From Acidobacteriota bacterium (GTDB lineage Bacteria; Acidobacteriota; Terriglobia; Terriglobales; Acidobacteriaceae): DNA of 64,000 nucleotides. Both the position numbers and the translations under genes were made by a program. The notes beneath the pieces are model-generated. The model had not been told where the DNA came from and searched no databases. It saw nothing but the letters and a program-made list of their open reading frames with translations. The stretch lies in NCBI GenBank assembly GCA_021778845.1, contig JAJYBU010000001.1:1-64000 (forward strand). The letters run 5' to 3'. Shown here piece after piece: positions 1-64,000 of the stretch. Position 1 is the first letter of the stretch. Each line of letters starts with the position of its first letter.

Positions 1-104
1 CGCGCACCCGCGAAGCCCTCGATCAAGCCATTGCAGACCTGCTGCCACACATCACCGCCGAAGATGCTCAAGCCTGGTTCAGGCTCCGCCTCGGCACATT
101 ATAG
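1..104 (+). CDS. C-terminal end of a transposase, probably IS630-type (partial)
   Basis: The frame starting at base 3 is open from the window edge to a TAG at 102-104 and reads 33 residues beginning TREALDQAIADLLPHIT and containing DAQAWF. This resembles the C-terminal helix of IS630-family transposases, which end in a similar R-x-ALD-x-AI and aromatic-rich tail; the identification rests on that short stretch only. The stop lies inside a perfect 7-bp inverted repeat (98-104 with 108-114, loop TAA). The gene abuts a decayed integrase, so the element may have helped disrupt it. The rest of the gene lies outside the window. Confidence 0.42.
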   Translation, partial: RTREALDQAIADLLPHITAEDAQAWFRLRLGTL

Positions 105-114
105 TAACTATAAT

Positions 115-416
115 ATTGCTCTAGAGGCTCTAAGGAGCCTGCCTGAACTCTCTTGGTGGCCTTACGATCGGCCATTGGATCGACACCAGTCGCCAACAGC
201 TTGCGTGCCTCAAGATGTCAATCACGGGCAAGCGCAAGCGTTACAACGGGATACTTCCCGAATGACATGAGCTTTTCCCTGCCCTGATACCGGTGTGCTC
301 AGCGCCAGAGCCTCCCACCGGCCGGTGTGACAGAGGTAAAGCCCGCTGCCATCCCGCATGCCGCAGGCCTTCCCCTTAGTCTTTGCCTTCTTGATTTCCG
401 TATCGGTCAGCGCCAT
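115..416 (-). pseudogene. Decayed N-terminus of a P4-type tyrosine integrase
   Basis: The ATG at 416 opens with MALTDTEIKKAKTKGKA and then DGSGLYL, the hallmark N-terminal arm-binding (DUF4102) start of P4-like integrases. After GLYL the family continuation is found only in another frame: GGRLWR, a stop, then HRYQGREKLMSFGKYPVV, TLALARD, a second stop, then LEARKLLATGVDPMADRKA. So one frameshift and two in-frame stops are visible. Homology fades at about 150-120, near the transposase end, and the catalytic domain is absent. The gene reads away from tRNA-Ser(GCT), whose 3' end is about 180 bases off, the usual int-next-to-tRNA arrangement of integrative elements. It cannot make an active recombinase. 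Confidence 0.8.
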
Positions 417-520
417 AGTCCAGAAGTCTCCTTACTTCGACCAGCCCCCCCCTGCCGAAAGCGAAATACTCCCCATATACGTTTCGAAAAACGTGGCTTC
501 CTCTGGACGATGATGGACGC

Positions 521-559
521 AAAAAGACATAAAGCCCAGCATTTACTAGGCTTTATGTC
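521..559 (-). terminator. Rho-independent terminator after tRNA-Ser
   Basis: A perfect 11-bp stem (526-536 with 549-559) encloses a 12-base loop. On the minus strand it is followed directly by five T (525-521). It lies 40 bases beyond the encoded CCA of the tRNA and in front of the integrase remnant, so it insulates the tRNA transcript. Confidence 0.8.
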
Positions 560-598
560 GATTCTCTGGATGTCTTCGGATGCTCTAAAACCTGGAAC

Positions 599-690
599 TG
601 GCGGAGAGTGGGGGATTCGAACCCCCGGTAGAACTTTCGTCCTACAACGGTTTAGCAAACCGCCGCCTTCAGCCACTCGGCCAACTCTCC
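599..690 (-). tRNA. tRNA-Ser (anticodon GCT) with encoded CCA
   Basis: The minus strand reads GGAGAGTTGGCCGAGTGG at the 5' end. It has a D-arm, an anticodon arm GGTTTGCTAAACC with anticodon GCT, a long variable arm typical of class II tRNA-Ser, a T-arm with GGTTCGAATCC, an acceptor 3' strand pairing with GGAGAGT, a G discriminator and an encoded CCA (601-599). The decayed integrase downstream of its 3' end marks it as an integration target. Confidence 0.95.
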
Positions 691-706
691 TGCGGGGTAG
701 ACCCTG

Positions 707-712
707 ATTATA
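707..712 (-). promoter_or_regulatory. -10 element of the tRNA-Ser promoter
   Basis: A perfect TATAAT on the minus strand ends 16 bases before the first tRNA base, which would place the transcription start about 10 bases upstream of the tRNA. No convincing -35 is seen at 17 or 18 bases spacing, where the sequence is GC-rich. The call rests on the hexamer and its position. Confidence 0.4.
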
Positions 713-842
713 GCCTGTGCCGCCGCCCCGCGCGAACTCCGGCCTCCCGCCCGCACGGATTTAGCGATACATTGCAAAGAGCATCGTCTGCATCCTATTC
801 CAGGAGTTCATAGCCATAGACGTCGCCACGATCCCCGGCACC

Positions 843-2174
843 GTGCGCCTCACGCGCCGCAGTCTGCCAGCACGCAACAAGATGCGTCTGCTGCCCCTGC
901 TCGGAGCCACCTACTTCATGGTTGCAGGGGGCCCGTACGGCTTGGAAGACATTATCGGCAAAGCCGGCTACTGGCGAGCCCTTCTGATGCTCGCCGTCAT
1001 CCCGCTGATCTGGAGCCTTCCCACCTCGCTCATGGTCGGCGAACTCGCCAGCTCCATCCCCGCAGAGGGCGGCTTTTACGTCTGGGTGCATCGCGCCATG
1101 GGTCCCTTCTGGGGCTTTCAGGAGGCTTGGCTCTCGCTCGCCGCCAGCGTCTTTGACATGGCCATCTACCCCACCATCTTTGTCCTTTACCTCACTCGCC
1201 TCGCCCCTGCGTGGACACTGGGATATCGCGGGACCCTCTGGGCGCTGGCCATCATCATCGGCTGCACGCTCTGGAATCTCACCGGAGCCAAAGCCGTCGG
1301 CATGTCTTCCGTCGCCCTCTTCTGCGTACTTCTGGCACCCTTCGTCGTGCTCATCGCCGCAGGCCTCTGGACCTGGCATGGTAACGGCTCAGGCGCGCTG
1401 CTGCGCTCCGTCGGAGTCCCCGATCTCGCTGGTGCCATCTCCGTCACCATGTGGAACTACATGGGCTGGGACAACGCCAGCACCGTCGCGCAGGAGGTCG
1501 AGGACCCACAGCACAACTATCCCCGCGCCATGCTCGGCGCCACCGCGCTGGTCGCCTTCACCTACATTCTTCCGCTCACCGCCGTAGCCCTCGCCGGCCT
1601 CGCACCCAGCCAGTTCTCCACCGGCGCTTGGACCGACGCCGCACGCACTCTCGCCGGACCGATCCTCGCTTTCGCCGTCGTTGCCGGAGGCATGATCAAC
1701 GGCGTCGGCATGTTCAATCCCCTCATGATGAGCGTCACCCGCGTTCCCTTCGCCATGGCCGAAGGCGGTCAAGCTCCCCGAGTACTTCTGCGCCGCAACC
1801 GGCTCGGCGTACCCTGGGTAAGCGTCCTGGCATGCGCGGCCATCTGGGGTCTCGCACTGCGCTTTACCTTCGAGCGTCTCATCTCCATCGACCTCGTACT
1901 CTACGGCGCGGCACTGCTTCTGGAGTTCATTGCGCTCATCGTCCTGCGCCGCCGCGAGCCCGACCTCGTCCGCCCCTTTCGTGTCCCCGGCGGAATGCCC
2001 GGCGCCATCGCCGCAGGCAGTGGGCCCGCACTCCTGATCGCCTTCGCTCTCTGGGCCGCCCGCGACGAACGCGTCCTCGGCCTCAATGCCCTGCTCTTCT
2101 CCGCAGTGGTCGCCGTATCCGGAGCCGTGGTCTACGCTGCGGCTGAATTCTTCCGCAAGCACCGTCACCCCTGA
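843..2174 (+). CDS. APC-superfamily amino acid/polyamine permease
   Basis: The product is an inner-membrane transporter of 443 residues with about 12 hydrophobic segments, the usual size and topology of APC permeases. Residues 29-39 read GGPYGLEDIIG, matching the unwound first helix that binds substrate in this superfamily. Conserved glycines and a WNYMGWDNAS stretch occur near residue 204. Substrate cannot be told from sequence. The start is uncertain: the GTG at 843 has no ribosome binding site, while a good AGGAG at 802-806 precedes only in-frame ATA codons (810, 816), and an internal ATG at 882 is another option. No operon partner; it is convergent with the pyrophosphatase gene. Confidence 0.85.
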   Translation: MRLTRRSLPARNKMRLLPLLGATYFMVAGGPYGLEDIIGKAGYWRALLMLAVIPLIWSLPTSLMVGELASSIPAEGGFYVWVHRAMGPFWGFQEAWLSLAASVFDMAIYPTIFVLYLTRLAPAWTLGYRGTLWALAIIIGCTLWNLTGAKAVGMSSVALFCVLLAPFVVLIAAGLWTWHGNGSGALLRSVGVPDLAGAISVTMWNYMGWDNASTVAQEVEDPQHNYPRAMLGATALVAFTYILPLTAVALAGLAPSQFSTGAWTDAARTLAGPILAFAVVAGGMINGVGMFNPLMMSVTRVPFAMAEGGQAPRVLLRRNRLGVPWVSVLACAAIWGLALRFTFERLISIDLVLYGAALLLEFIALIVLRRREPDLVRPFRVPGGMPGAIAAGSGPALLIAFALWAARDERVLGLNALLFSAVVAVSGAVVYAAAEFFRKHRHP

Positions 2175-2247
2175 TCGCAAGCGTGGCCCGCAGGCGCAGC
2201 TTCCGCTGCAACCCACGAGCCACCGTCTCCACTTGGATCAATCGAAC

Positions 2248-2781
2248 CTAGCCTTTGCTCTTCTTCTCCTCAAACGCAACCCGCGCTTTGGTGATGATCG
2301 CCCGCGCCGCTGCCGCGTCCTTCCAGCCGCGCACTTCCACGCGCTTCCCTTCAAGGTCTTTATAGATCGAGAAGAAGTGTTTGATCTCTTTCAGAATATG
2401 CGGGTACACCTCGGGGTATTCGCTGACGTTCTTATACCGCGGATTACTCTCGCCCACCGCCAGAATCTTCTCATCCGGCTGGCCCTGGTCGATCATATCC
2501 AGCACCCCGATCGGTCGCACCTCCAGCACGCAGCCCGTGAAGCTCGGCGTATCCACCAGCACCAGCACATCCAGCGGATCACCATCCTCAGCCAGCGTGC
2601 TCGGAATAAATCCGTAGTCTCCCGGATAGTGGACCGGCGAAAACAGATTGCGGTCCAGGCGAAAGACGTGCAGCTTCTTGTCGTACTCATATTTGTTGAT
2701 GCCGTCCAGCGGAATCTCAATCACGGCATTGACCAGCTCGGGGGCATTCTCGCCCACCGGAAGCTCAAGATAATTCACCAT
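2248..2781 (-). CDS. ppa: Inorganic pyrophosphatase (soluble, family I)
   Basis: This cytoplasmic enzyme hydrolyses pyrophosphate to two phosphates and pulls biosynthetic reactions forward. From the ATG at 2781 the protein has 177 residues, the length of bacterial family I enzymes. It carries the metal-binding signature DGDPLDV at 66-72, HYPGDYGF at 51-58, and a C-terminal HFFSIYKDLEGKRVEV-type stretch with the conserved lysine and tyrosine. An in-frame GTG at 2862 would add 27 residues with no family counterpart and has its GGAGG directly against the start, so the internal ATG is preferred. Monocistronic by layout; divergent from hemE across about 210 bases. Confidence 0.95.
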   Translation of the reverse strand: MVNYLELPVGENAPELVNAVIEIPLDGINKYEYDKKLHVFRLDRNLFSPVHYPGDYGFIPSTLAEDGDPLDVLVLVDTPSFTGCVLEVRPIGVLDMIDQGQPDEKILAVGESNPRYKNVSEYPEVYPHILKEIKHFFSIYKDLEGKRVEVRGWKDAAAARAIITKARVAFEEKKSKG

Positions 2782-2991
2782 AGCGTTAAGGGTCTCTTCT
2801 TCTCTCGGCGATTTCAAACCAGCACTCGGCCGTGCCTGCTGCTGCGACTCCAGCAACGGCACCCTCCAGACGATTCACATCCGCGCACGAGGTTCTACAA
2901 ATAGTCTACCGTTACCCGCCATCCACCGCACCCCATCACAGCGCGCGAGGTCTTCCAGATGCTAGGCTGGAAGGCGGGAGCCTGATCCATT

Positions 2992-4107
2992 TTGACTGAA
3001 TCTACTGCAACATCTGCAACCGTTGCCCTCCATCCTGAGGGCAGCAGCCGTTTCGTGCGCGCCTGCCTTCGCCAGCCCGTCGACCGCACCCCCGTGTGGT
3101 TCCTCCGCCAGGCCGGCCGCTACATGCCGGAGTACATGGCTGTGCGCAAGCACCACTCGCTGCTCGACATCTGCCGCACCCCCGACATCGCCGCCGAGGT
3201 CACCATCACCGCCGCCGAGCGCCTCGGTGTCGACGCCGCCATCATCTTCGCCGACCTCCTCCTGCCCCTCACGCCCATGGGCCTCGACTTCGAGTTCGTC
3301 GCCGGCGAAGGCCCCCAGGTCCACACTCCCATCCGTTCCCTCGAACACATCCAGGCCCTCCGCACCGATCGCGTCGACGAGCTCAGCTACGTCGCCAAAG
3401 CCATCGAAAAAGTCGCCGCGCACTTCGCCACCCCGCGCCCCGACGGCGACCGCCTCGGCATCATCGGCTTCTGCGGCGCTCCCTTCACCCTCGCCAGCTA
3501 CATGATCGAGGGCGGCAGCTCGCGCAACTACGTCGAAGCCAAGAAGATGATGTACTCCAACGACGGCGCTTGGCCCCTCCTGATGGAGAAGCTCATCACC
3601 GTCCTCGTCGCCTACGCCCAGCAGCAGGTCGAAGCCGGTGCCGACTGCATCCAGATCTTCGACTCCTGGGTCGGCGCGCTCTCCGTCACCGACTATCGCC
3701 AGTACTGCCTCGCCCCCTCCACCGAACTCGTCCAGCGCATCAAGGCTCTCGGCGTCCCCGTCATCTACTTCGGCGTCGACACCGCCTCCATGCTCCCCGC
3801 CATGGCCGAAACCACCGCCGACGTCCTCGGCCTTGACTGGCGCACGCCCCTCGACGAAGGCTGGCGCTCCATCGGCCCCGGCTGCGCCGTCCAGGGCAAC
3901 CTCGACCCCATCACACTCTTCGCCCCGCTTGACATCCTCGAAGCGCGCGTCCGCGAAGTCCTCGCCTGCGCCGCCGGACGTCCCGGCCACATCTTCAACC
4001 TCGGCCACGGCATCGTGCCCGGAACGCCCGTGGACAACGTCATTCAGGTCGTCGAGTGGGTCAGGCAGTTCGGTGTCGCGCAGCACGCCCACACCACCAG
4101 CAAATAA
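2992..4107 (+). CDS. hemE: Uroporphyrinogen III decarboxylase
   Basis: Decarboxylates the four acetate side chains of uroporphyrinogen III to give coproporphyrinogen III in heme synthesis, in the cytoplasm. Both family signatures are present: PVWFLRQAGRYMPEY at 34-48 (the arginines bind substrate carboxylates) and GFCGAPFTLASYMIEGG near residue 160. The length of 371 residues is normal to slightly long. The start is a TTG, with no better in-frame ATG upstream of the first signature. The ferrochelatase gene starts 11 bases after the stop, so the two form a heme operon. Confidence 0.96.
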   Translation: MTESTATSATVALHPEGSSRFVRACLRQPVDRTPVWFLRQAGRYMPEYMAVRKHHSLLDICRTPDIAAEVTITAAERLGVDAAIIFADLLLPLTPMGLDFEFVAGEGPQVHTPIRSLEHIQALRTDRVDELSYVAKAIEKVAAHFATPRPDGDRLGIIGFCGAPFTLASYMIEGGSSRNYVEAKKMMYSNDGAWPLLMEKLITVLVAYAQQQVEAGADCIQIFDSWVGALSVTDYRQYCLAPSTELVQRIKALGVPVIYFGVDTASMLPAMAETTADVLGLDWRTPLDEGWRSIGPGCAVQGNLDPITLFAPLDILEARVREVLACAAGRPGHIFNLGHGIVPGTPVDNVIQVVEWVRQFGVAQHAHTTSK

Positions 4108-4118
4108 TCGGGGAGAAC

Positions 4119-5204
4119 ATGAGTCAGCAACCCGCAATTCTTCTGCTCGCCCACGGCACGCCCGACACGCTCAGCCAGATGCCGGAGTATCTCCAGAAGG
4201 TCACCGGCGGCCGCCCCATGCCGCAAGAGGTCGTCCAGGAACTCCAGCACCGCTACGCTGAGATCGGCCTCCGCGAGGAGCCGCTACCCGAAGGCCCCCC
4301 GCTAACCCGCTGGACACTCATGCAGGGCCGCCTGCTCAGCGAACTCCTCGGCCGCCCCGTCTACGTCGCCATGCGCAACTGGCACCCCTACATCGCCAAC
4401 GTCGTTGCGCGCATGAAGGCCGACGGTGTCCGGCACGCGCGAGTTCTCTGCCTCGCGCCACAAAACTCCCGCACCTCCACCGGCCTCTATCGCCGCGCTC
4501 TCATGGACGCCGTCGGCAACAGCTTCACCGTCGACTTCATCGCCGGCTGGGCCGACGAGCCTCTCCTCGCCCAGGCCTTCGCCGAGCGCATGTGGCCCGT
4601 CTGGGCCGAAGCCTGCGCCGTCACCAGCGCCGCAGCAGGCAAACCCGTTCGCGTCCCCATCCTCTTCACCGCCCACGCCGTTCCCTGCCGCACCATCATG
4701 GCCAGCACCCCTCCATCGGCCCTATCCGATGCGCGCCCAGGCGCCCCTGTCCCCGCCGACGGCATGCAGCACTACGGCAGCTCCCAAAGCCCCGACCCCT
4801 ACCCCGTCGAATGCAAGCAGACCGCCATCGCCATCGCCGCCGCCCTCCGCCCCGTCGGCCTCACCGACTCCGACTGGTTCTTCGCCTTCCAGTCCCAGGG
4901 CGTCGCCGGCGCTCCCTGGATCGGGCCCACCGTTCCCGACACCCTCAAAGCCCTCGCCGACTCCGGCCACAAAGCCGTCGTCCTCCAGCCCGTCGGCTTC
5001 CTCTGCGACCACGTCGAAATCCTCTACGATATCGACATCGACTTCAAGCAGCAGGCTGAAGCCCTCGGCATGAAGCTCTGGCGAGCCGAGAGTCTCAACG
5101 ACTCCCCCACCCTCATCCGCGCCATCGACAGCGCCCTCCATCGTTCCTCCACGCGCCTCGACCCCACGGCCGCACCCGAGCCCGCGCGCACCCGCCCCAC
5201 CTAA
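4119..5204 (+). CDS. hemH: Ferrochelatase (protoporphyrin or coproporphyrin type)
   Basis: Inserts ferrous iron into a porphyrin near the end of heme synthesis. The 361-residue protein begins MSQQPAILLLAHGTPD, the typical LLxxxG start of the family. It has LFTAHAVP with the metal-binding histidine and VVLQPVGFLCDHVEILYDID, where the glutamate of the H-V-E motif is conserved. A stretch around residues 195-230, rich in Pro, Ala and Ser, lies between the core motifs and looks like a lineage insertion. The ATG at 4119 follows a GGGGAGA site and hemE ends 11 bases upstream. Protoporphyrin or coproporphyrin specificity cannot be decided from this window. Confidence 0.92.
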   Translation: MSQQPAILLLAHGTPDTLSQMPEYLQKVTGGRPMPQEVVQELQHRYAEIGLREEPLPEGPPLTRWTLMQGRLLSELLGRPVYVAMRNWHPYIANVVARMKADGVRHARVLCLAPQNSRTSTGLYRRALMDAVGNSFTVDFIAGWADEPLLAQAFAERMWPVWAEACAVTSAAAGKPVRVPILFTAHAVPCRTIMASTPPSALSDARPGAPVPADGMQHYGSSQSPDPYPVECKQTAIAIAAALRPVGLTDSDWFFAFQSQGVAGAPWIGPTVPDTLKALADSGHKAVVLQPVGFLCDHVEILYDIDIDFKQQAEALGMKLWRAESLNDSPTLIRAIDSALHRSSTRLDPTAAPEPARTRPT

Positions 5205-5209
5205 TCCAC

Positions 5210-5773
5210 TCACCCGCCAACGCAATAAAAACTCAGCACCGCATCTCCCTGCTCCAGCACGCGCGTCCTCTCCAGCACGGAATATCTCGCCTGCAGCGGC
5301 TGTTTGCGCGCATGTTCCGCCACCACCACCGCCCCATCCGCAAGCACCGCTGCATGATGTCGCGCCAGAAACTTCAGCGTCTCTTCATACGCCTCCGCGT
5401 CCTCATACGGCGGATCGAGAAACACAATCTCCGCCGCGCGTTCCTTCGCCAGCAGCGACTGCAACAGCTTCTCCACGCCTCGGTCCTCCAGCGCAAACCC
5501 GCCCGCAATCTTCAACGCCGAAAGGTTCGCGCGGATCGCCGCCACCGCCGCCCGCGCACTCTCCGCTAGCCACACAAACTCCGCGCCACGGCTGATCGCC
5601 TCAATCCCCACCGCTCCCGACCCCGCATACAAGTCCACAAACCGCGAGCCTTCCACGCGTGACCCCAGCACATTGAACAGCGTCTCCCGCAGCCGGTCAC
5701 TCGTCGGCCGCGTCGCCACTCCGCGCGGCGCCTGCAGCAACCTCGACCGGTACTCCCCCGCAATCACTCTCAT
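5210..5773 (-). CDS. rsmD: 16S rRNA (guanine966-N2)-methyltransferase
   Basis: Methylates G966 of 16S rRNA in the assembled small subunit. The 187-residue protein starts MRVIAGEYRSRLL, a typical RsmD N-terminus. It carries the SAM-binding motif VDLYAGSGAVGIEA at 46-59 and the N6/N2-methyltransferase catalytic motif DPPY at 120-123. Length matches the family. It is convergent with hemH, the two stops being only 5 bases apart, so no terminator fits between them. Confidence 0.93.
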   Translation of the reverse strand: MRVIAGEYRSRLLQAPRGVATRPTSDRLRETLFNVLGSRVEGSRFVDLYAGSGAVGIEAISRGAEFVWLAESARAAVAAIRANLSALKIAGGFALEDRGVEKLLQSLLAKERAAEIVFLDPPYEDAEAYEETLKFLARHHAAVLADGAVVVAEHARKQPLQARYSVLERTRVLEQGDAVLSFYCVGG

Positions 5774-5848
5774 CCTTCAAGGATATCGTGCGCCCGCGCG
5801 CCCTCACTCGAACTCTGTCCTTACCCTCGCCGTCCGCGCAGGACCGCC

Positions 5849-5854
5849 TACAAT
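5849..5854 (+). promoter_or_regulatory. Putative -10 for a leaderless transcript of the M50-CBS gene
   Basis: TACAAT (4 of 6 or better to consensus) ends exactly 6 bases before the ATG at 5861, the geometry of leaderless promoters, and no Shine-Dalgarno sequence precedes this ATG. A matching -35 is not evident in the GC-rich upstream sequence, so the call is tentative. Confidence 0.35.
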
Positions 5855-5860
5855 AGACCC

Positions 5861-6994
5861 ATGCTGCGTTCGTCCATCTCCATCGGCAGGTTCATGAATG
5901 TTGATCTGCGCGTCCACATCTCCTTCCTGCTGCTGCTCATTATCTCCGTAGGCTTCTCGCTGGTCGAGACCGGCGGAGCCGGACGCGGCGCAGCACTCTG
6001 GCTGGCCATGTGTTCCGCAGTCCTGGTGCGCGAAGTTGCACGTTCCATCGCCGCCACCTACGTTGGTCTGCGTCTGCGCGCACTCTTCCTTCTTCCCGTC
6101 GGCGGCCTCATGGCCTTCTCCACCTCCACCCACGACGCCAATACGCCCGAAGCCAACACCCGCCTCCTCATGCTCACCGGCCCCATCGCCAACTTCGGCG
6201 TCGGCCTCCTCCTGCTCGGCGCCAGCTACGGCCTTGAGCCCCGCGTCTCCCTCCTCGCACAGCCCTGGATCTCCACCAGCCACATCCTTCGCAGCCTTAT
6301 CTGGATGCAGATCATCCTCGGCATGGTCAGCCTTCTGCCCATGCCCGTCGTGCCCGCCACCGTCACTCGCTCCGGAGCCAATACCGCCGACACCAAGCCT
6401 GCAAAATCAGGCGTTGCCAGCCTCCTGCCCTTCCCCTCCTTCGGCCTCGGCACCGGTCTGGCACTCGCCATGATCGTCGCCGGCTTTGTCCTCATGAATC
6501 TCTGGCTCGTCATTCTCGGCGGCTTCATGATGCTTGGCGCGCAACTCTCCAGCGCCCACACCGTCTCCACCACGGACGCTGAATCCATCCTCGTTCGCGA
6601 GGTCATGCTCACCGAGTACACCATCCTCTCCAGCTCCGACACCCTGCAAGGCGCACTCGACCGCTCCATCCACAGCGCCCAGGACGTCTTCCCCGTCGTC
6701 CGTGGAGACCGTCTCGTTGGCTCCATCGCCCGCCAGACCATCGCCGAACGCCTCGTAACCGAGGGCGACAACTACCTCCAGGGCATCATGACCCGCAGCC
6801 TCCAACTCGCCAGCCCCACCGACAAGCTCGTCGAAGCCCTCCGCCGCGCCGCCCTCCTCGGCGCCAGCGAGTTCATCCCCGTCGTCGAAAACGGCGCCAT
6901 GATCGGCATCCTCACCCCACAGAGCCTCTCCCGCGCGGTCCAGCAGATCAAACTCATGCGCCCCACCACCGACAAACTCCGCGAGAACCTGTGA
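5861..6994 (+). CDS. M50-like membrane protein with CBS pair; protease motif lost
   Basis: The 377-residue protein has the fold plan of CBS-containing site-2 proteases: SISIGRFMNVDLRVHISFLL at the N-terminus, several membrane helices, FLLPVGGLMAF and LTGPIANFGVG (family GP-x-N), then two CBS-type repeats at about 235-360 that normally sense adenine nucleotides. The catalytic site is missing. Where the family has HExxH, residues 57-61 read REVAR, so both zinc-binding histidines are arginine, and the later N-x-x-P...D-G-G motif is replaced by LLPMPVVPA without aspartate. It is therefore probably a non-proteolytic membrane regulator. Its stop overlaps the rsmI start by one base, so they are cotranscribed. 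Confidence 0.8.
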   Translation: MLRSSISIGRFMNVDLRVHISFLLLLIISVGFSLVETGGAGRGAALWLAMCSAVLVREVARSIAATYVGLRLRALFLLPVGGLMAFSTSTHDANTPEANTRLLMLTGPIANFGVGLLLLGASYGLEPRVSLLAQPWISTSHILRSLIWMQIILGMVSLLPMPVVPATVTRSGANTADTKPAKSGVASLLPFPSFGLGTGLALAMIVAGFVLMNLWLVILGGFMMLGAQLSSAHTVSTTDAESILVREVMLTEYTILSSSDTLQGALDRSIHSAQDVFPVVRGDRLVGSIARQTIAERLVTEGDNYLQGIMTRSLQLASPTDKLVEALRRAALLGASEFIPVVENGAMIGILTPQSLSRAVQQIKLMRPTTDKLRENL

Positions 6995-7995
6995 TGGACG
7001 AGCAAAGCAATCCCGCTCCTGCTTTGAAGGGGATGGGCTTCAGCCCATCCGTTGAGACCCAGTCAGACGGACGGGCTTTAGCCGCAGAGGGATTACCCTC
7101 GCACGACCGTCCCCTCGCCCCCGGCCTATATCTCGTCGCCACGCCCATCGGCAACCTCGAAGACATCACCCTCCGCGCACTCCGCGTCCTCCGCTCGGCG
7201 GACCGCATCGCCTGCGAGGACACCCGCCAGACCGCCAAGCTGCTAGGCCACTTCGGAATCCGCACGCCCACCATCAGCTACCACACGCACAACGAAAACA
7301 CCCGCGCCGGCGAGCTCATCGAAGCCCTCAAATCCGGCGGCCGCATCGCCGTCGTCTCCGACGCAGGCATGCCTGGCATCGCCGACCCCGGAGCCATCCT
7401 CGCCGCCCAGGCCATAGCCGCCGGCGTTCCCGTCTACCCCATCCCCGGAGCCAACGCCGCGCTCAGCGCTCTCATTGCCAGCGGCCTCCCCGCCGAGCGC
7501 TTCACCTTCCACGGCTTCCTCCCCTCCAAAGAAGGCCAGCGCCGATCATCTCTCGAAACGTTGCGCGCAGCCATCGCACAAAGTAAATCGGACGAGCCCA
7601 CCACCCACATCTTTTACGAAACCCCGCACCGCGTCCTCGACGCTCTCGCCGACATCGCCGACATCTTCGGCCCGCAGCAACCCGTCGCCCTGGCCCGCGA
7701 GCTCACCAAGCTCCACGAAGAGTTCCTCCGCGGCACCGCCGCCCAACTCCACGCCACCCTCAGCGCCCGCCCCTCGATCCGCGGCGAAATGGTTCTCCTG
7801 ATCGACGGAACCCGCACCGCCGCATCTCCCGCCAGCGCAGCCACACACCTCACCCTCGCCGACGAAGTCGCAGCCCTCATCCGCACCGAGTCTCTCTCCG
7901 AAAAAGACGCCCTCAAGCGCGTAGCCAAATCCCGCAACATCAGCAAAAGCGAAGCCTACCGCGAGTGGCAGCGTTCGGCGTCCCGCAAAGCCTAG
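6994..7995 (+). CDS. rsmI: 16S rRNA (cytidine1402-2'-O)-methyltransferase
   Basis: Methylates the ribose of C1402 in the decoding centre using SAM. The family core begins at about residue 43 with PGLYLVATPIGNLEDIT, followed by ACEDTRQTAKLL, VSDAGMPGIADPG and PIPGANAALSALIASGLP, all hallmark RsmI segments. The C-terminal helical region carries SKSEAYREW. The first 42 residues are not part of the family: they read through a repeat containing a perfect hairpin (7031-7050) and encode KGMGFSPSVETQ and GRALAAEG. The ATG at 6994 overlaps the upstream stop (TGATG); a GTG at 6991 is an alternative. It is convergent with the next gene. Confidence 0.93.
   Translation: MDEQSNPAPALKGMGFSPSVETQSDGRALAAEGLPSHDRPLAPGLYLVATPIGNLEDITLRALRVLRSADRIACEDTRQTAKLLGHFGIRTPTISYHTHNENTRAGELIEALKSGGRIAVVSDAGMPGIADPGAILAAQAIAAGVPVYPIPGANAALSALIASGLPAERFTFHGFLPSKEGQRRSSLETLRAAIAQSKSDEPTTHIFYETPHRVLDALADIADIFGPQQPVALARELTKLHEEFLRGTAAQLHATLSARPSIRGEMVLLIDGTRTAASPASAATHLTLADEVAALIRTESLSEKDALKRVAKSRNISKSEAYREWQRSASRKA
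7031..7090 (+). repeat. REP-like palindromic repeat inside the rsmI 5' coding region
   Basis: GGATGGGC TTCA GCCCATCC (7031-7050) is a perfect 8-bp hairpin with a 4-base loop. About 20 bases later comes ACGGGCTTTAGCCGCAGAGG (7071-7090), a second GGGCT-TTA-GCC half palindrome. The motif pair looks like an intergenic repeat that has become translated here. A related CTTTAGCC motif occurs at 56438-56471. Copy number genome-wide is unknown. Confidence 0.55.
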
Positions 7996-7997
7996 CC

Positions 7998-8414
7998 CTA
8001 CCGACCCTTCACCCGATCGTAGTCATACCGGTCACTGGTCGTCCCCAGAGCCTCGTTATACAGCTCCATCGCGCCCGCAGCCTCTTTCAACTGTTCATTG
8101 AATCCATGAAGCGCGCGCAGGTGATCCGCCGTTGCCGGAATCTCCAGCTTGCTGGTCTTCAAAAACTTCTGATATCCGCGATCCACAATCCGCGCAATCT
8201 CCCCACCCAGCACCCAGCCGCCTTTGGTCAATAATCGCACCGGAGCGTTCTTCTCGGAGCTGGGCGCCATCTCCGCCGCGCACCCATTCTTGCTCACCCG
8301 GTACGCTCCCGCGGCCCGGTTTGAACCCTCCGCCGCCGGAGAAACATCAAACTTCTCGCCACCCAGTGTGGCCAGAACCTCATCAAACGTAGGAACTTTC
8401 GTCGTCTTTGCCAT
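7998..8414 (-). CDS. Conserved-looking hypothetical protein, 138 aa
   Basis: I do not recognise this family. From the ATG at 8414 the protein is soluble, with no signal peptide or membrane segment. It begins MAKTTKVPTFDEVLATLGGE, has a central LLTKGGWVLGGEIARIVDRG segment and a helical C-terminal half (FNEQLKEAAGAMELYNEALG) ending in a Tyr/Asp/Arg-rich tail (TSDRYDYDRVKGR). An in-frame extension to 8483 would add Arg-rich residues without ribosome binding support. It is convergent with rsmI (2 bases apart) and divergent from cysM. Codon use with strong third-position G/C matches neighbouring real genes, which supports coding. Confidence 0.7.
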   Translation of the reverse strand: MAKTTKVPTFDEVLATLGGEKFDVSPAAEGSNRAAGAYRVSKNGCAAEMAPSSEKNAPVRLLTKGGWVLGGEIARIVDRGYQKFLKTSKLEIPATADHLRALHGFNEQLKEAAGAMELYNEALGTTSDRYDYDRVKGR

Positions 8415-8600
8415 GGTCAGTCTCAAACTCTCTCTGCCCGGTCGTCTCGTCAACCAGCAGTCTTCCTGCCGGGACGCCCGCATCCTGACAACCCGGCGAA
8501 TCTCTACTCACTCTCGCACATCCCCTATCCATCCTTCAACGCAGCCGCAACCGACCCACGCGTTACACTCAAGCAGCATCCAGCGCATTCCGCACAAACC

Positions 8601-9560
8601 ATGACCATTTCCCCCTCCAGCCTCCTCGGCGTCAGTCTCCTCGACCGCATCGGCAACACGCCCCTCCTGCGTCTCGACCGCCTCACCGCGCACCTTCCCG
8701 GCATCCAACTCCTCGGCAAAGTCGAGTGGGTCAACCCCGGTGGCAGCATCAAGGACCGCGCCGCCTCCAGCATCGTCCAGGCCGCCATCCGCGAAGGCAA
8801 ACTCACCCCCGGCCACGCCAGCAAGTCTCTCCTCGACGCCACCAGCGGCAACACCGGCATCGCCTACGCCATGCTCGGCTCCGCCATGGACTTCCCCGTC
8901 ACCCTCTGCATGCCCTCCAACGTCTCCCCCGAGCGCAAAAACATCCTCGCCGCCTACGGTGCCCACATCATCTGGACCGATCCCGCCGACGGCTCCGACG
9001 GCGCCATCCGCAAAGCCCGCGAACTCGCCGCCACCGAGCCCGGAAAATACTTTTACGCAGACCAGTACGGCAACGAAAACAACTGGCTGGCCCACTATCG
9101 CGGCACGGCCAACGAAATCTGGGAGCAAACCGAAGGCCGCGTCACCCACTTCATCGCGGGTCTCGGCACCAGCGGCACCTTCATGGGCACCACCCGCCGC
9201 CTCCACGAGCTCAACCCGGCCATCCAGTGCATCTCCATGCAGCCCGACTCGCCCTTCAACGGCTTCGAGGGCCTCAAGCACATGGCCACCGCCATCGTCC
9301 CACCCATCTACGACCCCACCCTCGCCGACCGCAACATCGACATGCCCACCGAACGCGCCTACATCATGGCCAAGCGCCTCGGCCGCATGCAGGGCCTGCT
9401 CGTCGGAGTCTCCGCCGCCGGAGCCGTAGCCGCCTCCCTCGGCATCGCCGAAGAAGAAGCCCGCGCCGGCCGCGAGGCCGTCATCGTCACCATCCTCTGC
9501 GACTCCGCCGACAAGTACCTCAGCGAACGCTTCTGGACCGAACCCACCGCAGGCGAATAG
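8601..9560 (+). CDS. cysM: Cysteine synthase, CysM type
   Basis: PLP-dependent beta-replacement enzyme forming cysteine from an activated serine and a sulfur donor. K51 in PGGSIKDRA is the Schiff-base lysine, TSGNTGIA is the substrate-loop motif and GLGTSGTFMG the phosphate-binding loop. The length of 319 residues fits. The JAMM peptidase, the sulfur carrier and the MoeZ-like activator follow on the same strand, as in the CysO-CysM-Mec system of actinobacteria. This suggests that the sulfur donor is a protein thiocarboxylate and the acceptor O-phosphoserine; that substrate assignment is inference from context. Confidence 0.9.
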   Translation: MTISPSSLLGVSLLDRIGNTPLLRLDRLTAHLPGIQLLGKVEWVNPGGSIKDRAASSIVQAAIREGKLTPGHASKSLLDATSGNTGIAYAMLGSAMDFPVTLCMPSNVSPERKNILAAYGAHIIWTDPADGSDGAIRKARELAATEPGKYFYADQYGNENNWLAHYRGTANEIWEQTEGRVTHFIAGLGTSGTFMGTTRRLHELNPAIQCISMQPDSPFNGFEGLKHMATAIVPPIYDPTLADRNIDMPTERAYIMAKRLGRMQGLLVGVSAAGAVAASLGIAEEEARAGREAVIVTILCDSADKYLSERFWTEPTAGE

Positions 9561-9598
9561 CCAACGCCCCATCAGCCATAGCTGGAAACTGGACGCAC

Positions 9599-10060
9599 AT
9601 GCCCCTACGAATCCCCCAATCCCTCTACAGCGACCTCCGCGCCCACGGCGAAGAAACCTACCCCCACGAGTGCTGCGGCATCCTCCTGGGCAAATCCGAC
9701 ACCGAAACCCTCACCGTCCACCAGCTCATCCGTGCCGGCAACACCCGCACCGACAGCGCCCACAACCGCTACCACATCGCCCCCCAGGAATTAATCGCCG
9801 CCCAGCGCCAGGCCCGCAAGTCCGGCCTCGACATCGTCGGCTTCTACCACTCCCACCCGGACCACCCCGCCCAGTGGTCCTCCACCGACTTCGCCGAGGC
9901 CCACTGGTTCGGCTGCGCCTACGTCATCACCTCCGTCGATGGCGACAAGACCAAAGGCGCCGCCCAGATCACCAACAGCTTCCTCCTCACCGGCACCAGT
10001 GAAGACGACAAAGCCTTCCTCCCCCAGCGCATCGAATTCGATTCACCCGCATCCAACTAG
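9599..10060 (+). CDS. JAMM/MPN metallopeptidase, Mec-like
   Basis: A 153-residue zinc peptidase of the Mov34/MPN/PAD-1 family. The JAMM site is complete: E24 in HECCGILLG, H84 and H86 in HSHP, S94 and D97 in SSTD. In the mycobacterial pathway Mec cleaves cysteine from CysO-cysteine, and the related QbsD trims the tail of a carrier to expose its diglycine. It lies 38 bases after cysM and two genes before a carrier whose diglycine is followed by 13 residues, so both trimming and cysteine release are plausible roles here. The small size means a stand-alone JAMM domain without partner domains. Confidence 0.88.
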   Translation: MPLRIPQSLYSDLRAHGEETYPHECCGILLGKSDTETLTVHQLIRAGNTRTDSAHNRYHIAPQELIAAQRQARKSGLDIVGFYHSHPDHPAQWSSTDFAEAHWFGCAYVITSVDGDKTKGAAQITNSFLLTGTSEDDKAFLPQRIEFDSPASN

Positions 10061-10069
10061 CGAGGCCCG

Positions 10070-10501
10070 ATGTTCAACAAGATCGCCATAGCCTACGACG
10101 AATCAACCTCCGCAGAGCACGCCCTTGCGAAAGCCATCGCACTCGCCGCTGCACTCGGTTCCACGCTCCGCATCATCACCATCGTCGAACCGCTCCCCGC
10201 CTACGTCAACATCGCACTGGCGCTCGACGGCAACCTCCCCCAGCAGCTTCTCAACGAGCGCCGCCAACGCCTCGCGCAGACCCACAAGCTTGCCCTCGCC
10301 CACGCAGCCGACGCCGGCGTAACCGCCGAAGCCGTCCTCGTCGATGGCCGCGAGGTCGAAGGCATTCTCGCCGAGATCGCGTCCTACGGTGCCGACCTCC
10401 TGGTCATCGGCCTCAGCCAGCATCACGGCTTTGGCGAGATGAGCAGCACCGCCCACCGTATCTCCCTGCAAGCACCCTGTCCGGTCCTCGGCGTCCACTA
10501 A
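10070..10501 (+). CDS. Universal stress protein (UspA family)
   Basis: The single-domain, 143-residue protein starts MFNKIAIAYDESTSAEHAL, with the first beta strand and the conserved Asp of the Usp fold, and ends ISLQAPCPVLGVH. The ATP-binding G-x2-G-x9-G-S/T loop is imperfect (IGLSQHHGFGEMSSTAHRIS), so nucleotide binding is doubtful. It begins 9 bases after the JAMM gene and is inside the cysteine gene cluster; whether it has any role there is unknown. Confidence 0.85.
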   Translation: MFNKIAIAYDESTSAEHALAKAIALAAALGSTLRIITIVEPLPAYVNIALALDGNLPQQLLNERRQRLAQTHKLALAHAADAGVTAEAVLVDGREVEGILAEIASYGADLLVIGLSQHHGFGEMSSTAHRISLQAPCPVLGVH

Positions 10502-10642
10502 ATCCACCCATCTCCCATAGAATAGAAGCAGTACAACCCTCGCCAGGTGCGGCCGTTACACCATCAGGAATCACCCACCGGCAGCCTGCAGCTTTTACCG
10601 CAAGAGACATTCAAGAGACCCCGGAGACCCTCCCGCGCCCTT

Positions 10643-10954
10643 ATGAACATTCACATTCCCACCCCGCTGCGCACCTACACCGACAAGCAGGAGACTGTCT
10701 CCGTCGATGGCGCCACCGTAGCCGAAGGCCTCGCCGCTCTCACCGCAGCCTTCCCCGCCATGCACCAGCACCTCTTCACCGCCGAGGGCAAACTGCGCTC
10801 CTTCGTCAACGTCTATCTCAACGACGACGACGTCCGCTACCTCCCCGCCAAAGAAGATTCCCCCGTCGCCTCCACCGACGAGCTCACCATCATTCCGTCC
10901 ATCGCCGGTGGCACTCCTGGCATCCCCTGCCGCCTGCCCGGTTGTTGTCGCTAA
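10643..10954 (+). CDS. ThiS/MoaD-like sulfur carrier, CysO-type, with C-terminal extension
   Basis: The 103-residue beta-grasp protein begins MNIHIPTPLRTYT, has GKLRSFVNVYLNDDDVRYL and reaches IIPSIAGG, where G89-G90 is the diglycine that would be adenylated and thiocarboxylated. In active ThiS, MoaD and CysO the diglycine is the C-terminus; here 13 residues follow (TPGIPCRLPGCCR, three cysteines) before TAA. The stop codon coincides with the first bases of a dispersed repeat (from 10953). Activity would need proteolytic trimming, for which the nearby JAMM peptidase is the obvious candidate. The ATG at 10643 has GGAG about 16 bases upstream. A plausible partner of MoeZ and CysM. Confidence 0.85.
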   Translation: MNIHIPTPLRTYTDKQETVSVDGATVAEGLAALTAAFPAMHQHLFTAEGKLRSFVNVYLNDDDVRYLPAKEDSPVASTDELTIIPSIAGGTPGIPCRLPGCCR

Positions 10955-11051
10955 GGCCGTTCGCCTTCAGGTGTAGTCGCAATCATTTTGATGGTTGTCA
11001 TTCCGTAGCGAAGCGGAGGAATCTGCTCCTTGAACCGGCGACTACACCTGA
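10953..11051 (+). repeat. Dispersed repeat A, copy 1, with 14-bp terminal inverted repeats
   Basis: Bases 10953-11042 match 53319-53408 at 85 of 90 positions without gaps. In this copy the ends form a perfect 14-bp inverted repeat (10967-10980 with 11038-11051), giving an 85-bp MITE-like unit. It carries an internal TGTCATTCC...GAAGCGGAGGAATCTGCT stretch (10996-11031) related to other short repeats in the window. It begins at the stop codon of the carrier gene. No coding capacity. Confidence 0.85.
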
Positions 11052-11083
11052 TGGCCATCCGCTCTCCCCCCCCCCCACAAACC

Positions 11084-11138
11084 CTGTCATCCTGAGCGAA
11101 GATTCGCGGGTTCTCGCGAATCGTAGTCGAAGGACCCC
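11084..11138 (+). repeat. TGTCATCCTGAGCGAAG-type repeat with hairpin
   Basis: The unit reads TGTCATCCTGAGCGAAG, then an 8-bp hairpin (11101-11108 with 11115-11122), then GTAGTCGAAGGACCCC. Similar TGTCATYCYG...GAAG(C)GRAGGA words occur at 10996, 12697, 16634, 20240, 20309 and 53363. This is a short dispersed intergenic repeat family. The flanks (10955-11407 overall) hold only repeats and the promoter described separately. Confidence 0.6.
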
Positions 11139-11240
11139 GACGCTGCCTGCACGACCCATACAGCCCGTGTCTTTTGCCGATAAGCCCCGCGTCTTCCCTC
11201 ACCTCCGCACATCCAATCATCAAGCCGGCCTTGACACCCT

Positions 11241-11285
11241 TGCTATAATTACAAGAGCAAGAACAGCCCGGCCAACCTGCCGGGC
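11241..11285 (+). promoter_or_regulatory. Extended -10 promoter and leader hairpin before the MoeZ-like gene
   Basis: TGCTATAAT (11241-11249) is an extended -10 with a perfect TATAAT. The TTGACA at 11231 is only 7 bases away and cannot be its -35. About 17 bases downstream a perfect GCCCGGC/GCCGGGC hairpin (11266-11272 with 11279-11285, 6-base loop) begins, followed by CTTCGCGTTT. The transcript would carry a leader of about 150 bases before the ATG at 11408, and the hairpin could act as an attenuator. Confidence 0.5.
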
Positions 11286-11305
11286 CTTCGCGTTTAAGAC
11301 AGGAA

Positions 11306-11334
11306 GGCGGACTTCCATAAGTCCACACCTAACC
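11306..11334 (+). repeat. Dispersed repeat B, copy 1
   Basis: A 29-base core is identical at 26 of 29 positions to 53512-53540. It contains a small hairpin (GGACTT/AAGTCC) and ends CACCTAACC. About 25-35 bases later both loci have AAAGTAC followed by a G run (11370-11375 here). Repeats A and B occur in the same order and orientation at both loci. Confidence 0.7.
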
Positions 11335-11407
11335 GCAGCCTTGCAAGGACTTTAGGTCAGAAAGTACCTGGGGGGACCCCCACCCACCAGCTAAACTGGA
11401 AGGACAC

Positions 11408-12628
11408 ATGATCGCCACTGCCACCGAAACCGCCACCCTCCCCAAACTCACCAACGAGGAGATCGCCCGCTACTCCCGCCACCTCATCCTGCCCGAAGTC
11501 GGCATGGAGGGCCAGCAGAAACTCAAGGCCGCCAAGGTCCTCTGCGTCGGCACCGGCGGCCTCGGCGCGCCGCTCGCCATGTACCTCGCAGCAGCCGGGA
11601 TCGGCACCCTCGGTCTGGTCGACTTCGACGTCGTCGACGAGTCCAATCTCCAGCGCCAGATCATCCACTCCCAGGCCACCGTCGGCAAGCTCAAAGTAGA
11701 CTCTGCCGAGATCATGCTCAACGGCCTCAACAAAAACACCCGCATCGTCAAGCACAACACCATGCTCACCAGCGCCAACGCGCTCGAGATCTTCCGCGAC
11801 TACGACGTCATCGCCGACGGCACCGACAACTTCCAGACCCGTTACCTCGTCAACGACGCCTGCGTGCTCACCGGCAAGCCCAACGCCTACGGCAGCATCT
11901 TCCGCTTCGAAGGCCAGGCCAGCGTCTTCGCCACCGAGACCGGCCCCTGCTACCGCTGCCTCTATCCCGAACCGCCACCGCCGGGCCTGGTCCCCTCCTG
12001 CGCCGAAGGCGGCGTCCTCGGCATCCTCCCCGGACTCCTCGGCATCATCCAGGCCACCGAGGTCATCAAGCTGATCCTCGGCATCGGCGATCCTCTCATC
12101 GGCCGCCTCCTGCTGGTCGACGCCCTCGGCATGAGCTTCCGCACCATGAAGCTCCGCAAGAATCCCGACTGCCCCATGTGCGGCACCAACGAGATCAAAG
12201 AACTCATCGACTACGACCAGTTCTGCGGCATCCCCAAGCCCACCGAACTCGGCCCGCTCGAGGTCAGCTCCCACGGCAAAATCGCCAATCTCCCCGTCGT
12301 CGACGGCATCCCGCAGATGACCGTCGAGCAGCTCAAAGCCCGCATCGACGCAGGCACTGCGCCCTTCGTCCTCGACGTCCGCGAGCCCCACGAGTACCAG
12401 ATCGTCGACATCGGCGCACCGCTGATCCCCGTCGGCGATCTCCCCAACCAGCTCCACCGTCTCACCTTCCCGAAGACCACCGAAATCGTCATCCATTGCA
12501 AATCCGGTGCCCGTTCCCAGCGTGCAGCTCTCTTCCTCAAAGAGCAGGGCTACACCAACGTCAGCAACCTCGCTGGCGGCATCCTCGCCTGGGCCGACCG
12601 CATCGACAAGACCCTGCCCAAGTACTAA
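11408..12628 (+). CDS. moeZ: MoeZ/MoeB-like adenylyltransferase with C-terminal rhodanese domain
   Basis: The E1-like enzyme adenylates the C-terminal glycine of a sulfur carrier and then supplies sulfur through its rhodanese domain. The 406 residues hold an N-terminal ThiF domain with nucleotide motif GTGGLG (48-53), conserved C198 in PSCAEGG, two zinc CxxC pairs (C181/C184 and C255/C258) and a C-terminal rhodanese domain (about 305-405) with active-site C364 in HCKSGARS. This two-domain layout matches MoeZ, which activates CysO and MoaD in actinobacteria. A GGAAGGA site precedes the ATG. It has its own upstream promoter and a strong terminator after the stop. Confidence 0.94.
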   Translation: MIATATETATLPKLTNEEIARYSRHLILPEVGMEGQQKLKAAKVLCVGTGGLGAPLAMYLAAAGIGTLGLVDFDVVDESNLQRQIIHSQATVGKLKVDSAEIMLNGLNKNTRIVKHNTMLTSANALEIFRDYDVIADGTDNFQTRYLVNDACVLTGKPNAYGSIFRFEGQASVFATETGPCYRCLYPEPPPPGLVPSCAEGGVLGILPGLLGIIQATEVIKLILGIGDPLIGRLLLVDALGMSFRTMKLRKNPDCPMCGTNEIKELIDYDQFCGIPKPTELGPLEVSSHGKIANLPVVDGIPQMTVEQLKARIDAGTAPFVLDVREPHEYQIVDIGAPLIPVGDLPNQLHRLTFPKTTEIVIHCKSGARSQRAALFLKEQGYTNVSNLAGGILAWADRIDKTLPKY

Positions 12629-12640
12629 CCCAAACGCAGC

Positions 12641-12679
12641 AAACAACAGCGGCCCTCATCTCGAGGGCCGCTGTTGTTT
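12641..12679. terminator. Bidirectional rho-independent terminator
   Basis: A perfect 17-bp stem (12641-12657 with 12663-12679) has a 5-base loop and A-rich and T-rich stem ends (AAACAACAG / CTGTTGTTT). It sits 12 bases after the MoeZ-like gene and 47 bases before the end of the minus-strand homoserine dehydrogenase gene, so it can end both transcripts. Confidence 0.9.
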
Positions 12680-12726
12680 AACCGTTCTCTTTCCGGCTGT
12701 CATTCCACCGGGATCTGCGATCGCAC

Positions 12727-14052
12727 CTAATCCGTCGCCGGGTCATTCGCCACCAGAATCTCCAGGCACAGCGGCGGCTCCACCATGAACGCCATCGCGG
12801 CCATCGCAGCGACGGCCTTCTCCAGCGTCGAACTGCTGCAAGGCTCGGTCGTCACCACAAACGGCAACCGCTCCTCTGGATGTCCGCGATGCTGCAGCAA
12901 CGAGTCAATGTTGATCCCAAAACTCGCCAGCGCACCGGCAATCGCCGCCACAATCCCCGGTCTGTCCCCTACGACAAACCGCAGGTAATGCGGCGCAACC
13001 ACATCGCCCACCACCTTCATCGTCTTCGCCGGCAGCCGCACCTGCACACTGCCCTCAGCAATCGCCCGCACATCGCTCATCACCGCCACCGCCGTCGGAT
13101 AGCCGCCCGCGCCGTGGCCGCTGAACACCACATCGCCTCCAAACCGCCCGCTCGTCACAACCATATTCTGCGTCCCATGCGACCACGCAATCGGCGACGT
13201 CGTCGGTACCAGCATTGGCCCCACGCTGGCGCTCACCACTTCATCGACCACCTCCGCACGCGACACCTGCCGCACCGTGCACCCCAGTTCCTTCGCATAC
13301 GCAAAATCGATGGCCGAAATCGTAGCAATCGTCTGCGTCGGCACCTGCTCAGGGTCGATCTCCGCATGCAGCGCCAGCCTCGCCAGAACGCACAACTTCG
13401 CCCGCGCATCGAACCCATCCACATCCGCCGAAGGATCAGCCTCCGCATACCCCGCGGCCTGCGCCTTCGCCAGCACCTCGCCATAATCCGCGCCGCTCTC
13501 CATCGAGCTCAGGATGAAGTTGCATGTCCCATTCACGATCCCGCTGATCCGCGTGATGTGGTCGCCGCTCAGCCCCTGCGCGATGCCCGGAATTACCGGC
13601 ACGCCACCGGCCACCGCCGCCCCATAGAGCAGTTGCACCCCCTTGCTCGCCGCCAGCGCAAACAACTCCGCTCCGCGAAAAGCAATCAACTGCTTATTCG
13701 CGGTCACCACGTGCTTGCCCGCGCTCAACGCGGCACGCAGCCAGCCCTCCACCGGGTCCAGTCCGCCCATCAACTCAACCACCACATCCACGTCCGCGGC
13801 CTCGAGCACGTCCTCGACGCGCTCGGTCCACACCGCATCGCCGGCCACGAACTTCGCCTGCGCATGCGCACGCTTCCGCTCCACGCCGCGATTGAACACA
13901 TGCGTAATCCGCACGTCCTCACTCCCAGAGGCGGCAAGCACCTCAGCAAACGCACTCCCGACTGTCCCAAATCCCAGCAATCCAACGCGCAACAGATTTC
14001 TCCTTCGTTCGTACGTCTTCGAGTCCGTCGTTTCGTTCGCCATCGTGTCCAT
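12727..14052 (-). CDS. hom: Homoserine dehydrogenase with ACT domain
   Basis: Reduces aspartate semialdehyde to homoserine for threonine, methionine and isoleucine synthesis. From the ATG at 14052 the 441-residue protein has an NAD(P)-binding loop GFGTVG at 27-32, VVTANKQLIAF with the conserved lysine, GIVNGTCNFILSSM and ADPSADVDGFDARAK in the catalytic domain, and a C-terminal ACT domain (VGDRPGIVAAIAGALASFGI) that usually gives threonine feedback. A longer GTG start (14118) would overlap the upstream deaminase gene. The chosen ATG has AGGCAGG upstream and lies 14 bases after the deaminase stop, suggesting cotranscription. Confidence 0.95.
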   Translation of the reverse strand: MDTMANETTDSKTYERRRNLLRVGLLGFGTVGSAFAEVLAASGSEDVRITHVFNRGVERKRAHAQAKFVAGDAVWTERVEDVLEAADVDVVVELMGGLDPVEGWLRAALSAGKHVVTANKQLIAFRGAELFALAASKGVQLLYGAAVAGGVPVIPGIAQGLSGDHITRISGIVNGTCNFILSSMESGADYGEVLAKAQAAGYAEADPSADVDGFDARAKLCVLARLALHAEIDPEQVPTQTIATISAIDFAYAKELGCTVRQVSRAEVVDEVVSASVGPMLVPTTSPIAWSHGTQNMVVTSGRFGGDVVFSGHGAGGYPTAVAVMSDVRAIAEGSVQVRLPAKTMKVVGDVVAPHYLRFVVGDRPGIVAAIAGALASFGINIDSLLQHRGHPEERLPFVVTTEPCSSSTLEKAVAAMAAMAFMVEPPLCLEILVANDPATD

Positions 14053-14066
14053 CGACCTGCCTGTCA

Positions 14067-14540
14067 CTAGTACACCACCTTTACAGCCGCATCGCGCCAC
14101 GCCGCAAAACTCGCCCACGCCTCATCCGGCAGCATCCGCTCCATCGGAATCCTCCGATCGCTCGATGGCTTCTTCATCTCCCCATACAGAAATGCGTCAT
14201 CGAACCCCACCTTGGCCGCATCCTCCGCCGAATTCCCGTAGTAGATCGCCCCACAGCGCGCCCAGTAGATCGCCGCCAGGCACATCGGGCAAGGCTCGCA
14301 GCTCGTATACACCTCGCAACCCTCAAGCTGGAACGTTCCCAGCAACTGGCACGCATGGCGAATCGCCGTCACCTCCGCATGCGCTGTCGGATCATTCAAT
14401 GCGGTCACCTGATTCACACCGGCAGCAATCACCTTACCGTCCTTCACCACCACCGCCCCAAACGGACCACCTCGTCCGCTGGCAACGTTCGCTGTGGCCA
14501 GCGCAATCGCCTCCTGCATGAACGCCTGATTCCCCTCCAT
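14067..14540 (-). CDS. guaD: Nucleoside/guanine deaminase (GuaD-like)
   Basis: A 157-residue zinc deaminase of the cytidine/deoxycytidylate deaminase fold. The zinc site is complete: H54-A-E56 and PCPMC with C84 and C87. ARCGAIYYG and the C-terminal half match small guanine deaminases of the Bacillus GuaD type (about 156 residues) better than TadA, which lacks this C-terminal segment. The substrate call is supported by its position divergent from the ureide genes: it would convert guanine to xanthine. The ATG at 14540 has a GGAGG site; an upstream start at 14582 is less likely. Homoserine dehydrogenase follows after 14 bases. Confidence 0.82.
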   Translation of the reverse strand: MEGNQAFMQEAIALATANVASGRGGPFGAVVVKDGKVIAAGVNQVTALNDPTAHAEVTAIRHACQLLGTFQLEGCEVYTSCEPCPMCLAAIYWARCGAIYYGNSAEDAAKVGFDDAFLYGEMKKPSSDRRIPMERMLPDEAWASFAAWRDAAVKVVY

Positions 14541-14627
14541 CGCGCCTCCATCGAAACAAATATCCAGAGTGAAAGAGCGCACTCAACCCTCTACCCTCTA
14601 CTCTCTGTTTTTGCTCTAATCAGCAAT

Positions 14628-16085
14628 ATGGTACATGCTCTCCGCTCCCGCCGCGTCATCACGCCCCACGGCGAACAGGACGCCGCAGTCCTCATCGACG
14701 CCGAGCACATCGCCGCCATCAAGCCTCCATCCGATGTCTCCGCCAACATCCCCGTCGAAGATCTCGGCTCGCTCGCCCTTCTTCCTGGCCTCATCGACGT
14801 CCACACCCACATCAACGAGCCCGGCCGCACCGACTGGGAAGGCTTCGCCACCGCCACCCGCGCCGCAGCCGCAGGCGGCTTCACCACCCTCATCGACATG
14901 CCGCTCAACTGTCTCCCCGAGACCACCAACGTCGCCGCCCTCGAGCTCAAGCGCGAGGCCGCAACCTCCGGAGGTCCCAACGGCACAAACCAGTGCGTCG
15001 TCGACTACGCCTTCTGGGGCGGCGCCGTCGACAACAACCAGCACGACCTCGAACCACTTGCCCTCGCCGGTGTCGCCGGCTTCAAGAGCTTCCTCATCTA
15101 CCCCGGCTGCGACGGCTTCACCGCCATCGACCGCGTCCACCTCCAGCGCGCCATCCCTCACATCGCGCGCACCGGCCTTCCGCTGCTCGTCCACGCCGAG
15201 CTCGAACCCTCCATCAGCGCCGCCGTCTCCCACCTCAACTCAACCGGTGCCGACTGGCGCAACTACTCCACCTACCTCGCATCACGCCCCGACGAAGCCG
15301 AGCTCGAGGCCATCGAACTACTCCTCAACCTCTGCCGCGAGCACCGCTTCCGCCTCCACATCGTCCATCTCTCCACAGCCAAAGCTCTGCCACTGATCGC
15401 CGCCGCCAAGCGCGAAGGCCTTCCCGTCACCGTCGAAACCTGCCCCCACTTCCTCCACCTCACCGCCGAAACCATCCCCGACAATCCCAACGGCCCCACG
15501 CTCTGCAAGTGCGCGCCTGCGATCCGCAGTGCCGCCAACCGTGAGCAGCTCTGGCAGGCCCTCAGCGACGGACTCATCGACCTCATCGCCACCGACCACT
15601 CACCCTGCCCGCAGCACATGAAACGCCTGCATCCCTCCGCAGGCCAACCCGCAAAGCCGGGCGAAGAACCCGGCCGCTTCGACCTCGCCTGGGGCGGAAT
15701 CCCCTCGCTCTCAACCGCTCTCTCCGTTCTATGGACCGAGTGCACGCGCCGCGAGCTCACCCTATCGCAACTCGCCCAGTGGACATCCGCCGCACCCGCA
15801 CAACTCGCCGGACTCTCCACCTGCATCGGATCCATCGAACCCGGCAAACACGCCAACCTCATCGCCTTCGACCCCGACGCAATCTTCACCCTCACCCCCA
15901 ACATGCTGCACTACCGCCATAAGATCTCACCCTACCTCGGCGAAACCCTGCGCGGCCTCGTCCGCTCCACCTGGATGCGCGGCCAGCGCGTCTTCTCTCG
16001 CGGCACCTCCACCTCCGACGATGTATTCGCCATCACAGCCCACGGCCGCGAGCACACGCTATCCTGTTTCCTCACACCGGAGTAA
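14628..16085 (+). CDS. allB: Allantoinase
   Basis: Opens the allantoin ring to allantoate. The amidohydrolase fold carries H59 and H61 in DVHTHINEPGR, the carbamylatable lysine K153 in GVAGFKSFLI, further metal histidines in LLVHAE and IVHLSTAKAL, and the catalytic aspartate in IATDHSPC. Its 485 residues are close to the family norm (about 450-470), with a slightly longer C-terminus. No Shine-Dalgarno precedes the ATG. Instead a pyrimidine-rich CTCTACCCTCTACTCTCTG stretch lies upstream and a TCTAAT ends 7 bases before the ATG, so the transcript may be leaderless. First gene of the plus-strand ureide cluster. Confidence 0.95.
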   Translation: MVHALRSRRVITPHGEQDAAVLIDAEHIAAIKPPSDVSANIPVEDLGSLALLPGLIDVHTHINEPGRTDWEGFATATRAAAAGGFTTLIDMPLNCLPETTNVAALELKREAATSGGPNGTNQCVVDYAFWGGAVDNNQHDLEPLALAGVAGFKSFLIYPGCDGFTAIDRVHLQRAIPHIARTGLPLLVHAELEPSISAAVSHLNSTGADWRNYSTYLASRPDEAELEAIELLLNLCREHRFRLHIVHLSTAKALPLIAAAKREGLPVTVETCPHFLHLTAETIPDNPNGPTLCKCAPAIRSAANREQLWQALSDGLIDLIATDHSPCPQHMKRLHPSAGQPAKPGEEPGRFDLAWGGIPSLSTALSVLWTECTRRELTLSQLAQWTSAAPAQLAGLSTCIGSIEPGKHANLIAFDPDAIFTLTPNMLHYRHKISPYLGETLRGLVRSTWMRGQRVFSRGTSTSDDVFAITAHGREHTLSCFLTPE

Positions 16086-16094
16086 TCACTCCTC

Positions 16095-16631
16095 ATGATG
16101 ACAAGGGCGCAACCACTCAACCCGACCCTCGCCAAATGGAACGAGCTCGACGCGCCCTCCGCCATCGAGACCATCCTCCCCTGTAACGGATCCCAGGCCT
16201 GGGCCAGCAAGCTCACCGCACTCCGTCCCTTCCGCGCCGTCGCCGATCTTACCTCCACCGCCGACCTCGTCTGGCGCGCCCTCTCCGCATCCGACTGGCA
16301 ACAGGCCTTCGACTCCCACCCCCGCATCGGGGAACACCACGCCAAAGCCGCCACCACAGCCAGCCTCGCGCTCTCCTCCGCCGAACAATCCGCAGTTCAA
16401 CTCACCGCCGAAACGCAAGCCGCATTAGCCGCCACCAACCGCGCCTACGAAGAAAAGTTCAACCGCATCTTCATCGTCTGCGCCACCGGCAAATCCGCCG
16501 CAGAGATGCTCGCCATCCTCCAGCACCGTCTCACCAACGACCCCTCAACCGAACTCCTCGAAGCCGCCGAGCAACAGCGCCAGATAACTCAACTCCGCCT
16601 TCGCAAGTGGCTCGCCGAACCTGACCCATAA
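16095..16631 (+). CDS. uraD: OHCU decarboxylase (2-oxo-4-hydroxy-4-carboxy-5-ureidoimidazoline decarboxylase)
   Basis: Third step of urate breakdown, giving S-allantoin. The 178-residue all-helical protein has the signature HPRIGE at 75-80, where the histidine is catalytic, and NRAYEEKFNRIFIVCATGKS, the family C-terminal motif. It follows allantoinase after 9 bases, with GGAG overlapping the allantoinase stop region. Length and both motifs are canonical. Confidence 0.95.
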   Translation: MMTRAQPLNPTLAKWNELDAPSAIETILPCNGSQAWASKLTALRPFRAVADLTSTADLVWRALSASDWQQAFDSHPRIGEHHAKAATTASLALSSAEQSAVQLTAETQAALAATNRAYEEKFNRIFIVCATGKSAAEMLAILQHRLTNDPSTELLEAAEQQRQITQLRLRKWLAEPDP

Positions 16632-16670
16632 CCTGTCATCCTGCACGAAGCGCAGCTAATATAAAGCTCA

Positions 16671-17006
16671 ATGAGCCTCTCCACCCACGTTCTCGACACC
16701 GCCTCAGGCCGCCCCGCAGCCAACATTGCCCTCATCCTGCGTGAACTACGTGACGGAGTCTGGACCCAGCTCGCCGGCGGCATCACCGACGCCGACGGTC
16801 GTTGCAAAACCTTGCTGGGCAATTTCCCCCTCGACAACGCAACCTACGAACTAACGTTCATGACCGCGCCCTACTTTGAAGCACAAGGCGTCGTAAGCCT
16901 CTACCCCTATATACAAATTGTCTTCACCATCCCCGATGCTGCCCAGCACTATCACATCCCTCTCCTTCTCACCGCAAACGGCTACACCACCTACAGAGGA
17001 AGCTGA
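16671..17006 (+). CDS. uraH: 5-hydroxyisourate hydrolase (transthyretin-like)
   Basis: Hydrolyses 5-hydroxyisourate to OHCU. The 111-residue protein starts MSLSTHVLDTASGRPA (H6 is catalytic in the family), has a D-x-DGR segment with the conserved arginine, a C-terminal histidine in HYHIPLLL, and ends with the diagnostic YRGS tetrapeptide. The gap to uraD holds a short TGTCATCC repeat and an AT-rich TATAAA 5 bases before the ATG. Urate oxidase starts 2 bases after the stop. Confidence 0.96.
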   Translation: MSLSTHVLDTASGRPAANIALILRELRDGVWTQLAGGITDADGRCKTLLGNFPLDNATYELTFMTAPYFEAQGVVSLYPYIQIVFTIPDAAQHYHIPLLLTANGYTTYRGS

Positions 17007-17008
17007 CC

Positions 17009-17887
17009 ATGCCTGCAAGACTTCGCTCCAACCGCTACGGCAAATCGCGTGTCCGCCTCATGCGCCTCACCAAACACGCCGCCCAGAACGGCCGTGAAGC
17101 CTACCACGATCTCGACGAGTGGACCGTTCAGATCCTCCTCACCGGCGACTTCGAGACCGCCCACACGCAGGGCGACAACTCCAAAATCCTCCCCACCGAC
17201 ACGATGAAGAACACTGTCTACTTCGTCGCGCGCGAGTCCAAAGCCGAGAGCATGGAGGACTACGCCCAGGAGCTCATCGACTACATCCTCTCCCGCAACT
17301 CCCAGGTCGCTTCCGCCGAAGTCAACATCGAATCCACGCTCTGGAAGCGCCTGCACATCGACGGTCAGCCCTTCCCCACCGCCTTCATGCGCGGGTCCGA
17401 CGAGCGGCAAACAACAACCGTCTCGCGCCAGCAAGGAACCCCCTTCACCATCACCTCCGGCCTCGACCACCTCACAATCCTCAAGACCTCCAACTCCGGC
17501 TTCACCGGCTACATCAAGGACGCGCTCACCACCCTGCCCGAGACCACCGACCGTCTCTTCGGCACCGCGCTCAAAGCCGAGTGGCCCTACACCCCCGAGG
17601 CCATCGCAGCGGGCGTCGCCTTCAACAAGGTTCGCTCCCATATCCGCGAAGCCATGATCTCCACCTTCGCCAAACACGACTCTCTCTCCGTCCAGCAAAC
17701 CCTCTTCGCCATGGCCGAAGCCGCGCTTCACCACACCGCCCTCATCGACGAGATCTACCTTCTCATGCCCAACAAGCACAACCTCCTCGTCGATCTCAGC
17801 CGCTTCGGCCACAAAAATCCCAACCACATCTTTGTCCCGACCGACGAACCTCACGGCACCATCGAAGCCACCGTCCGCCGTGGCTAA
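17009..17887 (+). CDS. uaZ: Urate oxidase (uricase)
   Basis: Cofactor-free oxidation of urate to 5-hydroxyisourate. The 292-residue protein contains YGKSRVRLMRL with the catalytic lysine and DNSKILPTDTMKNTVYF with the catalytic threonine. It also has the EVNIESTLWKRL and TSGLDHLTILKTSNSGFTG segments and a C-terminal PNHIFVPTDEPHG with the histidine of the triad. These are the two tandem T-fold domains of the family at normal length. An AGAGGAAG site precedes the ATG. Coupled to uraH with a 2-base gap. Confidence 0.96.
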   Translation: MPARLRSNRYGKSRVRLMRLTKHAAQNGREAYHDLDEWTVQILLTGDFETAHTQGDNSKILPTDTMKNTVYFVARESKAESMEDYAQELIDYILSRNSQVASAEVNIESTLWKRLHIDGQPFPTAFMRGSDERQTTTVSRQQGTPFTITSGLDHLTILKTSNSGFTGYIKDALTTLPETTDRLFGTALKAEWPYTPEAIAAGVAFNKVRSHIREAMISTFAKHDSLSVQQTLFAMAEAALHHTALIDEIYLLMPNKHNLLVDLSRFGHKNPNHIFVPTDEPHGTIEATVRRG

Positions 17888-17956
17888 CCTTCGCAGACCG
17901 CCATGTGCCCCATTCACGGCGGCTCCATCATCATGGGAGGAGCGCCAACACCGGCG

Positions 17957-17984
17957 CCGACAAATGTCTCCGCCGTAGGATAAT
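17957..17984 (+). promoter_or_regulatory. Putative leaderless promoter of the allantoate amidohydrolase gene
   Basis: CCGACA (17957-17962, 4 of 6), a 16-base spacer and GATAAT (17979-17984, 5 of 6) end 6 bases before the ATG at 17991. That would start the transcript at or next to the start codon. No strong Shine-Dalgarno lies at normal spacing. It would separate this gene from the upstream urate oxidase transcript. Confidence 0.4.
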
Positions 17985-17990
17985 CTCTGC

Positions 17991-19259
17991 ATGAGCCACC
18001 CGTCCGCCGCCGAAGCCATCGCCGCCCGCGCCGCCACCATCATCACGCGCTGCCGCGAACTCGCGCGCATCACAGACGTCCCCGGTGAGACCACACGTCA
18101 CTTCCTCTCGCCCGCCACCCGCGACGCCCATACGCTGATCACCGGGTGGATGCGGCAGGCAGGTCTCCAAACCCGCGTCGACGACGTCGGCAACCTCCGC
18201 GCCACCCGCCTTTCCGCCCTCAGCAACGCACACACGTTCGTCCTTTTCTCCCACATCGACACCGTAACCAATGCCGGCGCCTTCGACGGCCCGCTCGGCG
18301 TCCTCCTCGGCCTCGCGGCGATCGAACAACTCGGCGCCACCCCGCTGCCCTTCCACATCGAACTGATCGCATTCTCTGAAGAGGAGGGCATGCGCTTCGG
18401 CTTTCCTTTCCTCTCCTCGCTCGCCGCCACCGGCAAGCTCACCACAGACCACCTCGCCCGCACCGACTCCGACGGCATCTCCGTCGCCGAAGCCATCACC
18501 TCCTTCGGCCTTGACCCCGCGCGCATCCCCACCACCTGCCCTCTCGCCCCCAACACCTTCGCCGCCGTCGAGGTCCACATCGAGCAGGGTCCTGTCCTCG
18601 AGAAAAGTGACTCCGCCCTCGCCGTCGTCTCAGCCATCGTCGGCCAGTCGCGGCTTGAACTCACCTTCCAGGGCCAGGCCAACCACGCCGGCACCACCCC
18701 CATGTCCCTGCGCAGCGACGCCCTCGCCGCTGCCGCCCAATGGATCGTCGACGTCGAGCACTACGCCGCCAACTACACCCAACTCGTCGCCACCGTCGGC
18801 CGCATCACCACGTTGCCGGGAGCCATCAACATCGTCCCCGGCACCGTCCACGCAACGCTCGACGTCCGCCATCCCAAAGACGAGTCGCGCCACGCCGCCA
18901 TCGCCCACCTGCTCGCCAAGGCCGAGGCCGCCGGTGCTCTCCGCGGTGTCCAGGTCCACGCCGTCGTCCAGTCCGAGCAGCACGCCGTCCCCATGGACCG
19001 CAACCTCACCCACCACCTTCACCAGGCCGCAGCCCGAGCCGGCTACGACGCCGAACCCATCTTCTCCGGCGCCGGCCACGACGCCATGATTCTCGCCGCC
19101 GCCGTCCCCACCACCATGCTCTTTCTCCGCACCCCCGGCGGCCTCTCCCACCATCCCGACGAAAACGTCCGCCCCGAAGACGTCGAGGCCGCCCTCACCA
19201 CCGTCCTCAACCTCCTGCTCCATCTCCACCCGCACCCCGGTACAAACCAGCAGCGCTAG
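17991..19259 (+). CDS. allC: Allantoate amidohydrolase (M20 family)
   Basis: Removes an ureido nitrogen from allantoate to give S-ureidoglycine, ammonia and CO2. The 422-residue di-metal hydrolase has H88 and D90 in FSHIDTV, bridging D99, acidic E130-E132 in FSEEEG, HIEQGPVLE, a dimerisation lid with FQGQANHAGTTPM, and C-terminal GAGHDA and LSHHPDE. These features match AllC/carbamoylase-type M20 enzymes rather than peptidases. The substrate is assigned from the neighbours, since the next gene uses its product. A second M20 enzyme downstream is clearly a different subtype. Confidence 0.88.
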   Translation: MSHPSAAEAIAARAATIITRCRELARITDVPGETTRHFLSPATRDAHTLITGWMRQAGLQTRVDDVGNLRATRLSALSNAHTFVLFSHIDTVTNAGAFDGPLGVLLGLAAIEQLGATPLPFHIELIAFSEEEGMRFGFPFLSSLAATGKLTTDHLARTDSDGISVAEAITSFGLDPARIPTTCPLAPNTFAAVEVHIEQGPVLEKSDSALAVVSAIVGQSRLELTFQGQANHAGTTPMSLRSDALAAAAQWIVDVEHYAANYTQLVATVGRITTLPGAINIVPGTVHATLDVRHPKDESRHAAIAHLLAKAEAAGALRGVQVHAVVQSEQHAVPMDRNLTHHLHQAAARAGYDAEPIFSGAGHDAMILAAAVPTTMLFLRTPGGLSHHPDENVRPEDVEAALTTVLNLLLHLHPHPGTNQQR

Positions 19260-19323
19260 CCTCAGCCCCGCACTCCGCCCTTGCTTCTCTACTCCTTACT
19301 CCTTACTCTCTACTCACTGACCT

Positions 19324-20088
19324 ATGCACAACCTCGGCCAAACGCGCAGCGCCAACCGTCGCGACCATCTCCTGCACACGCCGGACGCCTTCGTCCGCAC
19401 GCCTCTCCCCGGGCTCACCGGTGGCCTCGCCATCGTCCACATCGCACCCCATCTCGGTGCAGCCTTCACCATGATGACCCTGGAGTTCGCACCGAAGGGC
19501 ACGCTCATCCAAAGCGCTACCCAGCGCTTCCTCTATGTCCTCGAAGGGGAACTCCACCTCCACGAGCCCGGCAAAGCCATCCCGCACACCCTCACTCCCG
19601 GCGGCTATGCATACTTCCCCACCGGCTATCCTCACACCCTCACGGCTCTCGCACCCTCCCGCGTCGTGGTCATCGACAAGCCCTTCCTCCCGCTCGATCC
19701 CCTGTACCTTAACGACCCTGCCGCCAGCCCTGACCCATGGTTCCTCCTGGGCCGAGAGCCGGAGGTTGCCCCACTCCCCCTCAACGACGACCCCGGCCTC
19801 CAGGTCCGTCACCTCCTGCCCGACTCCCACGTCTTCGACTTCGCCATCAACACCCTCGCCTACGACCCCGGCGCATCCCTCTCGCAGGTCGAGATCCACC
19901 ACATGGAGCACGGCCTTCTCATGCTCGAAGGCGGAGGCATCTACAGGCTTGGGGAAAGCTGGTACCCCACCTCCGCAGGCGACGTCATCTGGATGGCCCC
20001 CTTCTGTCCCCAGTGGTTCGGCGCTATCGGCAAGAACCCTGCAAAATACCTCATCTACAAAGACTTCAACCGCCACACCCTAGGCTAG
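19324..20088 (+). CDS. allE: (S)-ureidoglycine aminohydrolase, bicupin
   Basis: Converts S-ureidoglycine to S-ureidoglycolate and ammonia using Mn. The 254-residue double cupin has the metal site in its C-terminal cupin: E190, H192, H196 and Q230. The spacing E-x-H-x3-H-x33-Q is that of the plant enzyme. The N-terminal cupin (RFLYVLEGELHLH) lacks a full metal set, as in the family. There is no Shine-Dalgarno; the upstream 40 bases are CTCTACTCCTTACT-type pyrimidine-rich sequence. Its position between the two amidohydrolases fits the pathway order. Confidence 0.94.
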   Translation: MHNLGQTRSANRRDHLLHTPDAFVRTPLPGLTGGLAIVHIAPHLGAAFTMMTLEFAPKGTLIQSATQRFLYVLEGELHLHEPGKAIPHTLTPGGYAYFPTGYPHTLTALAPSRVVVIDKPFLPLDPLYLNDPAASPDPWFLLGREPEVAPLPLNDDPGLQVRHLLPDSHVFDFAINTLAYDPGASLSQVEIHHMEHGLLMLEGGGIYRLGESWYPTSAGDVIWMAPFCPQWFGAIGKNPAKYLIYKDFNRHTLG

Positions 20089-20100
20089 TTACACTCGTCC

Positions 20101-20367
20101 TTGCTCCTATCCTTGCTCTTTCCCTTGCCCTTGCCCTTGCCTTTGCTTTTGCCTCTGCTTTTGCCTCTGCTTTTGCGTCTGCTTTTGCGTCTGCTTTTGC
20201 CTTTGCTCTTGCCTTTGCCTTTGCCTTTGCCTTTTTGGTTGTCATCCCGCAGGGATCTGCTTCTTCTTTTGCCTTTGCTGTTGTAGTTGCTGTTGCTCGT
20301 TCTTCGCCATCATCCTGAGGCGAAGCGAAGGACCCTACACTTGCATTTGTTGTTGCCCTTGCCTTTA
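20101..20367 (+). repeat. Degenerate hexanucleotide array (TTGCYT)n with embedded short repeats
   Basis: From 20101 to about 20234 the DNA is almost entirely TTGCCT/TTGCTT/TTGCGT units in 6-base register. It resumes at 20266-20300 (TTTGCTGTTG) and 20341-20367. The interruptions are TGTCATCCCGCAGGGATCTGCTTCTT (20240-20265) and CATCATCCTGAGGCGAAGCGAAGGACCC (20309-20336), members of the short repeat family. It fills the gap between the ureidoglycine and ureidoglycolate genes, with an AGCTAGAAG/AAGCTAGC inverted repeat at its end. No credible gene within. Confidence 0.8.
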
Positions 20368-20420
20368 GCTAGAAGCCAGAAGCTAGCATCCAGAAGCGCT
20401 TTCCCACCACCCGAGCCCCC

Positions 20421-21734
20421 ATGACGACCCTCCACATCAACATCACCCGTCTCCTCCGCGAGCTCCACCACCTCGCCACCCTCACCGACTGCCCACCCAC
20501 CACCGACGCAACCCTTCCCACGCCCACCACCGCCGTCACCCGCATCGTCTTCACCCCCCGCGACCTCGAAGCCCGCGCCTACATCAAGTCCCTCGCTGAA
20601 TCTGCCGGATTCACTGTGCGTACAGACGCCATCGGCAACACCTTCCTCCGCTTCCCCGGCTCCGACCCCACCCTCCCCGCCATCGGCACCGGCTCCCACA
20701 CCGACGCCATCCCCCACGCCGGCATGTACGACGGCACCGTCGGAGTCCTCGGCGGCCTCGAAGCCATGCGCTCCCTCAAAGAATCCGGCTTCCAACCCCA
20801 CCGCTCCATCGAAACCCTCATATTCACCAGCGAGGAGCCCACCCGCTTCGGCATCGGCTGCATCGGCTCGCGCCTCCTTGGCGGCGTCATCGATCCCGCC
20901 ACCGCCGACGCCCTCCCCGACCGCCTCCCCGAAGCCGACCCACAGGCCCCCACCGGCCTCACCCTCCACGACGTCCGCACCGCCGCCGGCTTCACCGGCT
21001 CACTCTCGACCGTCCCCCTCCCACCCAACTACTACCACGCCTGGGTTGAGCTCCACATCGAGCAGGGCCCACTTCTCGAACGCGAAGGGATTTCCCTCGG
21101 AATCGTCACCAACATCGCCGCCCCTGCCAGCTACCGCTACGAGATCACCGGCTTCGGCGGCCACGCCGGGGCCCTCCTCATGCCCGACCGCCGCGACGCC
21201 CTCTGCGCCGCCGCCGAACTCATCCTCTCCGTCGAACGCCACACCCTCGCCGCCAACGCGGCCTCCGGCACCGCAGATTCGGTCGCCACCGTCGGTACGG
21301 TCGCCGTCCACCCCGGCGCCGTCAACTCCGTCCCCTCCCGCGTCACCCTCATGCTCGACATACGCGACACCGACGTCACCCGCCGCGACACCATCATGGC
21401 CGCCCTCCACGCCGATATTCGAGCCATCGAAACCCGCCGCCACATCACCATCACCGAGCAGCAGATCAACGCCGACATCCCCGCCGTCAGCGATCCCCAT
21501 ATCGTCGCCACCCTCGAAGCCATCTGCCAGTCTGATTCCGTCTCCTACAAGAAAATGGTCTCCCGCGCCTACCACGACTCCAGTTTCATCGCCCGCGTCG
21601 CTCCCATTGCGATGCTCTTCATTCCCTGCCGCGCCGGCGTCTCTCACCGCCCCGACGAGTACTCTACCCCCGAATCCATAGCCCTCGGCACCCGCATCCT
21701 GGCCCTCACCCTCTCCAAACTCGCCAACGAGTAG
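20421..21734 (+). CDS. Ureidoglycolate amidohydrolase, plant-type (M20 family)
   Basis: Last step of the ureide route: ureidoglycolate to glyoxylate, two ammonia and CO2. The 437-residue protein has H93 and D95 in GTGSHTDAIPHAG, D104, E138-E139 in FTSEEPTRFG, then ELHIEQGPLLE, IAAPASYRYEITG, GGHAGALLMPDRRDA and SRAYHDSSFIARVAPI, FIPCRAGVSHRPDEYS. GSHTDAIP, EEPTRFGI and IAAPAS are segments I associate with plant ureidoglycolate amidohydrolase rather than allantoate amidohydrolase. It is separated from the aminohydrolase gene by the hexamer array and has no Shine-Dalgarno, so it may have its own promoter. Confidence 0.85.
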   Translation: MTTLHINITRLLRELHHLATLTDCPPTTDATLPTPTTAVTRIVFTPRDLEARAYIKSLAESAGFTVRTDAIGNTFLRFPGSDPTLPAIGTGSHTDAIPHAGMYDGTVGVLGGLEAMRSLKESGFQPHRSIETLIFTSEEPTRFGIGCIGSRLLGGVIDPATADALPDRLPEADPQAPTGLTLHDVRTAAGFTGSLSTVPLPPNYYHAWVELHIEQGPLLEREGISLGIVTNIAAPASYRYEITGFGGHAGALLMPDRRDALCAAAELILSVERHTLAANAASGTADSVATVGTVAVHPGAVNSVPSRVTLMLDIRDTDVTRRDTIMAALHADIRAIETRRHITITEQQINADIPAVSDPHIVATLEAICQSDSVSYKKMVSRAYHDSSFIARVAPIAMLFIPCRAGVSHRPDEYSTPESIALGTRILALTLSKLANE

Positions 21735-21844
21735 CACCCAACCTAGCCGTAAAGTCGCTCTACAGCTACACTACTCACACCAGCCAGTCCGTAAACCGCA
21801 ACGTACGATTCACGCTACACCCTCGAACCTGTACCCTCTGCCTT

Positions 21845-23464
21845 ATGATCCAATCCCTGAATCCGGCCACAGGAAAGCTGCTCCGCAGCTTTGACCCGCT
21901 CACACCCGAAGCTCTCAACGCCAAGCTCGCCCTGGCCGCCAGCGCCGCCAGAACCTACCCCAACGAGTCGCTCGACCAGCGCATCTTCTGGATGCGCCGC
22001 CTCGCCGCGCTGCTCGACGCCGACCTCGAAGAGCTCGCCGCCACCATGACCGCCGAGATGGGCAAAACCCTCGCCTCCGCGCGCGCCGAAGTCGCCAAGT
22101 GCGCCTCCGTCTGCCGCTACTACGCCGAGCACGCCGCCCGCATCCTCACCCCCGAGCCTATCGCCACCGAGCACGCCGAGGCCTACGTCCGCTACGACCC
22201 CCTCGGCGTCATCCTCGCCGTCATGCCCTGGAACTTCCCCCTCTGGCAGGTCTTCCGCTTCGCCGCTCCCGCGCTCATGGCGGGCAACGTCGGCCTCCTC
22301 AAGCACGCCTCCAACGTTCCTCAGTGCGCCCTCGCCATCGAAGCCCTCATCCGCCGCGCCGGCTTCCCCCGCGGCACCTTCCAGACCCTCCTCATAGAAT
22401 CCCGCCAGGTCGAAGGCCTGCTTTCCGACGACCGTGTAGCCGCCGTCACCGTCACCGGTTCCGAGGCCGCCGGCCGAGCCATCGCAGCGCAGGCCGGCTG
22501 GCTCATCAAGAAGACCGTGCTCGAGCTCGGCGGCTCTGACCCCTTCATCGTCCTTCCTTCCGCTGACCTCGACGCGGCCATCTCCAACGCCATCAAGGCA
22601 CGCTGCATCAACAACGGCCAAAGTTGCATCGCCGCCAAGCGCTTCCTCGTCCACGAGACCATCTACCCCGAGTTCGAGAAGCGATTCGTCGCCGGCATGG
22701 CCGCCCTCCGCATCGGTGACCCCACCCTCGACACCACCGACATCGGCCCCCTTGCCACAGCTCAGATCGTCGACGAACTCCTCGAGCAGGTCACCCGCGC
22801 CCGCGAATCCGGAGGACGCGTCCTCACCGGCGGCTCTCGTGCTGTCAACGTCGAGGGCGGCAAATACGGAAACTACTTCCAGCCCACCGTCATCGCTGGC
22901 ATCATGCGCAATGCTCCCATCTGTCAGGAAGAGATCTTCGGCCCTGTCGCTCTACTCTTTCGCATCGGCTCACTCAGCGAGGCCATCGCACTGGCCAACG
23001 ACACACCCTTCGGCCTCGCCGCCAGCGCCTGGACCACCGACGACGCCGAGCAGCATCGCCTCGCCGCCGAACTTCAGTGCGGCGCCGTCTTCTTCAATAC
23101 CCCCGTCGCCAGCGACCCGCGCCTTCCCTTCGGTGGCGTCAAACGCTCTGGCTACGGCCGCGAACTCTCCACCGCCGGCATGCGCGAGTTCCTCAACGCC
23201 AAGACCGTCGTCGTCGCCGGCCCGCTTCGCGAAACCCAGCCCTCGCTCTTCGATCCACCCACCTCCCAACCCCATAGCGACAAGCCCAGCGAGTTTCAGC
23301 AGATCGCCGATCAGTTGCGCAAATTCGAGCCTCGCAAGGCCTCCATCCCAGCCTCCGAGTCGCTCACCCCCGAGCCCCGCAATAAAGAAATTGACAAGCC
23401 CACTGACCGCGACCCGGACGACGACCCGCCCCCGGCGCGCGGTTCCATCCTCGGCCTGCGTTAG
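21845..23464 (+). CDS. Aldehyde dehydrogenase, succinate-semialdehyde type, with disordered tail
   Basis: NAD(P)-dependent oxidation of an aldehyde, most like succinate-semialdehyde dehydrogenases. It begins IQSLNPATGKLLRSFDPL, has AVMPWNFPLWQVFRFAAPAL, the general base E227 in LELGGSDPF, nucleophile C261 in NNGQSCIAAKRF and the C-terminal FGGVKRSGYGRELS. The catalytic core ends near residue 460. About 80 further residues are rich in Pro, Ser, Asp and Lys (KPTDRDPDDDPPPARG) and match nothing I know in the family. No Shine-Dalgarno is seen. Link to the ureide pathway is unclear; glyoxylate is not a typical substrate. Confidence 0.88.
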   Translation: MIQSLNPATGKLLRSFDPLTPEALNAKLALAASAARTYPNESLDQRIFWMRRLAALLDADLEELAATMTAEMGKTLASARAEVAKCASVCRYYAEHAARILTPEPIATEHAEAYVRYDPLGVILAVMPWNFPLWQVFRFAAPALMAGNVGLLKHASNVPQCALAIEALIRRAGFPRGTFQTLLIESRQVEGLLSDDRVAAVTVTGSEAAGRAIAAQAGWLIKKTVLELGGSDPFIVLPSADLDAAISNAIKARCINNGQSCIAAKRFLVHETIYPEFEKRFVAGMAALRIGDPTLDTTDIGPLATAQIVDELLEQVTRARESGGRVLTGGSRAVNVEGGKYGNYFQPTVIAGIMRNAPICQEEIFGPVALLFRIGSLSEAIALANDTPFGLAASAWTTDDAEQHRLAAELQCGAVFFNTPVASDPRLPFGGVKRSGYGRELSTAGMREFLNAKTVVVAGPLRETQPSLFDPPTSQPHSDKPSEFQQIADQLRKFEPRKASIPASESLTPEPRNKEIDKPTDRDPDDDPPPARGSILGLR

Positions 23465-23505
23465 CGCCACCTGGCAGCAGGTGATTCACTCAATGCGCCC
23501 GCCCG

Positions 23506-25308
23506 CTACACCTCTGCCTTCGGCGTATGCAGGGATTCCAGCAAGGATTGATAGAGCACATTCTTTCGCTCAACCCGTCCTGTAGCGCGTGTCACATACC
23601 GCACCACCAGATTGACACCCGTCCCCGTGGGCTGAAGATTTACGTCCGGCTCAGCCGAAAATTGGCTCAGCCCCTGCTGTTTCGATACCTTCTGCCACTC
23701 CGCCTCAGCCGTCTTCACATCATCCGCCGTCGCCGCCTCGACAATCTTCTGCACTCGTTCCATCGTCGCCACGGCATCCTCTCCCGTCGGCACCGATACC
23801 GTAATCTCATCCCACATCCACTGCCCGGTCGTCGAAAAATTAAAGTACTGCCCGTTGATCGCGTACATATTATTGAAGGTCACGCGCCGCCCAGTCGGAT
23901 GCCCCTTCGCCGTCCAATTGCCTGTCTCCAGCAGCGTCGTACGGAACAGCCCAATATCCACCACCTCGCCCGCTACGCCATTGATCTCCACCGCATCGCC
24001 AACTCCAATCCCGGCGCGCCCCATCAGGATGAACCAGCCCACAAACGCCAGAATAAAGTCCTGCAAGGCCACCGTGAGTCCCGCCGTCACAAGCCCAAAT
24101 ACCGTCGACACATGATCAGGCGGTCCCAGCACCACCAGCAGAATCGCCGCCACCGCTGCCACCTGCACGATCAGCCGCGTGATCCTGCTCAGCGTCCGCA
24201 TCCGCCGCTTATCCAGAGACTCATGCTCAGCCAGGCGTTCCACCACCGCATCCAGCAGAATCGCCACAATGATGAGGATAACGATGATGATCCCTTGGAT
24301 CAGGATCAGGTGCGCCACAATCCTATGCTGCAGCAACACCTGCGTCGCCCACTTCCCATACACCTCGGCCAGATGTCCTTCCGTCTCAATCCGGTCGTTA
24401 TACAGACTCATGACCTGACGTTCCACGCTCATCCGCTTCAGCGCCGCCACCCGGTCTGCGACGACCGCACCCGCTCCACCATCCTGCTGGGCCAAACGCG
24501 CCTCTGCCGCCTGGTGCTTTACACTGAGCGCCGCGGCATCGTGCTCAGCCGAATCCTTCGCCTGCAGCAGCATCGCATACCGCTCCCTCTGCCGCCTCCA
24601 TGCCCCAATCAGTCCCGCCAGCGTCCGATACTTCTGCATCGCGATCGACGTAACCTCTCCCGGTGCACGTGTGCTGCCCGTCGCGTCGAACGTCTTCATC
24701 CCCGCCTCGCGCGCCGTCAACTCCTGCTGTATTTCGTCGCTCTTGTCCCCCGACTCTCTCGCCAGTTCCCCCTTCGCATCACTCAACTGGTCCTCATCCA
24801 GCCCCAGTTGCGCCTGTGCAAGCTGCTCCGCATCACTCCCCTTCGCCGCGTTGCTCAACGCAGCCTGGTCCGACGCCACCATCCCCTCCAACTGCTTCAC
24901 CGTCGTCTGTGTGGTCGCCGCAGCTCCAGTCAGCGTGCGCTGCTCTAGGTTTGACTCCCGCAGTGCAGTCGCAAAGGCCTGGTCTACCTCGTGATCCGCC
25001 AGCCGCTCCGCCTGTCGTGCATACTCCTGCTCCTCCTGCGTCACAGCCAGCGCCGTCAGTAACTCCGCCGTCTTCCATGGCGTCTCGTCCACCAGCGTCT
25101 TCTGCCCATCAGTCAGAGCACTGGTTCGTCCCGCCTGCTTCAGGACCGGCAGACTTCCCATCACATCATTGGTCCGCCAGGCGAGCACGGCTCCAATCAC
25201 GAGCACCCCGGACAACGCTGCCATCGCACCGATTGCCCACCGCCCAAAGAATGGCGTCCTGCTCGTCTTGCGTTGCTGCTTTGTCCGCTCAACCCGTGGC
25301 TCTGTCAT
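23506..25308 (-). CDS. MscS-family mechanosensitive channel with long helical extramembrane domain
   Basis: The 600-residue inner-membrane protein has one N-terminal helix (WAIGAMAALSGVLVIGAVLAW), then roughly 280 residues of charged, Ala/Gln/Glu-rich helix forming predicted coiled coil (probably periplasmic). Two or three membrane helices follow near 345-425. The MscS pore segment is FGLVTAGLTVALQDFILAF, followed by the beta-domain start GRAGIGVGDAVEINGVAGEV and a C-terminal cytosolic domain. Such large MscS homologues act as tension-gated valves. The ATG at 25308 (GATGGAAGC site) is preferred to an upstream start at 25338. Transcribed toward the aldehyde dehydrogenase gene. Confidence 0.88.
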   Translation of the reverse strand: MTEPRVERTKQQRKTSRTPFFGRWAIGAMAALSGVLVIGAVLAWRTNDVMGSLPVLKQAGRTSALTDGQKTLVDETPWKTAELLTALAVTQEEQEYARQAERLADHEVDQAFATALRESNLEQRTLTGAAATTQTTVKQLEGMVASDQAALSNAAKGSDAEQLAQAQLGLDEDQLSDAKGELARESGDKSDEIQQELTAREAGMKTFDATGSTRAPGEVTSIAMQKYRTLAGLIGAWRRQRERYAMLLQAKDSAEHDAAALSVKHQAAEARLAQQDGGAGAVVADRVAALKRMSVERQVMSLYNDRIETEGHLAEVYGKWATQVLLQHRIVAHLILIQGIIIVILIIVAILLDAVVERLAEHESLDKRRMRTLSRITRLIVQVAAVAAILLVVLGPPDHVSTVFGLVTAGLTVALQDFILAFVGWFILMGRAGIGVGDAVEINGVAGEVVDIGLFRTTLLETGNWTAKGHPTGRRVTFNNMYAINGQYFNFSTTGQWMWDEITVSVPTGEDAVATMERVQKIVEAATADDVKTAEAEWQKVSKQQGLSQFSAEPDVNLQPTGTGVNLVVRYVTRATGRVERKNVLYQSLLESLHTPKAEV

Positions 25309-25340
25309 GCTTCCATCTTCGCACCCCCACGGCCTCACGC

Positions 25341-25376
25341 AAAAGTGAGAGGTATGACCCTCAGGGCCACACCTCT
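25341..25376 (-). terminator. Hairpin after the first TonB-dependent receptor gene
   Basis: AGAGGT (25376-25371) pairs with ACCTCT (25353-25348) around an interrupted CCCTGAGGG core, followed on the minus strand by CACTTTTG. It sits between the receptor stop and the channel start, so it can end the receptor transcript; the stem is imperfect and the T run short. Confidence 0.5.
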
Positions 25377-25399
25377 TGCCTTACCGGCTCTACCCTTGT

Positions 25400-28357
25400 C
25401 TAGAAGTAGAAGGAAGTCTGCAATGTAATTCGCCGCACCGCGCTCTGGGTCGTAAACGGCCCGCCGGCGAGCTGGGTCGACTGTCCAAAGTACCCCGACC
25501 GCAAATTTCCCTGCGGCGTCGACAAGTCTTCATTGTTGAAGAGGTTCTGCACCTGCAAACCAAACGACAAGTTGTATCGCTTTCCGGTGGTGGGTGGCCC
25601 AAATCCACGCGGACCACCGCCATGCCCATGCCCATGATCCCCTGGCCCACCGCCACCATTACCGCTGGCCATCGACGTCGTCCCGCCAAAGCCAAACGTC
25701 TTGGTCAACCGGAAGTTGAATGAGAACAGCACAGGGCCCGTGCAGTAATTGATCGGCGCAATACTCGCACCCGTGCTCTGGTATCCCGGCTCCGCAAACG
25801 TCCCGCATCCCGGGATCGTCTTAACATACTCTGCGTTCGACGCATTCGCCCACGAAGCAGCCACCTTGTACGGCCGCTCGTTGAAGAAGCTGTCGTTGTA
25901 ATTATCCTCGCCCGTTGTCACGTTATATGGATTGCCACTCTGCGCAATCATGAACGGACTTACCTGAAAATACTTCGGCAAAGAGATCGAGCCCGCCATG
26001 AACAACCGATTCTTCACATCAAACGACGTGCGCCCATAGTCCGCGCTGATATTCCCCGGCGTCGAAATATCTCCTCCCAGGCCCGAAGTATCGCCGTTCG
26101 CCGAGTTCAGTGCGTAGTACCCAAACAGCGAAATGGCCTTCGACGTCTGCACATGCGCATGAACCACCAGTTGATTCTGATTGAAGACGCCCTCGCTAAA
26201 GAACTGATATTGGGCATTGCTCAAACTCGGCGTCGTAAAGTTGTACCCGATATTCTGCGTCGCCAGCTGGTGTACCCCTTGCGAATGCACATAGTTCACC
26301 GAGATCGTTCCGTTGCGTCCAATCTGCTGGTCCACGCCCCCGGCAAACTCCGTAATGTAGGACGCACGAAGATTACTCGCCGCCGAGTATACCGTCTGCG
26401 GCGTGGCACCAGCATTGCACGCCACCAGTAGATCCGTGGCGCTGGGACTGCAACTCGCCCCCGGATTTTGTACCGTGTAGACCGTCTCATTCACGCCATT
26501 CTCCTGCTCCAGCGTGAGAATATCGGCCTGCTGAAAGCGCGTATAGAAAATGCCAAATCCCCCACGCAGCACCGTCTTCGGCGCACCCTTCCCGCTGAAC
26601 AGTCCATAGCTGAACGCCAGCCGCGGCGCAAAATTACGATGGTCCGATAGATGATTCTGTATCTCGTAACGAATGCCGTAACTGATCGTCAGGTTCGGAC
26701 GCGCCTTCCAATCGCTCTCAGCGTAAGGCTCGAAATCCAGATACGTGTCCCCGATCTTATGGTTATTCACCGTCGTATAGGTGAACTGATTCGGCGTACC
26801 GGTCTGATAGCTGTTGTCCACGCAAGGTGTAGCCGTACAGGTTGTCGGTGTCGTCAGCGCAGAATAGATGAAGGTCCCGTTGGTATTGTTCCCCGTGTCC
26901 TGCGCCTCTCGCGTAGCGCGAAGCCGTGCGCCAAAGCGAATGAAGTTCTTCTTCAACTGCAACGACGTATAGCTCTGGCCCTCAAAGTGGTCCTGGTGGT
27001 CAGTAAGATTCTGCCCCGTGTATCCGCCCCCGGTAAAGAACCCGCCCACCTGCAGCGTTGGCAGATTGCTCAACGCCGTCGTCGCCGTATGTTCGCGCTC
27101 ATACTCAAATCGCGTCTCAGTAATCAGGTTCGGATTGAACGTCTCCGTATCACTCAACTGCAAAATATTACTCAACGAACTCGTGTCGTAGCCCGCCGAA
27201 GGCAGCGTTAGATTCCCCAGTCCTGCATTCGTAGCAGTATTGTTCACATACTGGTATCTCGTCGTGAGAACGTTCCTCGCTCCCAGCGAGAGATCCAGCC
27301 GCGGATTAATATCGGCGCGTATCTGCGGATAGTACGTCGACACCTGATACGGCGTGTAAACGCACCCCGTTACATTCGGAGGAACGCACACCGTCGTCGG
27401 ACTCGATGGTGCCGCGAGGATGATCGCATTCGTCTCCTCATCCTGCTGAATCTGACGGAACGTTCCACCGAAGTTATACGACGCAATTTTGCTCAGCGGC
27501 CCCGTCAAATTTCCAAACACGAAAAGGATGTGATAAGGCGGCTGATAACCCGTCGCCAGCGGATCTCCCGTGTTCAACTGCGACGGATCTCCATCAATCT
27601 GCAAGTTCCCGTGCAGCGTGTCCGTACCCGGCTTGGTGAACACCTCGATGCGCCCATAACCCAACTGGTCATACTCCGCCGAGAACGGATTCTGGTTGAT
27701 CCGAATCTCGCGTATCGACGACTTCGGCGGAAGCTGTCCGCCCGTAAATCCGTCCACATAAATCTGTCCGCCATTGGGTCCCGCAGACGGCCCAGCCAAC
27801 GCCGTCAACTCGCTCGACAACTCATTCGGATCATCCGACAGCGCATCCAGGTCCTTGCCCGTAATCACCATCGCGCTCTGGTTCGAATCAGGGCTCACAC
27901 TCAACTGCATCGAATTCGCCTCGACCGTCACCTCCTGCGACTGCACGCCGATCTGTAGCTTGGCATTCACCGTCGTTCCCACCGCCGCAGGAATCGTTAC
28001 GTTCGGCGCCGTGTACGTCGCAAACCCCGGCATCGTCACCCGCACCGTATACGTCCCCGGCGCAACCACCATGCTGTACGTTCCATCCGAGCCGGACTTC
28101 ACCGCAGATGCCGCTCCCTTCGCCGGCGTCAGCGTCACCGACGCACCTGGAATCAGCGCTCCATCCGGATCCGTAATCACCCCATGCACTCGCGTCTTTC
28201 CCACCTGAACCGCAGCCGTTCCTGTCGGCGTCGGCACCTGAGCCCGCGCTGTCGCCGCAGCCAACATCGGTCCCGCCGTCGCCAGCATCGCGCCCGCCAG
28301 CCCTGCTCTCAACAACCCTCGGGACATCTTTCTCTTCCGCAATTCCTGAATCAGCAT
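25400..28357 (-). CDS. Oar-like TonB-dependent receptor with carboxypeptidase-regulatory domain
   Basis: The 985-residue outer-membrane protein starts at ATG 28357, which has a strong AGGAGTGAGA site; upstream in-frame starts lack one. A signal peptide ends near AAATARAQ. A beta-sandwich carboxypeptidase-regulatory domain follows (HGVITDPDGALIPGASVTL ... GTYTVRVTMPGF), then a plug domain with IYVDGFTGGQLPP and a long barrel ending TLQTSFYF with the expected terminal aromatic residue. Near the C-terminus lies a Gly/His-rich loop (GPGDHGHGHGGGPRGFG) that could bind metal. Such receptors in Acidobacteriota import or process large organic ligands; the ligand is unknown. The DUF5666 gene is directly upstream on the same strand. 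Confidence 0.9.
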   Translation of the reverse strand: MLIQELRKRKMSRGLLRAGLAGAMLATAGPMLAAATARAQVPTPTGTAAVQVGKTRVHGVITDPDGALIPGASVTLTPAKGAASAVKSGSDGTYSMVVAPGTYTVRVTMPGFATYTAPNVTIPAAVGTTVNAKLQIGVQSQEVTVEANSMQLSVSPDSNQSAMVITGKDLDALSDDPNELSSELTALAGPSAGPNGGQIYVDGFTGGQLPPKSSIREIRINQNPFSAEYDQLGYGRIEVFTKPGTDTLHGNLQIDGDPSQLNTGDPLATGYQPPYHILFVFGNLTGPLSKIASYNFGGTFRQIQQDEETNAIILAAPSSPTTVCVPPNVTGCVYTPYQVSTYYPQIRADINPRLDLSLGARNVLTTRYQYVNNTATNAGLGNLTLPSAGYDTSSLSNILQLSDTETFNPNLITETRFEYEREHTATTALSNLPTLQVGGFFTGGGYTGQNLTDHQDHFEGQSYTSLQLKKNFIRFGARLRATREAQDTGNNTNGTFIYSALTTPTTCTATPCVDNSYQTGTPNQFTYTTVNNHKIGDTYLDFEPYAESDWKARPNLTISYGIRYEIQNHLSDHRNFAPRLAFSYGLFSGKGAPKTVLRGGFGIFYTRFQQADILTLEQENGVNETVYTVQNPGASCSPSATDLLVACNAGATPQTVYSAASNLRASYITEFAGGVDQQIGRNGTISVNYVHSQGVHQLATQNIGYNFTTPSLSNAQYQFFSEGVFNQNQLVVHAHVQTSKAISLFGYYALNSANGDTSGLGGDISTPGNISADYGRTSFDVKNRLFMAGSISLPKYFQVSPFMIAQSGNPYNVTTGEDNYNDSFFNERPYKVAASWANASNAEYVKTIPGCGTFAEPGYQSTGASIAPINYCTGPVLFSFNFRLTKTFGFGGTTSMASGNGGGGPGDHGHGHGGGPRGFGPPTTGKRYNLSFGLQVQNLFNNEDLSTPQGNLRSGYFGQSTQLAGGPFTTQSAVRRITLQTSFYF

Positions 28358-28506
28358 TCTCACTCCTGAACTCTTCCATCGCGGCCCTGAAATTCGCACA
28401 CCTTCGCGCTCCCCAGGAACCAGCTCTTCCAATACGTCAGACGACACTCGCCGACCGTCTGCCGTCACACTCAGTCCCGCCAACATCCGTACCACGGCTG
28501 CGCCGT

Positions 28507-29703
28507 CTACTGCGGACTCGCCGTCCGCTGCGAACTAGCTCCCATCCCGCCACCGCCACCCGATTCATCACCCCCGCCCAGGCTCCACGGCGACAACGTC
28601 ATCGTCTGCCCATTCGGCGACGCCCTCAGCACCGCCTCCACCCCCACCAACAGCGTCACCGCCGCCGGCGTCTCCGACCCCGTCGTCGGCGACGTAGCCA
28701 CAATCATCACCGCCTCTCCCACCTTCAATCCCGCCAGCGTCTCCGTCGGCAGCCGCGACAGCATCTGCGACAGATCCATCCCCGCCCTGCCTTCACGCTC
28801 AGCCCCGTCCGCAGCGCCCGCTCCACTCCGTCCCGCTCCAGCGCCTGCTCCACCCTTCATCCGTGCGGCCACTCTCTCCGCCAGCATCGCCGGAATCCGC
28901 CGCACGTCGCTGCTCGACGTCACCGCAACCGTCACCATCTTCTTCGTCGCAAGGTCCTTCAGCGTCACCGTCCCCGCCGTCGCGTCGATCGCCGTAATCA
29001 ATCCCGAGTAGTGGTGGAACGTTCCCGTCACCAGTTCATCCGCCGTGATCGTGCTGCCATCTTCGGATTTCGCACCACGCACCCGCAGTTGGTCCCCCGT
29101 CTCAATCGAGCCGATCGTGCTCAGCTTCGCATCAGCAAACCGCACCGAATCTCCCGCATACCGCCGCACCACCGTCGATGGCGTCACCACCACCGTCACC
29201 GACTTCAGTCCGCTCGCAATCTCAATCCTGCCCGCCGCCGCGTCCACCGACTTCACAATTCCGCCGCCGCCCCTGCTCCACGCCGCATCTTCGGCCTCGT
29301 GCGTCGCCGCAATCGCTTGCGCCTTCATCAGAATCACCCGCGCCGCCGTCATCGTCGACGCATTCTCTCCGGCCGCCCCCGTCACCAGCACCCGGTCTCC
29401 CGGCGTCACGTCGCTCAGCGTCCCCTCCGTCGCCGACTTCAGATCCTTACTCCCCGGCGCCACCACCAGCACCTTCACCGCCTCCGGAACGGTCACCGTC
29501 ACATCCTGCCCCGCCGCGGTCGTTAGCGTCAGGCTCGTGGCATTCGTCGACTTCACCGTCCCCGCCTGGCGCACCGCAGCCGCCGCACCCTGCCCGAACG
29601 CCGGTGCCGCCAGCAATCCCACCACTAGCAATCCCGCCGCCAGCGCGGCCATCCTCCACCCTCGTGCTGCTCCCATGCCTTCCATCGCTCGATCCATCCT
29701 CAT
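28507..29703 (-). CDS. Secreted DUF5666-type protein
   Basis: The 398-residue protein has an N-terminal hydrophobic segment (MAALAAGLLVVGLLAAPAFG) likely to be a cleaved signal. Three repeated small beta-barrel-like units follow: GTVKSTNATSLTLTTAAGQDVTV, GIVKSVDAAAGRIEIASG and GLITAIDATAGTVTLKDLA. Each contains a G-x-(I/V)-x-x-(I/V)-D/N-x-x start and later V-T-V residues, the pattern of DUF5666. A Gly/Ala-rich linker (GGAGAGAGRSGAGAADG) and a Gly-rich C-terminal tail are low complexity. Function is unknown; a periplasmic or outer-membrane-associated role with the receptor encoded 149 bases downstream is inference. Several ATG codons lie near the start. Confidence 0.78.
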   Translation of the reverse strand: MRMDRAMEGMGAARGWRMAALAAGLLVVGLLAAPAFGQGAAAAVRQAGTVKSTNATSLTLTTAAGQDVTVTVPEAVKVLVVAPGSKDLKSATEGTLSDVTPGDRVLVTGAAGENASTMTAARVILMKAQAIAATHEAEDAAWSRGGGGIVKSVDAAAGRIEIASGLKSVTVVVTPSTVVRRYAGDSVRFADAKLSTIGSIETGDQLRVRGAKSEDGSTITADELVTGTFHHYSGLITAIDATAGTVTLKDLATKKMVTVAVTSSSDVRRIPAMLAERVAARMKGGAGAGAGRSGAGAADGAEREGRAGMDLSQMLSRLPTETLAGLKVGEAVMIVATSPTTGSETPAAVTLLVGVEAVLRASPNGQTMTLSPWSLGGGDESGGGGGMGASSQRTASPQ

Positions 29704-29968
29704 CGCACATCATCCCGCCCGCGCAGAAGCAACGAAGCATCCAGCCCACTTGGCCTCAGCCTCTACTACCTCCGCTCCAGTATCTGTAGCAATATCGGTG
29801 CCCGCTACGCTCACTGGGTTGGAACGCGAATCTGCTGTTGAAGATACGAATGACCGGCGCAAAAGTTTCTATGGAAATTTGTTTCCCGGCTTTCCTTCAC
29901 CCCCTCAGGCCCGTGCCATCTACTGTCGCATCAAAGGCATAGGCCGTTTCTACGGACCAGCCCCCTCA

Positions 29969-32218
29969 CTATGCCTGTGGGAGGAAGTCGGCGCGTCGTT
30001 CCGCCGGAGCTAGCAGCGATGTCAGGCACACTACCCCAGTCGAGCCCAGAAACTTCGCTTCGAAGACCTCGCTCGGCAACGCCTTGCTCAGCAGAAAGCC
30101 CTGCATCTCATCCGAGCCCAGCATTCGCACCATGCGCGCCTGGTCCGCAGTCTCCACACCCTCTGCCACCACCTTGAGGTGCATCGAATGAGCCAGATTG
30201 ATGATCGCGGACACCTGCGCCAGCCGCTCCGGCGCATCCGTCAGATCAATCACAAACGACCGGTCGATCTTCAGCGTATCCAGCGGCAATTTGGAAAGAT
30301 AGCTGAGCGACGAAAACCCCGTCCCGAAGTCATCCAGCGCGATCGTAATCCCCATCGCGCGAATCTTCCGCAGCGTCGCAATGCTGTATTCCAGGTCTTC
30401 CATGACCATGCTTTCCGTGATCTCAAACTCCAACCCCCTCGCCGCCTCCGGGTCATCACCGATGGCGCGCTCAATGTCGCCAATGAAGTGGCGATTGCGC
30501 AGTTGCAGCGGAGACACATTCACCGCGATCCGCCCCGCCTGCAACCCCGCTCTCCGCCACCGGAGATGGCCTTCAATCGCCCGGTCCAGCGCCCAATGCC
30601 CCACCTCGTAGATCAATCCCGTCTCTTCCAGCATCGGAATAAACCGGTCCGGAGGCACCAGTCCCGTGCGCGGATCGTTCCACCGGATCAGTGCTTCGGC
30701 GCCGGTCAACTCGCCGCTCACCATATTCACCTTGGGCTGGTAGTGCAGCACGAACTCGTGCCTCTCCAGCGCCTGCCGCAGTTGATTCTCCAGCACGAAC
30801 TTGCCGGCCATCATCTCGGTCATCTTGGGAGTGTGGAACAGGTATCGATTGCGGCTTGCCTTAGCCTGCTTCAGCGCTGCCTTGGCGTTTTTAACCAGTG
30901 TCTCCGCGTTGACGCCGTCCTCCGGGTACATCGAGATCCCGACCTTTGCATGAATCCGGAAAGTATCACCCTCCACCCCGAACGCGTGTTCGTGCAGCGC
31001 CTTCATCCATCGCTCCACCAGCAGCGCCGCATCGCCTTCTTTCTCGATCGCTGGAATCAATACCGCAAAGTGATCAGCGTCCAGTCGCGCCAGCAGGCTT
31101 GCATCTCCCACCTCCTCGGTCAGCCACTTCGCCACCTGCTTCAGAACCGCGTCTCCCGCCGGGCGTCCCAGGCTGTCATTGATATTGGTAAAGCGCTCCA
31201 GGTCCAACTCCAATACGGCCAGCTTGTGTCCGCCGCTGACAGCATTGCGCAGATGCCGAGTCACTCGCCGGAGAAAGCGCGTGCGATTCGCAAGACTGGT
31301 CAGCGCATCGTACTGCGCAAGGTGCTTCAGCATCCTCTCGTTCTCCACGTGATCCATCGCAAAGGAAAGATTGTTGGCCATCTCCACCAGCAGCCGTTCC
31401 TCCTCTTCGTCGAACGCTCCAATCTCTCCCGCATACAGAACCATAGCTCCAATCGGAACCCTCTTGCGATGCAGTGGCAGCACCGCCAGCGAATTCCACC
31501 CGAACTGCGCACTGCGCTTATGCCACGGCTCCGTGAGCGGGCTATGCTGATAATCCTGAATCCATACAGGCCGACCCTCACGAATCGAGACCCCGGCCGG
31601 GCCGCGCTGGAACGGAGCCTCCAGCTCAATGCCTTCCAGATACTCCCTTGCGCGCTCCCCAAAGCTCGCGGCAACCCGGATCTCTTGCGTATCGGCATCC
31701 AGCAGCCCGATCCACGCCATCCCGAACGCACCCGCTTCCACCGCAATCCGGCAAGCCTCGCGAAACAGTTCATCGCGGTCGTGCACCCGCACAATCAGCG
31801 CATTGATCCTGCCTTGCATCGCAAGAACGCGATTCAGGTGACGAATTCTGATCTCCGTGGCCTCGCGATCCGCAATCAGCCGCACCGAAGCCAGCGTGTA
31901 CACCCCATCCATTCCGGCATACCGATTCAAACTGATCTCGACCGCAAACTCTGATCCGTCCGCGCGGCACGCCATTAACTCCATGCCAATCCCCATATCC
32001 CGCTCATGCGGAGATCGGGAATGCGCCTCAAAATGCTTCACATGCGTCTCCCGATAGCGCTCCGGCATTAACGCAGTAACCGGCCTTCCCACCAGTTCCC
32101 CCGGCGCATATCCAAACAGGCTGCAGGTGTGGTCATTCGCGAGCACCATCACTCCCTGTTCATTCACCAGAATCATCGGATTTGGGACCATAGACAAAAA
32201 GTTCGCTATTCCCTGCAT
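29969..32218 (-). CDS. PAS-GAF-GGDEF-EAL cyclic-di-GMP signalling protein, EAL probably active
   Basis: The 749-residue cytosolic protein has domains in the order PAS (about 5-120; NPMILVNEQGVMVLAND), GAF (about 140-300; RGPAGVSIREGRPVWIQD), GGDEF (about 305-470) and EAL (about 480-730). The cyclase motif is degenerate: where GG(D/E)EF is expected the sequence reads LDADHF. The phosphodiesterase domain keeps GAEALIRW, VNVSPLQL, ITESMVMED, DDFGTGFSSLSYL and AEGVET. So it most likely degrades cyclic-di-GMP, with the GGDEF domain sensory or structural. No membrane segment. The start has AAGGCAGG upstream. It stands alone. Confidence 0.92.
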   Translation of the reverse strand: MQGIANFLSMVPNPMILVNEQGVMVLANDHTCSLFGYAPGELVGRPVTALMPERYRETHVKHFEAHSRSPHERDMGIGMELMACRADGSEFAVEISLNRYAGMDGVYTLASVRLIADREATEIRIRHLNRVLAMQGRINALIVRVHDRDELFREACRIAVEAGAFGMAWIGLLDADTQEIRVAASFGERAREYLEGIELEAPFQRGPAGVSIREGRPVWIQDYQHSPLTEPWHKRSAQFGWNSLAVLPLHRKRVPIGAMVLYAGEIGAFDEEEERLLVEMANNLSFAMDHVENERMLKHLAQYDALTSLANRTRFLRRVTRHLRNAVSGGHKLAVLELDLERFTNINDSLGRPAGDAVLKQVAKWLTEEVGDASLLARLDADHFAVLIPAIEKEGDAALLVERWMKALHEHAFGVEGDTFRIHAKVGISMYPEDGVNAETLVKNAKAALKQAKASRNRYLFHTPKMTEMMAGKFVLENQLRQALERHEFVLHYQPKVNMVSGELTGAEALIRWNDPRTGLVPPDRFIPMLEETGLIYEVGHWALDRAIEGHLRWRRAGLQAGRIAVNVSPLQLRNRHFIGDIERAIGDDPEAARGLEFEITESMVMEDLEYSIATLRKIRAMGITIALDDFGTGFSSLSYLSKLPLDTLKIDRSFVIDLTDAPERLAQVSAIINLAHSMHLKVVAEGVETADQARMVRMLGSDEMQGFLLSKALPSEVFEAKFLGSTGVVCLTSLLAPAERRADFLPQA

Positions 32219-32635
32219 GCCGGGCCTGCCTTCATGTCCACACCTTCCGCCCGCGGAGGCTTCTTGCCCTCCACAGTTCTAAGCCTCCTCAGCGAACGTA
32301 CGAGTTTATCTATCGCCGCAGGTGGCTCGGTGAGCGATCACAGAGTTACTATCGGCAGATTCATGGAAAACTCTAGGTGTCGAAGTCGATCCCCATCGCT
32401 GCGTTGAACCTCTGACGCAACCCGCGGCCCGTGATCGACCTCTAACGCATCCATCCTCTATATCTTGCGGCCAGCACTCCACCCAGCACCCCGCCACCCC
32501 AGCTTCGATCCGGCCAAGGAATCCATCCTGCCACGAGCCACCCCAACCGCCCCACCCCGTTTGCAAGACCGTCTCAACACACAGTCAAACTCCAATTCCC
32601 TGTGTATCCTATTGGGTGACTGAGGGAGAGCAGCC
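32219..32635. other. Intergenic region, 417 bp, no gene seen
   Basis: This divergent spacer should hold promoters for the signalling protein (minus) and the stress protein (plus). Open frames here lack coding character. Visible details are a short direct repeat ACCTCTGACGCA / ACCTCTAACGCA (about 32409 and 32439) and an ACACAG/CTGTGT inverted repeat close to the stress-protein gene. No clear sigma-70 pair or RNA gene could be identified. Confidence 0.5.
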
Positions 32636-33070
32636 ATGAAGATCGTAGTAGCAGTGGACGACTCGAAGTCATCGAAAGAATTATCACGGGCCCTTGTCGC
32701 GCAGTTTCGCACGGACAGCACAGAGGTCCTGGTCCTGCATGTACTCCAGCCGGTTGGGCCCGCTCCTCCCCAGATGGATCCCGGCTACGCCCCGGAGCTC
32801 GAAGGCCAGAAGAAGCCAGCCCGCACGTTAGTCAACCGCATCGCGAAAGAGTTGTGCGACGCCGGATTCCAAGCCACTACGGCCATCAAAGTCGGCGACA
32901 TCCGCGAGACCATCATCGACTCCGCAGCCGACTGGCACGCCGACCTGATCGTCCTCGGCTCACACGGCAAGCGAGGCCTGCAGCGTTTCCTGCTCGGCGG
33001 CGTCTCCGAGTTCGTAGCTCGCCACGCCGGTTGCTCGGTGGAGATCATACGCACCCCAGCCAGCACCTGA
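32636..33070 (+). CDS. Universal stress protein (UspA family)
   Basis: The single-domain 144-residue Usp starts [20 protein letters not shown] and keeps the ATP-binding loop in full: [19 protein letters not shown] (G-x2-G-x9-G-S/T type), followed by [13 protein letters not shown]. So unlike the other Usp in the window (10070-10501) it is likely to bind nucleotide. A GGGAGA site lies 7 bases before the ATG. It is convergent with the S9 peptidase gene, 24 bases away. Confidence 0.9.
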
Positions 33071-33094
33071 GCATCTCTCCACCACTCCGCACAG

Positions 33095-35236
33095 CTACTG
33101 CATCCCATACCGCTGCAGCCACTTCAACTCTTCCCGGACCTTGATATAGCCATGCCAAGGGTTCTTGTCCAGCGGATGGTTCTCGCCTGGAAACACCAGC
33201 AGCGTGTGCGGTACATTCAACCGCTCCAGCGCCCGTTCCAGCAGCACCTGCTCGAAGTAGCTGACGCGGTTGTCCGCATTGCCTCCGACAATGTGCGTTG
33301 GCGTCGTGACCTTGTTCATCTGAAACAGCGCCGCCTCACTCTGGTAAAGCTCCGGCTTCTCCCACGGCGTTCCCGAAAGATACCACGCATCATCCCAGGT
33401 AAGATCGTCATTGCCCCAGTTGGCGGCGTGCTCCACCGCGCCCGCGCCGGTCACCGCAGCCTTGAATCGCGTCGTCTGCGTAATCAGCCAGTTCGTCATG
33501 TAGCCGCCATAGCTGTACCCGCCGATGGTCAGATGATCAGGATCGGCAATCCCATCCTTCACCAGCGCATCCACCCCCGCAAGAATGTCCTTCCCCGGCG
33601 CCGACACAATATGCGGCTGAATCCCCAGCATGAACGCATCCCCATACCCCGATGACCCGCGATAGTTCGGCCGAAACACCAGCCACCCATTCGCCGCAGC
33701 CAGGGTCGCCCAGTCGTACCAGTCCGCGCCAAAACGATCGCCGTCGGCATCCGCCGGCCCGCCATGGATCAGTGTCAGCATCGGCAGATGCTGATCACTG
33801 CTCTTTCCCGGCGGATAGATCAGGACGCCTTCCACCTCGGCTCCATCCGCAGCCTTCCACCGGTACGGCTTCCACTCCACCTGCGCGCGCTCCCCAAACA
33901 CAGGATTGAACGCCGTCACCGCCTTCGCTGCATTCAACCCCGACACACCCTCCGCAACATACACTTGCGTCGGCGCTGTAATCGTCGAGTGCGTAAACAG
34001 CACAGCATCTCCGCTGCGCGCCGCATCCAGATGAGCGTAGTTCCCGGGCACCGTAGCAACGGCCTCGGCCTTCTCACCCTCCACACGGTACACGCCTACA
34101 TCGATTCCCTTCTGTCCCGCAGCCAGCAACGTACCCTCCGCCGTAACGGTCAGATCCTCCCATGATCCGCCAAACTCTCCACCCAGCCGCGTCACCTTCC
34201 CCGTCGCCACTTCCAGCGAATACAGTCGTCCCTGCACATCGCGGTACGGCCCTTCGATCGACCCGCCCGCCGCGCGCACCAGCAGATCAATGCTCTTGCC
34301 CGACGGCATCCAATGCAGATCACCCTCCAGCCCCTGGTTATGGGTCAACTGGCGCGCATCGCCGCCCTTGGCCGCCACCACAAACAGCTCACTCTCCGCA
34401 GGATTCTCCAGCCGGCGCGACACCGGCCCCGTCTCAAACGCAATCTGCTCGCCGTCCGGCGAAGGCACAATCTGCATCACCTCGAGCGCACTCTTCGTCA
34501 GCTCCACAGCGCCCGCAGGATACTCCGGCTTGTCCGCCGCCGGCTTCGAAACCTGGTGCGCCTCCGGAGTTCTCGTGCTGGCCGCTATTGCAGTGGCCAC
34601 CGGCATCGACAGCAGCACATCCCCGCGCTCCTGCTCGCGCCACCGGATCACATCCTTCCACTCCGCCTCGTGCGCCTCCTTCGCATCCTTCGACAGCGGT
34701 TCAGTCACCGAGAACACCACGCTCTTCCCATCACTCGACCAAGCAAACGCATGCGCATCCATCTTCTCGCGATACAGCGGCACCGCCTCGCCGCCACTCA
34801 AAGAGATCAGCCAGACGCGGCTCGTCGCATCCTTGTCGTCGCCCGCCGCTGCCCCGTCCCCAGCCACACCATCGCCCGACACTTCGCCCGGCAGCCTCCG
34901 GTCTGAGACGAACGCAATCATCTTCCCATCTGGCGACCACTGCGGCGACGCATCATGCCCCGAGTACGTCAGCGCGACCACCGCCCCACTCTGCTTCGTC
35001 CACAGCCACAAATCCTCTTTGAACCGGTTCTGCCGCCAGTCCGGCGCATTCGTCGCAATCACCGCCTCCAACCCATCCGGCGAGATCCGCGCCCTCACAA
35101 CCTCCGTCGCATTCATGAACTCATCCAGCGTAATCGCCGGCTTGCCCCCTGTAGCCAGGCCGCTCTGCGCGCCAGCCGTGAAAGAAGCACCAAGCAGGAA
35201 GCCAGTCAAAAGAAACTGCGTGAAACGAATCTTCAT
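33095..35236 (-). CDS. Secreted S9-family prolyl oligopeptidase-like peptidase
   Basis: The 713-residue protein has a signal peptide (FLLTGFLLGASFTAGAQ), an N-terminal beta-propeller with WSPDGK/SSDGK-type TolB blades, and a C-terminal alpha/beta hydrolase domain. The catalytic triad is S575 in GYSYGGYM, D655 in NADNRV and H687 in GENHP. This is the acylaminoacyl peptidase/dipeptidyl peptidase architecture, expected in the periplasm or outside the cell, releasing short peptides. An Asp/Gly/Ala-rich insert (about residues 115-135) interrupts the propeller. A TonB receptor and an M14 peptidase follow upstream on the same strand, suggesting peptide use. Confidence 0.92.
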   Translation of the reverse strand: MKIRFTQFLLTGFLLGASFTAGAQSGLATGGKPAITLDEFMNATEVVRARISPDGLEAVIATNAPDWRQNRFKEDLWLWTKQSGAVVALTYSGHDASPQWSPDGKMIAFVSDRRLPGEVSGDGVAGDGAAAGDDKDATSRVWLISLSGGEAVPLYREKMDAHAFAWSSDGKSVVFSVTEPLSKDAKEAHEAEWKDVIRWREQERGDVLLSMPVATAIAASTRTPEAHQVSKPAADKPEYPAGAVELTKSALEVMQIVPSPDGEQIAFETGPVSRRLENPAESELFVVAAKGGDARQLTHNQGLEGDLHWMPSGKSIDLLVRAAGGSIEGPYRDVQGRLYSLEVATGKVTRLGGEFGGSWEDLTVTAEGTLLAAGQKGIDVGVYRVEGEKAEAVATVPGNYAHLDAARSGDAVLFTHSTITAPTQVYVAEGVSGLNAAKAVTAFNPVFGERAQVEWKPYRWKAADGAEVEGVLIYPPGKSSDQHLPMLTLIHGGPADADGDRFGADWYDWATLAAANGWLVFRPNYRGSSGYGDAFMLGIQPHIVSAPGKDILAGVDALVKDGIADPDHLTIGGYSYGGYMTNWLITQTTRFKAAVTGAGAVEHAANWGNDDLTWDDAWYLSGTPWEKPELYQSEAALFQMNKVTTPTHIVGGNADNRVSYFEQVLLERALERLNVPHTLLVFPGENHPLDKNPWHGYIKVREELKWLQRYGMQ

Positions 35237-35271
35237 GGGAGTATCGCTCTTCCGTTATTTGTTGATCTTCC

Positions 35272-35319
35272 GAAAAAAGAAACGGCGGAAGAAGCACACG
35301 TTGTGGGCTCCTTCCGCCG
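35272..35319 (-). terminator. Rho-independent terminator of the second TonB-dependent receptor gene
   Basis: A 9-bp perfect stem CGGCGGAAG/CTTCCGCCG (35311-35319 with 35283-35291) is followed on the minus strand by TTTCTTTTTT (35282-35273). A second small hairpin (CGTAACG/CGTTACG) lies between it and the receptor stop. It separates the receptor from the S9 peptidase gene. Confidence 0.88.
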
Positions 35320-35348
35320 ACCGTAACGATCAGCCGTTACGCAGCGCG

Positions 35349-38300
35349 TTAGAAGTCATACCGCAGCGCGAACTGCATCCTGCGTGGCGCATTATTTCCA
35401 CCCAGCAACCCGTTGGCGGTTCCAAGCGTGCCACCCGTCAACTGACTCTGAATCGTCGCCGGATCGAAACGGTTCGTGTTCGAAACGTTATAGACCTCCC
35501 ACACAAACGTGAGCAATCCATATCGTCCAAACTGCCAGTTCTTGGTTAGCCCCGAGTCCACGTCGAAATAGCCGTCACCACGGAACCGATTGCGCTCACC
35601 CGCCTCACCCGGATACGGCAGACGAATCGGCCCACCGGTATAGATGCCCGCATTGATCGCATTTCTGTTCGTGAAGTACTCCGGATTTCCCGCGGCGTTG
35701 AAGTGCTTATGTGCAATCACGCTCGGGTCAGTTACCACGCCATAGGATTCGATCTGCCAGTTCGTGGACCAGCCCGGAGCAATCACTCCCCACGGCAAGC
35801 CACTCGTCATGCGGAAGATTCCCGACGACTGCCAGCCACCCAGGATAGCCTGCACCACCGGGTTCGCCGTCCCCAGAAAGCTCTTTCCTTTGCCAACCGG
35901 CAATTGATAGACCCAATCGACCGTCACAAGACTCGACGTGTCGAAGTCTGACACCGACTTATTCAAATAAGGCTTCCAGGTATTCAGAATCTCGCTTTGG
36001 GAGAACTGAGCAGTCGTGAACTCGTTATCGCGCTCCGCGTCAGAACCCCAGTCGATCGACTTCGAGAGCGTATAGCTGACGTCAAGCGTCAATCCATGAC
36101 TCGTCGGATGCCGAAGCGTCCACTGCGCAGCATTGTACGAACTCTTGCCGATGCTCGAGAGGGCATACAACGACGAGAACTGGTCCTGCCAGAACTTCGA
36201 CGGAGTTCCTGCGGGACAGTATCCAATCGCTGAGCAAAAGAAATCAATGTCCGCCAATGCCGAGGTTTCTCCCGCGGCATCGCGAGTCGGAGCCCACTCC
36301 AGAGAGTAGATCGACTGCGTCGCCGATGTCCCAGGGCCTGCTTGACCCGCCATGTACGGGAAGACATGCTCAAAGTACGGAATCGGCTGAACGGTTGCAT
36401 TTGGGTTGTCTGCATTCTGGTCCGTTATTTTGGACAGTGCTGTACCCGCCGTATAGTAATCGCCGCCGCCCTGCGGATCGGTGTAATCCACCGGCTCCGC
36501 CAGATCCAGGCTCTGCAACAGATGCGTACCGTACCGCCCAACATACGCAAGCTCAACCGTGAAGCCAGCCGGCAGTTGATGTTGAATCGACACGTCGTAA
36601 GAAGTGGAATACGGCGTCTGGATCTTGCTGTCCAGGCCCCACGTAATCCCAAAGTTTCCTAGTGGTGCAACATACGGATATGCCGTCGTATTCGGCGCGA
36701 CACCATTGTTGAAGGGCAGAGCATTCCTCCCCGTATAGCGCGGCGAAGTTGCGTCAGTGTATACGTTCGCTGGATTGGTCACCGACGTCGCGAGGCCAAA
36801 CTCTCCCTGCTGATCGAAGATATTCACCAGACCTTCCCCAAAGTGGTCGTAGTAGATTCCAGCACCCGCACGAATCGAAGTCTTCGAGTCCGGCGAGTAA
36901 GCTATCGCCAGGCGCGGAGCGAAGTTCTTCTTGTTTGCTGGATAGAAACCCGGCTTGCCATAGAACTTTCCAGCAGGAGCAAAGGATAGATCGGGCTCAT
37001 AGATCTGTCCCTGCAACGCAGCCGCCTCGCGCTTTTGGTACCACGTATGGGTGTCGGTCGTCGGGCCGCCCGCCGTGGTCGATGGCACAAACGGCGTCAC
37101 CTCCTGTCCACGGGTCTCCCACGGAGTCTGCAGATACGAATAGCGCAGGCCGCCCGTGATCGTAAGGTTTGGCAGCACCCTCCACGAGTCCTGCACAAAG
37201 CCTTCATACTCGTTGGCGCTGAAGTGGCGTGTGATGTATGCACCATCAGCCAGCAGCGTACCCGATGTGGCGCTGCTCACCTCATAGTTGTAAACATCGG
37301 TGACCGATGGGATCGTCCCGACAAGGTTTGCGTACGCGATGTTGTAGGAGTTCTGGAATCCGCTATCGAGCGGCGCGAGACTGGAATCGGCCAAGTTCGG
37401 ATCCGGCGCATTATTCTTCAGCCAATACGGATTGGACGACGCGGAGTTGAAGGAGTTTGCGTTCGATTCACGATTCTGGTGGATCAGTCTCCAGTTCGCA
37501 CCAATCTCAATATTGTGCTTCCCCTTGGTGATGTTGAAGTTGTCGACGATGTTGTTCACCGGCACGCTCGTGATCGTGCTCCGCGTCTCAGCCGTCGCCG
37601 TCGAGAGAAAACGGAAATCAACATAGTCGCCTGAACCAATACCCGAGTTTCCCGTCCCGGCGCGAACATATCCATAGCGAATATCGTTGATCAGGTTCGG
37701 CGAAATCGTCCAGGTGTCCCCGGCCGTGATCCCCTTGTTATTTGAGATCTGCACATAGGACGGCCCTTGTCCCGGGAACTGCTCCGTGCCCGATGAAGTG
37801 TCCTTCTGCAGATTCCCGCGCACAAAAATCCGATGCTTTACCGACGGCTCATAATCGATCCTGGCAATCATCGTGTTCAGGCTGATCGGCGCTGGAGACG
37901 CAAACGTGTAGGACCCCGAGTTCAGTCCATCGCCTGCCGTCGTTCCGTTCGCCGCTGGCATGGAATTGAAGTAGGTCTGCGCATTCGGATCCGGCCCCGG
38001 CCCCGGAGGATACGCCTTCGTACCGCACACCGCGCAACCATTCAGCGTATCCAGCGCCGTCACCTGCGCAGCAGTCAGCGACTCCGTCGCTCCTCCCGAG
38101 GTGTACAGCAACTGTCCCTGCTGCGACTGCGAAGTCGGTGTCGTCTGCGTAACCGTCTGGCTCTCCGCCTGCCGCTGTCCCTCATAATTCGCAAAGAAGA
38201 AAAGCTTGTCCTTGACGATGGGACCACCCAGGTCAGCGCCGAAGATATTGCGGATCAGCTTTGGCGGGCGATTCTCCAGTCCACTCTGCAACTGTGCCTG

Positions 38301-39098
38301 CTTGTTGAAGTACTGATTCGAAACCGTGTTGGACGGTCGGTAGTACTCATAGGCCGCACCATGAAATTTGTTCGTTCCCGACTTCGTCAGCAGCGATACC
38401 TGCGCACCCGATGAGCGGCCCGCATCCGAATCCGCATTGCTCGTCGTCACCCGAAACTCTTCCACCGAATCCTGCGTCTCGCGCAGGACTCCCGTAAACG
38501 CAAAGCCGTTGACCTGGTCGTTGTCGTCGACACCATCGAGCGTGATGTTGCCCTGGTCCGATCGCCCACCGTTCACCGCACCCGTACGACTCGTATTGTC
38601 CTGCGGAAGAAACAACACGCCCGGCTGCAGCGACAGTAGATCCGGCACGTTGCGCGTCTCGCTCGGCAGCGCCTGAATCAACTGATTATCCGCCGAGCCA
38701 CCCAGCGCTGCATCGGTCGTATTCAACGTCTGCGCCGCTTCCGTTACGTTGACGATCTCCACCGTCCCCTTCACCGCCAGCACAAAGTTCACCGTTGCTG
38801 GCTGGCTCACCAGCAACTCAACCAGGCGCTTCGTACTGCCAAATCCTGAGGCTGTCACCGTGACGGTGTACGTCGCTGGAGGAATCTGCAGCAACTGATA
38901 TTCGCCGCTGCCGCTCGACGTCGTGTTCAGCTTCAAACCCGTTGCCGTATCGCTCAACGCAATCGTTGCACCTGGCACCACCGCACCCGTTGGATCTTTC
39001 ACAATGCCGCGCAGCGATGTGGTCGCGTTCTGAGCAAAACTGAATGGGACGAAAAAGAAGAGCACCAGGACGACTAAAAATACACCTATACGCTTCAT
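35349..39098 (-). CDS. Oar-like TonB-dependent receptor, large
   Basis: The 1249-residue outer-membrane protein has a signal peptide (IGVFLVVLVLFFFVPFSFAQ), a carboxypeptidase-regulatory domain (LRGIVKDPTGAVVPGATIAL ... YTVTVTASGF), a plug with GAVNGGRSDQGNITLDGVDD and a very long barrel ending RMQFALRYDF with terminal phenylalanine. Length and layout are those of the acidobacterial Oar-like family. The ATG at 39098 is preferred over the adjacent TTG at 39101; GGAGG lies 9 bases upstream. Its neighbours are secreted peptidases on both sides, so a peptide or protein-fragment ligand is plausible but unproven. Confidence 0.92.
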   Translation of the reverse strand: MKRIGVFLVVLVLFFFVPFSFAQNATTSLRGIVKDPTGAVVPGATIALSDTATGLKLNTTSSGSGEYQLLQIPPATYTVTVTASGFGSTKRLVELLVSQPATVNFVLAVKGTVEIVNVTEAAQTLNTTDAALGGSADNQLIQALPSETRNVPDLLSLQPGVLFLPQDNTSRTGAVNGGRSDQGNITLDGVDDNDQVNGFAFTGVLRETQDSVEEFRVTTSNADSDAGRSSGAQVSLLTKSGTNKFHGAAYEYYRPSNTVSNQYFNKQAQLQSGLENRPPKLIRNIFGADLGGPIVKDKLFFFANYEGQRQAESQTVTQTTPTSQSQQGQLLYTSGGATESLTAAQVTALDTLNGCAVCGTKAYPPGPGPDPNAQTYFNSMPAANGTTAGDGLNSGSYTFASPAPISLNTMIARIDYEPSVKHRIFVRGNLQKDTSSGTEQFPGQGPSYVQISNNKGITAGDTWTISPNLINDIRYGYVRAGTGNSGIGSGDYVDFRFLSTATAETRSTITSVPVNNIVDNFNITKGKHNIEIGANWRLIHQNRESNANSFNSASSNPYWLKNNAPDPNLADSSLAPLDSGFQNSYNIAYANLVGTIPSVTDVYNYEVSSATSGTLLADGAYITRHFSANEYEGFVQDSWRVLPNLTITGGLRYSYLQTPWETRGQEVTPFVPSTTAGGPTTDTHTWYQKREAAALQGQIYEPDLSFAPAGKFYGKPGFYPANKKNFAPRLAIAYSPDSKTSIRAGAGIYYDHFGEGLVNIFDQQGEFGLATSVTNPANVYTDATSPRYTGRNALPFNNGVAPNTTAYPYVAPLGNFGITWGLDSKIQTPYSTSYDVSIQHQLPAGFTVELAYVGRYGTHLLQSLDLAEPVDYTDPQGGGDYYTAGTALSKITDQNADNPNATVQPIPYFEHVFPYMAGQAGPGTSATQSIYSLEWAPTRDAAGETSALADIDFFCSAIGYCPAGTPSKFWQDQFSSLYALSSIGKSSYNAAQWTLRHPTSHGLTLDVSYTLSKSIDWGSDAERDNEFTTAQFSQSEILNTWKPYLNKSVSDFDTSSLVTVDWVYQLPVGKGKSFLGTANPVVQAILGGWQSSGIFRMTSGLPWGVIAPGWSTNWQIESYGVVTDPSVIAHKHFNAAGNPEYFTNRNAINAGIYTGGPIRLPYPGEAGERNRFRGDGYFDVDSGLTKNWQFGRYGLLTFVWEVYNVSNTNRFDPATIQSQLTGGTLGTANGLLGGNNAPRRMQFALRYDF

Positions 39099-39420
39099 CA
39101 AAAGCTTCCTCCAGGAAAGGGACGGTTCAACCCGCCCTGTTGTTGGACTTGAATGAATGACTGTCTGCGCCTCATGTACCGAACTCCGGAATTGAGGATC
39201 TTGTCTGGACGAGGTGAATAGCGATTCATTATGTATTACAGGAACATAAATCTAATTGCAAGGGCGACGCCCGCGTAACGGCATCACTTTCCTCCCATGA
39301 CACAATCGCGAGTTTGAATTCAACGGCACGAAAAGGCGCTGTAATTGACCACTTTCCCGCGTCGCCATTCGCCCACTCCAAGGCCATCCGCAATAATCCG
39401 CCGCAGCCCCCCTTGGCAAT
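39099..39420. other. Intergenic region, 322 bp, upstream of the large receptor
   Basis: No gene is seen. It holds the GGAGG site of the receptor and a conspicuously AT-rich stretch (39226-39262) unlike the surrounding DNA. On the minus strand that stretch contains TTGCAA, 17 bases, TAATAC, a weak candidate promoter. The part next to the carboxypeptidase stop (39360-39420) is GC-rich without a clear terminator. Confidence 0.4.
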
Positions 39421-42384
39421 CTACGGCTTCGCTCCAGCCCCCAGATGCTGGAAGTTCAGAATCGCGTTGAACACCAGTGGGTAGCTCCCCACGGTCTCTC
39501 CGCGATACACCGGGTTATTCGCAAACAGCAGCACGTTGCCCTCGCCCAGATGCGCATCCACCACCATCGCATGCTCTGCAATCGACTCCGGATGTTCCAG
39601 GAGTCCCGAGAGCAGCATCCCCTTCGCATCCGCAAACCGCAGGATCACCTCAGGCCGCAACGCCACTGGAATCACCGCAGGATTATTGCGCATCTCCTCT
39701 TCGTTCAGCGTCTTGGCCTCCCATGGCTTCTGCTTCACCAGCGGCTCCGGTGCGACGTCCTTGCGCCCCTGCACCACGTCACTGTCGTCCAGCGTTCCCC
39801 GCCCTGTCGGCCGCTGCGCATACGAATCCATCAGCGTCCGTCCATAACCGGCGCGCCCCTGCACGTTGCTGATGTTGAACGCCATGCCAGTCGCGCTCAT
39901 CACCGGAACCGACGCACCATAACCCCACGCCACCGGATCATTCGGCGCAACAAACACTGTGTTCAGCACCGTTCCCACCACACGCGCATCACTCTTCTGC
40001 ACCGACACGCCCGGCGCCAGCCCGCTGTCAATCGCAAACTGCGCCGTATCCTCCGACGTGATCAACAACCCACCCTGCTCCACAAACTTGCGCAGATGTT
40101 CCAGCCCCTCCAGCCCCAGCCCCGGCCGCGTGTCCGCCGTCGAATCCAGCAGCCCAAGGTTTGGCGTCAACTCCGTCTTCTCCCACGGCAACTCGTTCCC
40201 ATACATCGGCGTTCCATTCAAAATCGATTGCGTCGTCGCATATCCCACCGGCGCAAACACGATCACATCGTACTTGCTCCGCAGATCGTTCTCTGCCGCC
40301 GCTATCTGCGTGCTGATGTATTTGTACGGTACTCCCGCATGATCGAACGCATACCGCCACCAGCCTTCCGTCTGCGTACTCTGCCACGTATGCATGAACG
40401 CAATGCGCGGAGCCGCAGCCGGATGCGTCGGCACATTCGGCATCGCCGCCAGCCGCGCAGCATCCAGTGAAAGATCTTTCAACGCCTTGGTCAACACATC
40501 ATCCGGCACATCGCTGATCAGCAGCGAACCTGCACTGAAGTCTGTCCCGCCCGCATCAAACGCCTTCTCTGCAACCGCCACATGCGCATCCTTCAGCCTG
40601 TACACCAGTGCCAGCAGCGAACTCTGTCCCGTATTCGCAACTGCCACCACCGAACCCGTGCCCATCACCTTGCCAGACAGGCTCGCAGGGTCATCGACCC
40701 GCGTCATCTTCGCAGCAAGAATCGCCGCATCGGTGATCCGCACTACCTTCAAATTAAACAACTCACTGAACGACCACCCCGTATCGTCGTAAGGATGTTT
40801 CTGCGGATCATCAGGCGCCCAATACTGCCGATCCAGCAACGCATCCGCAACCCGCGAGTACGGTTGATCGAGCCGAACCACCAGGCTCCCTGCCGGAAAC
40901 GTCTCCTGCGTCGGCTTCTCTCCGCGCTTGGCTGCGGGAACATTCGCCGTCGTCGCTTCAGTCAGTTGGCTCACCTCCACATGCTGTTTCTTCAGCACAT
41001 CCACTAACTGCACCTGCCGATTCAGCTCCGCCGCATTCGCCGGCAGCACATACGCCGCCGGCCCTTCCACCGTCGGCTTCATCACCGACCGCTTGCTCTT
41101 CTCGTAGTAGTCCACCAGGAAGTGATGCGTGTTCTTCGAGAAGTACGATAGCGTCGACAGCAGCGCACTCTCTTCATAGTTATTATTGTCCCGCTGCGAC
41201 CACGTCACCACCGGCAGCGGAGGATTCTGCCGATACCATGTCCGCGAATACTCCTCCGGCGTCAGAATGCGTTTCTCCGTATCCGCGCCGCCATTACCAA
41301 ACGTCTCATACAGCCTGCTGATCCCGTTGTGCATCCCCGCCAGGAACATCAAATAGCCCGGACTCCACGTATCGAAGTCACCATGCGTAAAGACACCGGG
41401 CATCCCAAAGTTCTGCATCTGCGCAACGTTATTCCAACCCAGCTCCTCCCACTCCCCCGCGAGAATCGGATCGATCCACGCGTTGTACGGCCCAGCCCCC
41501 ACCGTGTTGTCGTACAGAAATGGCACCGACTCATGCAGATCGTGCAACACCTGCGCATGCCATCCCAGGTACGTATTCAACACGTTGTTCGTCAGGTCCA
41601 GCGTCATGCCCATCGCATCGCGGTTGTTATCATGCGCCACGTAATGTCCCCAATACACCAGTCGTGGCCACTGCTCGTCCAAGTGCGCGCGGTGCCACTT
41701 GTAAAGGTCCACCATACGATCGCGTCCATCCACCTCCACCACCGGCGTGATCAGCACAATCATGTGCGAGCGAATGTACTTGATGTACGGCGAGTCATCC
41801 ACCGCCAGCCGGTACGCCAGCTCCATCAACGCCGTCGGCGCGCCCGTCTCCGTCGAATGAATCGTCCCCGTAATGTAGTACACCGGATACGACGCATCGA
41901 TCAGTGGCTCAGCCTTCACATCGTCCATCCCGATCGTGCGCGGGTCCGCAAGCTGCGCCAGCCGTGCGTCATTCTCTTTCTGGCCCTTCAGCAAACTCTC
42001 GTCCGCAACAGCCACGGCGATCATCTCGCGGCCTTCTTCCGTGTGCCCGATCGTCACCACCTGCACCCGCGGAGTACTGGCCGCCAGCAGCCGAAAGTAC
42101 TTATACACGTCCTCCGCGTACGGCAGCATGTTCGGCGCGCCCGCAATATCACCCAACACCTTCTCTGGTGTCGGCACCGTCGTCGACGCGGGCAGATAAT
42201 TCACCAGCGGCGACAGAAACGATGTGTCCGTCGTATCGTCGAGAATCTTCTTCGTATACGCCTGATCTATCCCCTGGTGCGGATCACGCGCATAGTCGCT
42301 GTTCGCAATCTGGGCCATCACACCCACACTGCTTGAAAGCACCAGGAAGGCAATCGAAGCCGAAGCACGAGAAGAGAGTCGCAT
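39421..42384 (-). CDS. Secreted M14-family zinc carboxypeptidase
   Basis: The 987-residue protein has a signal peptide (ASIAFLVLSSSVGVMAQ). The M14 catalytic domain occupies about 85-400: the zinc motif H176-S-T-E179 in GTIHSTETG, a PVVEVDGRDRMV segment with the conserved arginine and asparagine-rich surroundings, and WHAQVLHDLHES with the third zinc histidine. The C-terminal 550 residues hold beta-rich parts and a glutamine-amidotransferase-like region (VIVFAPVGYAT, FVEQGGLLITSE), the usual layout of large bacterial M14 peptidases of this type. It probably trims peptides outside the cytoplasm. Confidence 0.9.
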   Translation of the reverse strand: MRLSSRASASIAFLVLSSSVGVMAQIANSDYARDPHQGIDQAYTKKILDDTTDTSFLSPLVNYLPASTTVPTPEKVLGDIAGAPNMLPYAEDVYKYFRLLAASTPRVQVVTIGHTEEGREMIAVAVADESLLKGQKENDARLAQLADPRTIGMDDVKAEPLIDASYPVYYITGTIHSTETGAPTALMELAYRLAVDDSPYIKYIRSHMIVLITPVVEVDGRDRMVDLYKWHRAHLDEQWPRLVYWGHYVAHDNNRDAMGMTLDLTNNVLNTYLGWHAQVLHDLHESVPFLYDNTVGAGPYNAWIDPILAGEWEELGWNNVAQMQNFGMPGVFTHGDFDTWSPGYLMFLAGMHNGISRLYETFGNGGADTEKRILTPEEYSRTWYRQNPPLPVVTWSQRDNNNYEESALLSTLSYFSKNTHHFLVDYYEKSKRSVMKPTVEGPAAYVLPANAAELNRQVQLVDVLKKQHVEVSQLTEATTANVPAAKRGEKPTQETFPAGSLVVRLDQPYSRVADALLDRQYWAPDDPQKHPYDDTGWSFSELFNLKVVRITDAAILAAKMTRVDDPASLSGKVMGTGSVVAVANTGQSSLLALVYRLKDAHVAVAEKAFDAGGTDFSAGSLLISDVPDDVLTKALKDLSLDAARLAAMPNVPTHPAAAPRIAFMHTWQSTQTEGWWRYAFDHAGVPYKYISTQIAAAENDLRSKYDVIVFAPVGYATTQSILNGTPMYGNELPWEKTELTPNLGLLDSTADTRPGLGLEGLEHLRKFVEQGGLLITSEDTAQFAIDSGLAPGVSVQKSDARVVGTVLNTVFVAPNDPVAWGYGASVPVMSATGMAFNISNVQGRAGYGRTLMDSYAQRPTGRGTLDDSDVVQGRKDVAPEPLVKQKPWEAKTLNEEEMRNNPAVIPVALRPEVILRFADAKGMLLSGLLEHPESIAEHAMVVDAHLGEGNVLLFANNPVYRGETVGSYPLVFNAILNFQHLGAGAKP

Positions 42385-42464
42385 ACGGCTTTATATATCG
42401 GCAGCCAAGTTCAAAGCCAATCTCCGGCCCGTCTCACTCCCCACCCACCTCTTCCACTTCGCCT

Positions 42465-43139
42465 CTACGGATGAACATCCGACAGCGTATGATGCCGCAC
42501 ATCCGCTCCCCGGACCCAGAAGATCACATCCTCCGCAATGTTCGTGGCGTGGTCTCCAATGCGCTCCAGATTCCGCGCGATGATCAGTGCACTCAGCGCC
42601 TGCGGCGCCTGCTCCGGCTTGTTCTTGATCAGGTTCCCCAGCGCGTGGAACGCCTCACGGTTCATCTCATCCACCTGATCATCCAGCAGCAGCACCGACT
42701 GCGCCATCTCCGCATCGCCTTCAATAAACGCCTGCAGCGCCTTCCGCACCATCGCCGCCGCCAGCAGCGCCAGTCGCGGAATATCCACCGGCAGATCCAC
42801 ATTCGCCATCTTCCGCAAATCCAGTACCCGCGCAGCGATACTCGCTGCCTGATCGCCCATGCGCTCCAAATCGACATTGATATGGATCACCGCAAGAATA
42901 AACCGCAGATCGATCGCCATCGGCTGTTCCATCGCAAGCAGGTCCAGCGCCAGTTGATCAATCTCCAACTCCATCCGATTGATCGCTGGCTCGGACTGCC
43001 GCACCAGGTCACACAAGTTCTCATCGCGCGTCGAGTAAGCCTCTGACGCCCGTTGAATCGCCTGCTCCACCATGCCCGCCATCACCAGCAAGCGCTCCTT
43101 CAGCTCGTCCAGGCTCTGCTGGAATTTGATCCGTATCAT
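42465..43139 (-). CDS. phoU: Phosphate signalling protein PhoU
   Basis: Links the PstSCAB transporter to the PhoR kinase and represses the Pho response when phosphate is sufficient. The 224-residue protein has two three-helix repeats, each with the metal-binding motif: [15 protein letters not shown] and [17 protein letters not shown]. It begins [18 protein letters not shown], the family start. The ATG overlaps the pstB stop (ATGA), so translation is coupled. Last gene of the Pho locus. Confidence 0.96.
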
Positions 43140-43894
43140 CCGAACCTCCCTGTGATGTAATCCTCGGTGCGCTTATCCGAGGGGTTCGTGAAGATTTTGG
43201 TGGTCGCAGCGAACTCCACCAGCTTGCCCATCAGGAAGAACCCTGTGTTCTCTGCCACACGAGCCGCTTGTTGCATATTATGCGTCACAATCACAATTGT
43301 GTACTGGCTCTTCAATTTGAAGATCAAATCCTCAATCTTCGCCGTCGAAACCGGGTCGAGCGCGCTGGCCGGCTCATCCATCAGCAGCACCTCCGGATCA
43401 ACCGCCAGTGCCCGCGCAATACACAACCGCTGTTGCTGCCCACCCGAGATGCTCGCGCCTGACTTCTTCTTCAGGTCGTCCTTCACCTCATCCCACAGCG
43501 CCGCCTGTCTTAGCGACCGCTCCACTACCTCATCCAGCACCCGCTTCTTCCGAAACCCATTCAGCTTCAGCCCGCTCGCAACATTGTCATAGATCGACAT
43601 CGTCGGAAACGGATTCGGCCGCTGAAACACCATCCCCACCCGCCGCCGAATCTCCACCGGCGTCGCGTCCTTGTAGATGTCCAACTCACCCATCAGCACC
43701 TTACCCTCAGCACGCGCCGCGGGGTTGGTCTCGTGCATCCGGTTCAGGCAGCGCACAAAGGTCGACTTACCGCAGCCCGAGGGCCCGATCAACGCCGTCG
43801 CGTGGTTCGCCGGAATATGCAGGTTCACATCATGCAGCGTATGCACCGGGCCATACCATGCGTTCAAATTCTCGACGCGAATGTCGACTCCCAC
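43136..43894 (-). CDS. pstB: Phosphate ABC transporter ATP-binding protein
   Basis: ATPase of the high-affinity phosphate importer. The 252 residues contain Walker [10 protein letters not shown], the PstB-typical [11 protein letters not shown]-loop [16 protein letters not shown], signature [14 protein letters not shown], Walker [14 protein letters not shown] and the H-loop [13 protein letters not shown]. The start is a GTG sharing its first base with the pstA stop (TAGTG), with GGGAGG upstream. Length is canonical. Confidence 0.97.
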
Positions 43895-44781
43895 TAATGT
43901 CCTCCCTTAAGCGCGCCACGGTTCGCAAAAATTCGCACCAGCGTCACCGAAGCCATAATCATCACAATCAGCACCAGGGCTCCGGCCCACGCCAGCCGAT
44001 GCCATTCATCATACGGCGACAGCGCATACACATAGATCTGCAGTGGTAGCGCCGCAATCGGCTGATTCAAATCGAAGCTCCAGAACTGGTTCCCAAAAGC
44101 CGTAAACAGCAGCGGTGCCGTCTCGCCCGCCACCCGCGCAAACGCCAGCATGCAACCCGTAATAATTCCCGGCGACGCCGTCCGCAAACTCACCGAAAGC
44201 ACCGTCCGCCACTTCGGAATCCCCAGCCCCAGCGCTGCCTCGCGAATCGGATTCGGCACCGTCGCCAGCATCTCCTCGGTCGTCCGCGCCACCGTCGGCA
44301 CCATCATGATAGCCAGCGCTACGCCTCCCGCAAGCCCGGAAAAATGTTGCTGCTTCGCCACGATCAGCGAGTACGCCGCCAGCCCCATCACAATCGACGG
44401 CACGCCGTTCAGCACATCCGCCGTAAACCGAACCGCCGCTCCCATCCACGTCCCGCGTGCATACTCGGCCAGGTACACCCCGGCGCCAATCCCCAGCGGA
44501 ATCCCCAGCAGGCTTGCCAGTCCCAGAATCGCAGCCGATCCCACAATCGCATTCGCCATTCCGCCGCCCGGGTCGCCGACAGGCACCGGCACGTGCGTAA
44601 AGAACGCCAGATTCAGCGAACTCGCACCCTTGTAGAGCAGGTATCCCAGAATCGCAACCAGCGGCACCAGCACCAGCGCCGTACTCACGATCGCGACCCC
44701 TGTCACTAGGTTGTTGGTCACGCTGCGTCTCAGCGTTACGAAGCTTGCTACATAGCGCGAACGAACAGGCAAAGCACTCAT
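43894..44781 (-). CDS. pstA: Phosphate ABC transporter permease PstA
   Basis: One of the two membrane subunits of the phosphate importer, 295 residues with about six helices. The binding-protein-dependent permease (EAA) region reads [27 protein letters not shown], and [19 protein letters not shown] precedes it, both typical of PstA. Start at ATG 44781, overlapping the pstC stop by one base (TGATG); a longer frame to 44820 would run back into pstC. Followed by pstB with overlap. Confidence 0.95.
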
Positions 44782-45887
44782 CAGTGTGCACTCCCCGGAT
44801 TCCCGCGCACCACGGCCCACACCAGCAATCGCGCAATCGCGTTCACTACGATCGTCACCAGAAACAGCGCGAGCCCAATCTCGATCAGCGCGCTTAGATA
44901 CAGGTCACCGGTCGCCTCTGTAAATTCGTTAGCGATCACACTCGCCAGTGTGTATCCCGGTGCAAACAGGTTCTTCACAATACCGGGGTGGTTGCCAATC
45001 ACCATCGTGACCGCAATCGTCTCGCCCAGCGCTCGCCCCAGGCCCAGAATCACCGATCCCACAATCCCCATCCGCGCATTGCGCAGCACGCCGATGCGCA
45101 GCATCTCCCACCGCGTCGCGCCCAGCGCCAGCACAGCCTCCCGCTGATTCACCGGCACCGCGCGCATCACATCCCGGCTGATCGAGCTGATCACCGGAAA
45201 GATCATGATGGCCAGAATCACGCTGGCTGTGAACATCCCCACACCGAAGTTCGGCTCAACAAACAACCCCGTCCATCCAAGGTATTTTTCCAACAGTGGC
45301 CCCACCTGGTCGCGAATGATCGGCACCAGCACAAAGACGCCCCACAGCCCATACACCACGCTCGGAATCGCCGCCAGCAACTCAGTCAGAAACGATATTG
45401 GCCCCCGCAAAAACTTCGGGCAGATATCCAGCAGAAAGATCGACACGGCCAGCGCCAGCGGCACCGCCATTAACACCGCCAGCAGCGACGACACCACCGT
45501 GCCATAGATGAACGGCAGCGCCCCAAAATCCCCCGACACCGGGTCCCACGTCTGTGTCGCAAAAAACTTCCACCCAAACGCGTGAATCGAAAGCCGCGAG
45601 TTGGACACCAGCACAAAGACAATCAGCAGAACGATGGCGAAGATACTCAATCCGCATACCACCATCACTGTCGCGAACGCTCCGTCCGCCATCCGCCCCG
45701 AACTCTTCGCCTGCAAAAAATTACGAATGACCGAAGGAACCGACGGTGCCGCCGCGCCCTGCAACCCTCCCTCGGCCTGCGCCGCCATCGTCTTGATCGT
45801 AGGCAACTGCAGCTTCGGCTCGTCTGGTGCAGTGGATTGCGAAATGGTCTCAGGCTTGTTCATCAGTCTACGTGAAAGGTTCCCCAT
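44781..45887 (-). CDS. pstC: Phosphate ABC transporter permease PstC
   Basis: The other membrane subunit, 368 residues. About 75 soluble N-terminal residues precede the first helix, then six helices with FLTELLAAIPSVVYGLWGVFVL and the EAA-like REAVLALGATRWEMLRIGVL. ATG 45887 and ATG 45863 (MNKPETIS) are both possible starts; neither has a strong Shine-Dalgarno. A Pho-box-like array ends only 9 bases upstream of the first ATG, and a hairpin separates it from pstS, so it probably has its own phosphate-controlled promoter. Confidence 0.94.
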   Translation of the reverse strand: MGNLSRRLMNKPETISQSTAPDEPKLQLPTIKTMAAQAEGGLQGAAAPSVPSVIRNFLQAKSSGRMADGAFATVMVVCGLSIFAIVLLIVFVLVSNSRLSIHAFGWKFFATQTWDPVSGDFGALPFIYGTVVSSLLAVLMAVPLALAVSIFLLDICPKFLRGPISFLTELLAAIPSVVYGLWGVFVLVPIIRDQVGPLLEKYLGWTGLFVEPNFGVGMFTASVILAIMIFPVISSISRDVMRAVPVNQREAVLALGATRWEMLRIGVLRNARMGIVGSVILGLGRALGETIAVTMVIGNHPGIVKNLFAPGYTLASVIANEFTEATGDLYLSALIEIGLALFLVTIVVNAIARLLVWAVVRGNPGSAH

Positions 45888-45895
45888 ATCACTTT

Positions 45896-45923
45896 ATGAA
45901 AGGAGTGTGAATAGACCGTGAAT
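45896..45923 (-). promoter_or_regulatory. Pho-box-like array before pstC
   Basis: On the minus strand three direct repeats, ATTCAC (45923-45918), ATTCAC (45912-45907) and TTTCAT (45901-45896), are spaced exactly 11 bases apart, the period of PhoB-family binding sites that occupy successive helical turns. The array is directly upstream of pstC. The same pattern occurs before the porin gene. Confidence 0.7.
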
Positions 45924-45971
45924 TCGCCTGGCTGCCTCGCACCCAAAAGCGTCGAAACGGCGAAAAGCGAA

Positions 45972-45999
45972 GGGGGCTTGCCATACTACGGCAGCCCCC
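45972..45999 (-). terminator. Hairpin between pstS and pstC
   Basis: GGGGGCTTGCC (45972-45982) pairs with GGCAGCCCCC (45990-45999) with one bulged base and a 7-base loop. It lies 10 bases after the pstS stop on the minus strand and is followed by a moderately T-rich stretch (TTCGCTTTTCG). It may protect the pstS mRNA end and lower read-through, giving more PstS than PstCAB. Confidence 0.65.
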
Positions 46000-46008
46000 C
46001 TCCCCGAT

Positions 46009-47025
46009 TTAGTGGACCTGAGCAATCGTCTTGCGAACGCGTGCGACCACCGGTGCTGGCAGCGGAGCATAGGTCATGCTTGCAGCCTCCGCCTCGCCAT
46101 GATCCAGCATCCACTCCAGGAAGTCATGCAGCACTTTGCCCTTCGCCGCATCCTTCGACGGCTCCGGAATCAGCAGCCACGTGAACGACGAGATCGGGAA
46201 CGAGTTCGCTCCCGGCGCATTCGTAATCGACACCCGGTAGTCCGCCGGCATATTCTTCGCCGCACCCGCAGCCGCCGCACTCACTGTCTCGGTCGAAGCC
46301 TTGATCCAGTTCCCCGCAGAGTTCTTCACCAATCCAAACAGCATCTTGTTCTGCACCGCATAGATCAGTTCCACATACCCAAACGAGTACGGGCTGTTGC
46401 GGATCATCCCCGACACGCCCTCATTGCCCTTCTGGCCCACGCCCAGCGGCCATTCCACCGAGGTTGCCGACCCAATCTTCTGCTTGAACGTCGGGCTCAT
46501 CTTGCTCAGATAATCCGTGAAAATATAATTTGTGCCCGACCCATCCGACCGGTACACCGGCAGAATCGAGTGGCTCGGCAGATTCACTCCGGGGTTGTCC
46601 TTGGCCAGCCGCGGATCGTTCCACTTCGTAATCTTGCCCAGATAAATATCGGCAATCACATCGCCAGAAAACTTCAGCTCTGCATTGATACCCGGCAGGT
46701 TATACGCCGGCACCACGCCGCCCAGCACCGTCGGAATGTGCAGCAGCTTCTGCTTCGAGTCAGCCAGTTGCTTGTCGGTCATCGGTCCATCCGACGCGCC
46801 AAAATCCACAATCCCCTGCGAGATCTGGCGAATACCCGCGCCCGAACCCACCGACTGATAATTAATCTGCACTCCCGGATGCGACGCACTGTACTCCGTG
46901 AACCAGCGCTGGTAGATCGGATTTGGGAAGGTACCGCCAGCACCCGTCAGGTGCTGCGCTGCCGCTGTGGCAACCGTTGCGGCCATCGCCGTCATCGTCA
47001 CCAGGGATAGAATCTTCGTCTTCAT
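46009..47025 (-). CDS. pstS: Phosphate ABC transporter substrate-binding protein PstS
   Basis: Periplasmic phosphate-binding protein of 338 residues. The signal peptide is MKTKILSLVTMTAMAATVATAAAQ. The mature start LTGAGGTFPNPIYQRWF and NYQSVGSGAGIRQISQGIVDFGASDGPM carry the phosphate-binding loops, and YRSDGSGTNYIF the third contact region. The ATG at 47025 has AAGGAGTGTGAG upstream, so the longer frame to 47058 is rejected. It lies between the porin and pstC genes, with hairpins on both sides. Confidence 0.96.
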   Translation of the reverse strand: MKTKILSLVTMTAMAATVATAAAQHLTGAGGTFPNPIYQRWFTEYSASHPGVQINYQSVGSGAGIRQISQGIVDFGASDGPMTDKQLADSKQKLLHIPTVLGGVVPAYNLPGINAELKFSGDVIADIYLGKITKWNDPRLAKDNPGVNLPSHSILPVYRSDGSGTNYIFTDYLSKMSPTFKQKIGSATSVEWPLGVGQKGNEGVSGMIRNSPYSFGYVELIYAVQNKMLFGLVKNSAGNWIKASTETVSAAAAGAAKNMPADYRVSITNAPGANSFPISSFTWLLIPEPSKDAAKGKVLHDFLEWMLDHGEAEAASMTYAPLPAPVVARVRKTIAQVH

Positions 47026-47160
47026 CTCACACTCCTTCGATGTTGCCGACCAAGTCAATCGGAGCTGATGCTTCTTCGCAGCCGCTATCCGCTTGCATGG
47101 TCAACTCTCTCAGCGACCATACTATGCGCAGCCACCCACATCATCACAAGCCCGTGAAAT

Positions 47161-47191
47161 CCGGAGCGGGAGATCTTCCCTCCCGCTCCGG
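47161..47191 (-). terminator. Hairpin between the porin gene and pstS
   Basis: An 11-bp perfect stem CCGGAGCGGGA/TCCCGCTCCGG (47161-47171 with 47181-47191, 9-base loop) begins 13 bases after the porin stop on the minus strand. It is followed by ATTTCACGG with no real T run, so it may be a weak terminator or an mRNA-stabilising structure rather than a full stop. Confidence 0.5.
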
Positions 47192-47204
47192 CCTCAGCCA
47201 TAAG

Positions 47205-49112
47205 CTAGGGCAGGTAGTAACGCATGCTCACGTGGATCATAGGATCCGTCGCACGCGGCCCGGTTGGCCCAGTGATCGGTCCAGTAGCCGGCACATTATT
47301 GCCAGACCACAGATTACGCTGGAGGTAGCTGTAGGTCACCCAGTACTGCAGCCGTCCCTTCGTCGGGCTGTTGATCGCGCGATAGATGAAGCCCACCATC
47401 GGCTCCTGGATGTAACGCGTAGGCGAAGCGCAGTTGATCGCACCAAGCGACCCACCGACGCCCGCACCAGCGGAAGTCGAGGGCGGAACATTCGGAACGT
47501 TGTAGCATCCCGAATCATTCAAATTGCGAGGACCGTAACCGATCGACGCCCCAGTGGCCGTCGTGTACACCGTACGCTGCGCATACTCACCGCCGTAGTA
47601 GGCAAAGATGTCGAGCTTCTTCGTCGGGTGGGTCTCCAGGCTGAACATGCCATGATAGTTACGAATCGGCTCCAGCGTCTCATCCGGCCGCAGCGTCGCA
47701 TCGGCCAGTTGCGTTGAACCATAACGGCCCACACCCTGACCCGCCATCGCCTGCACCGCAACTTCGATCTTCGGCGTCGGATACACACGGATGCTGCCAA
47801 ACACGCCGCCAGCATCGCTGGTGTGGCTTTGCAGCGTCGTGCCATAGGTATAGGAGGTTGCATTCGTTCCATACTGCGTCAGCACCGGGAAGTACTCATT
47901 GCGGAGAAACCGTCCCAGGCCACCCACTTCGACGTGCAGTTGGGGCAAATCATACGCACCCTTCACAATCACGTCAGGCGTTACATTGTTCGCATACGTC
48001 GTAATGTTGCTCGCTCCGCCATTGGCAGCGGCAGCGTTATACAGTCCGCCGCTCTGGCCGATGCCTCCGAAGAAGTACTCGGTAGGTGCCGCACCCGCCA
48101 CGGTAAAGCCCGTAATCTGAGACTGTTCTGCCGAAAGCGCCATCGTGAACGCTCCCGTCTTGTAGTCTCCAAAGCGCTGCTGCACACGAATCGCAGGTTG
48201 ACGCGTCCAGCTATAGCCCACAAGGTACTGTGGGTCGATCGTCTGCGGCTGAATTTCAGTCCGTGCGTCGGTTCCCCTTCTGTCTTCGGTCACCAGCGAC
48301 CACATCTGGCCGCCCGTCACCGTAAAGCCATTGGCCATCTCGGCCTTGCCCCAGATCTGCCGTTGCCGCAGCACATAGCTGTTGCTCTGGTTGTTGTTCG
48401 ACGTGGTACCACTTCCCAGGAAGTCCATTTCATAATAGCCAGACAACTTGTAGGTTCCCGCATCGCCCATCATCAAAATCGACAAACGGCTCTGGCGTCC
48501 AGAGAAGTTCATCTCGCTTACATGTCCTTCGTTCGCGCTCGGCATCGGAATTGCGTTGAACGGAGTATTGATGTCCGAGTTCACCGAGTGCTGACGCCAC
48601 ACACCTTCAAATGCGGCGAAGCCGCCGGGTGTAATATCCACGCCCTTGTAGTGCACCGTGCTCGGAGAATGAATCTCATCCTCAACTTTCTTCTGTCCCG
48701 TCACCACCGTCTCCGCAAGGCCGGCCGTGGTGGTCTTCAGGTCCGTCACGCTGCTCGAGACTCCTTCCACCTTCGTGGAAGCCTCCGCCGCCGCGGCCTT
48801 GGCCTGCGCCGCCGAAGCAGCCGCTGCGGCAGCCTGCGCCTGCGCATCGGCTGCAGTCTGTTGCGCCGCCGTCACATCGCCACTCTTTGCAGCAAGCTGG
48901 CCCTTCAGCGCATCGAGTTGCTCCTGCTGCGCCTTCAAAGCCTCTTTCAGCTCGCGCAACTGCATCTCCTCAGCAGACTCCTTGTGCTTCTTGCTGTGTT
49001 TGGCACTCGGCGCAGAAGCCGCACTATCCGTCGTCTGGGCCTTCACGGGAAGCTGGGTCGCGACAAGTGTCATGACAACCAGCGCAGCGCACATCAATTT
49101 ATGTCGTTTCAT
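47205..49112 (-). CDS. Outer-membrane porin with N-terminal coiled coil, in the Pho locus
   Basis: The 635-residue protein has a signal peptide (LMCAALVVMTLVATQLPVKAQ) and then a 100-residue coiled coil: ELKEALKAQQEQLDALKG followed by a highly Ala/Gln-rich segment and ETVVTGQKKVEDEI. A barrel of about 470 residues follows, with VDITPGGFAAFEGVWRQ and repeated aromatic-girdle strands, ending IHVSMRYYLP. The layout is that of DcaP-like trimeric porins. A four-repeat Pho-box-like array lies about 100 bases upstream and phoB-phoR precede it, so it is probably the outer-membrane route for phosphate or organophosphates; selectivity is inferred. ATG 49112 has a GAGGATT site. Confidence 0.82.
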   Translation of the reverse strand: MKRHKLMCAALVVMTLVATQLPVKAQTTDSAASAPSAKHSKKHKESAEEMQLRELKEALKAQQEQLDALKGQLAAKSGDVTAAQQTAADAQAQAAAAAASAAQAKAAAAEASTKVEGVSSSVTDLKTTTAGLAETVVTGQKKVEDEIHSPSTVHYKGVDITPGGFAAFEGVWRQHSVNSDINTPFNAIPMPSANEGHVSEMNFSGRQSRLSILMMGDAGTYKLSGYYEMDFLGSGTTSNNNQSNSYVLRQRQIWGKAEMANGFTVTGGQMWSLVTEDRRGTDARTEIQPQTIDPQYLVGYSWTRQPAIRVQQRFGDYKTGAFTMALSAEQSQITGFTVAGAAPTEYFFGGIGQSGGLYNAAAANGGASNITTYANNVTPDVIVKGAYDLPQLHVEVGGLGRFLRNEYFPVLTQYGTNATSYTYGTTLQSHTSDAGGVFGSIRVYPTPKIEVAVQAMAGQGVGRYGSTQLADATLRPDETLEPIRNYHGMFSLETHPTKKLDIFAYYGGEYAQRTVYTTATGASIGYGPRNLNDSGCYNVPNVPPSTSAGAGVGGSLGAINCASPTRYIQEPMVGFIYRAINSPTKGRLQYWVTYSYLQRNLWSGNNVPATGPITGPTGPRATDPMIHVSMRYYLP

Positions 49113-49211
49113 CAATCCTCGGGACGACCGGCTAAGGCACACGCATCCGTGTGATGATCCTTGGAATTTTCCTTGCCAACTGTGTCCGTTCGTTCATCTT
49201 CGCAACCCTAC

Positions 49212-49250
49212 GTGAACAAACGAGCAATAGCCGATGAATAGAGTGTGAAT
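49212..49250 (-). promoter_or_regulatory. Pho-box-like array before the porin gene
   Basis: On the minus strand four units at exact 11-base steps read ATTCAC (49250-49245), ATTCAT (49239-49234), ATTGCT (49228-49223) and GTTCAC (49217-49212). Three of four keep TTCA. This matches the pstC array and the 11-base period of PhoB-type sites. A lone ATTCAC with a poorly phased second half lies before phoB (51584-51579). Confidence 0.7.
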
Positions 49251-49319
49251 ACCTTGGGAATTGGCCGCAGTTTTCCACTTGGCGTATCCCGGCCGTACCA
49301 CCCCGGGACATGCGAAACG

Positions 49320-50744
49320 CTATACGTGCTTCCCCTGCTTGTCCTGCGACTCCATCGCCGGCGCCGCCAGCGGCAGCGTAAACAGGAACCGGCTCCCCCG
49401 TCCCAGCTCGCTCTCCACCCACATCCGTCCCCTGTGCGACTCCACAATATGCTTCGCAATCGACAGCCCCAGCCCCGTCCCCCCAGACTCTCTCGACCGC
49501 GTCTTGTCCACCCGATAGAACCGCTCGAACAACCTCCCCAGGTGCTCCGACGCAATCCCCGCCCCAAAGTCCTCCACGCAGAACCACACCTCTTGCTGCG
49601 CTTCCGGCAGAATCCCCGCGCTCAGCACCACCAGCGCCCCGTCCCCGCCCTTTTCCGAACCCGCTTCCGAACTCACACCATAATTCAGCGCATTCTCAAT
49701 CAGGTTGCTCAGCACCTGCACCATCGCATCCAGGTCCGCCATCACCTCCGCATTCGGAAACTGCCCAATCTCCAGCACCCCATGTCTCTCCCGGGCCAGC
49801 GCCGCCACTGCGTCCTCGGCCTCCCGTAGCAGGATGCTCACCTCCACCGGCACCGGTCGCAGCTTCTGCTGGCCCGAGTCCACCTTGGCCATCGCCAGCA
49901 GGTCATCCGTCAGCCTCCCCATCCGCTTCGCACTCTTATAAATCGCATCCAGAAAATCCCGCACCTGCGGCGTAAAGAACGGCCCCATCCGCTCATCTTC
50001 CAGCAGCGTCTCCACGTATCCCGAGATCGATGTCAGCGGCGTCCGCAGCTCATGCGACACGTTCGCCACAAACTCTCTCTGCGTCCGTTCCACCTGCTCC
50101 ACCTGCGTAATATCCTGCAACACCACCACCGCGCCTCCCTCCGGCATCGGTGCCGCGCTCACCGCAAAGATCCGTCCCATCGGCAGTGTCACCGGCCGCA
50201 TCTCCGCCACCTCCCCATGCTCCAGCGCCTCCTGCACGCACTGCAGCACCTCCGGCGCCCGTATCGTCTGCACCACCGAGTGTCCCGCACGCACCGTCCC
50301 CGACGACTCCGCAATCAGCCGTTGCATCGGCACATTCGCCCACACAATCCGCCCCGCTGCATCCACGCTCATCACCGCGTCCTGCATCGAGTCCAGCAGC
50401 GCCTCCAGCTTCCGCCGGCTCTCCCCGCTCGCCGCCAACTGCCGTGCCGCCTCATCCGCCGACTGATGCAGCGCATACACCAACCCCTCCATCTGCCGGA
50501 ACGCCGGCTCCGGCCACACCCTCCCGCGCACCATCAACGACGCAGCCATCGGCTCAATCGCCTCCAGCCCATCCGTCACCACGCTGGTTCCCCACCACGC
50601 CATCCACAGCGCCACCACCAACCCCGCCGCCACCACCACCCACCACCGCGGCCGCAGCATCACCGCCGCGCCCACCACTGCAACGCCCAGCAGCATCCGC
50701 CACAGCAGCGCCAGGTACAAACTTTTTCGCAACCACGATCCCAT
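49320..50744 (-). CDS. phoR: Phosphate-regulon sensor kinase PhoR-like
   Basis: The 474-residue histidine kinase has two N-terminal membrane helices (about 8-55), a short region and a PAS domain (about 112-215; [22 protein letters not shown]). The dimerisation/phosphorylation helix [13 protein letters not shown] has H231, and the ATPase domain has [10 protein letters not shown] (N box), EDFGAGI (G1), [12 protein letters not shown] (F box) and [11 protein letters not shown] (G2). The small or missing periplasmic loop is typical of PhoR, which listens to PstSCAB-PhoU rather than to phosphate directly. It follows phoB after 9 bases and precedes the porin and pst genes. Confidence 0.9.
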
Positions 50745-50753
50745 GCCTGAAGC

Positions 50754-51500
50754 CTACTCGGTTGCCGCGCCTACTGCACGCCCCATCGCTTCCTTCGCCT
50801 TCGGCAGATCGAACCGGTAGCCCGCCCCGCGCATCGTCTTCAAATACCGCGGCGTCTCCGGATCCACCTCGATCTTCTCCCGAATCCGCCGCACATACAC
50901 GTCCACACTCCGCGGCGTCACAAACCGCGCATCCCCCCACACCGCATCCAGCAGATGATCCCGGCTGAACACCCTCCCCGGGTGCCGCGCCAGGTAATCC
51001 AGCAGCCGAAACTCCGTCGCCGTCGTCGTCACCAATTCGCTGTTCACCCGCAACTGCATCGAGTTCCCATCGATCTCCAGAGCATCGATCGACAGCACCG
51101 CCGCCACTCCCTGCGTCTCCGCCGGCCGCTCAAATCGCCGCAGCACGGCCTTCACCCTCGCCAGCAGCTCGCGCATCGCAAACGGCTTCGTAATGTAATC
51201 ATCCGCGCCCAGTTCCAACCCCTGCACACGGTCATTCTCTGCCGCCCGAGCCGTCAGAAAGATAATCGGAACGCTGGCCAGCATCGGATTCTGCCGCAGC
51301 CGCCTGCACAGATCCAGCCCATCTCCGCCCGGCACCATAATGTCCAGCAGAAACAGCGCCGGCCGCTGCCGCTCAGCATCCTGCACAATCGTTGCAATCG
51401 CCGGATACGCCCGCACCGTATACCCTGCGCCCTCCAGCTGAAACTGCACCAGCCGCCGGATGTCTGCATCATCTTCCAGGACGAAGATCACCTGACTCAC
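50754..51500 (-). CDS. phoB: Phosphate-regulon response regulator PhoB-like
   Basis: An OmpR/PhoB-type activator of 248 residues: a receiver domain with acidic ED-D at 9-11, phosphoacceptor D53 in LLDIMVPGGDG, LTARA and YITKPFAMREL, then a winged-helix DNA-binding domain (LTxxEF-type TTATEFRLLDYLARHPGRVFSRDHLLDAVWGD and RSVDVYVRRIREKIE). The start is the GTG at 51500 with GGGAGAGCAA upstream; the longer frame to 51527 begins at another GTG without such a site. First gene of the Pho locus; it likely binds the 11-base repeat arrays. Confidence 0.92.
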   Translation of the reverse strand: MSQVIFVLEDDADIRRLVQFQLEGAGYTVRAYPAIATIVQDAERQRPALFLLDIMVPGGDGLDLCRRLRQNPMLASVPIIFLTARAAENDRVQGLELGADDYITKPFAMRELLARVKAVLRRFERPAETQGVAAVLSIDALEIDGNSMQLRVNSELVTTTATEFRLLDYLARHPGRVFSRDHLLDAVWGDARFVTPRSVDVYVRRIREKIEVDPETPRYLKTMRGAGYRFDLPKAKEAMGRAVGAATE

Positions 51501-51602
51501 TTGCTCTCCCGTCGCGTCGACCCGCACGCTTCCGCGTTCAGCTTAGCGCATCCCGCCATCCCTCTCGAATAAAAGACTGTGAATCCTTCCCTCCGGGGCG
51601 AA

Positions 51603-53105
51603 TCAGCCGAAGTCCTGCGACCGACCCCACACCACCGGCCACGCCTCCTTCAAATGGTGGCACACCAGAATCTGCGGATGATACAGCGTCTCCTCATCCT
51701 GCACGCCATACGGCAGGCGCACATGCGCCACCACCGAGCAACTCTCGAAAAACTCACTCTCGTGCTCCACATTCCCACCCACCACGATCACCGTCTGCGG
51801 CTCAAACGGCCCCCATCCGCGATCATGAAAATCATTCACCGTACTGATCGGCACCGGCAGCCCATACTGCGGCCCATACAGCTCCAGCGCCCCCGCCTCG
51901 CCATAGTTCTCCGCCAGCACCGCATAGCTGTTGCGCTCGGCTGGTGTCAGCGCGTCCCGCACCGTCGCCACCTGTTCTACAAACTCCGGCCAGCCCACTT
52001 CATTTGCCATGTCGTCGTTATTCTTCATCTGCCAACTCCACGCCGCCGACCCCGGACGCCAGATCGGCAGATCCACCCACGCAACCGCACCCACCTCGGC
52101 CAGCACCGCCGCCACCACGGCGCCGTACACCACCCCGCGCAACATCTTGCGCCGCCCTGCCAGCCACCTCTCCAGCCCCACCGCACCCGCCGCATACACC
52201 ACCGGATACGCCGGCAGCAGGTAATATCCTCGCCCTTTCATCAGCGCCAGCAGCACCATCGGTCCCAGGTAAAACGCACTCAGCAGCCGAAATCGCTGGC
52301 TCCGCACCAGCGCCACCAACCCACCTACGGCGAACGGCAGCCCAAACATCATGAACTTCAGTTGGTCGCTGAAGAACCCCTGCGCCCGCCCACTCCGCAC
52401 ATCCCGCACATGGATGAAGTGCTCCATCTGGAGCGTGATGAAATGGTGCCGCGCCAGCCACATCAGATTCGGCGCCGCCACCACCACCGCCACCAGCGCC
52501 CCCGCCCAGAACCACCGGCTCTTCCAGTGCCTCCACTGCGACGGCAGCAGCACCATCCCCGCCAGCAAACTCACCAGCAGGAACGCAATCGCATACTTCG
52601 AGAGCACCCCAAACCCCAGTCCCAGCCCCGCTCCAATCCAGAACCGTTCATCCCCGCTCCGCAGCACATGCGCCGTCGAAAGAATCAGCACCGACCAAGC
52701 CAGCATGTCGAACGTGTTGTACTGCATCAGCGAACTGAGCACCAGCGCAATCGGCAGGCTCAGCAGCAGCGTCACAACTTGCGCAGCGCGCCCTCCACCC
52801 AGCTCCCTCGCCATCAGCCCCGCCAGCACCAGCGACACCGCATTCGCCACCGCTGCCGGCAGCCGCAGCACCTCCACCGAAGTCCCGAACAACGCAATCG
52901 CCAGCCGCCCCCAAAACGACGTCATCGGCGGATACGCCACAAACCCCCACTGCAGATGCCGCGCATCATCCAGAAACTGCAGCTCATCGCGATGAAATCC
53001 GTACCCATTCCCCATCAGGAAATGGGCAATAACCACCAGGGCAGCAAGCGCACTCAGGACGAACACATCCCGGCGCAGAGAGGTCGTAGGCTTGGCAGGC
53101 AGCAT
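51603..53105 (-). CDS. GT39-type membrane glycosyltransferase (ArnT/PMT-like)
   Basis: The 500-residue protein has about 10-12 membrane helices, and the catalytic loop GFHRDELQFLDDARHLQWGF contains the acidic D-E pair typical of polyprenyl-phosphate-sugar-using GT39 enzymes. GWPEFVEQVA and a soluble C-terminal domain follow the helices. Acceptor and sugar are unknown. The ATG at 53105 (MLPAKPTTS) is taken as the start; the frame continues upstream to a TTG at 53249, but those residues are Gly-rich without family match. Tandem with phoB downstream but with its own function. Confidence 0.85.
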   Translation of the reverse strand: MLPAKPTTSLRRDVFVLSALAALVVIAHFLMGNGYGFHRDELQFLDDARHLQWGFVAYPPMTSFWGRLAIALFGTSVEVLRLPAAVANAVSLVLAGLMARELGGGRAAQVVTLLLSLPIALVLSSLMQYNTFDMLAWSVLILSTAHVLRSGDERFWIGAGLGLGFGVLSKYAIAFLLVSLLAGMVLLPSQWRHWKSRWFWAGALVAVVVAAPNLMWLARHHFITLQMEHFIHVRDVRSGRAQGFFSDQLKFMMFGLPFAVGGLVALVRSQRFRLLSAFYLGPMVLLALMKGRGYYLLPAYPVVYAAGAVGLERWLAGRRKMLRGVVYGAVVAAVLAEVGAVAWVDLPIWRPGSAAWSWQMKNNDDMANEVGWPEFVEQVATVRDALTPAERNSYAVLAENYGEAGALELYGPQYGLPVPISTVNDFHDRGWGPFEPQTVIVVGGNVEHESEFFESCSVVAHVRLPYGVQDEETLYHPQILVCHHLKEAWPVVWGRSQDFG

Positions 53106-53318
53106 TGCCAGCAGAATACGACGAACCGCCCCAATCGGTTCCAACCAGCCGCCAAACCCAATCTCCCGCCATCCGCGCAGGACCAAAACCTTGTCAAGCC
53201 CCCCAAGGCCCCCAAAATCTCCAAAACCCCTGTCAACACTGGCGATCAATCTTTTGAAAACCTGGCATAGTTCCCCCCGCCAAAAGCCTACAATTTAACT
53301 AGAGCCACCACACCCACC

Positions 53319-53411
53319 AAGGCCGTTCACTTTCAGGTGTAGTCGCAATCATTTTGATGTTTGTCATTCCGTAGCAAAGCGGAGGAATCTGCTTCTTGAA
53401 CCGGCGACGAT
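53319..53411 (+). repeat. Dispersed repeat A, copy 2
   Basis: Bases 53319-53408 match 10953-11042 at 85 of 90 positions with no gaps. The left inverted-repeat arm (53333-53346) is intact, while the right arm is broken after GCGAC (GATACC instead of TACACC). It lies in the 344-bp gap between the glycosyltransferase and ligA, which holds repeats only, including a GGCGGGG/CCCCGCC hairpin (53469-53475 with 53485-53491). Confidence 0.85.
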
Positions 53412-53511
53412 ACCAACCCGCCCCTTCCACACGTCCAGCAACCGAGGACCAACAACACGACATATACCGGCGGGGATCGAAAACCCCCGCCCCATGCCAA
53501 CCCTGCGCGCC

Positions 53512-53591
53512 GGCGGACTGCCACAAGTCCGCACCTAACCCTCCTGGATGGAATACTTTGCACCCAAAAGTACGGGGGGGGGGGAGGGGGG
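53512..53591 (+). repeat. Dispersed repeat B, copy 2, with G tract
   Basis: The core 53512-53540 matches 11306-11334 at 26 of 29 positions and contains a GCGGACT/AGTCCGC hairpin. It continues through GGAATACTTTGCACCC to AAAAGTAC and then eleven G, one A and six G (53574-53591), ending three bases before the ligA stop codon. Copy 1 has AAAGTACCT and six G. Confidence 0.7.
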
Positions 53592-53593
53592 CC

Positions 53594-55813
<2,220 letters not shown>

Positions 55814-55816
55814 TCA

Positions 55817-56089
55817 ATGGCGCACATGGTGTTCTGCACAAAGTACAAGGCCGAGATGGAGGGGCTCGACGAAGCGCCGTTCGACTCCGACTTCGGCCAG
55901 AAGATATTCAAGAACGTCTCCAAGAAGGCCTGGGGCGAGTGGGTCGAGCGCCAGAAGATGCTGCTGAACGAGTACCGCCTGCAGCCCTGGACGCGCGAGG
56001 CACAGGAGTTTCTCGTGGAACAGATGAACGAGTTCTTCTTCGGCTCTGGCGGAGAACTCCCCAAGGAATACGTCGCCCCCTCGCACTAG
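55817..56089 (+). CDS. yggX: Iron-trafficking/oxidative damage protection protein (YggX family)
   Basis: The 90-residue cytoplasmic protein begins MAHMVFCTKYKAEMEGLD; the C-T/K-L/Y start with one conserved cysteine is the family hallmark. It continues FPGxxG-like FDSDFGQKIFKNVSKKAWGEW, QKMLLNEYRL and a C-terminal EQMNEFFFG. It is proposed to carry ferrous iron and protect iron-sulfur proteins. A good AAGGAG site lies 6 bases before the ATG. It is divergent from ligA with about 70 bases between. Confidence 0.93.
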   Translation: MAHMVFCTKYKAEMEGLDEAPFDSDFGQKIFKNVSKKAWGEWVERQKMLLNEYRLQPWTREAQEFLVEQMNEFFFGSGGELPKEYVAPSH

Positions 56090-56287
56090 ATTCCGCGTGA
56101 TCGTGTGCGTTTCAGCATACTCTCAGCGCAATCCTGGGTTGCAATCCGCACCTCTCAGCAAAGCTTTCGGTTGCACAGGGCGAAATCTACAGCCCCTGGG
56201 CGCCTTCGTGGCTTCTGCCCAGTTGGTGTAGACTGAAGTTACCCCAGCCGCTGGCCCTGCAAGGTGCGAGCGGCAATCGTAACAAGT

Positions 56288-56364
56288 CGGGACGTGGCTC
56301 AGCCTGGTAGAGCGCACCCTTGGGGTGGGTGAGGTCGCTAGTTCGAATCTAGTCGTCCCGACCA
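56288..56364 (+). tRNA. tRNA-Pro (anticodon GGG) with encoded CCA
   Basis: The cloverleaf is complete: acceptor CGGGACG with CGTCCCG, a D-arm with GGCTCAGCCTGGTAGAGC, the anticodon arm CACCC-TTGGGGT-GGGTG with anticodon GGG, a T-arm with GTTCGAATC, an A discriminator and encoded CCA (56362-56364). It is followed by TTTTTC, which may aid termination. No second tRNA is adjacent. Confidence 0.95.
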
Positions 56365-56437
56365 TTTTTCTCCATCACTTGGCAAGACGGTACAACCCCA
56401 AGCAGGCTCCGATCAATTCGCCGTGGGCATGCCCGTA

Positions 56438-56471
56438 CTTTAGCCACGCTCCAACTTTAGCCGCGCTCCAG
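56438..56471 (+). repeat. Tandem 17-bp duplication with CTTTAGCC motif
   Basis: CTTTAGCCACGCTCCAA is followed directly by CTTTAGCCGCGCTCCAG, two mismatches in 17. Just upstream is the palindrome GGGCATGCCC. The CTTTAGCC word also appears in the repeat inside rsmI (7074-7083), so this may be a remnant of the same REP-like family. It lies in the 220-bp gap between tRNA-Pro and the end of the nitrate operon. Confidence 0.5.
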
Positions 56472-56514
56472 TTGAAGGGCACATCACGCGAAGCGCGGTA
56501 TTCCTGAAGCTATG

Positions 56515-56583
56515 TGTATAGTCCCGGCATTTGGTGGTGCATGCTTTTCTGAGCGAGAGAAGGAGGCACGGTGGGACTATACA
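56515..56583 (-). repeat. Perfect 11-bp inverted repeat at the end of the nitrate operon
   Basis: TGTATAGTCCC (56515-56525) and GGGACTATACA (56573-56583) are exact reverse complements separated by 47 bases that hold smaller complementary pieces. On the minus strand the structure starts one base after the stop codon of the small membrane protein gene. It could be the 3' end structure of the operon transcript or a small inverted-repeat element. No T run follows. Confidence 0.55.
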
Positions 56584-56584
56584 G

Positions 56585-56752
56585 TTAGTGTTTTCCCGGA
56601 AAGCCTCCGAGTCCATGAAAGGTCAGATAGAGGGAGTAGCCACAAACGGACACAGCGATGAGCATTTCGAGCAGGAGGACGGCGACCCCATATTTGTACC
56701 AGGGTTCGCGGGGGACAGAGTAGGTGTGCGGTGTTTCCGGAGTTGTTTGCAT
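56585..56752 (-). CDS. Small membrane protein, 55 aa, at the end of the nitrate operon
   Basis: The minus strand from ATG 56752 (CGAGG 7 bases upstream) to TAA 56585 encodes MQTTPETPHTYSVPREPWYK, then one predicted helix YGVAVLLLEMLIAVSVCGYS followed by LYLTFHGLGGFPGKH. The short soluble head, single helix with one acidic residue and glycine-rich tail look like a designed small membrane subunit, not chance reading. It lies 47 bases after the nitrate transporter gene on the same strand. Family unknown to me. A role with the transporter or with the DmsC-like anchor is a guess from position. Confidence 0.62.
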   Translation of the reverse strand: MQTTPETPHTYSVPREPWYKYGVAVLLLEMLIAVSVCGYSLYLTFHGLGGFPGKH

Positions 56753-56799
56753 GAGTAACCTCGGTGAGTGGGACTGGAGTTGGTCTGCTGAATACGATG

Positions 56800-58110
56800 T
56801 CAGGCGGCTTCGGCAACGAGCACTTGATGTTCCATGAGCCCATGCTCCTGCGGTGCGCGCTCATAACGTGCCGCCCAGAAGTAGAAGAGTGTGATGGGGA
56901 CGAACAAGTACAGAGCGACGTAGGCGTAACCGAAGTGGATGTTGTGGCCGCCGGAGAAGATGAGCGGGTAGACGATGCCCGCGGTGGTGGACAGGCCGCC
57001 GATGAAGCCTGCGGCTACGCCGGGGCGGTCGTGGAAAAGCAGCGGGACAAGGGCGAAGGTGCCGCCGGTGGCAAAGGAGATGGAAACGCCCATGGCCACC
57101 AGTACGAGAACGGAAAGGTGCAGCGAGCCCATAAGACCGGCGACGGTGAGGCTACCCATGGTGAACGTGATGAGGATCAGCGAGAGTCCGAGCCAGTGTA
57201 GGCGAGGAGCGTAAGGGAGCGTCTTTGCGATGAGCGGGAGAGGCGTCCAGCCTTTGCGCTGGAAGAGGTCGGACATGAATCCGGAGAAGGGACGGAAGAG
57301 CGAGGCGGTGAAGGATTGCACGGCGGCGAAGGTTCCGGCGGCGATCTGAAGGCCGGCCACTCCGCTGAAGCCAAGGGCGAGGATCTGAGCATGGAAGCCG
57401 CGCGTGAAGTAGCCCGGGAGCCAGGCATTCATCGCGATCTCCAGGCCGAAGGACATGGCGTAGGCGAGCATCAGGGCGATGGCGATATAGCGGCTCCAGA
57501 CGAAGAGTGTGCCGCGCAGATTGCTCTGCTTTCGGACGAGAGCCTGCTGCGCGGCTGAGCTGGCAGCCTGCCCGCGGACGAGGTACCAGGCGGCGATGAC
57601 GAGCGCGATGGCGCCGAGCCATAGAAAGGCAGCCTGATAGTTGGTGCCGAACAGACGCGGGAGCACAAGAGCTCCCGCTCCAGCGCCTACATTGCCGGTG
57701 CCGGCGAAGAGGCCTTCGGCGGTACCGATCTCGTGCGGCCCAAACCACTGCGCCACATGCTGGATGCCGACGACGAAGGCGACGCCGGCGATGGCGACGA
57801 TGACGCGCTCTGCGAAGAGGAGCTTGTAGCTGGTGGTGAAGGCCGAAGCGATCGAGACGGCACCGCAGACGCTGAGGATAAGAGCAAAGGTGCGGGGTGC
57901 ACCGAAGCGGTCCGCCGCCCATCCAGCGACGATGCGTCCGACGGGGGCCATCCAGATGGCTGAACTGGCGAGCAGGCCGAGAGCCTTGATGCTGAGATGA
58001 TAGTGGGACGCGATGCTGGGGCTGAATGCGGCGGTGGAGAACCACATGAGGAAGCACCAGAAAAATCCGAAGGTTGCGATGATGAGCTGTTCCACTTTAT
58101 GCGTCTTCAT
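56800..58110 (-). CDS. narK: Nitrate/nitrite transporter, MFS NarK family
   Basis: The 436-residue protein has 12 membrane helices. The NNP-family nitrate signature GTGNVGAGAGALVLPRLFG is present, and the MFS loop 2-3 motif reads VAGWAADRFGAPRTF. The start at ATG 58110 (MKTHKVEQLIIATFGFFWCF) places the first helix at the N-terminus, with GGGAGGG about 11 bases upstream; the frame to 58257 is an upstream extension without family character. It would supply nitrate to the reductase encoded 153 bases upstream; that long gap could hold a second promoter. Confidence 0.92.
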   Translation of the reverse strand: MKTHKVEQLIIATFGFFWCFLMWFSTAAFSPSIASHYHLSIKALGLLASSAIWMAPVGRIVAGWAADRFGAPRTFALILSVCGAVSIASAFTTSYKLLFAERVIVAIAGVAFVVGIQHVAQWFGPHEIGTAEGLFAGTGNVGAGAGALVLPRLFGTNYQAAFLWLGAIALVIAAWYLVRGQAASSAAQQALVRKQSNLRGTLFVWSRYIAIALMLAYAMSFGLEIAMNAWLPGYFTRGFHAQILALGFSGVAGLQIAAGTFAAVQSFTASLFRPFSGFMSDLFQRKGWTPLPLIAKTLPYAPRLHWLGLSLILITFTMGSLTVAGLMGSLHLSVLVLVAMGVSISFATGGTFALVPLLFHDRPGVAAGFIGGLSTTAGIVYPLIFSGGHNIHFGYAYVALYLFVPITLFYFWAARYERAPQEHGLMEHQVLVAEAA

Positions 58111-58263
58111 AGTCGTATTCCCTCCCACGCGCGAGGCGTGGTGCGATCGATGATTGGGGGTGGACCGGAGTGAAGGAGAGATGCACTTCGGCGTGGACAG
58201 CAACGTCGTGGTTGCCTGGAAGATGTCAGAGCCCGGGCGCGGTTCCCGGAGGAGCATTCTGGT

Positions 58264-60462
58264 TCAGGGTGAGACGGACTTCTCTACGCGAACGGCACAC
58301 TGTTTGAAGTTGGGCTCGCGCGAGATGGGATCGAACGCGCCGAGCGTGACGAGGTTGGAGTTGGCCTCGGGAAAGTGGAAAGGCATAAAGACCTGGCCGG
58401 GAGCAACAATTCCAGTGATGCGCAGTTCAACCTGCGCCACGCGGTTGCGACGTGAGATGACGGTGACGCGGTCGTGGGAACGGAGCTTGAGCTGTGCGGC
58501 ATCGATGGGATTCATCTCCAGCCACGCGTTGGGGACCATGCCGTTGAGCATGGCGATGGCTCCGGTCTTGGTGCGGGTGTGCCAGTGCTCGACGGTGCGG
58601 CCGGTGTTGAGGATGAAGTTGTACTCCTTGTCGGGCTGCTCGGCGAAGGGTTCGCAGGGGACGGCGTGGAGGCGGGCGCGGCCGTTGTCGAAGGCGAAGC
58701 GGCCATCGGTGTAGAGGCGATCGCCGCCCCACTGGACACCGCCTTCGCGCTCCACCTGCTCCCAGGAGATGGAACTGTAGTCGCATGCGCGGCCAGAGGA
58801 GACGCGCTGCCACTCCTTGTACGCGTCACGAGTGGTGGTCCAGCCGGGATATAGCTCTTCGCGCAGGCCGAGCGCCTCTGCGATGGAGAGAAAGATATCA
58901 AAGTCCGCGCGCGCTTCGCCTGGAGGTACAACAACCTTGTTCACCTTGCTGATGCGGCGCTCGGAGTTGGTGTAGGTCCCTTCCTTCTCTCCCCAGATCG
59001 CAGCGGGGAGAACGAGGTCGGCGAGCGCGGTGGTAGGAGTGGGATGAAATCCGTCCTGCACAACGAGAAACTCGAGATTCTTGAAGGCGAATTCGAGAAG
59101 GTCGTAGTTAGGAAAGGAGACGGCGGGATTGGTGGCGACGAACCAGAGCGCCTTGATGCTACCAGTGACAGCGGCTTCGATGATGTCGGGATAGGCTTTG
59201 CCGCGCTGGGTGGGAATGCGGCCGACATCGATATTCCAGATGTCGGCGAGTGCCTGGCGATCCTCCGCGTTTTCGAACTTGCGGTAGCCGGGCAGCGAGG
59301 CGGTGAAGCCGGTCTCTCGCGTGCCCATGGCGTTGCACTGGCCGGTGATAGAAAAGGGCGAGGCGCCGGTACGGCCGATGTTGCCCGTGATGAGCGCGAG
59401 ATTGTTGATGGCGGTGACGGTGACGGCGCCCTGGGTCGAGTGGTTGACACCCATCGTCCAGCCAATGAAGGCGGCCTTGGCATTGCCGTAGAGATGAGCG
59501 ACGTGCTCGATACGATCGACGCCAAGGCCGGTGATGCGCGAGGTGTGCTCGGGTGTGAAGGTGGCGACGAAGGCGGCGAACTCGGCGAAGCCTTCAGTGT
59601 GGGCGTCGATATAGGCGCGGTCGATGAGGCCGTCGCGGATAAGGATGTGGGCGATGCCATTGAGCAAAGCGATATCGGAGCGCGGCTTTACGGGCAGATG
59701 GATGTCGGCCATCATGGCAGTCTTGGTGACGCGCGGGTCGGCGACGATGAGGGTACGGTGCTGAGCGAAGCGCCCGTTGCGTTGCAGGCGCTCGCAGAGG
59801 ATGGGATGGTTGTCTGCGATGTTGGCACCAATGAGCAAAATGACGTCAGCGGTTTCGATATCTTCATAGGAGCCGGGAGGGCCATCACTGCCGAACGAGA
59901 GCTTGTAGCCGGAGACGGCGCTCGCCATACAGAGTGTCGTGTTGCCATCATTGTTGGAGGTGCCGAAACCGAGTTGCACCAGCTTGCCGAGAGTGTACGT
60001 TTCTTCCGTGAGGAGCTGGCCGGTTCCAACGACGCCAAGGGCTCCACGTCCGTGACGCGCCTGGATGGAGGTGATGCGCGTGACCATCGTTGTGATGGCT
60101 TCTTCCCACGAGACAGGAGTGAGGACTCCGTCTTTGCGCAGCAGAGGCGTAGTGGCGCGGCCGGGCGCAGTGAGCATGTGGTGTTCGCTGAGGCCTTTGG
60201 GGCAGAGCTTGCCGCGGTTGACAGGGTGATCGGGATTGCCGCGTGCGGCTACGGCCTTGCCGTCCTTGACGCCGATCAACATGCCGCAGCCAACCGAGCA
60301 GTAGCCGCACGTGGTCTTGACCCACGAGTCGGCGACGCGCGATTCGGAGATGTGGCCGAAGCGGGGATCGTTTGCGTAGGCATACTTGGTGCGGAGAGTG
60401 TCGATACCAAGGAAGCGCTTGGCGCGGACGAGGATGCTGCGAGTTTTAGCGGCTAGATTCAT
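58264..60462 (-). CDS. nasA: Nitrate reductase catalytic subunit, NasA-type molybdoenzyme
   Basis: A cytoplasmic bis-MGD molybdopterin oxidoreductase of 732 residues, close to assimilatory NarB/NasA length. The [4Fe-4S] site is C52, C55, C59 and C87 (CGYCSVGCG ... GKLCPKG). The probable Mo ligand is C178 in NTTLCMASAVSGY, a sequence typical of nitrate reductases. Later come VATNPAVSFPNYDLLEF, GEKEGTYTNSERRISKV and a C-terminal LNTGRTVEHWHTRTKTG. No twin-arginine signal is seen. The ATG overlaps the stop of the upstream DmsBC-like gene (ATGA), so the two are coupled. Nitrate specificity is supported by the adjacent transporter and nitrite/sulfite reductase. Confidence 0.9.
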   Translation of the reverse strand: MNLAAKTRSILVRAKRFLGIDTLRTKYAYANDPRFGHISESRVADSWVKTTCGYCSVGCGMLIGVKDGKAVAARGNPDHPVNRGKLCPKGLSEHHMLTAPGRATTPLLRKDGVLTPVSWEEAITTMVTRITSIQARHGRGALGVVGTGQLLTEETYTLGKLVQLGFGTSNNDGNTTLCMASAVSGYKLSFGSDGPPGSYEDIETADVILLIGANIADNHPILCERLQRNGRFAQHRTLIVADPRVTKTAMMADIHLPVKPRSDIALLNGIAHILIRDGLIDRAYIDAHTEGFAEFAAFVATFTPEHTSRITGLGVDRIEHVAHLYGNAKAAFIGWTMGVNHSTQGAVTVTAINNLALITGNIGRTGASPFSITGQCNAMGTRETGFTASLPGYRKFENAEDRQALADIWNIDVGRIPTQRGKAYPDIIEAAVTGSIKALWFVATNPAVSFPNYDLLEFAFKNLEFLVVQDGFHPTPTTALADLVLPAAIWGEKEGTYTNSERRISKVNKVVVPPGEARADFDIFLSIAEALGLREELYPGWTTTRDAYKEWQRVSSGRACDYSSISWEQVEREGGVQWGGDRLYTDGRFAFDNGRARLHAVPCEPFAEQPDKEYNFILNTGRTVEHWHTRTKTGAIAMLNGMVPNAWLEMNPIDAAQLKLRSHDRVTVISRRNRVAQVELRITGIVAPGQVFMPFHFPEANSNLVTLGAFDPISREPNFKQCAVRVEKSVSP

Positions 60463-62039
60463 GCGTGCCTCTGGCGAAGGAAGCTGAGTCCCATGCTGAG
60501 CGGGACTACCGAGACGAAGAAGAGATAACGCGCGCTGAGGATTGCGATGAACGCACAGGCAAGTCCGAGAGTCCACACACCGGTGAGGATGACCACCGAG
60601 GAGAGTAGAACGAACGCGAAGGATGAGATCACCGCAGGGCGCAGGAGCGGACCGCGCATGAGTGCGAAGGAAGCGCGGCTCTCAAAGAGTGAGGAGCCGC
60701 GCAGTCGAAGCAAGCGAATGATCTGATTGATAAGCCACAGCGCCGAGATCACAACTACCGGCCACGTGGAGTAGTGAATCGGAGTGTGCGCAAAGTCGCG
60801 TGGAGCGAGGTGTTCGAGACGTGCTGCTGCCTCATCCAGAACGGGCGCGAGGATGACGCCCATCAGTGACGCGGAGAGCAGAAAATCCAGCGGCGTGTGG
60901 ATCATGTTCCACGAGGGGCGAGCGGGTACCAGATAGATATAAGCGCTGGCGATGGTGCCGAGGACTCCGAAGATGCTGGCGGTCCAGCCGGATAGGAGAA
61001 CAACGTGGATGCCATGGAAGAGGTCGAGAGTTTGTGCCCACGAGGCGGCCGTGCAGATGCCGATGCTGAGGAAGAAGAGGCCGAAGAGTAGAACCTCGCG
61101 GCTAAGCCACGAGCGACGCCACATTTTGAGCGCGCGCCATGCGTAGGCAGGGCGGCCAAGGTGGAAGACGGAGATGTTGAGCGCGACCGCCGTGACGAGG
61201 GCGAGAAGCGTGAGGCTTACGGTGTCGGTGGCGTGGACCAGCAACATGACGACCAGCGCGCCCACGGCTGCCTGCACCATGGTGGTCATGAAGACCAGCG
61301 ACCAGTGCGGATGCTCGGCACGGATCTGACCGCTGTCAACGCGCTCGAGTTCGCCGCCGGCGACGGCCGGCGGAAGCGTGATGCGCGTGGTGGAGATGGT
61401 GTGCCGTGCAGCGGGCATGCCAGGTGAGTCGGCAGCAGTGAAGTCAGCCTTCCATGCGGCCTTGCTGACAATCTCGATTTCGATGGCGTGCTCGGGGCAC
61501 GCGTTGACGCAGGCGGGCTCGAGGCCTTCGGCGAGGCGGCCCTTGCACATGTCGCACTTGCCCACGACACCGCGCTCGGCGTTGAACTGGGGCACGGAGT
61601 AGGGACAATTCCAGACACAGTACTGGCAACCGATACAGGCGTCGGCGGAATGAACTACGATGCCCGTGATGGGGTCCTTGATGTAAGCCTCGACTGGGCA
61701 GCCTTTCACGCAATCGGCATCGAGGCAGTGATTGCATCCCATCGAAAGATAGTGGCGCAGGGTATCAGGATATGCCCCGCCTTCGAGTTCGCCGACGCGA
61801 CGCCAGTTGATGTCATAAGGATTGCCGTTCTGCTCGTTGCAGGCAATCTCACAGGAGCGGCAGCCGATGCACTTGGTCATGTCAAAGTGAAAACGATACT
61901 GCTCGCCGGGCTCGAGAGCGCGCTCAGGAATCAGCGCATCGACAACCCGTGCCGGTGCTCCAGACTCAAGCAGCGAAAGGCGTACGAGATCGAAGCTGCT
62001 TCCGTCGATGGCGCGGTCGTGGAGTGGGAGAGGCAACAC
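60459..62039 (-). CDS. Fused DmsB-DmsC-like iron-sulfur/membrane anchor protein
   Basis: A 526-residue fusion. Residues about 45-190 hold four cysteine clusters of a DmsB/NrfC-type ferredoxin (CIGCRSCEIAC, CNHCLDADCVKGCP, CIGCQYCVWNCPY, CDMCKGR ... CVNACP). Residues about 240-525 hold eight or so helices of a DmsC-type anchor, which in DMSO reductase oxidises menaquinol. Such subunits feed electrons from quinol to a molybdoenzyme; here the partner would be the NasA-type protein, translated from an overlapping start. The start is a GTG with AAGGA 3 bases upstream. Fusion of the two subunits and pairing with a signal-less NasA are unusual. Confidence 0.88.
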   Translation of the reverse strand: MLPLPLHDRAIDGSSFDLVRLSLLESGAPARVVDALIPERALEPGEQYRFHFDMTKCIGCRSCEIACNEQNGNPYDINWRRVGELEGGAYPDTLRHYLSMGCNHCLDADCVKGCPVEAYIKDPITGIVVHSADACIGCQYCVWNCPYSVPQFNAERGVVGKCDMCKGRLAEGLEPACVNACPEHAIEIEIVSKAAWKADFTAADSPGMPAARHTISTTRITLPPAVAGGELERVDSGQIRAEHPHWSLVFMTTMVQAAVGALVVMLLVHATDTVSLTLLALVTAVALNISVFHLGRPAYAWRALKMWRRSWLSREVLLFGLFFLSIGICTAASWAQTLDLFHGIHVVLLSGWTASIFGVLGTIASAYIYLVPARPSWNMIHTPLDFLLSASLMGVILAPVLDEAAARLEHLAPRDFAHTPIHYSTWPVVVISALWLINQIIRLLRLRGSSLFESRASFALMRGPLLRPAVISSFAFVLLSSVVILTGVWTLGLACAFIAILSARYLFFVSVVPLSMGLSFLRQRHA

Positions 62040-62065
62040 GGATCCTTGTAAGGGTGCGGTGGTTT

Positions 62066-63823
62066 CTAGTAGACGTCACGGTGATAGCGGTTCTGTTCCT
62101 GCAGTTCCTGCACAAACTCTTGAGCTGCTTCGGCATCTTTTTGACCATGCTCTTCGATGAGCCGATGGAGAGCTGCGTCGACATCCCGGGCCATGCGTGA
62201 GGCGTCACCGCAGACGTAGACGGATGCTCCCTCGTTGAGCCATCTCCAGAACTCTGCTCCAAACTCGATCATGCGGTCCTGCACGTAAATCTTGTGCTCC
62301 TGATCGCGGGAGAAGGCCGTGTCAAGGCGGGTGAGATGCCCATCATGGCGCATAGCATCGAGTTCGTCGCGATAGAGAAAGTCGGTGCGGGCGCTGCGCT
62401 CGCCGAAGAAAAGCCAGTTGCGGCCGGTGGCGCCTAGCGCGCGGCGCTCATGCAGAAAGGAGCGGAAGGGAGCAATGCCGGTGCCGGGGCCGATCATAAT
62501 AACCGGCGCGGTGGGATCAGCAGGGAGGCGGAATTTTCTGTTGGGTTGAATGTAGATGGGCACGCGAGTTCCAAGCGGCGTGCGGTCGCTGAGCATGGTG
62601 GAGCAGACGCCGCCGCGGTCACGATTGTGCGAGCGGTAGCGCACAACGGCGATGGTGGTGTGGATCTCGCTGCGGTGAAATGAGGGGCTGGATGAGATGG
62701 AGTAGAGGCGCGTGGACAGCTTGGGAAGAATATGGACAAGCTGCGCGGGCGACATGAGCAGGCCGGGGCACTCTTCGATGAGATCGATGAGGCCGCGGCC
62801 ATAGATGTAGGCGTCAAGCTCTTTGTGTGCTTCGGCGGAGAGAAGATGCTCGAGCTTGCAGCAATCGCCGAGCGCGGCGTAGGCCTGTACGGTCTTGCGG
62901 GTGAGGCGCGAGGGCTCGAGGTGATGCGTGAGGGCCTCGCGCAGCGTGGTTTCGCCGAGCCTGGGCAGCGTGACAATATCGTCGGGCGAGAAGTGCGTAC
63001 GCGTAAGAATTTCCTCGACGACAGCGGGATCGTTCTGCGCAATGATTCCGCACGCGTCGCCGGCTTCATAGTGCACCTCTGAGCCAGCCAGCGAGATGCC
63101 GACGTGCATGGTGAGCTTGCTGGAAACTTCATGCGTGAGCGGACGCTTGTCGATGACTTCAGCGAGATAGGGATTGTCGCGCGTGTGCGTGTGAGGTTTT
63201 GCTGGAGGCACTGCGGCAGACGCTGCGGGCGCGGATGAAGAGGCAACCGGCGTGGCGGAGAGGCTGGCGAACACGGAGTACTTCCATTGCTCAAACGGCT
63301 CATCTACATCGACGCCGGAGTCGACGCGATCGCAGAGGCGGGTGCCACCGAGTGCGTAAAAGCGGGCGTCGAGGTCTGCGCCGAACTTACAGAAATGCTC
63401 ATAGCTGGTGTCGCCGAGCGCGAAGACGGCGTAGCGCAGGTTGTCGAGGCGCGGAGCTGAGAGAAGGTGGAGGGACTCGGCGAAGGCTTGCGCGCCGTCG
63501 GGCGGATCGCCTTCGCCATACGTGCTGGCAAGCACTAGAGCGTGCGTCTGCTCGGCGAGAGACGCCGTGGTGTAGGTGTCGAGCGAAGCTAGTTCGGGCA
63601 CGTGTCCCTGCTGCTTCAGTTCCTTGACGAGCTTCTTTGCAAGACGCTCGCTGGTGCCGCTCTGCGTGGCGAAGAGCACGGCGATATTGAGGGATGGGGT
63701 TGTGGCCTTCGGCGTTGGCGCTTCAGCGGTTGAATAGATTCCGGCTAGAAAGCCGTTGAGCCAAGCGCGTTGCTCCGGCGTGAAGGGTGCGTTATCGGGG
63801 ATGAAGGGGATGGTAGTATTCAT
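62066..63823 (-). CDS. CysJ-like diflavin reductase (FMN-FAD-NADPH)
   Basis: A 585-residue soluble flavoprotein: flavodoxin domain (about 48-185; FATQSGTSERLAKKL, STYGEGDPPDGAQ, FALGDTSYEHFCKFG), FAD-binding ferredoxin-reductase domain with RLYSISSSP and GGVCSTML, and NADPH domain with IGPGTGIAPFRSFLHE, FFGERS and a C-terminal VYVCGDASRMARDV. This is the architecture of sulfite reductase alpha subunit, passing electrons from NADPH to an acceptor hemoprotein. The ATG overlaps the stop of a nitrite/sulfite reductase gene (ATGA), so that protein is the likely partner. A Pro/Ala/Ser linker (about 190-215) joins the domains. Confidence 0.92.
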   Translation of the reverse strand: MNTTIPFIPDNAPFTPEQRAWLNGFLAGIYSTAEAPTPKATTPSLNIAVLFATQSGTSERLAKKLVKELKQQGHVPELASLDTYTTASLAEQTHALVLASTYGEGDPPDGAQAFAESLHLLSAPRLDNLRYAVFALGDTSYEHFCKFGADLDARFYALGGTRLCDRVDSGVDVDEPFEQWKYSVFASLSATPVASSSAPAASAAVPPAKPHTHTRDNPYLAEVIDKRPLTHEVSSKLTMHVGISLAGSEVHYEAGDACGIIAQNDPAVVEEILTRTHFSPDDIVTLPRLGETTLREALTHHLEPSRLTRKTVQAYAALGDCCKLEHLLSAEAHKELDAYIYGRGLIDLIEECPGLLMSPAQLVHILPKLSTRLYSISSSPSFHRSEIHTTIAVVRYRSHNRDRGGVCSTMLSDRTPLGTRVPIYIQPNRKFRLPADPTAPVIMIGPGTGIAPFRSFLHERRALGATGRNWLFFGERSARTDFLYRDELDAMRHDGHLTRLDTAFSRDQEHKIYVQDRMIEFGAEFWRWLNEGASVYVCGDASRMARDVDAALHRLIEEHGQKDAEAAQEFVQELQEQNRYHRDVY

Positions 63824-64000
63824 CGCGCGGACTCCGTGGCGCAGAGCGTGCGCAGTTGGCCGATGCTGCGGCGGCGGGTGAACTGAAGGAAGGATTCGTC
63901 ATCGGCGCGCTGGCTGACGTAGGCGTCGAAGAGGCGGTGGAGCACGGGCGTGAGTTCAGAGAATTTGATCGCCGGAATAAGCTCACGAGCGAGTCCCTGG
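63820..64000 (-). CDS. C-terminal end of a NirA-type nitrite/sulfite reductase (partial)
   Basis: The minus-strand frame open from the window edge to TGA at 63822-63820 reads 59 residues. They contain GLARELIPAIKFSEL, PVLHRLFDAYVSQRADDESF and FTRRRSIGQLRTL. This resembles the extreme C-terminus of ferredoxin-type nitrite and sulfite reductases (a P-x-L-x-x-L-x-x-Y-x-x-x-R segment, then ESFxxFxxR). Siroheme and iron-sulfur ligands lie outside the window, so nitrite or sulfite cannot be distinguished directly; nitrate genes downstream favour nitrite. Its stop overlaps the flavoprotein start. Confidence 0.65.
   Translation of the reverse strand, partial: QGLARELIPAIKFSELTPVLHRLFDAYVSQRADDESFLQFTRRRSIGQLRTLCATESAR

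Follow-up and report, generated by a model that had tools for sequence, protein, structure and literature searches.

A sulfur carrier encoded with residues beyond its diglycine

JAMM peptidases adjoining bacterial sulfur carriers are puzzling, since CysO and other well-known carriers need no trimming. Bacterial sulfur carriers whose short tails are removed by a JAMM enzyme are known from the QbsE/QbsD and HcyS/HcyD systems. In the locus described here, a CysO-like carrier is encoded with residues beyond its diglycine in a cluster with a JAMM peptidase. The features are listed by their positions in the window, which is the whole analysed stretch of 64,000 nucleotides.

8601–9560, + strand: cysM-like cysteine synthase (PALP Pfam domain, 1.1e-62)
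9599–10060, + strand: JAMM/MPN+ metallopeptidase, the proposed maturase (Prok-JAB Pfam domain, 4.1e-25)
10070–10501, + strand: universal stress protein gene, between the JAMM and carrier genes (Usp Pfam domain, 1.3e-24)
10643–10954, + strand: sulfur carrier gene, with a translation of 103 residues ending ...IIPSIAGG-TPGIPCRLPGCCR
10643–10912, + strand: carrier body, residues 1–90, with the GG end (ThiS Pfam domain, 5.7e-11, residues 3–90)
10907–10909 and 10910–10912, + strand: carrier diglycine, G89 and G90, respectively (from the translation)
10913–10951, + strand: carrier tail TPGIPCRLPGCCR after the diglycine, 13 residues, three of them Cys
10943–10951, + strand: last tail codons, TGT TGT CGC, with TGTTGT in frame
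10956–11065, no strand assigned: REP-like repeat directly past the carrier stop (from its copies in the genome)
11408–12628, + strand: MoeZ-like E1, ThiF adenylyltransferase plus rhodanese (4.1e-78 and 6.6e-15, respectively)

The Pfam and NCBIfam matches bear out the clustering of CysM, a JAMM protein with a zinc site, a carrier, and a ThiF-rhodanese protein, which had been noted in a first-pass annotation of this DNA. These are the same four genes as those of operon type 4c (ThiS/MoaD, E1-rhodanese, JAB, and cysteine synthase; Iyer, Burroughs and Aravind 2006, available text of PMC1779556), and all four are present together at the locus. The cluster is interrupted by the stress protein gene and the REP-like repeat; the former (10070–10501) was absent from the first-pass description. 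The cysM-like protein matched the TIGR01138 cysM model at 6.7e-96, yet under the equivalog cut-off of that model, and it matched the CysM structures 2bhs (9.7e-60) and 3dwg_A (1.9e-50). The closest solved structure to the JAMM protein is 2kcq. The JAMM protein retains HSHPDHPAQWSSTD, which we take to fit the metal-site motif HSHP-x6-S-x2-D, plus a Glu within YPHECCG of the translation, and one JAMM match at E<=1e-8 was found in the window's genome. Both marks of a JAMM-matured precursor, namely residues past the diglycine and a genomic JAMM protein with an intact metal-site motif, are present.

The beta-grasp ThiS domain and the conserved diglycine, both found in the carrier, place it in the ThiS/MoaD family (CysO-like). 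As the first-pass annotation had stated, translation of 10643–10954 gives a 13-residue extension with three Cys past G89-G90, and the diglycine is not C-terminal as translated. A PDB search returned 3dwg_C, the partner of CysM and presumably CysO, as the closest solved structure to the carrier (1.7e-13), and this chain stops at its own GG. In the AlphaFold2 model, pLDDT is about 90 over most of the carrier body, and residues 88–103 are all below 50. The REP-like repeat has 20 further copies of at least 86 bases elsewhere in the window's genome; it is ruled out as the origin of the tail in the window because its match does not start until the stop codon has been passed. A sequencing error, which had been named as a possible source of the tail, is very unlikely, as tails also occur in relatives, among them a 96% identical one (L004) with its own tail, CTLTGCCR, and in two genomes of the window's genus that are single contigs (GGCCR in L014 and GGADCLCCCL in L023).

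Masking of the diglycine in relatives

The first-pass annotation had proposed an alignment of orthologues as a check of whether the tail is common to relatives, with orthologues ending at GG and a strain-specific tail as the opposing outcome. We collected 205 distinct carriers, comprising genus loci, 80 named loci, and family-wide loci. Nearly all of them are from Acidobacteriaceae, and a few lie outside the family (e.g. L101, L116, L117, and L119–L121). Two carriers whose frames run off the contig (L225 and L088) were left out, and L105 was counted as fused although an N breaks its frame. Every hit among the relatives had a GG close to the position expected, and none was dropped for missing it. 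Masking proved to be general: 203 of the 205 carriers are without a terminal GG, 181 bearing tails of 1–32 residues and 22 being fused in frame to the E1, and the tail is not a strain-specific feature. Only L286 and L116, the latter a Rhodothermales locus, end at GG. All 25 carrier loci read from the window's genus have residues after GG, with tails ending in CCR or CCCR in 17 and in CCCL in two. The sequence of the tail is mostly free, and what follows GG ranges from one residue up to a fused enzyme about 400 residues long.

Other carriers of the genus are covered as well. A second carrier, about 40% identical, is masked in 26/26 copies read, and it neighbours threonine synthase in both loci tested. 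ThiS has extra residues past its GGG end in 12 of the 13 loci read. MoaD is masked in 11/11, with ten long fusions and one protein ending GGRQ (two further listed MoaD places are outside the 11 counted); Pfam identified the MoaE half of all three MoaD fusions scanned. The assumption of the first-pass annotation that the diglycine of ThiS and MoaD is terminal fails in these genomes, where 23 of the 24 proteins read are masked. The window's genome, with a completeness of about 89%, yielded four ThiS/MoaD-family proteins, every one of them masked. The tail of the window's carrier is one case of a general masking of carriers in these soil bacteria by a tail or a fused enzyme.

Fusion of the carrier to its E1

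Outside the family, we examined 51 carriers from 50 other Acidobacteriota genomes (14 of the 64 matching non-family genomes were left out). Thirty-three of them are fused to the E1, 11 are tailed, and seven end at GG. ThiS, ThiF, and rhodanese domains were confirmed by Pfam in 6/6 fusions scanned, and rhodanese precedes ThiF in two. The AlphaFold2 model of the Terriglobus roseus fusion, built with eight sequences, was poor (mean pLDDT of 60.6). Since the carrier is joined in frame to the E1 in these proteins, a free GG should be obtainable only by cleavage.

On a tree of 139 E1 sequences, 43 of them fused, the state changes between fused and split about 15 times, compared with a mean of 36.7 and a minimum of 31 changes in 500 shuffles of the labels. 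Rooted parsimony on this tree gives split as the state of the root. The fused and split states are swapped over time, and GG is exposed in neither.

Relation between masking and the JAMM protein

In the window's genus, 26 of the 28 genomes gave a JAMM match, including all 24 that hold the main carrier. The JAMM motif lies within the fetched locus for 168 of the 205 carriers, and a whole-genome JAMM search was positive in 24/24 family genomes examined. Outside the family, 44 genomes have a masked carrier, and 43 of them gave a PF14464 match above the cut-off; the single exception is G376, a draft of 650 contigs with a fused carrier and no clear JAMM protein.

To test the relation, we chose 18 genomes and read every PF02597 protein listed for them, 53 in total; two of the genomes had none. 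Eight genomes from five families were JAMM-free, defined as having no PF14464 match at E<=0.001, and 21/21 of their ThiS/MoaD-family proteins end exactly at GG. Seven JAMM-containing genomes outside the family have 16 masked proteins out of 28. The genome G288, whose weak PF14464 match is above the cut-off (32.5 bits), was grouped as JAMM-negative; three of its four proteins are GG-terminal, and the masked one is a MoaD-MoaE fusion. Addition of G288 to the JAMM-free group gives 24/25 GG-terminal proteins. Fisher's test of masking against JAMM presence, in which shared ancestry is ignored, gave 9.5e-6 without G288 and 2.6e-5 with it; inclusion of the 23/24 masked ThiS/MoaD proteins of the window's genus gave 1.6e-9, again ignoring shared ancestry. 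In three genomes (G351, G365, and G290), the E1-fused carrier is the only masked one. One of the 16 masked proteins, L457, is a fusion of a ThiS-like domain with a phosphotransferase, which may be no sulfur carrier, and it reaches the end of its fetched stretch.

Among the seven non-family genomes with a GG-terminal carrier, G367, G388, and G282 have no PF14464 match, G288 has the weak match, and G298, G275, and G273 have a JAMM protein beside the GG-terminal carrier. Within the 205 carriers, G087 has a JAMM protein although its carrier L286 ends at GG. Masking is not forced by the JAMM protein, as some JAMM-containing genomes keep GG-terminal carriers. Our reading is that the JAMM protein would permit masking and its absence would forbid masking. 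This pattern, in which masking is allowed with JAMM and absent without it, fits the prediction for a maturase.

Proposed maturation of the carrier

We propose, with a probability of about 0.82, that the carrier is an inactive precursor and that a JAMM cut after G90 frees GG for the E1 and then for CysM. The carrier would be translated with its diglycine covered, and the JAMM protein from the same cluster would cleave it at a position that we place after G90. The ThiF-rhodanese protein would then adenylate the freed diglycine and convert it to a thiocarboxylate, and the carrier in this form would supply CysM with the sulfur for making cysteine. The tail would act as a removable cover with a largely free sequence. 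The same JAMM protein probably also matures ThiS, the MoaD fused to MoaE, and the second CysO-like carrier.

The earlier interpretation stands in part. Its suggestion of proteolytic maturation is well backed comparatively, by the link between JAMM and masking, the family-wide masking, and the E1 fusions, and it is not special to the 13-residue tail. JAMM cleavage past GG is the likely mechanism for removal of the mask, and masking most likely imposes uncovering by one neighbouring protease. That masking tracks JAMM across genomes would give the JAMM protein a clear general job as a maturase. This general-maturase view predicts that loss of the single JAMM protein blocks several sulfur pathways together. 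With their tails and E1 fusions, these carriers would offer a bacterial counterpart to the processing of ubiquitin precursors.

Cysteine codons and alternative explanations of the tail

The tails could instead be neutral leftovers, in which a stop codon split a carrier-E1 fusion and the remnant drifts without function, being trimmed by the JAMM protein anyway. The roughly 15 changes between fused and split on the E1 tree, the widely differing lengths and sequences of the tails, and sequence noted by eye inside the tails of L056–L058, L080, and L089 that is like the repeats lying past the stop at other loci are in line with such an origin. The ancestral fusion is not established, since rooted parsimony puts the split state at the root, and ThiS is tailed too, yet no E1 fusion occurs among the 13 ThiS read. 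In addition, neutral drift predicts tails of length 0 to be about as frequent as those of length 1, but the 183 non-fused carriers, counted regardless of shared ancestry, include two of length 0 and 38 of length 1. This deficit suggests that carriers with GG exposed are disfavoured, perhaps through uncontrolled maturation; action of the wrong E1 is our guess at another cause. A neutral origin would also not yield the codon bias and fixed frame described next, and we regard it as possible but somewhat doubtful.

The Cys codons of 88 short tails comprise 151 TGT versus 23 TGC (as in all the codon counts here, shared ancestry is ignored), whereas neighbouring genes on the same loci have 199 TGT versus 1446 TGC. 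The larger carrier set gave 148 TGT versus 18 TGC in Cys runs and 44 versus 38 for isolated Cys. Wherever TGYTGY occurs in the tails, it is in the Cys frame (97/97), as is TGTTGT (78/78), and it spans tails as unlike as CCR, CCSCCPLL, CCCL, and CCCPACCCR. The TGT bias and the fixed Cys frame speak for translation more than for thiol chemistry, and the Cys-rich, TGT-biased tails hint at a translation-level role. The tails may serve as a cysteine sensor, in which ribosomes slow at consecutive UGU codons by the stop and alter the expression of the carrier or the E1. Besides the bias in Cys runs and the frame, the other T- versus C-ending codons of the 88 tails (98:211 and 20:32) agree with this explanation in showing a mild shift only. 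Polycysteine short ORFs of mycobacteria are cysteine-responsive attenuators (Canestrari 2020, as cited in the available text of PMC9031893 and PMC13236596). Consecutive in-frame Cys codons of that kind are present here (TGTTGT in the window), and a separate upstream short ORF is absent, the codons ending the carrier gene itself. Stalling at this place would reduce carrier output under starvation, and CC occurs in just 51 of the 183 non-fused carriers. Moreover, a comparison of five clades found no common downstream structure, only clade-specific hairpins; an Rfam search of eight loci found no known RNA element (best match, E of 0.26); and TGTTGTTGT is no commoner in the window's genome than its reversed control (27 sites each). 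A cysteine sensor is unlikely in our judgment.

It is still more improbable that what is conserved at the end is a motif in the DNA or RNA, such as a hairpin or an operator, and not a peptide. In many Granulicella loci, TGTTgTCGC can pair with GCGAgAACA past the stop, in the Terriglobus albidus clade TGTTGTC can pair with GACAACA, and the inverted repeats span the stop with a variable loop length. However, the middle G of the Granulicella arms is unpaired, no fold common to the other clades was found, and the Cys frame is always kept; four loci, namely the window (L001), L004, L012, and L019, keep the Cys codons without having the right arm. Least credible is a redox switch, by which the tail cysteines would gate processing or activity. 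The three Cys in the window tail had led the first-pass annotation to consider redox dependence, and Cys is the most frequent first residue past GG (50/183). This dependence finds no support among the orthologues, as 73 of the 183 non-fused carriers lack any Cys past GG; the listed non-family E1-fusion junctions have no Cys run, and thiol chemistry leaves the codon and frame bias unexplained. The combined proposal that Acidobacteriaceae hold practically all their carriers (for cysteine, thiamine, and molybdopterin, and the one linked to threonine synthase) locked under one JAMM protein, which would gate thiocarboxylate sulfur transfer throughout the cell, and that the tail additionally is a cysteine gauge of tandem in-frame UGU codons in several lineages, is speculative and would probably not hold as a whole. 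The UGU-rich tails nevertheless raise the question of whether the ribosome reads a throw-away protein end as a nutrient sensor.

Comparison with known systems

The partners of the carrier proposed here, CysM, a rhodanese-E1, and a JAMM protein, are like those in the actinobacterial CysO/CysM/MoeZ/Mec pathway. The two systems differ at the diglycine: 3dwg_C ends at GG, whereas GG here is covered by a tail or the E1. Mec acts on the CysO-cysteine adduct, and one study reportedly treats MoeZR and cysteine biosynthesis.

The hosts of operon type 4c include Solibacter usitatus, a member of Acidobacteria, and release of fused ThiS/MoaD by JAB was already suggested; carrier tails, carrier-E1 fusion, and genome-wide carrier masking are not part of that account in the available text (PMC1779556). 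Our literature search, which mostly covered journals without subscription, found no report on Acidobacteria carrier tails, JAMM-linked genome-wide masking, or the TGT bias.

Carriers joined to their own E1, as here, are described in archaea as MoaD-MoeBR fusions, with over 55% identity to Acidobacteria proteins (PMC11237513), and as Ubl-E1 fusions (PMC2948915); the available parts of both accounts do not link fusion to JAMM presence or to the tails of split relatives. In Deinococcus, DRJAMM cleaves a MoaD-MoaE fusion and leaves a C-terminal Gly, a step required for activation (available text of PMC8832034), and M. tuberculosis MoaX works only once cut after the second Gly (available text of PMC4326299). 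In both cases an internal diglycine is freed by cleavage, in Deinococcus by JAMM. The fused partner in these proteins is MoaE, as far as the two sources describe them, while the masking found here extends to ThiS and to a second CysO-like carrier, takes the form of tails and E1 fusions as well, and is linked to JAMM across genomes. A short removable tail is likewise found in archaeal CsUb-pre, which, according to the available text of PMC6043591, belongs to ubiquitin-like tagging, unlike the sulfur transfer proposed here. The JAMM enzyme CsRpn11 strips nine residues past GG of this protein, and the tail starts with Cys.

Diglycine masking outside Acidobacteriota

Short tails follow the diglycine of the sulfur carrier in two loci of an actinobacterial lineage as well (L119 and L121, Rubrobacter and Rubrobacteraceae records; LAGRCR and SPGGRCL, respectively), and the masking of carriers is therefore not confined to Acidobacteriota.

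Sequences behind and within the carrier tail

In the window, the region between the carrier and E1 genes contains two elements:
10956–11065, a copy of a REP-like repeat, nearly abutting the carrier stop codon
11265–11286, a GC-rich stem with a terminator-like score on the minus strand only

The repeat family is represented by this copy and at loci L034–L040; the genome of the window holds 20 copies of at least 86 bases besides the one in the window, together with additional partial copies. In another set of carrier loci (L006–L009, L011, L013, L016, L018, L020, and L024), GCGAGAAC is conserved 3' of the carrier stop at a variable distance and is nearly complementary to TGTTGTCGC, the terminal sequence of the tail. 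Several of these loci also have a recurrence of GAGCATCTG(C/T)TCT ahead of the E1 gene, on its upstream side.

Comparison by eye showed that the coding tails of L056–L058, L080, and L089 contain, in frame, sequence resembling that located behind the stop codon in L060, L099, L107, and L144. The repeat-like sequence is placed between the diglycine and the cysteine run, and the cysteine-rich end of the tail is retained after it.

Second carrier and further fusions

In both loci tested (L002, at G000:C76, and L030), the gene preceding the second CysO-like carrier encodes threonine synthase, raising the possibility of a thiocarboxylate route to another amino acid. Further copies were found in L027, L028, L031, L032, and L178–L197. 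Three other loci encode fusions:
L399, 1325–2788, minus strand, carrier–E1 fusion with swapped domain order (ThiS, rhodanese, ThiF)
L402, 1334–2806, minus strand, carrier–E1 fusion with the same swapped order
L457, 1201–2616, plus strand, ThiS-like domain with a diglycine, N-terminal to a fused phosphotransferase (APH family) domain
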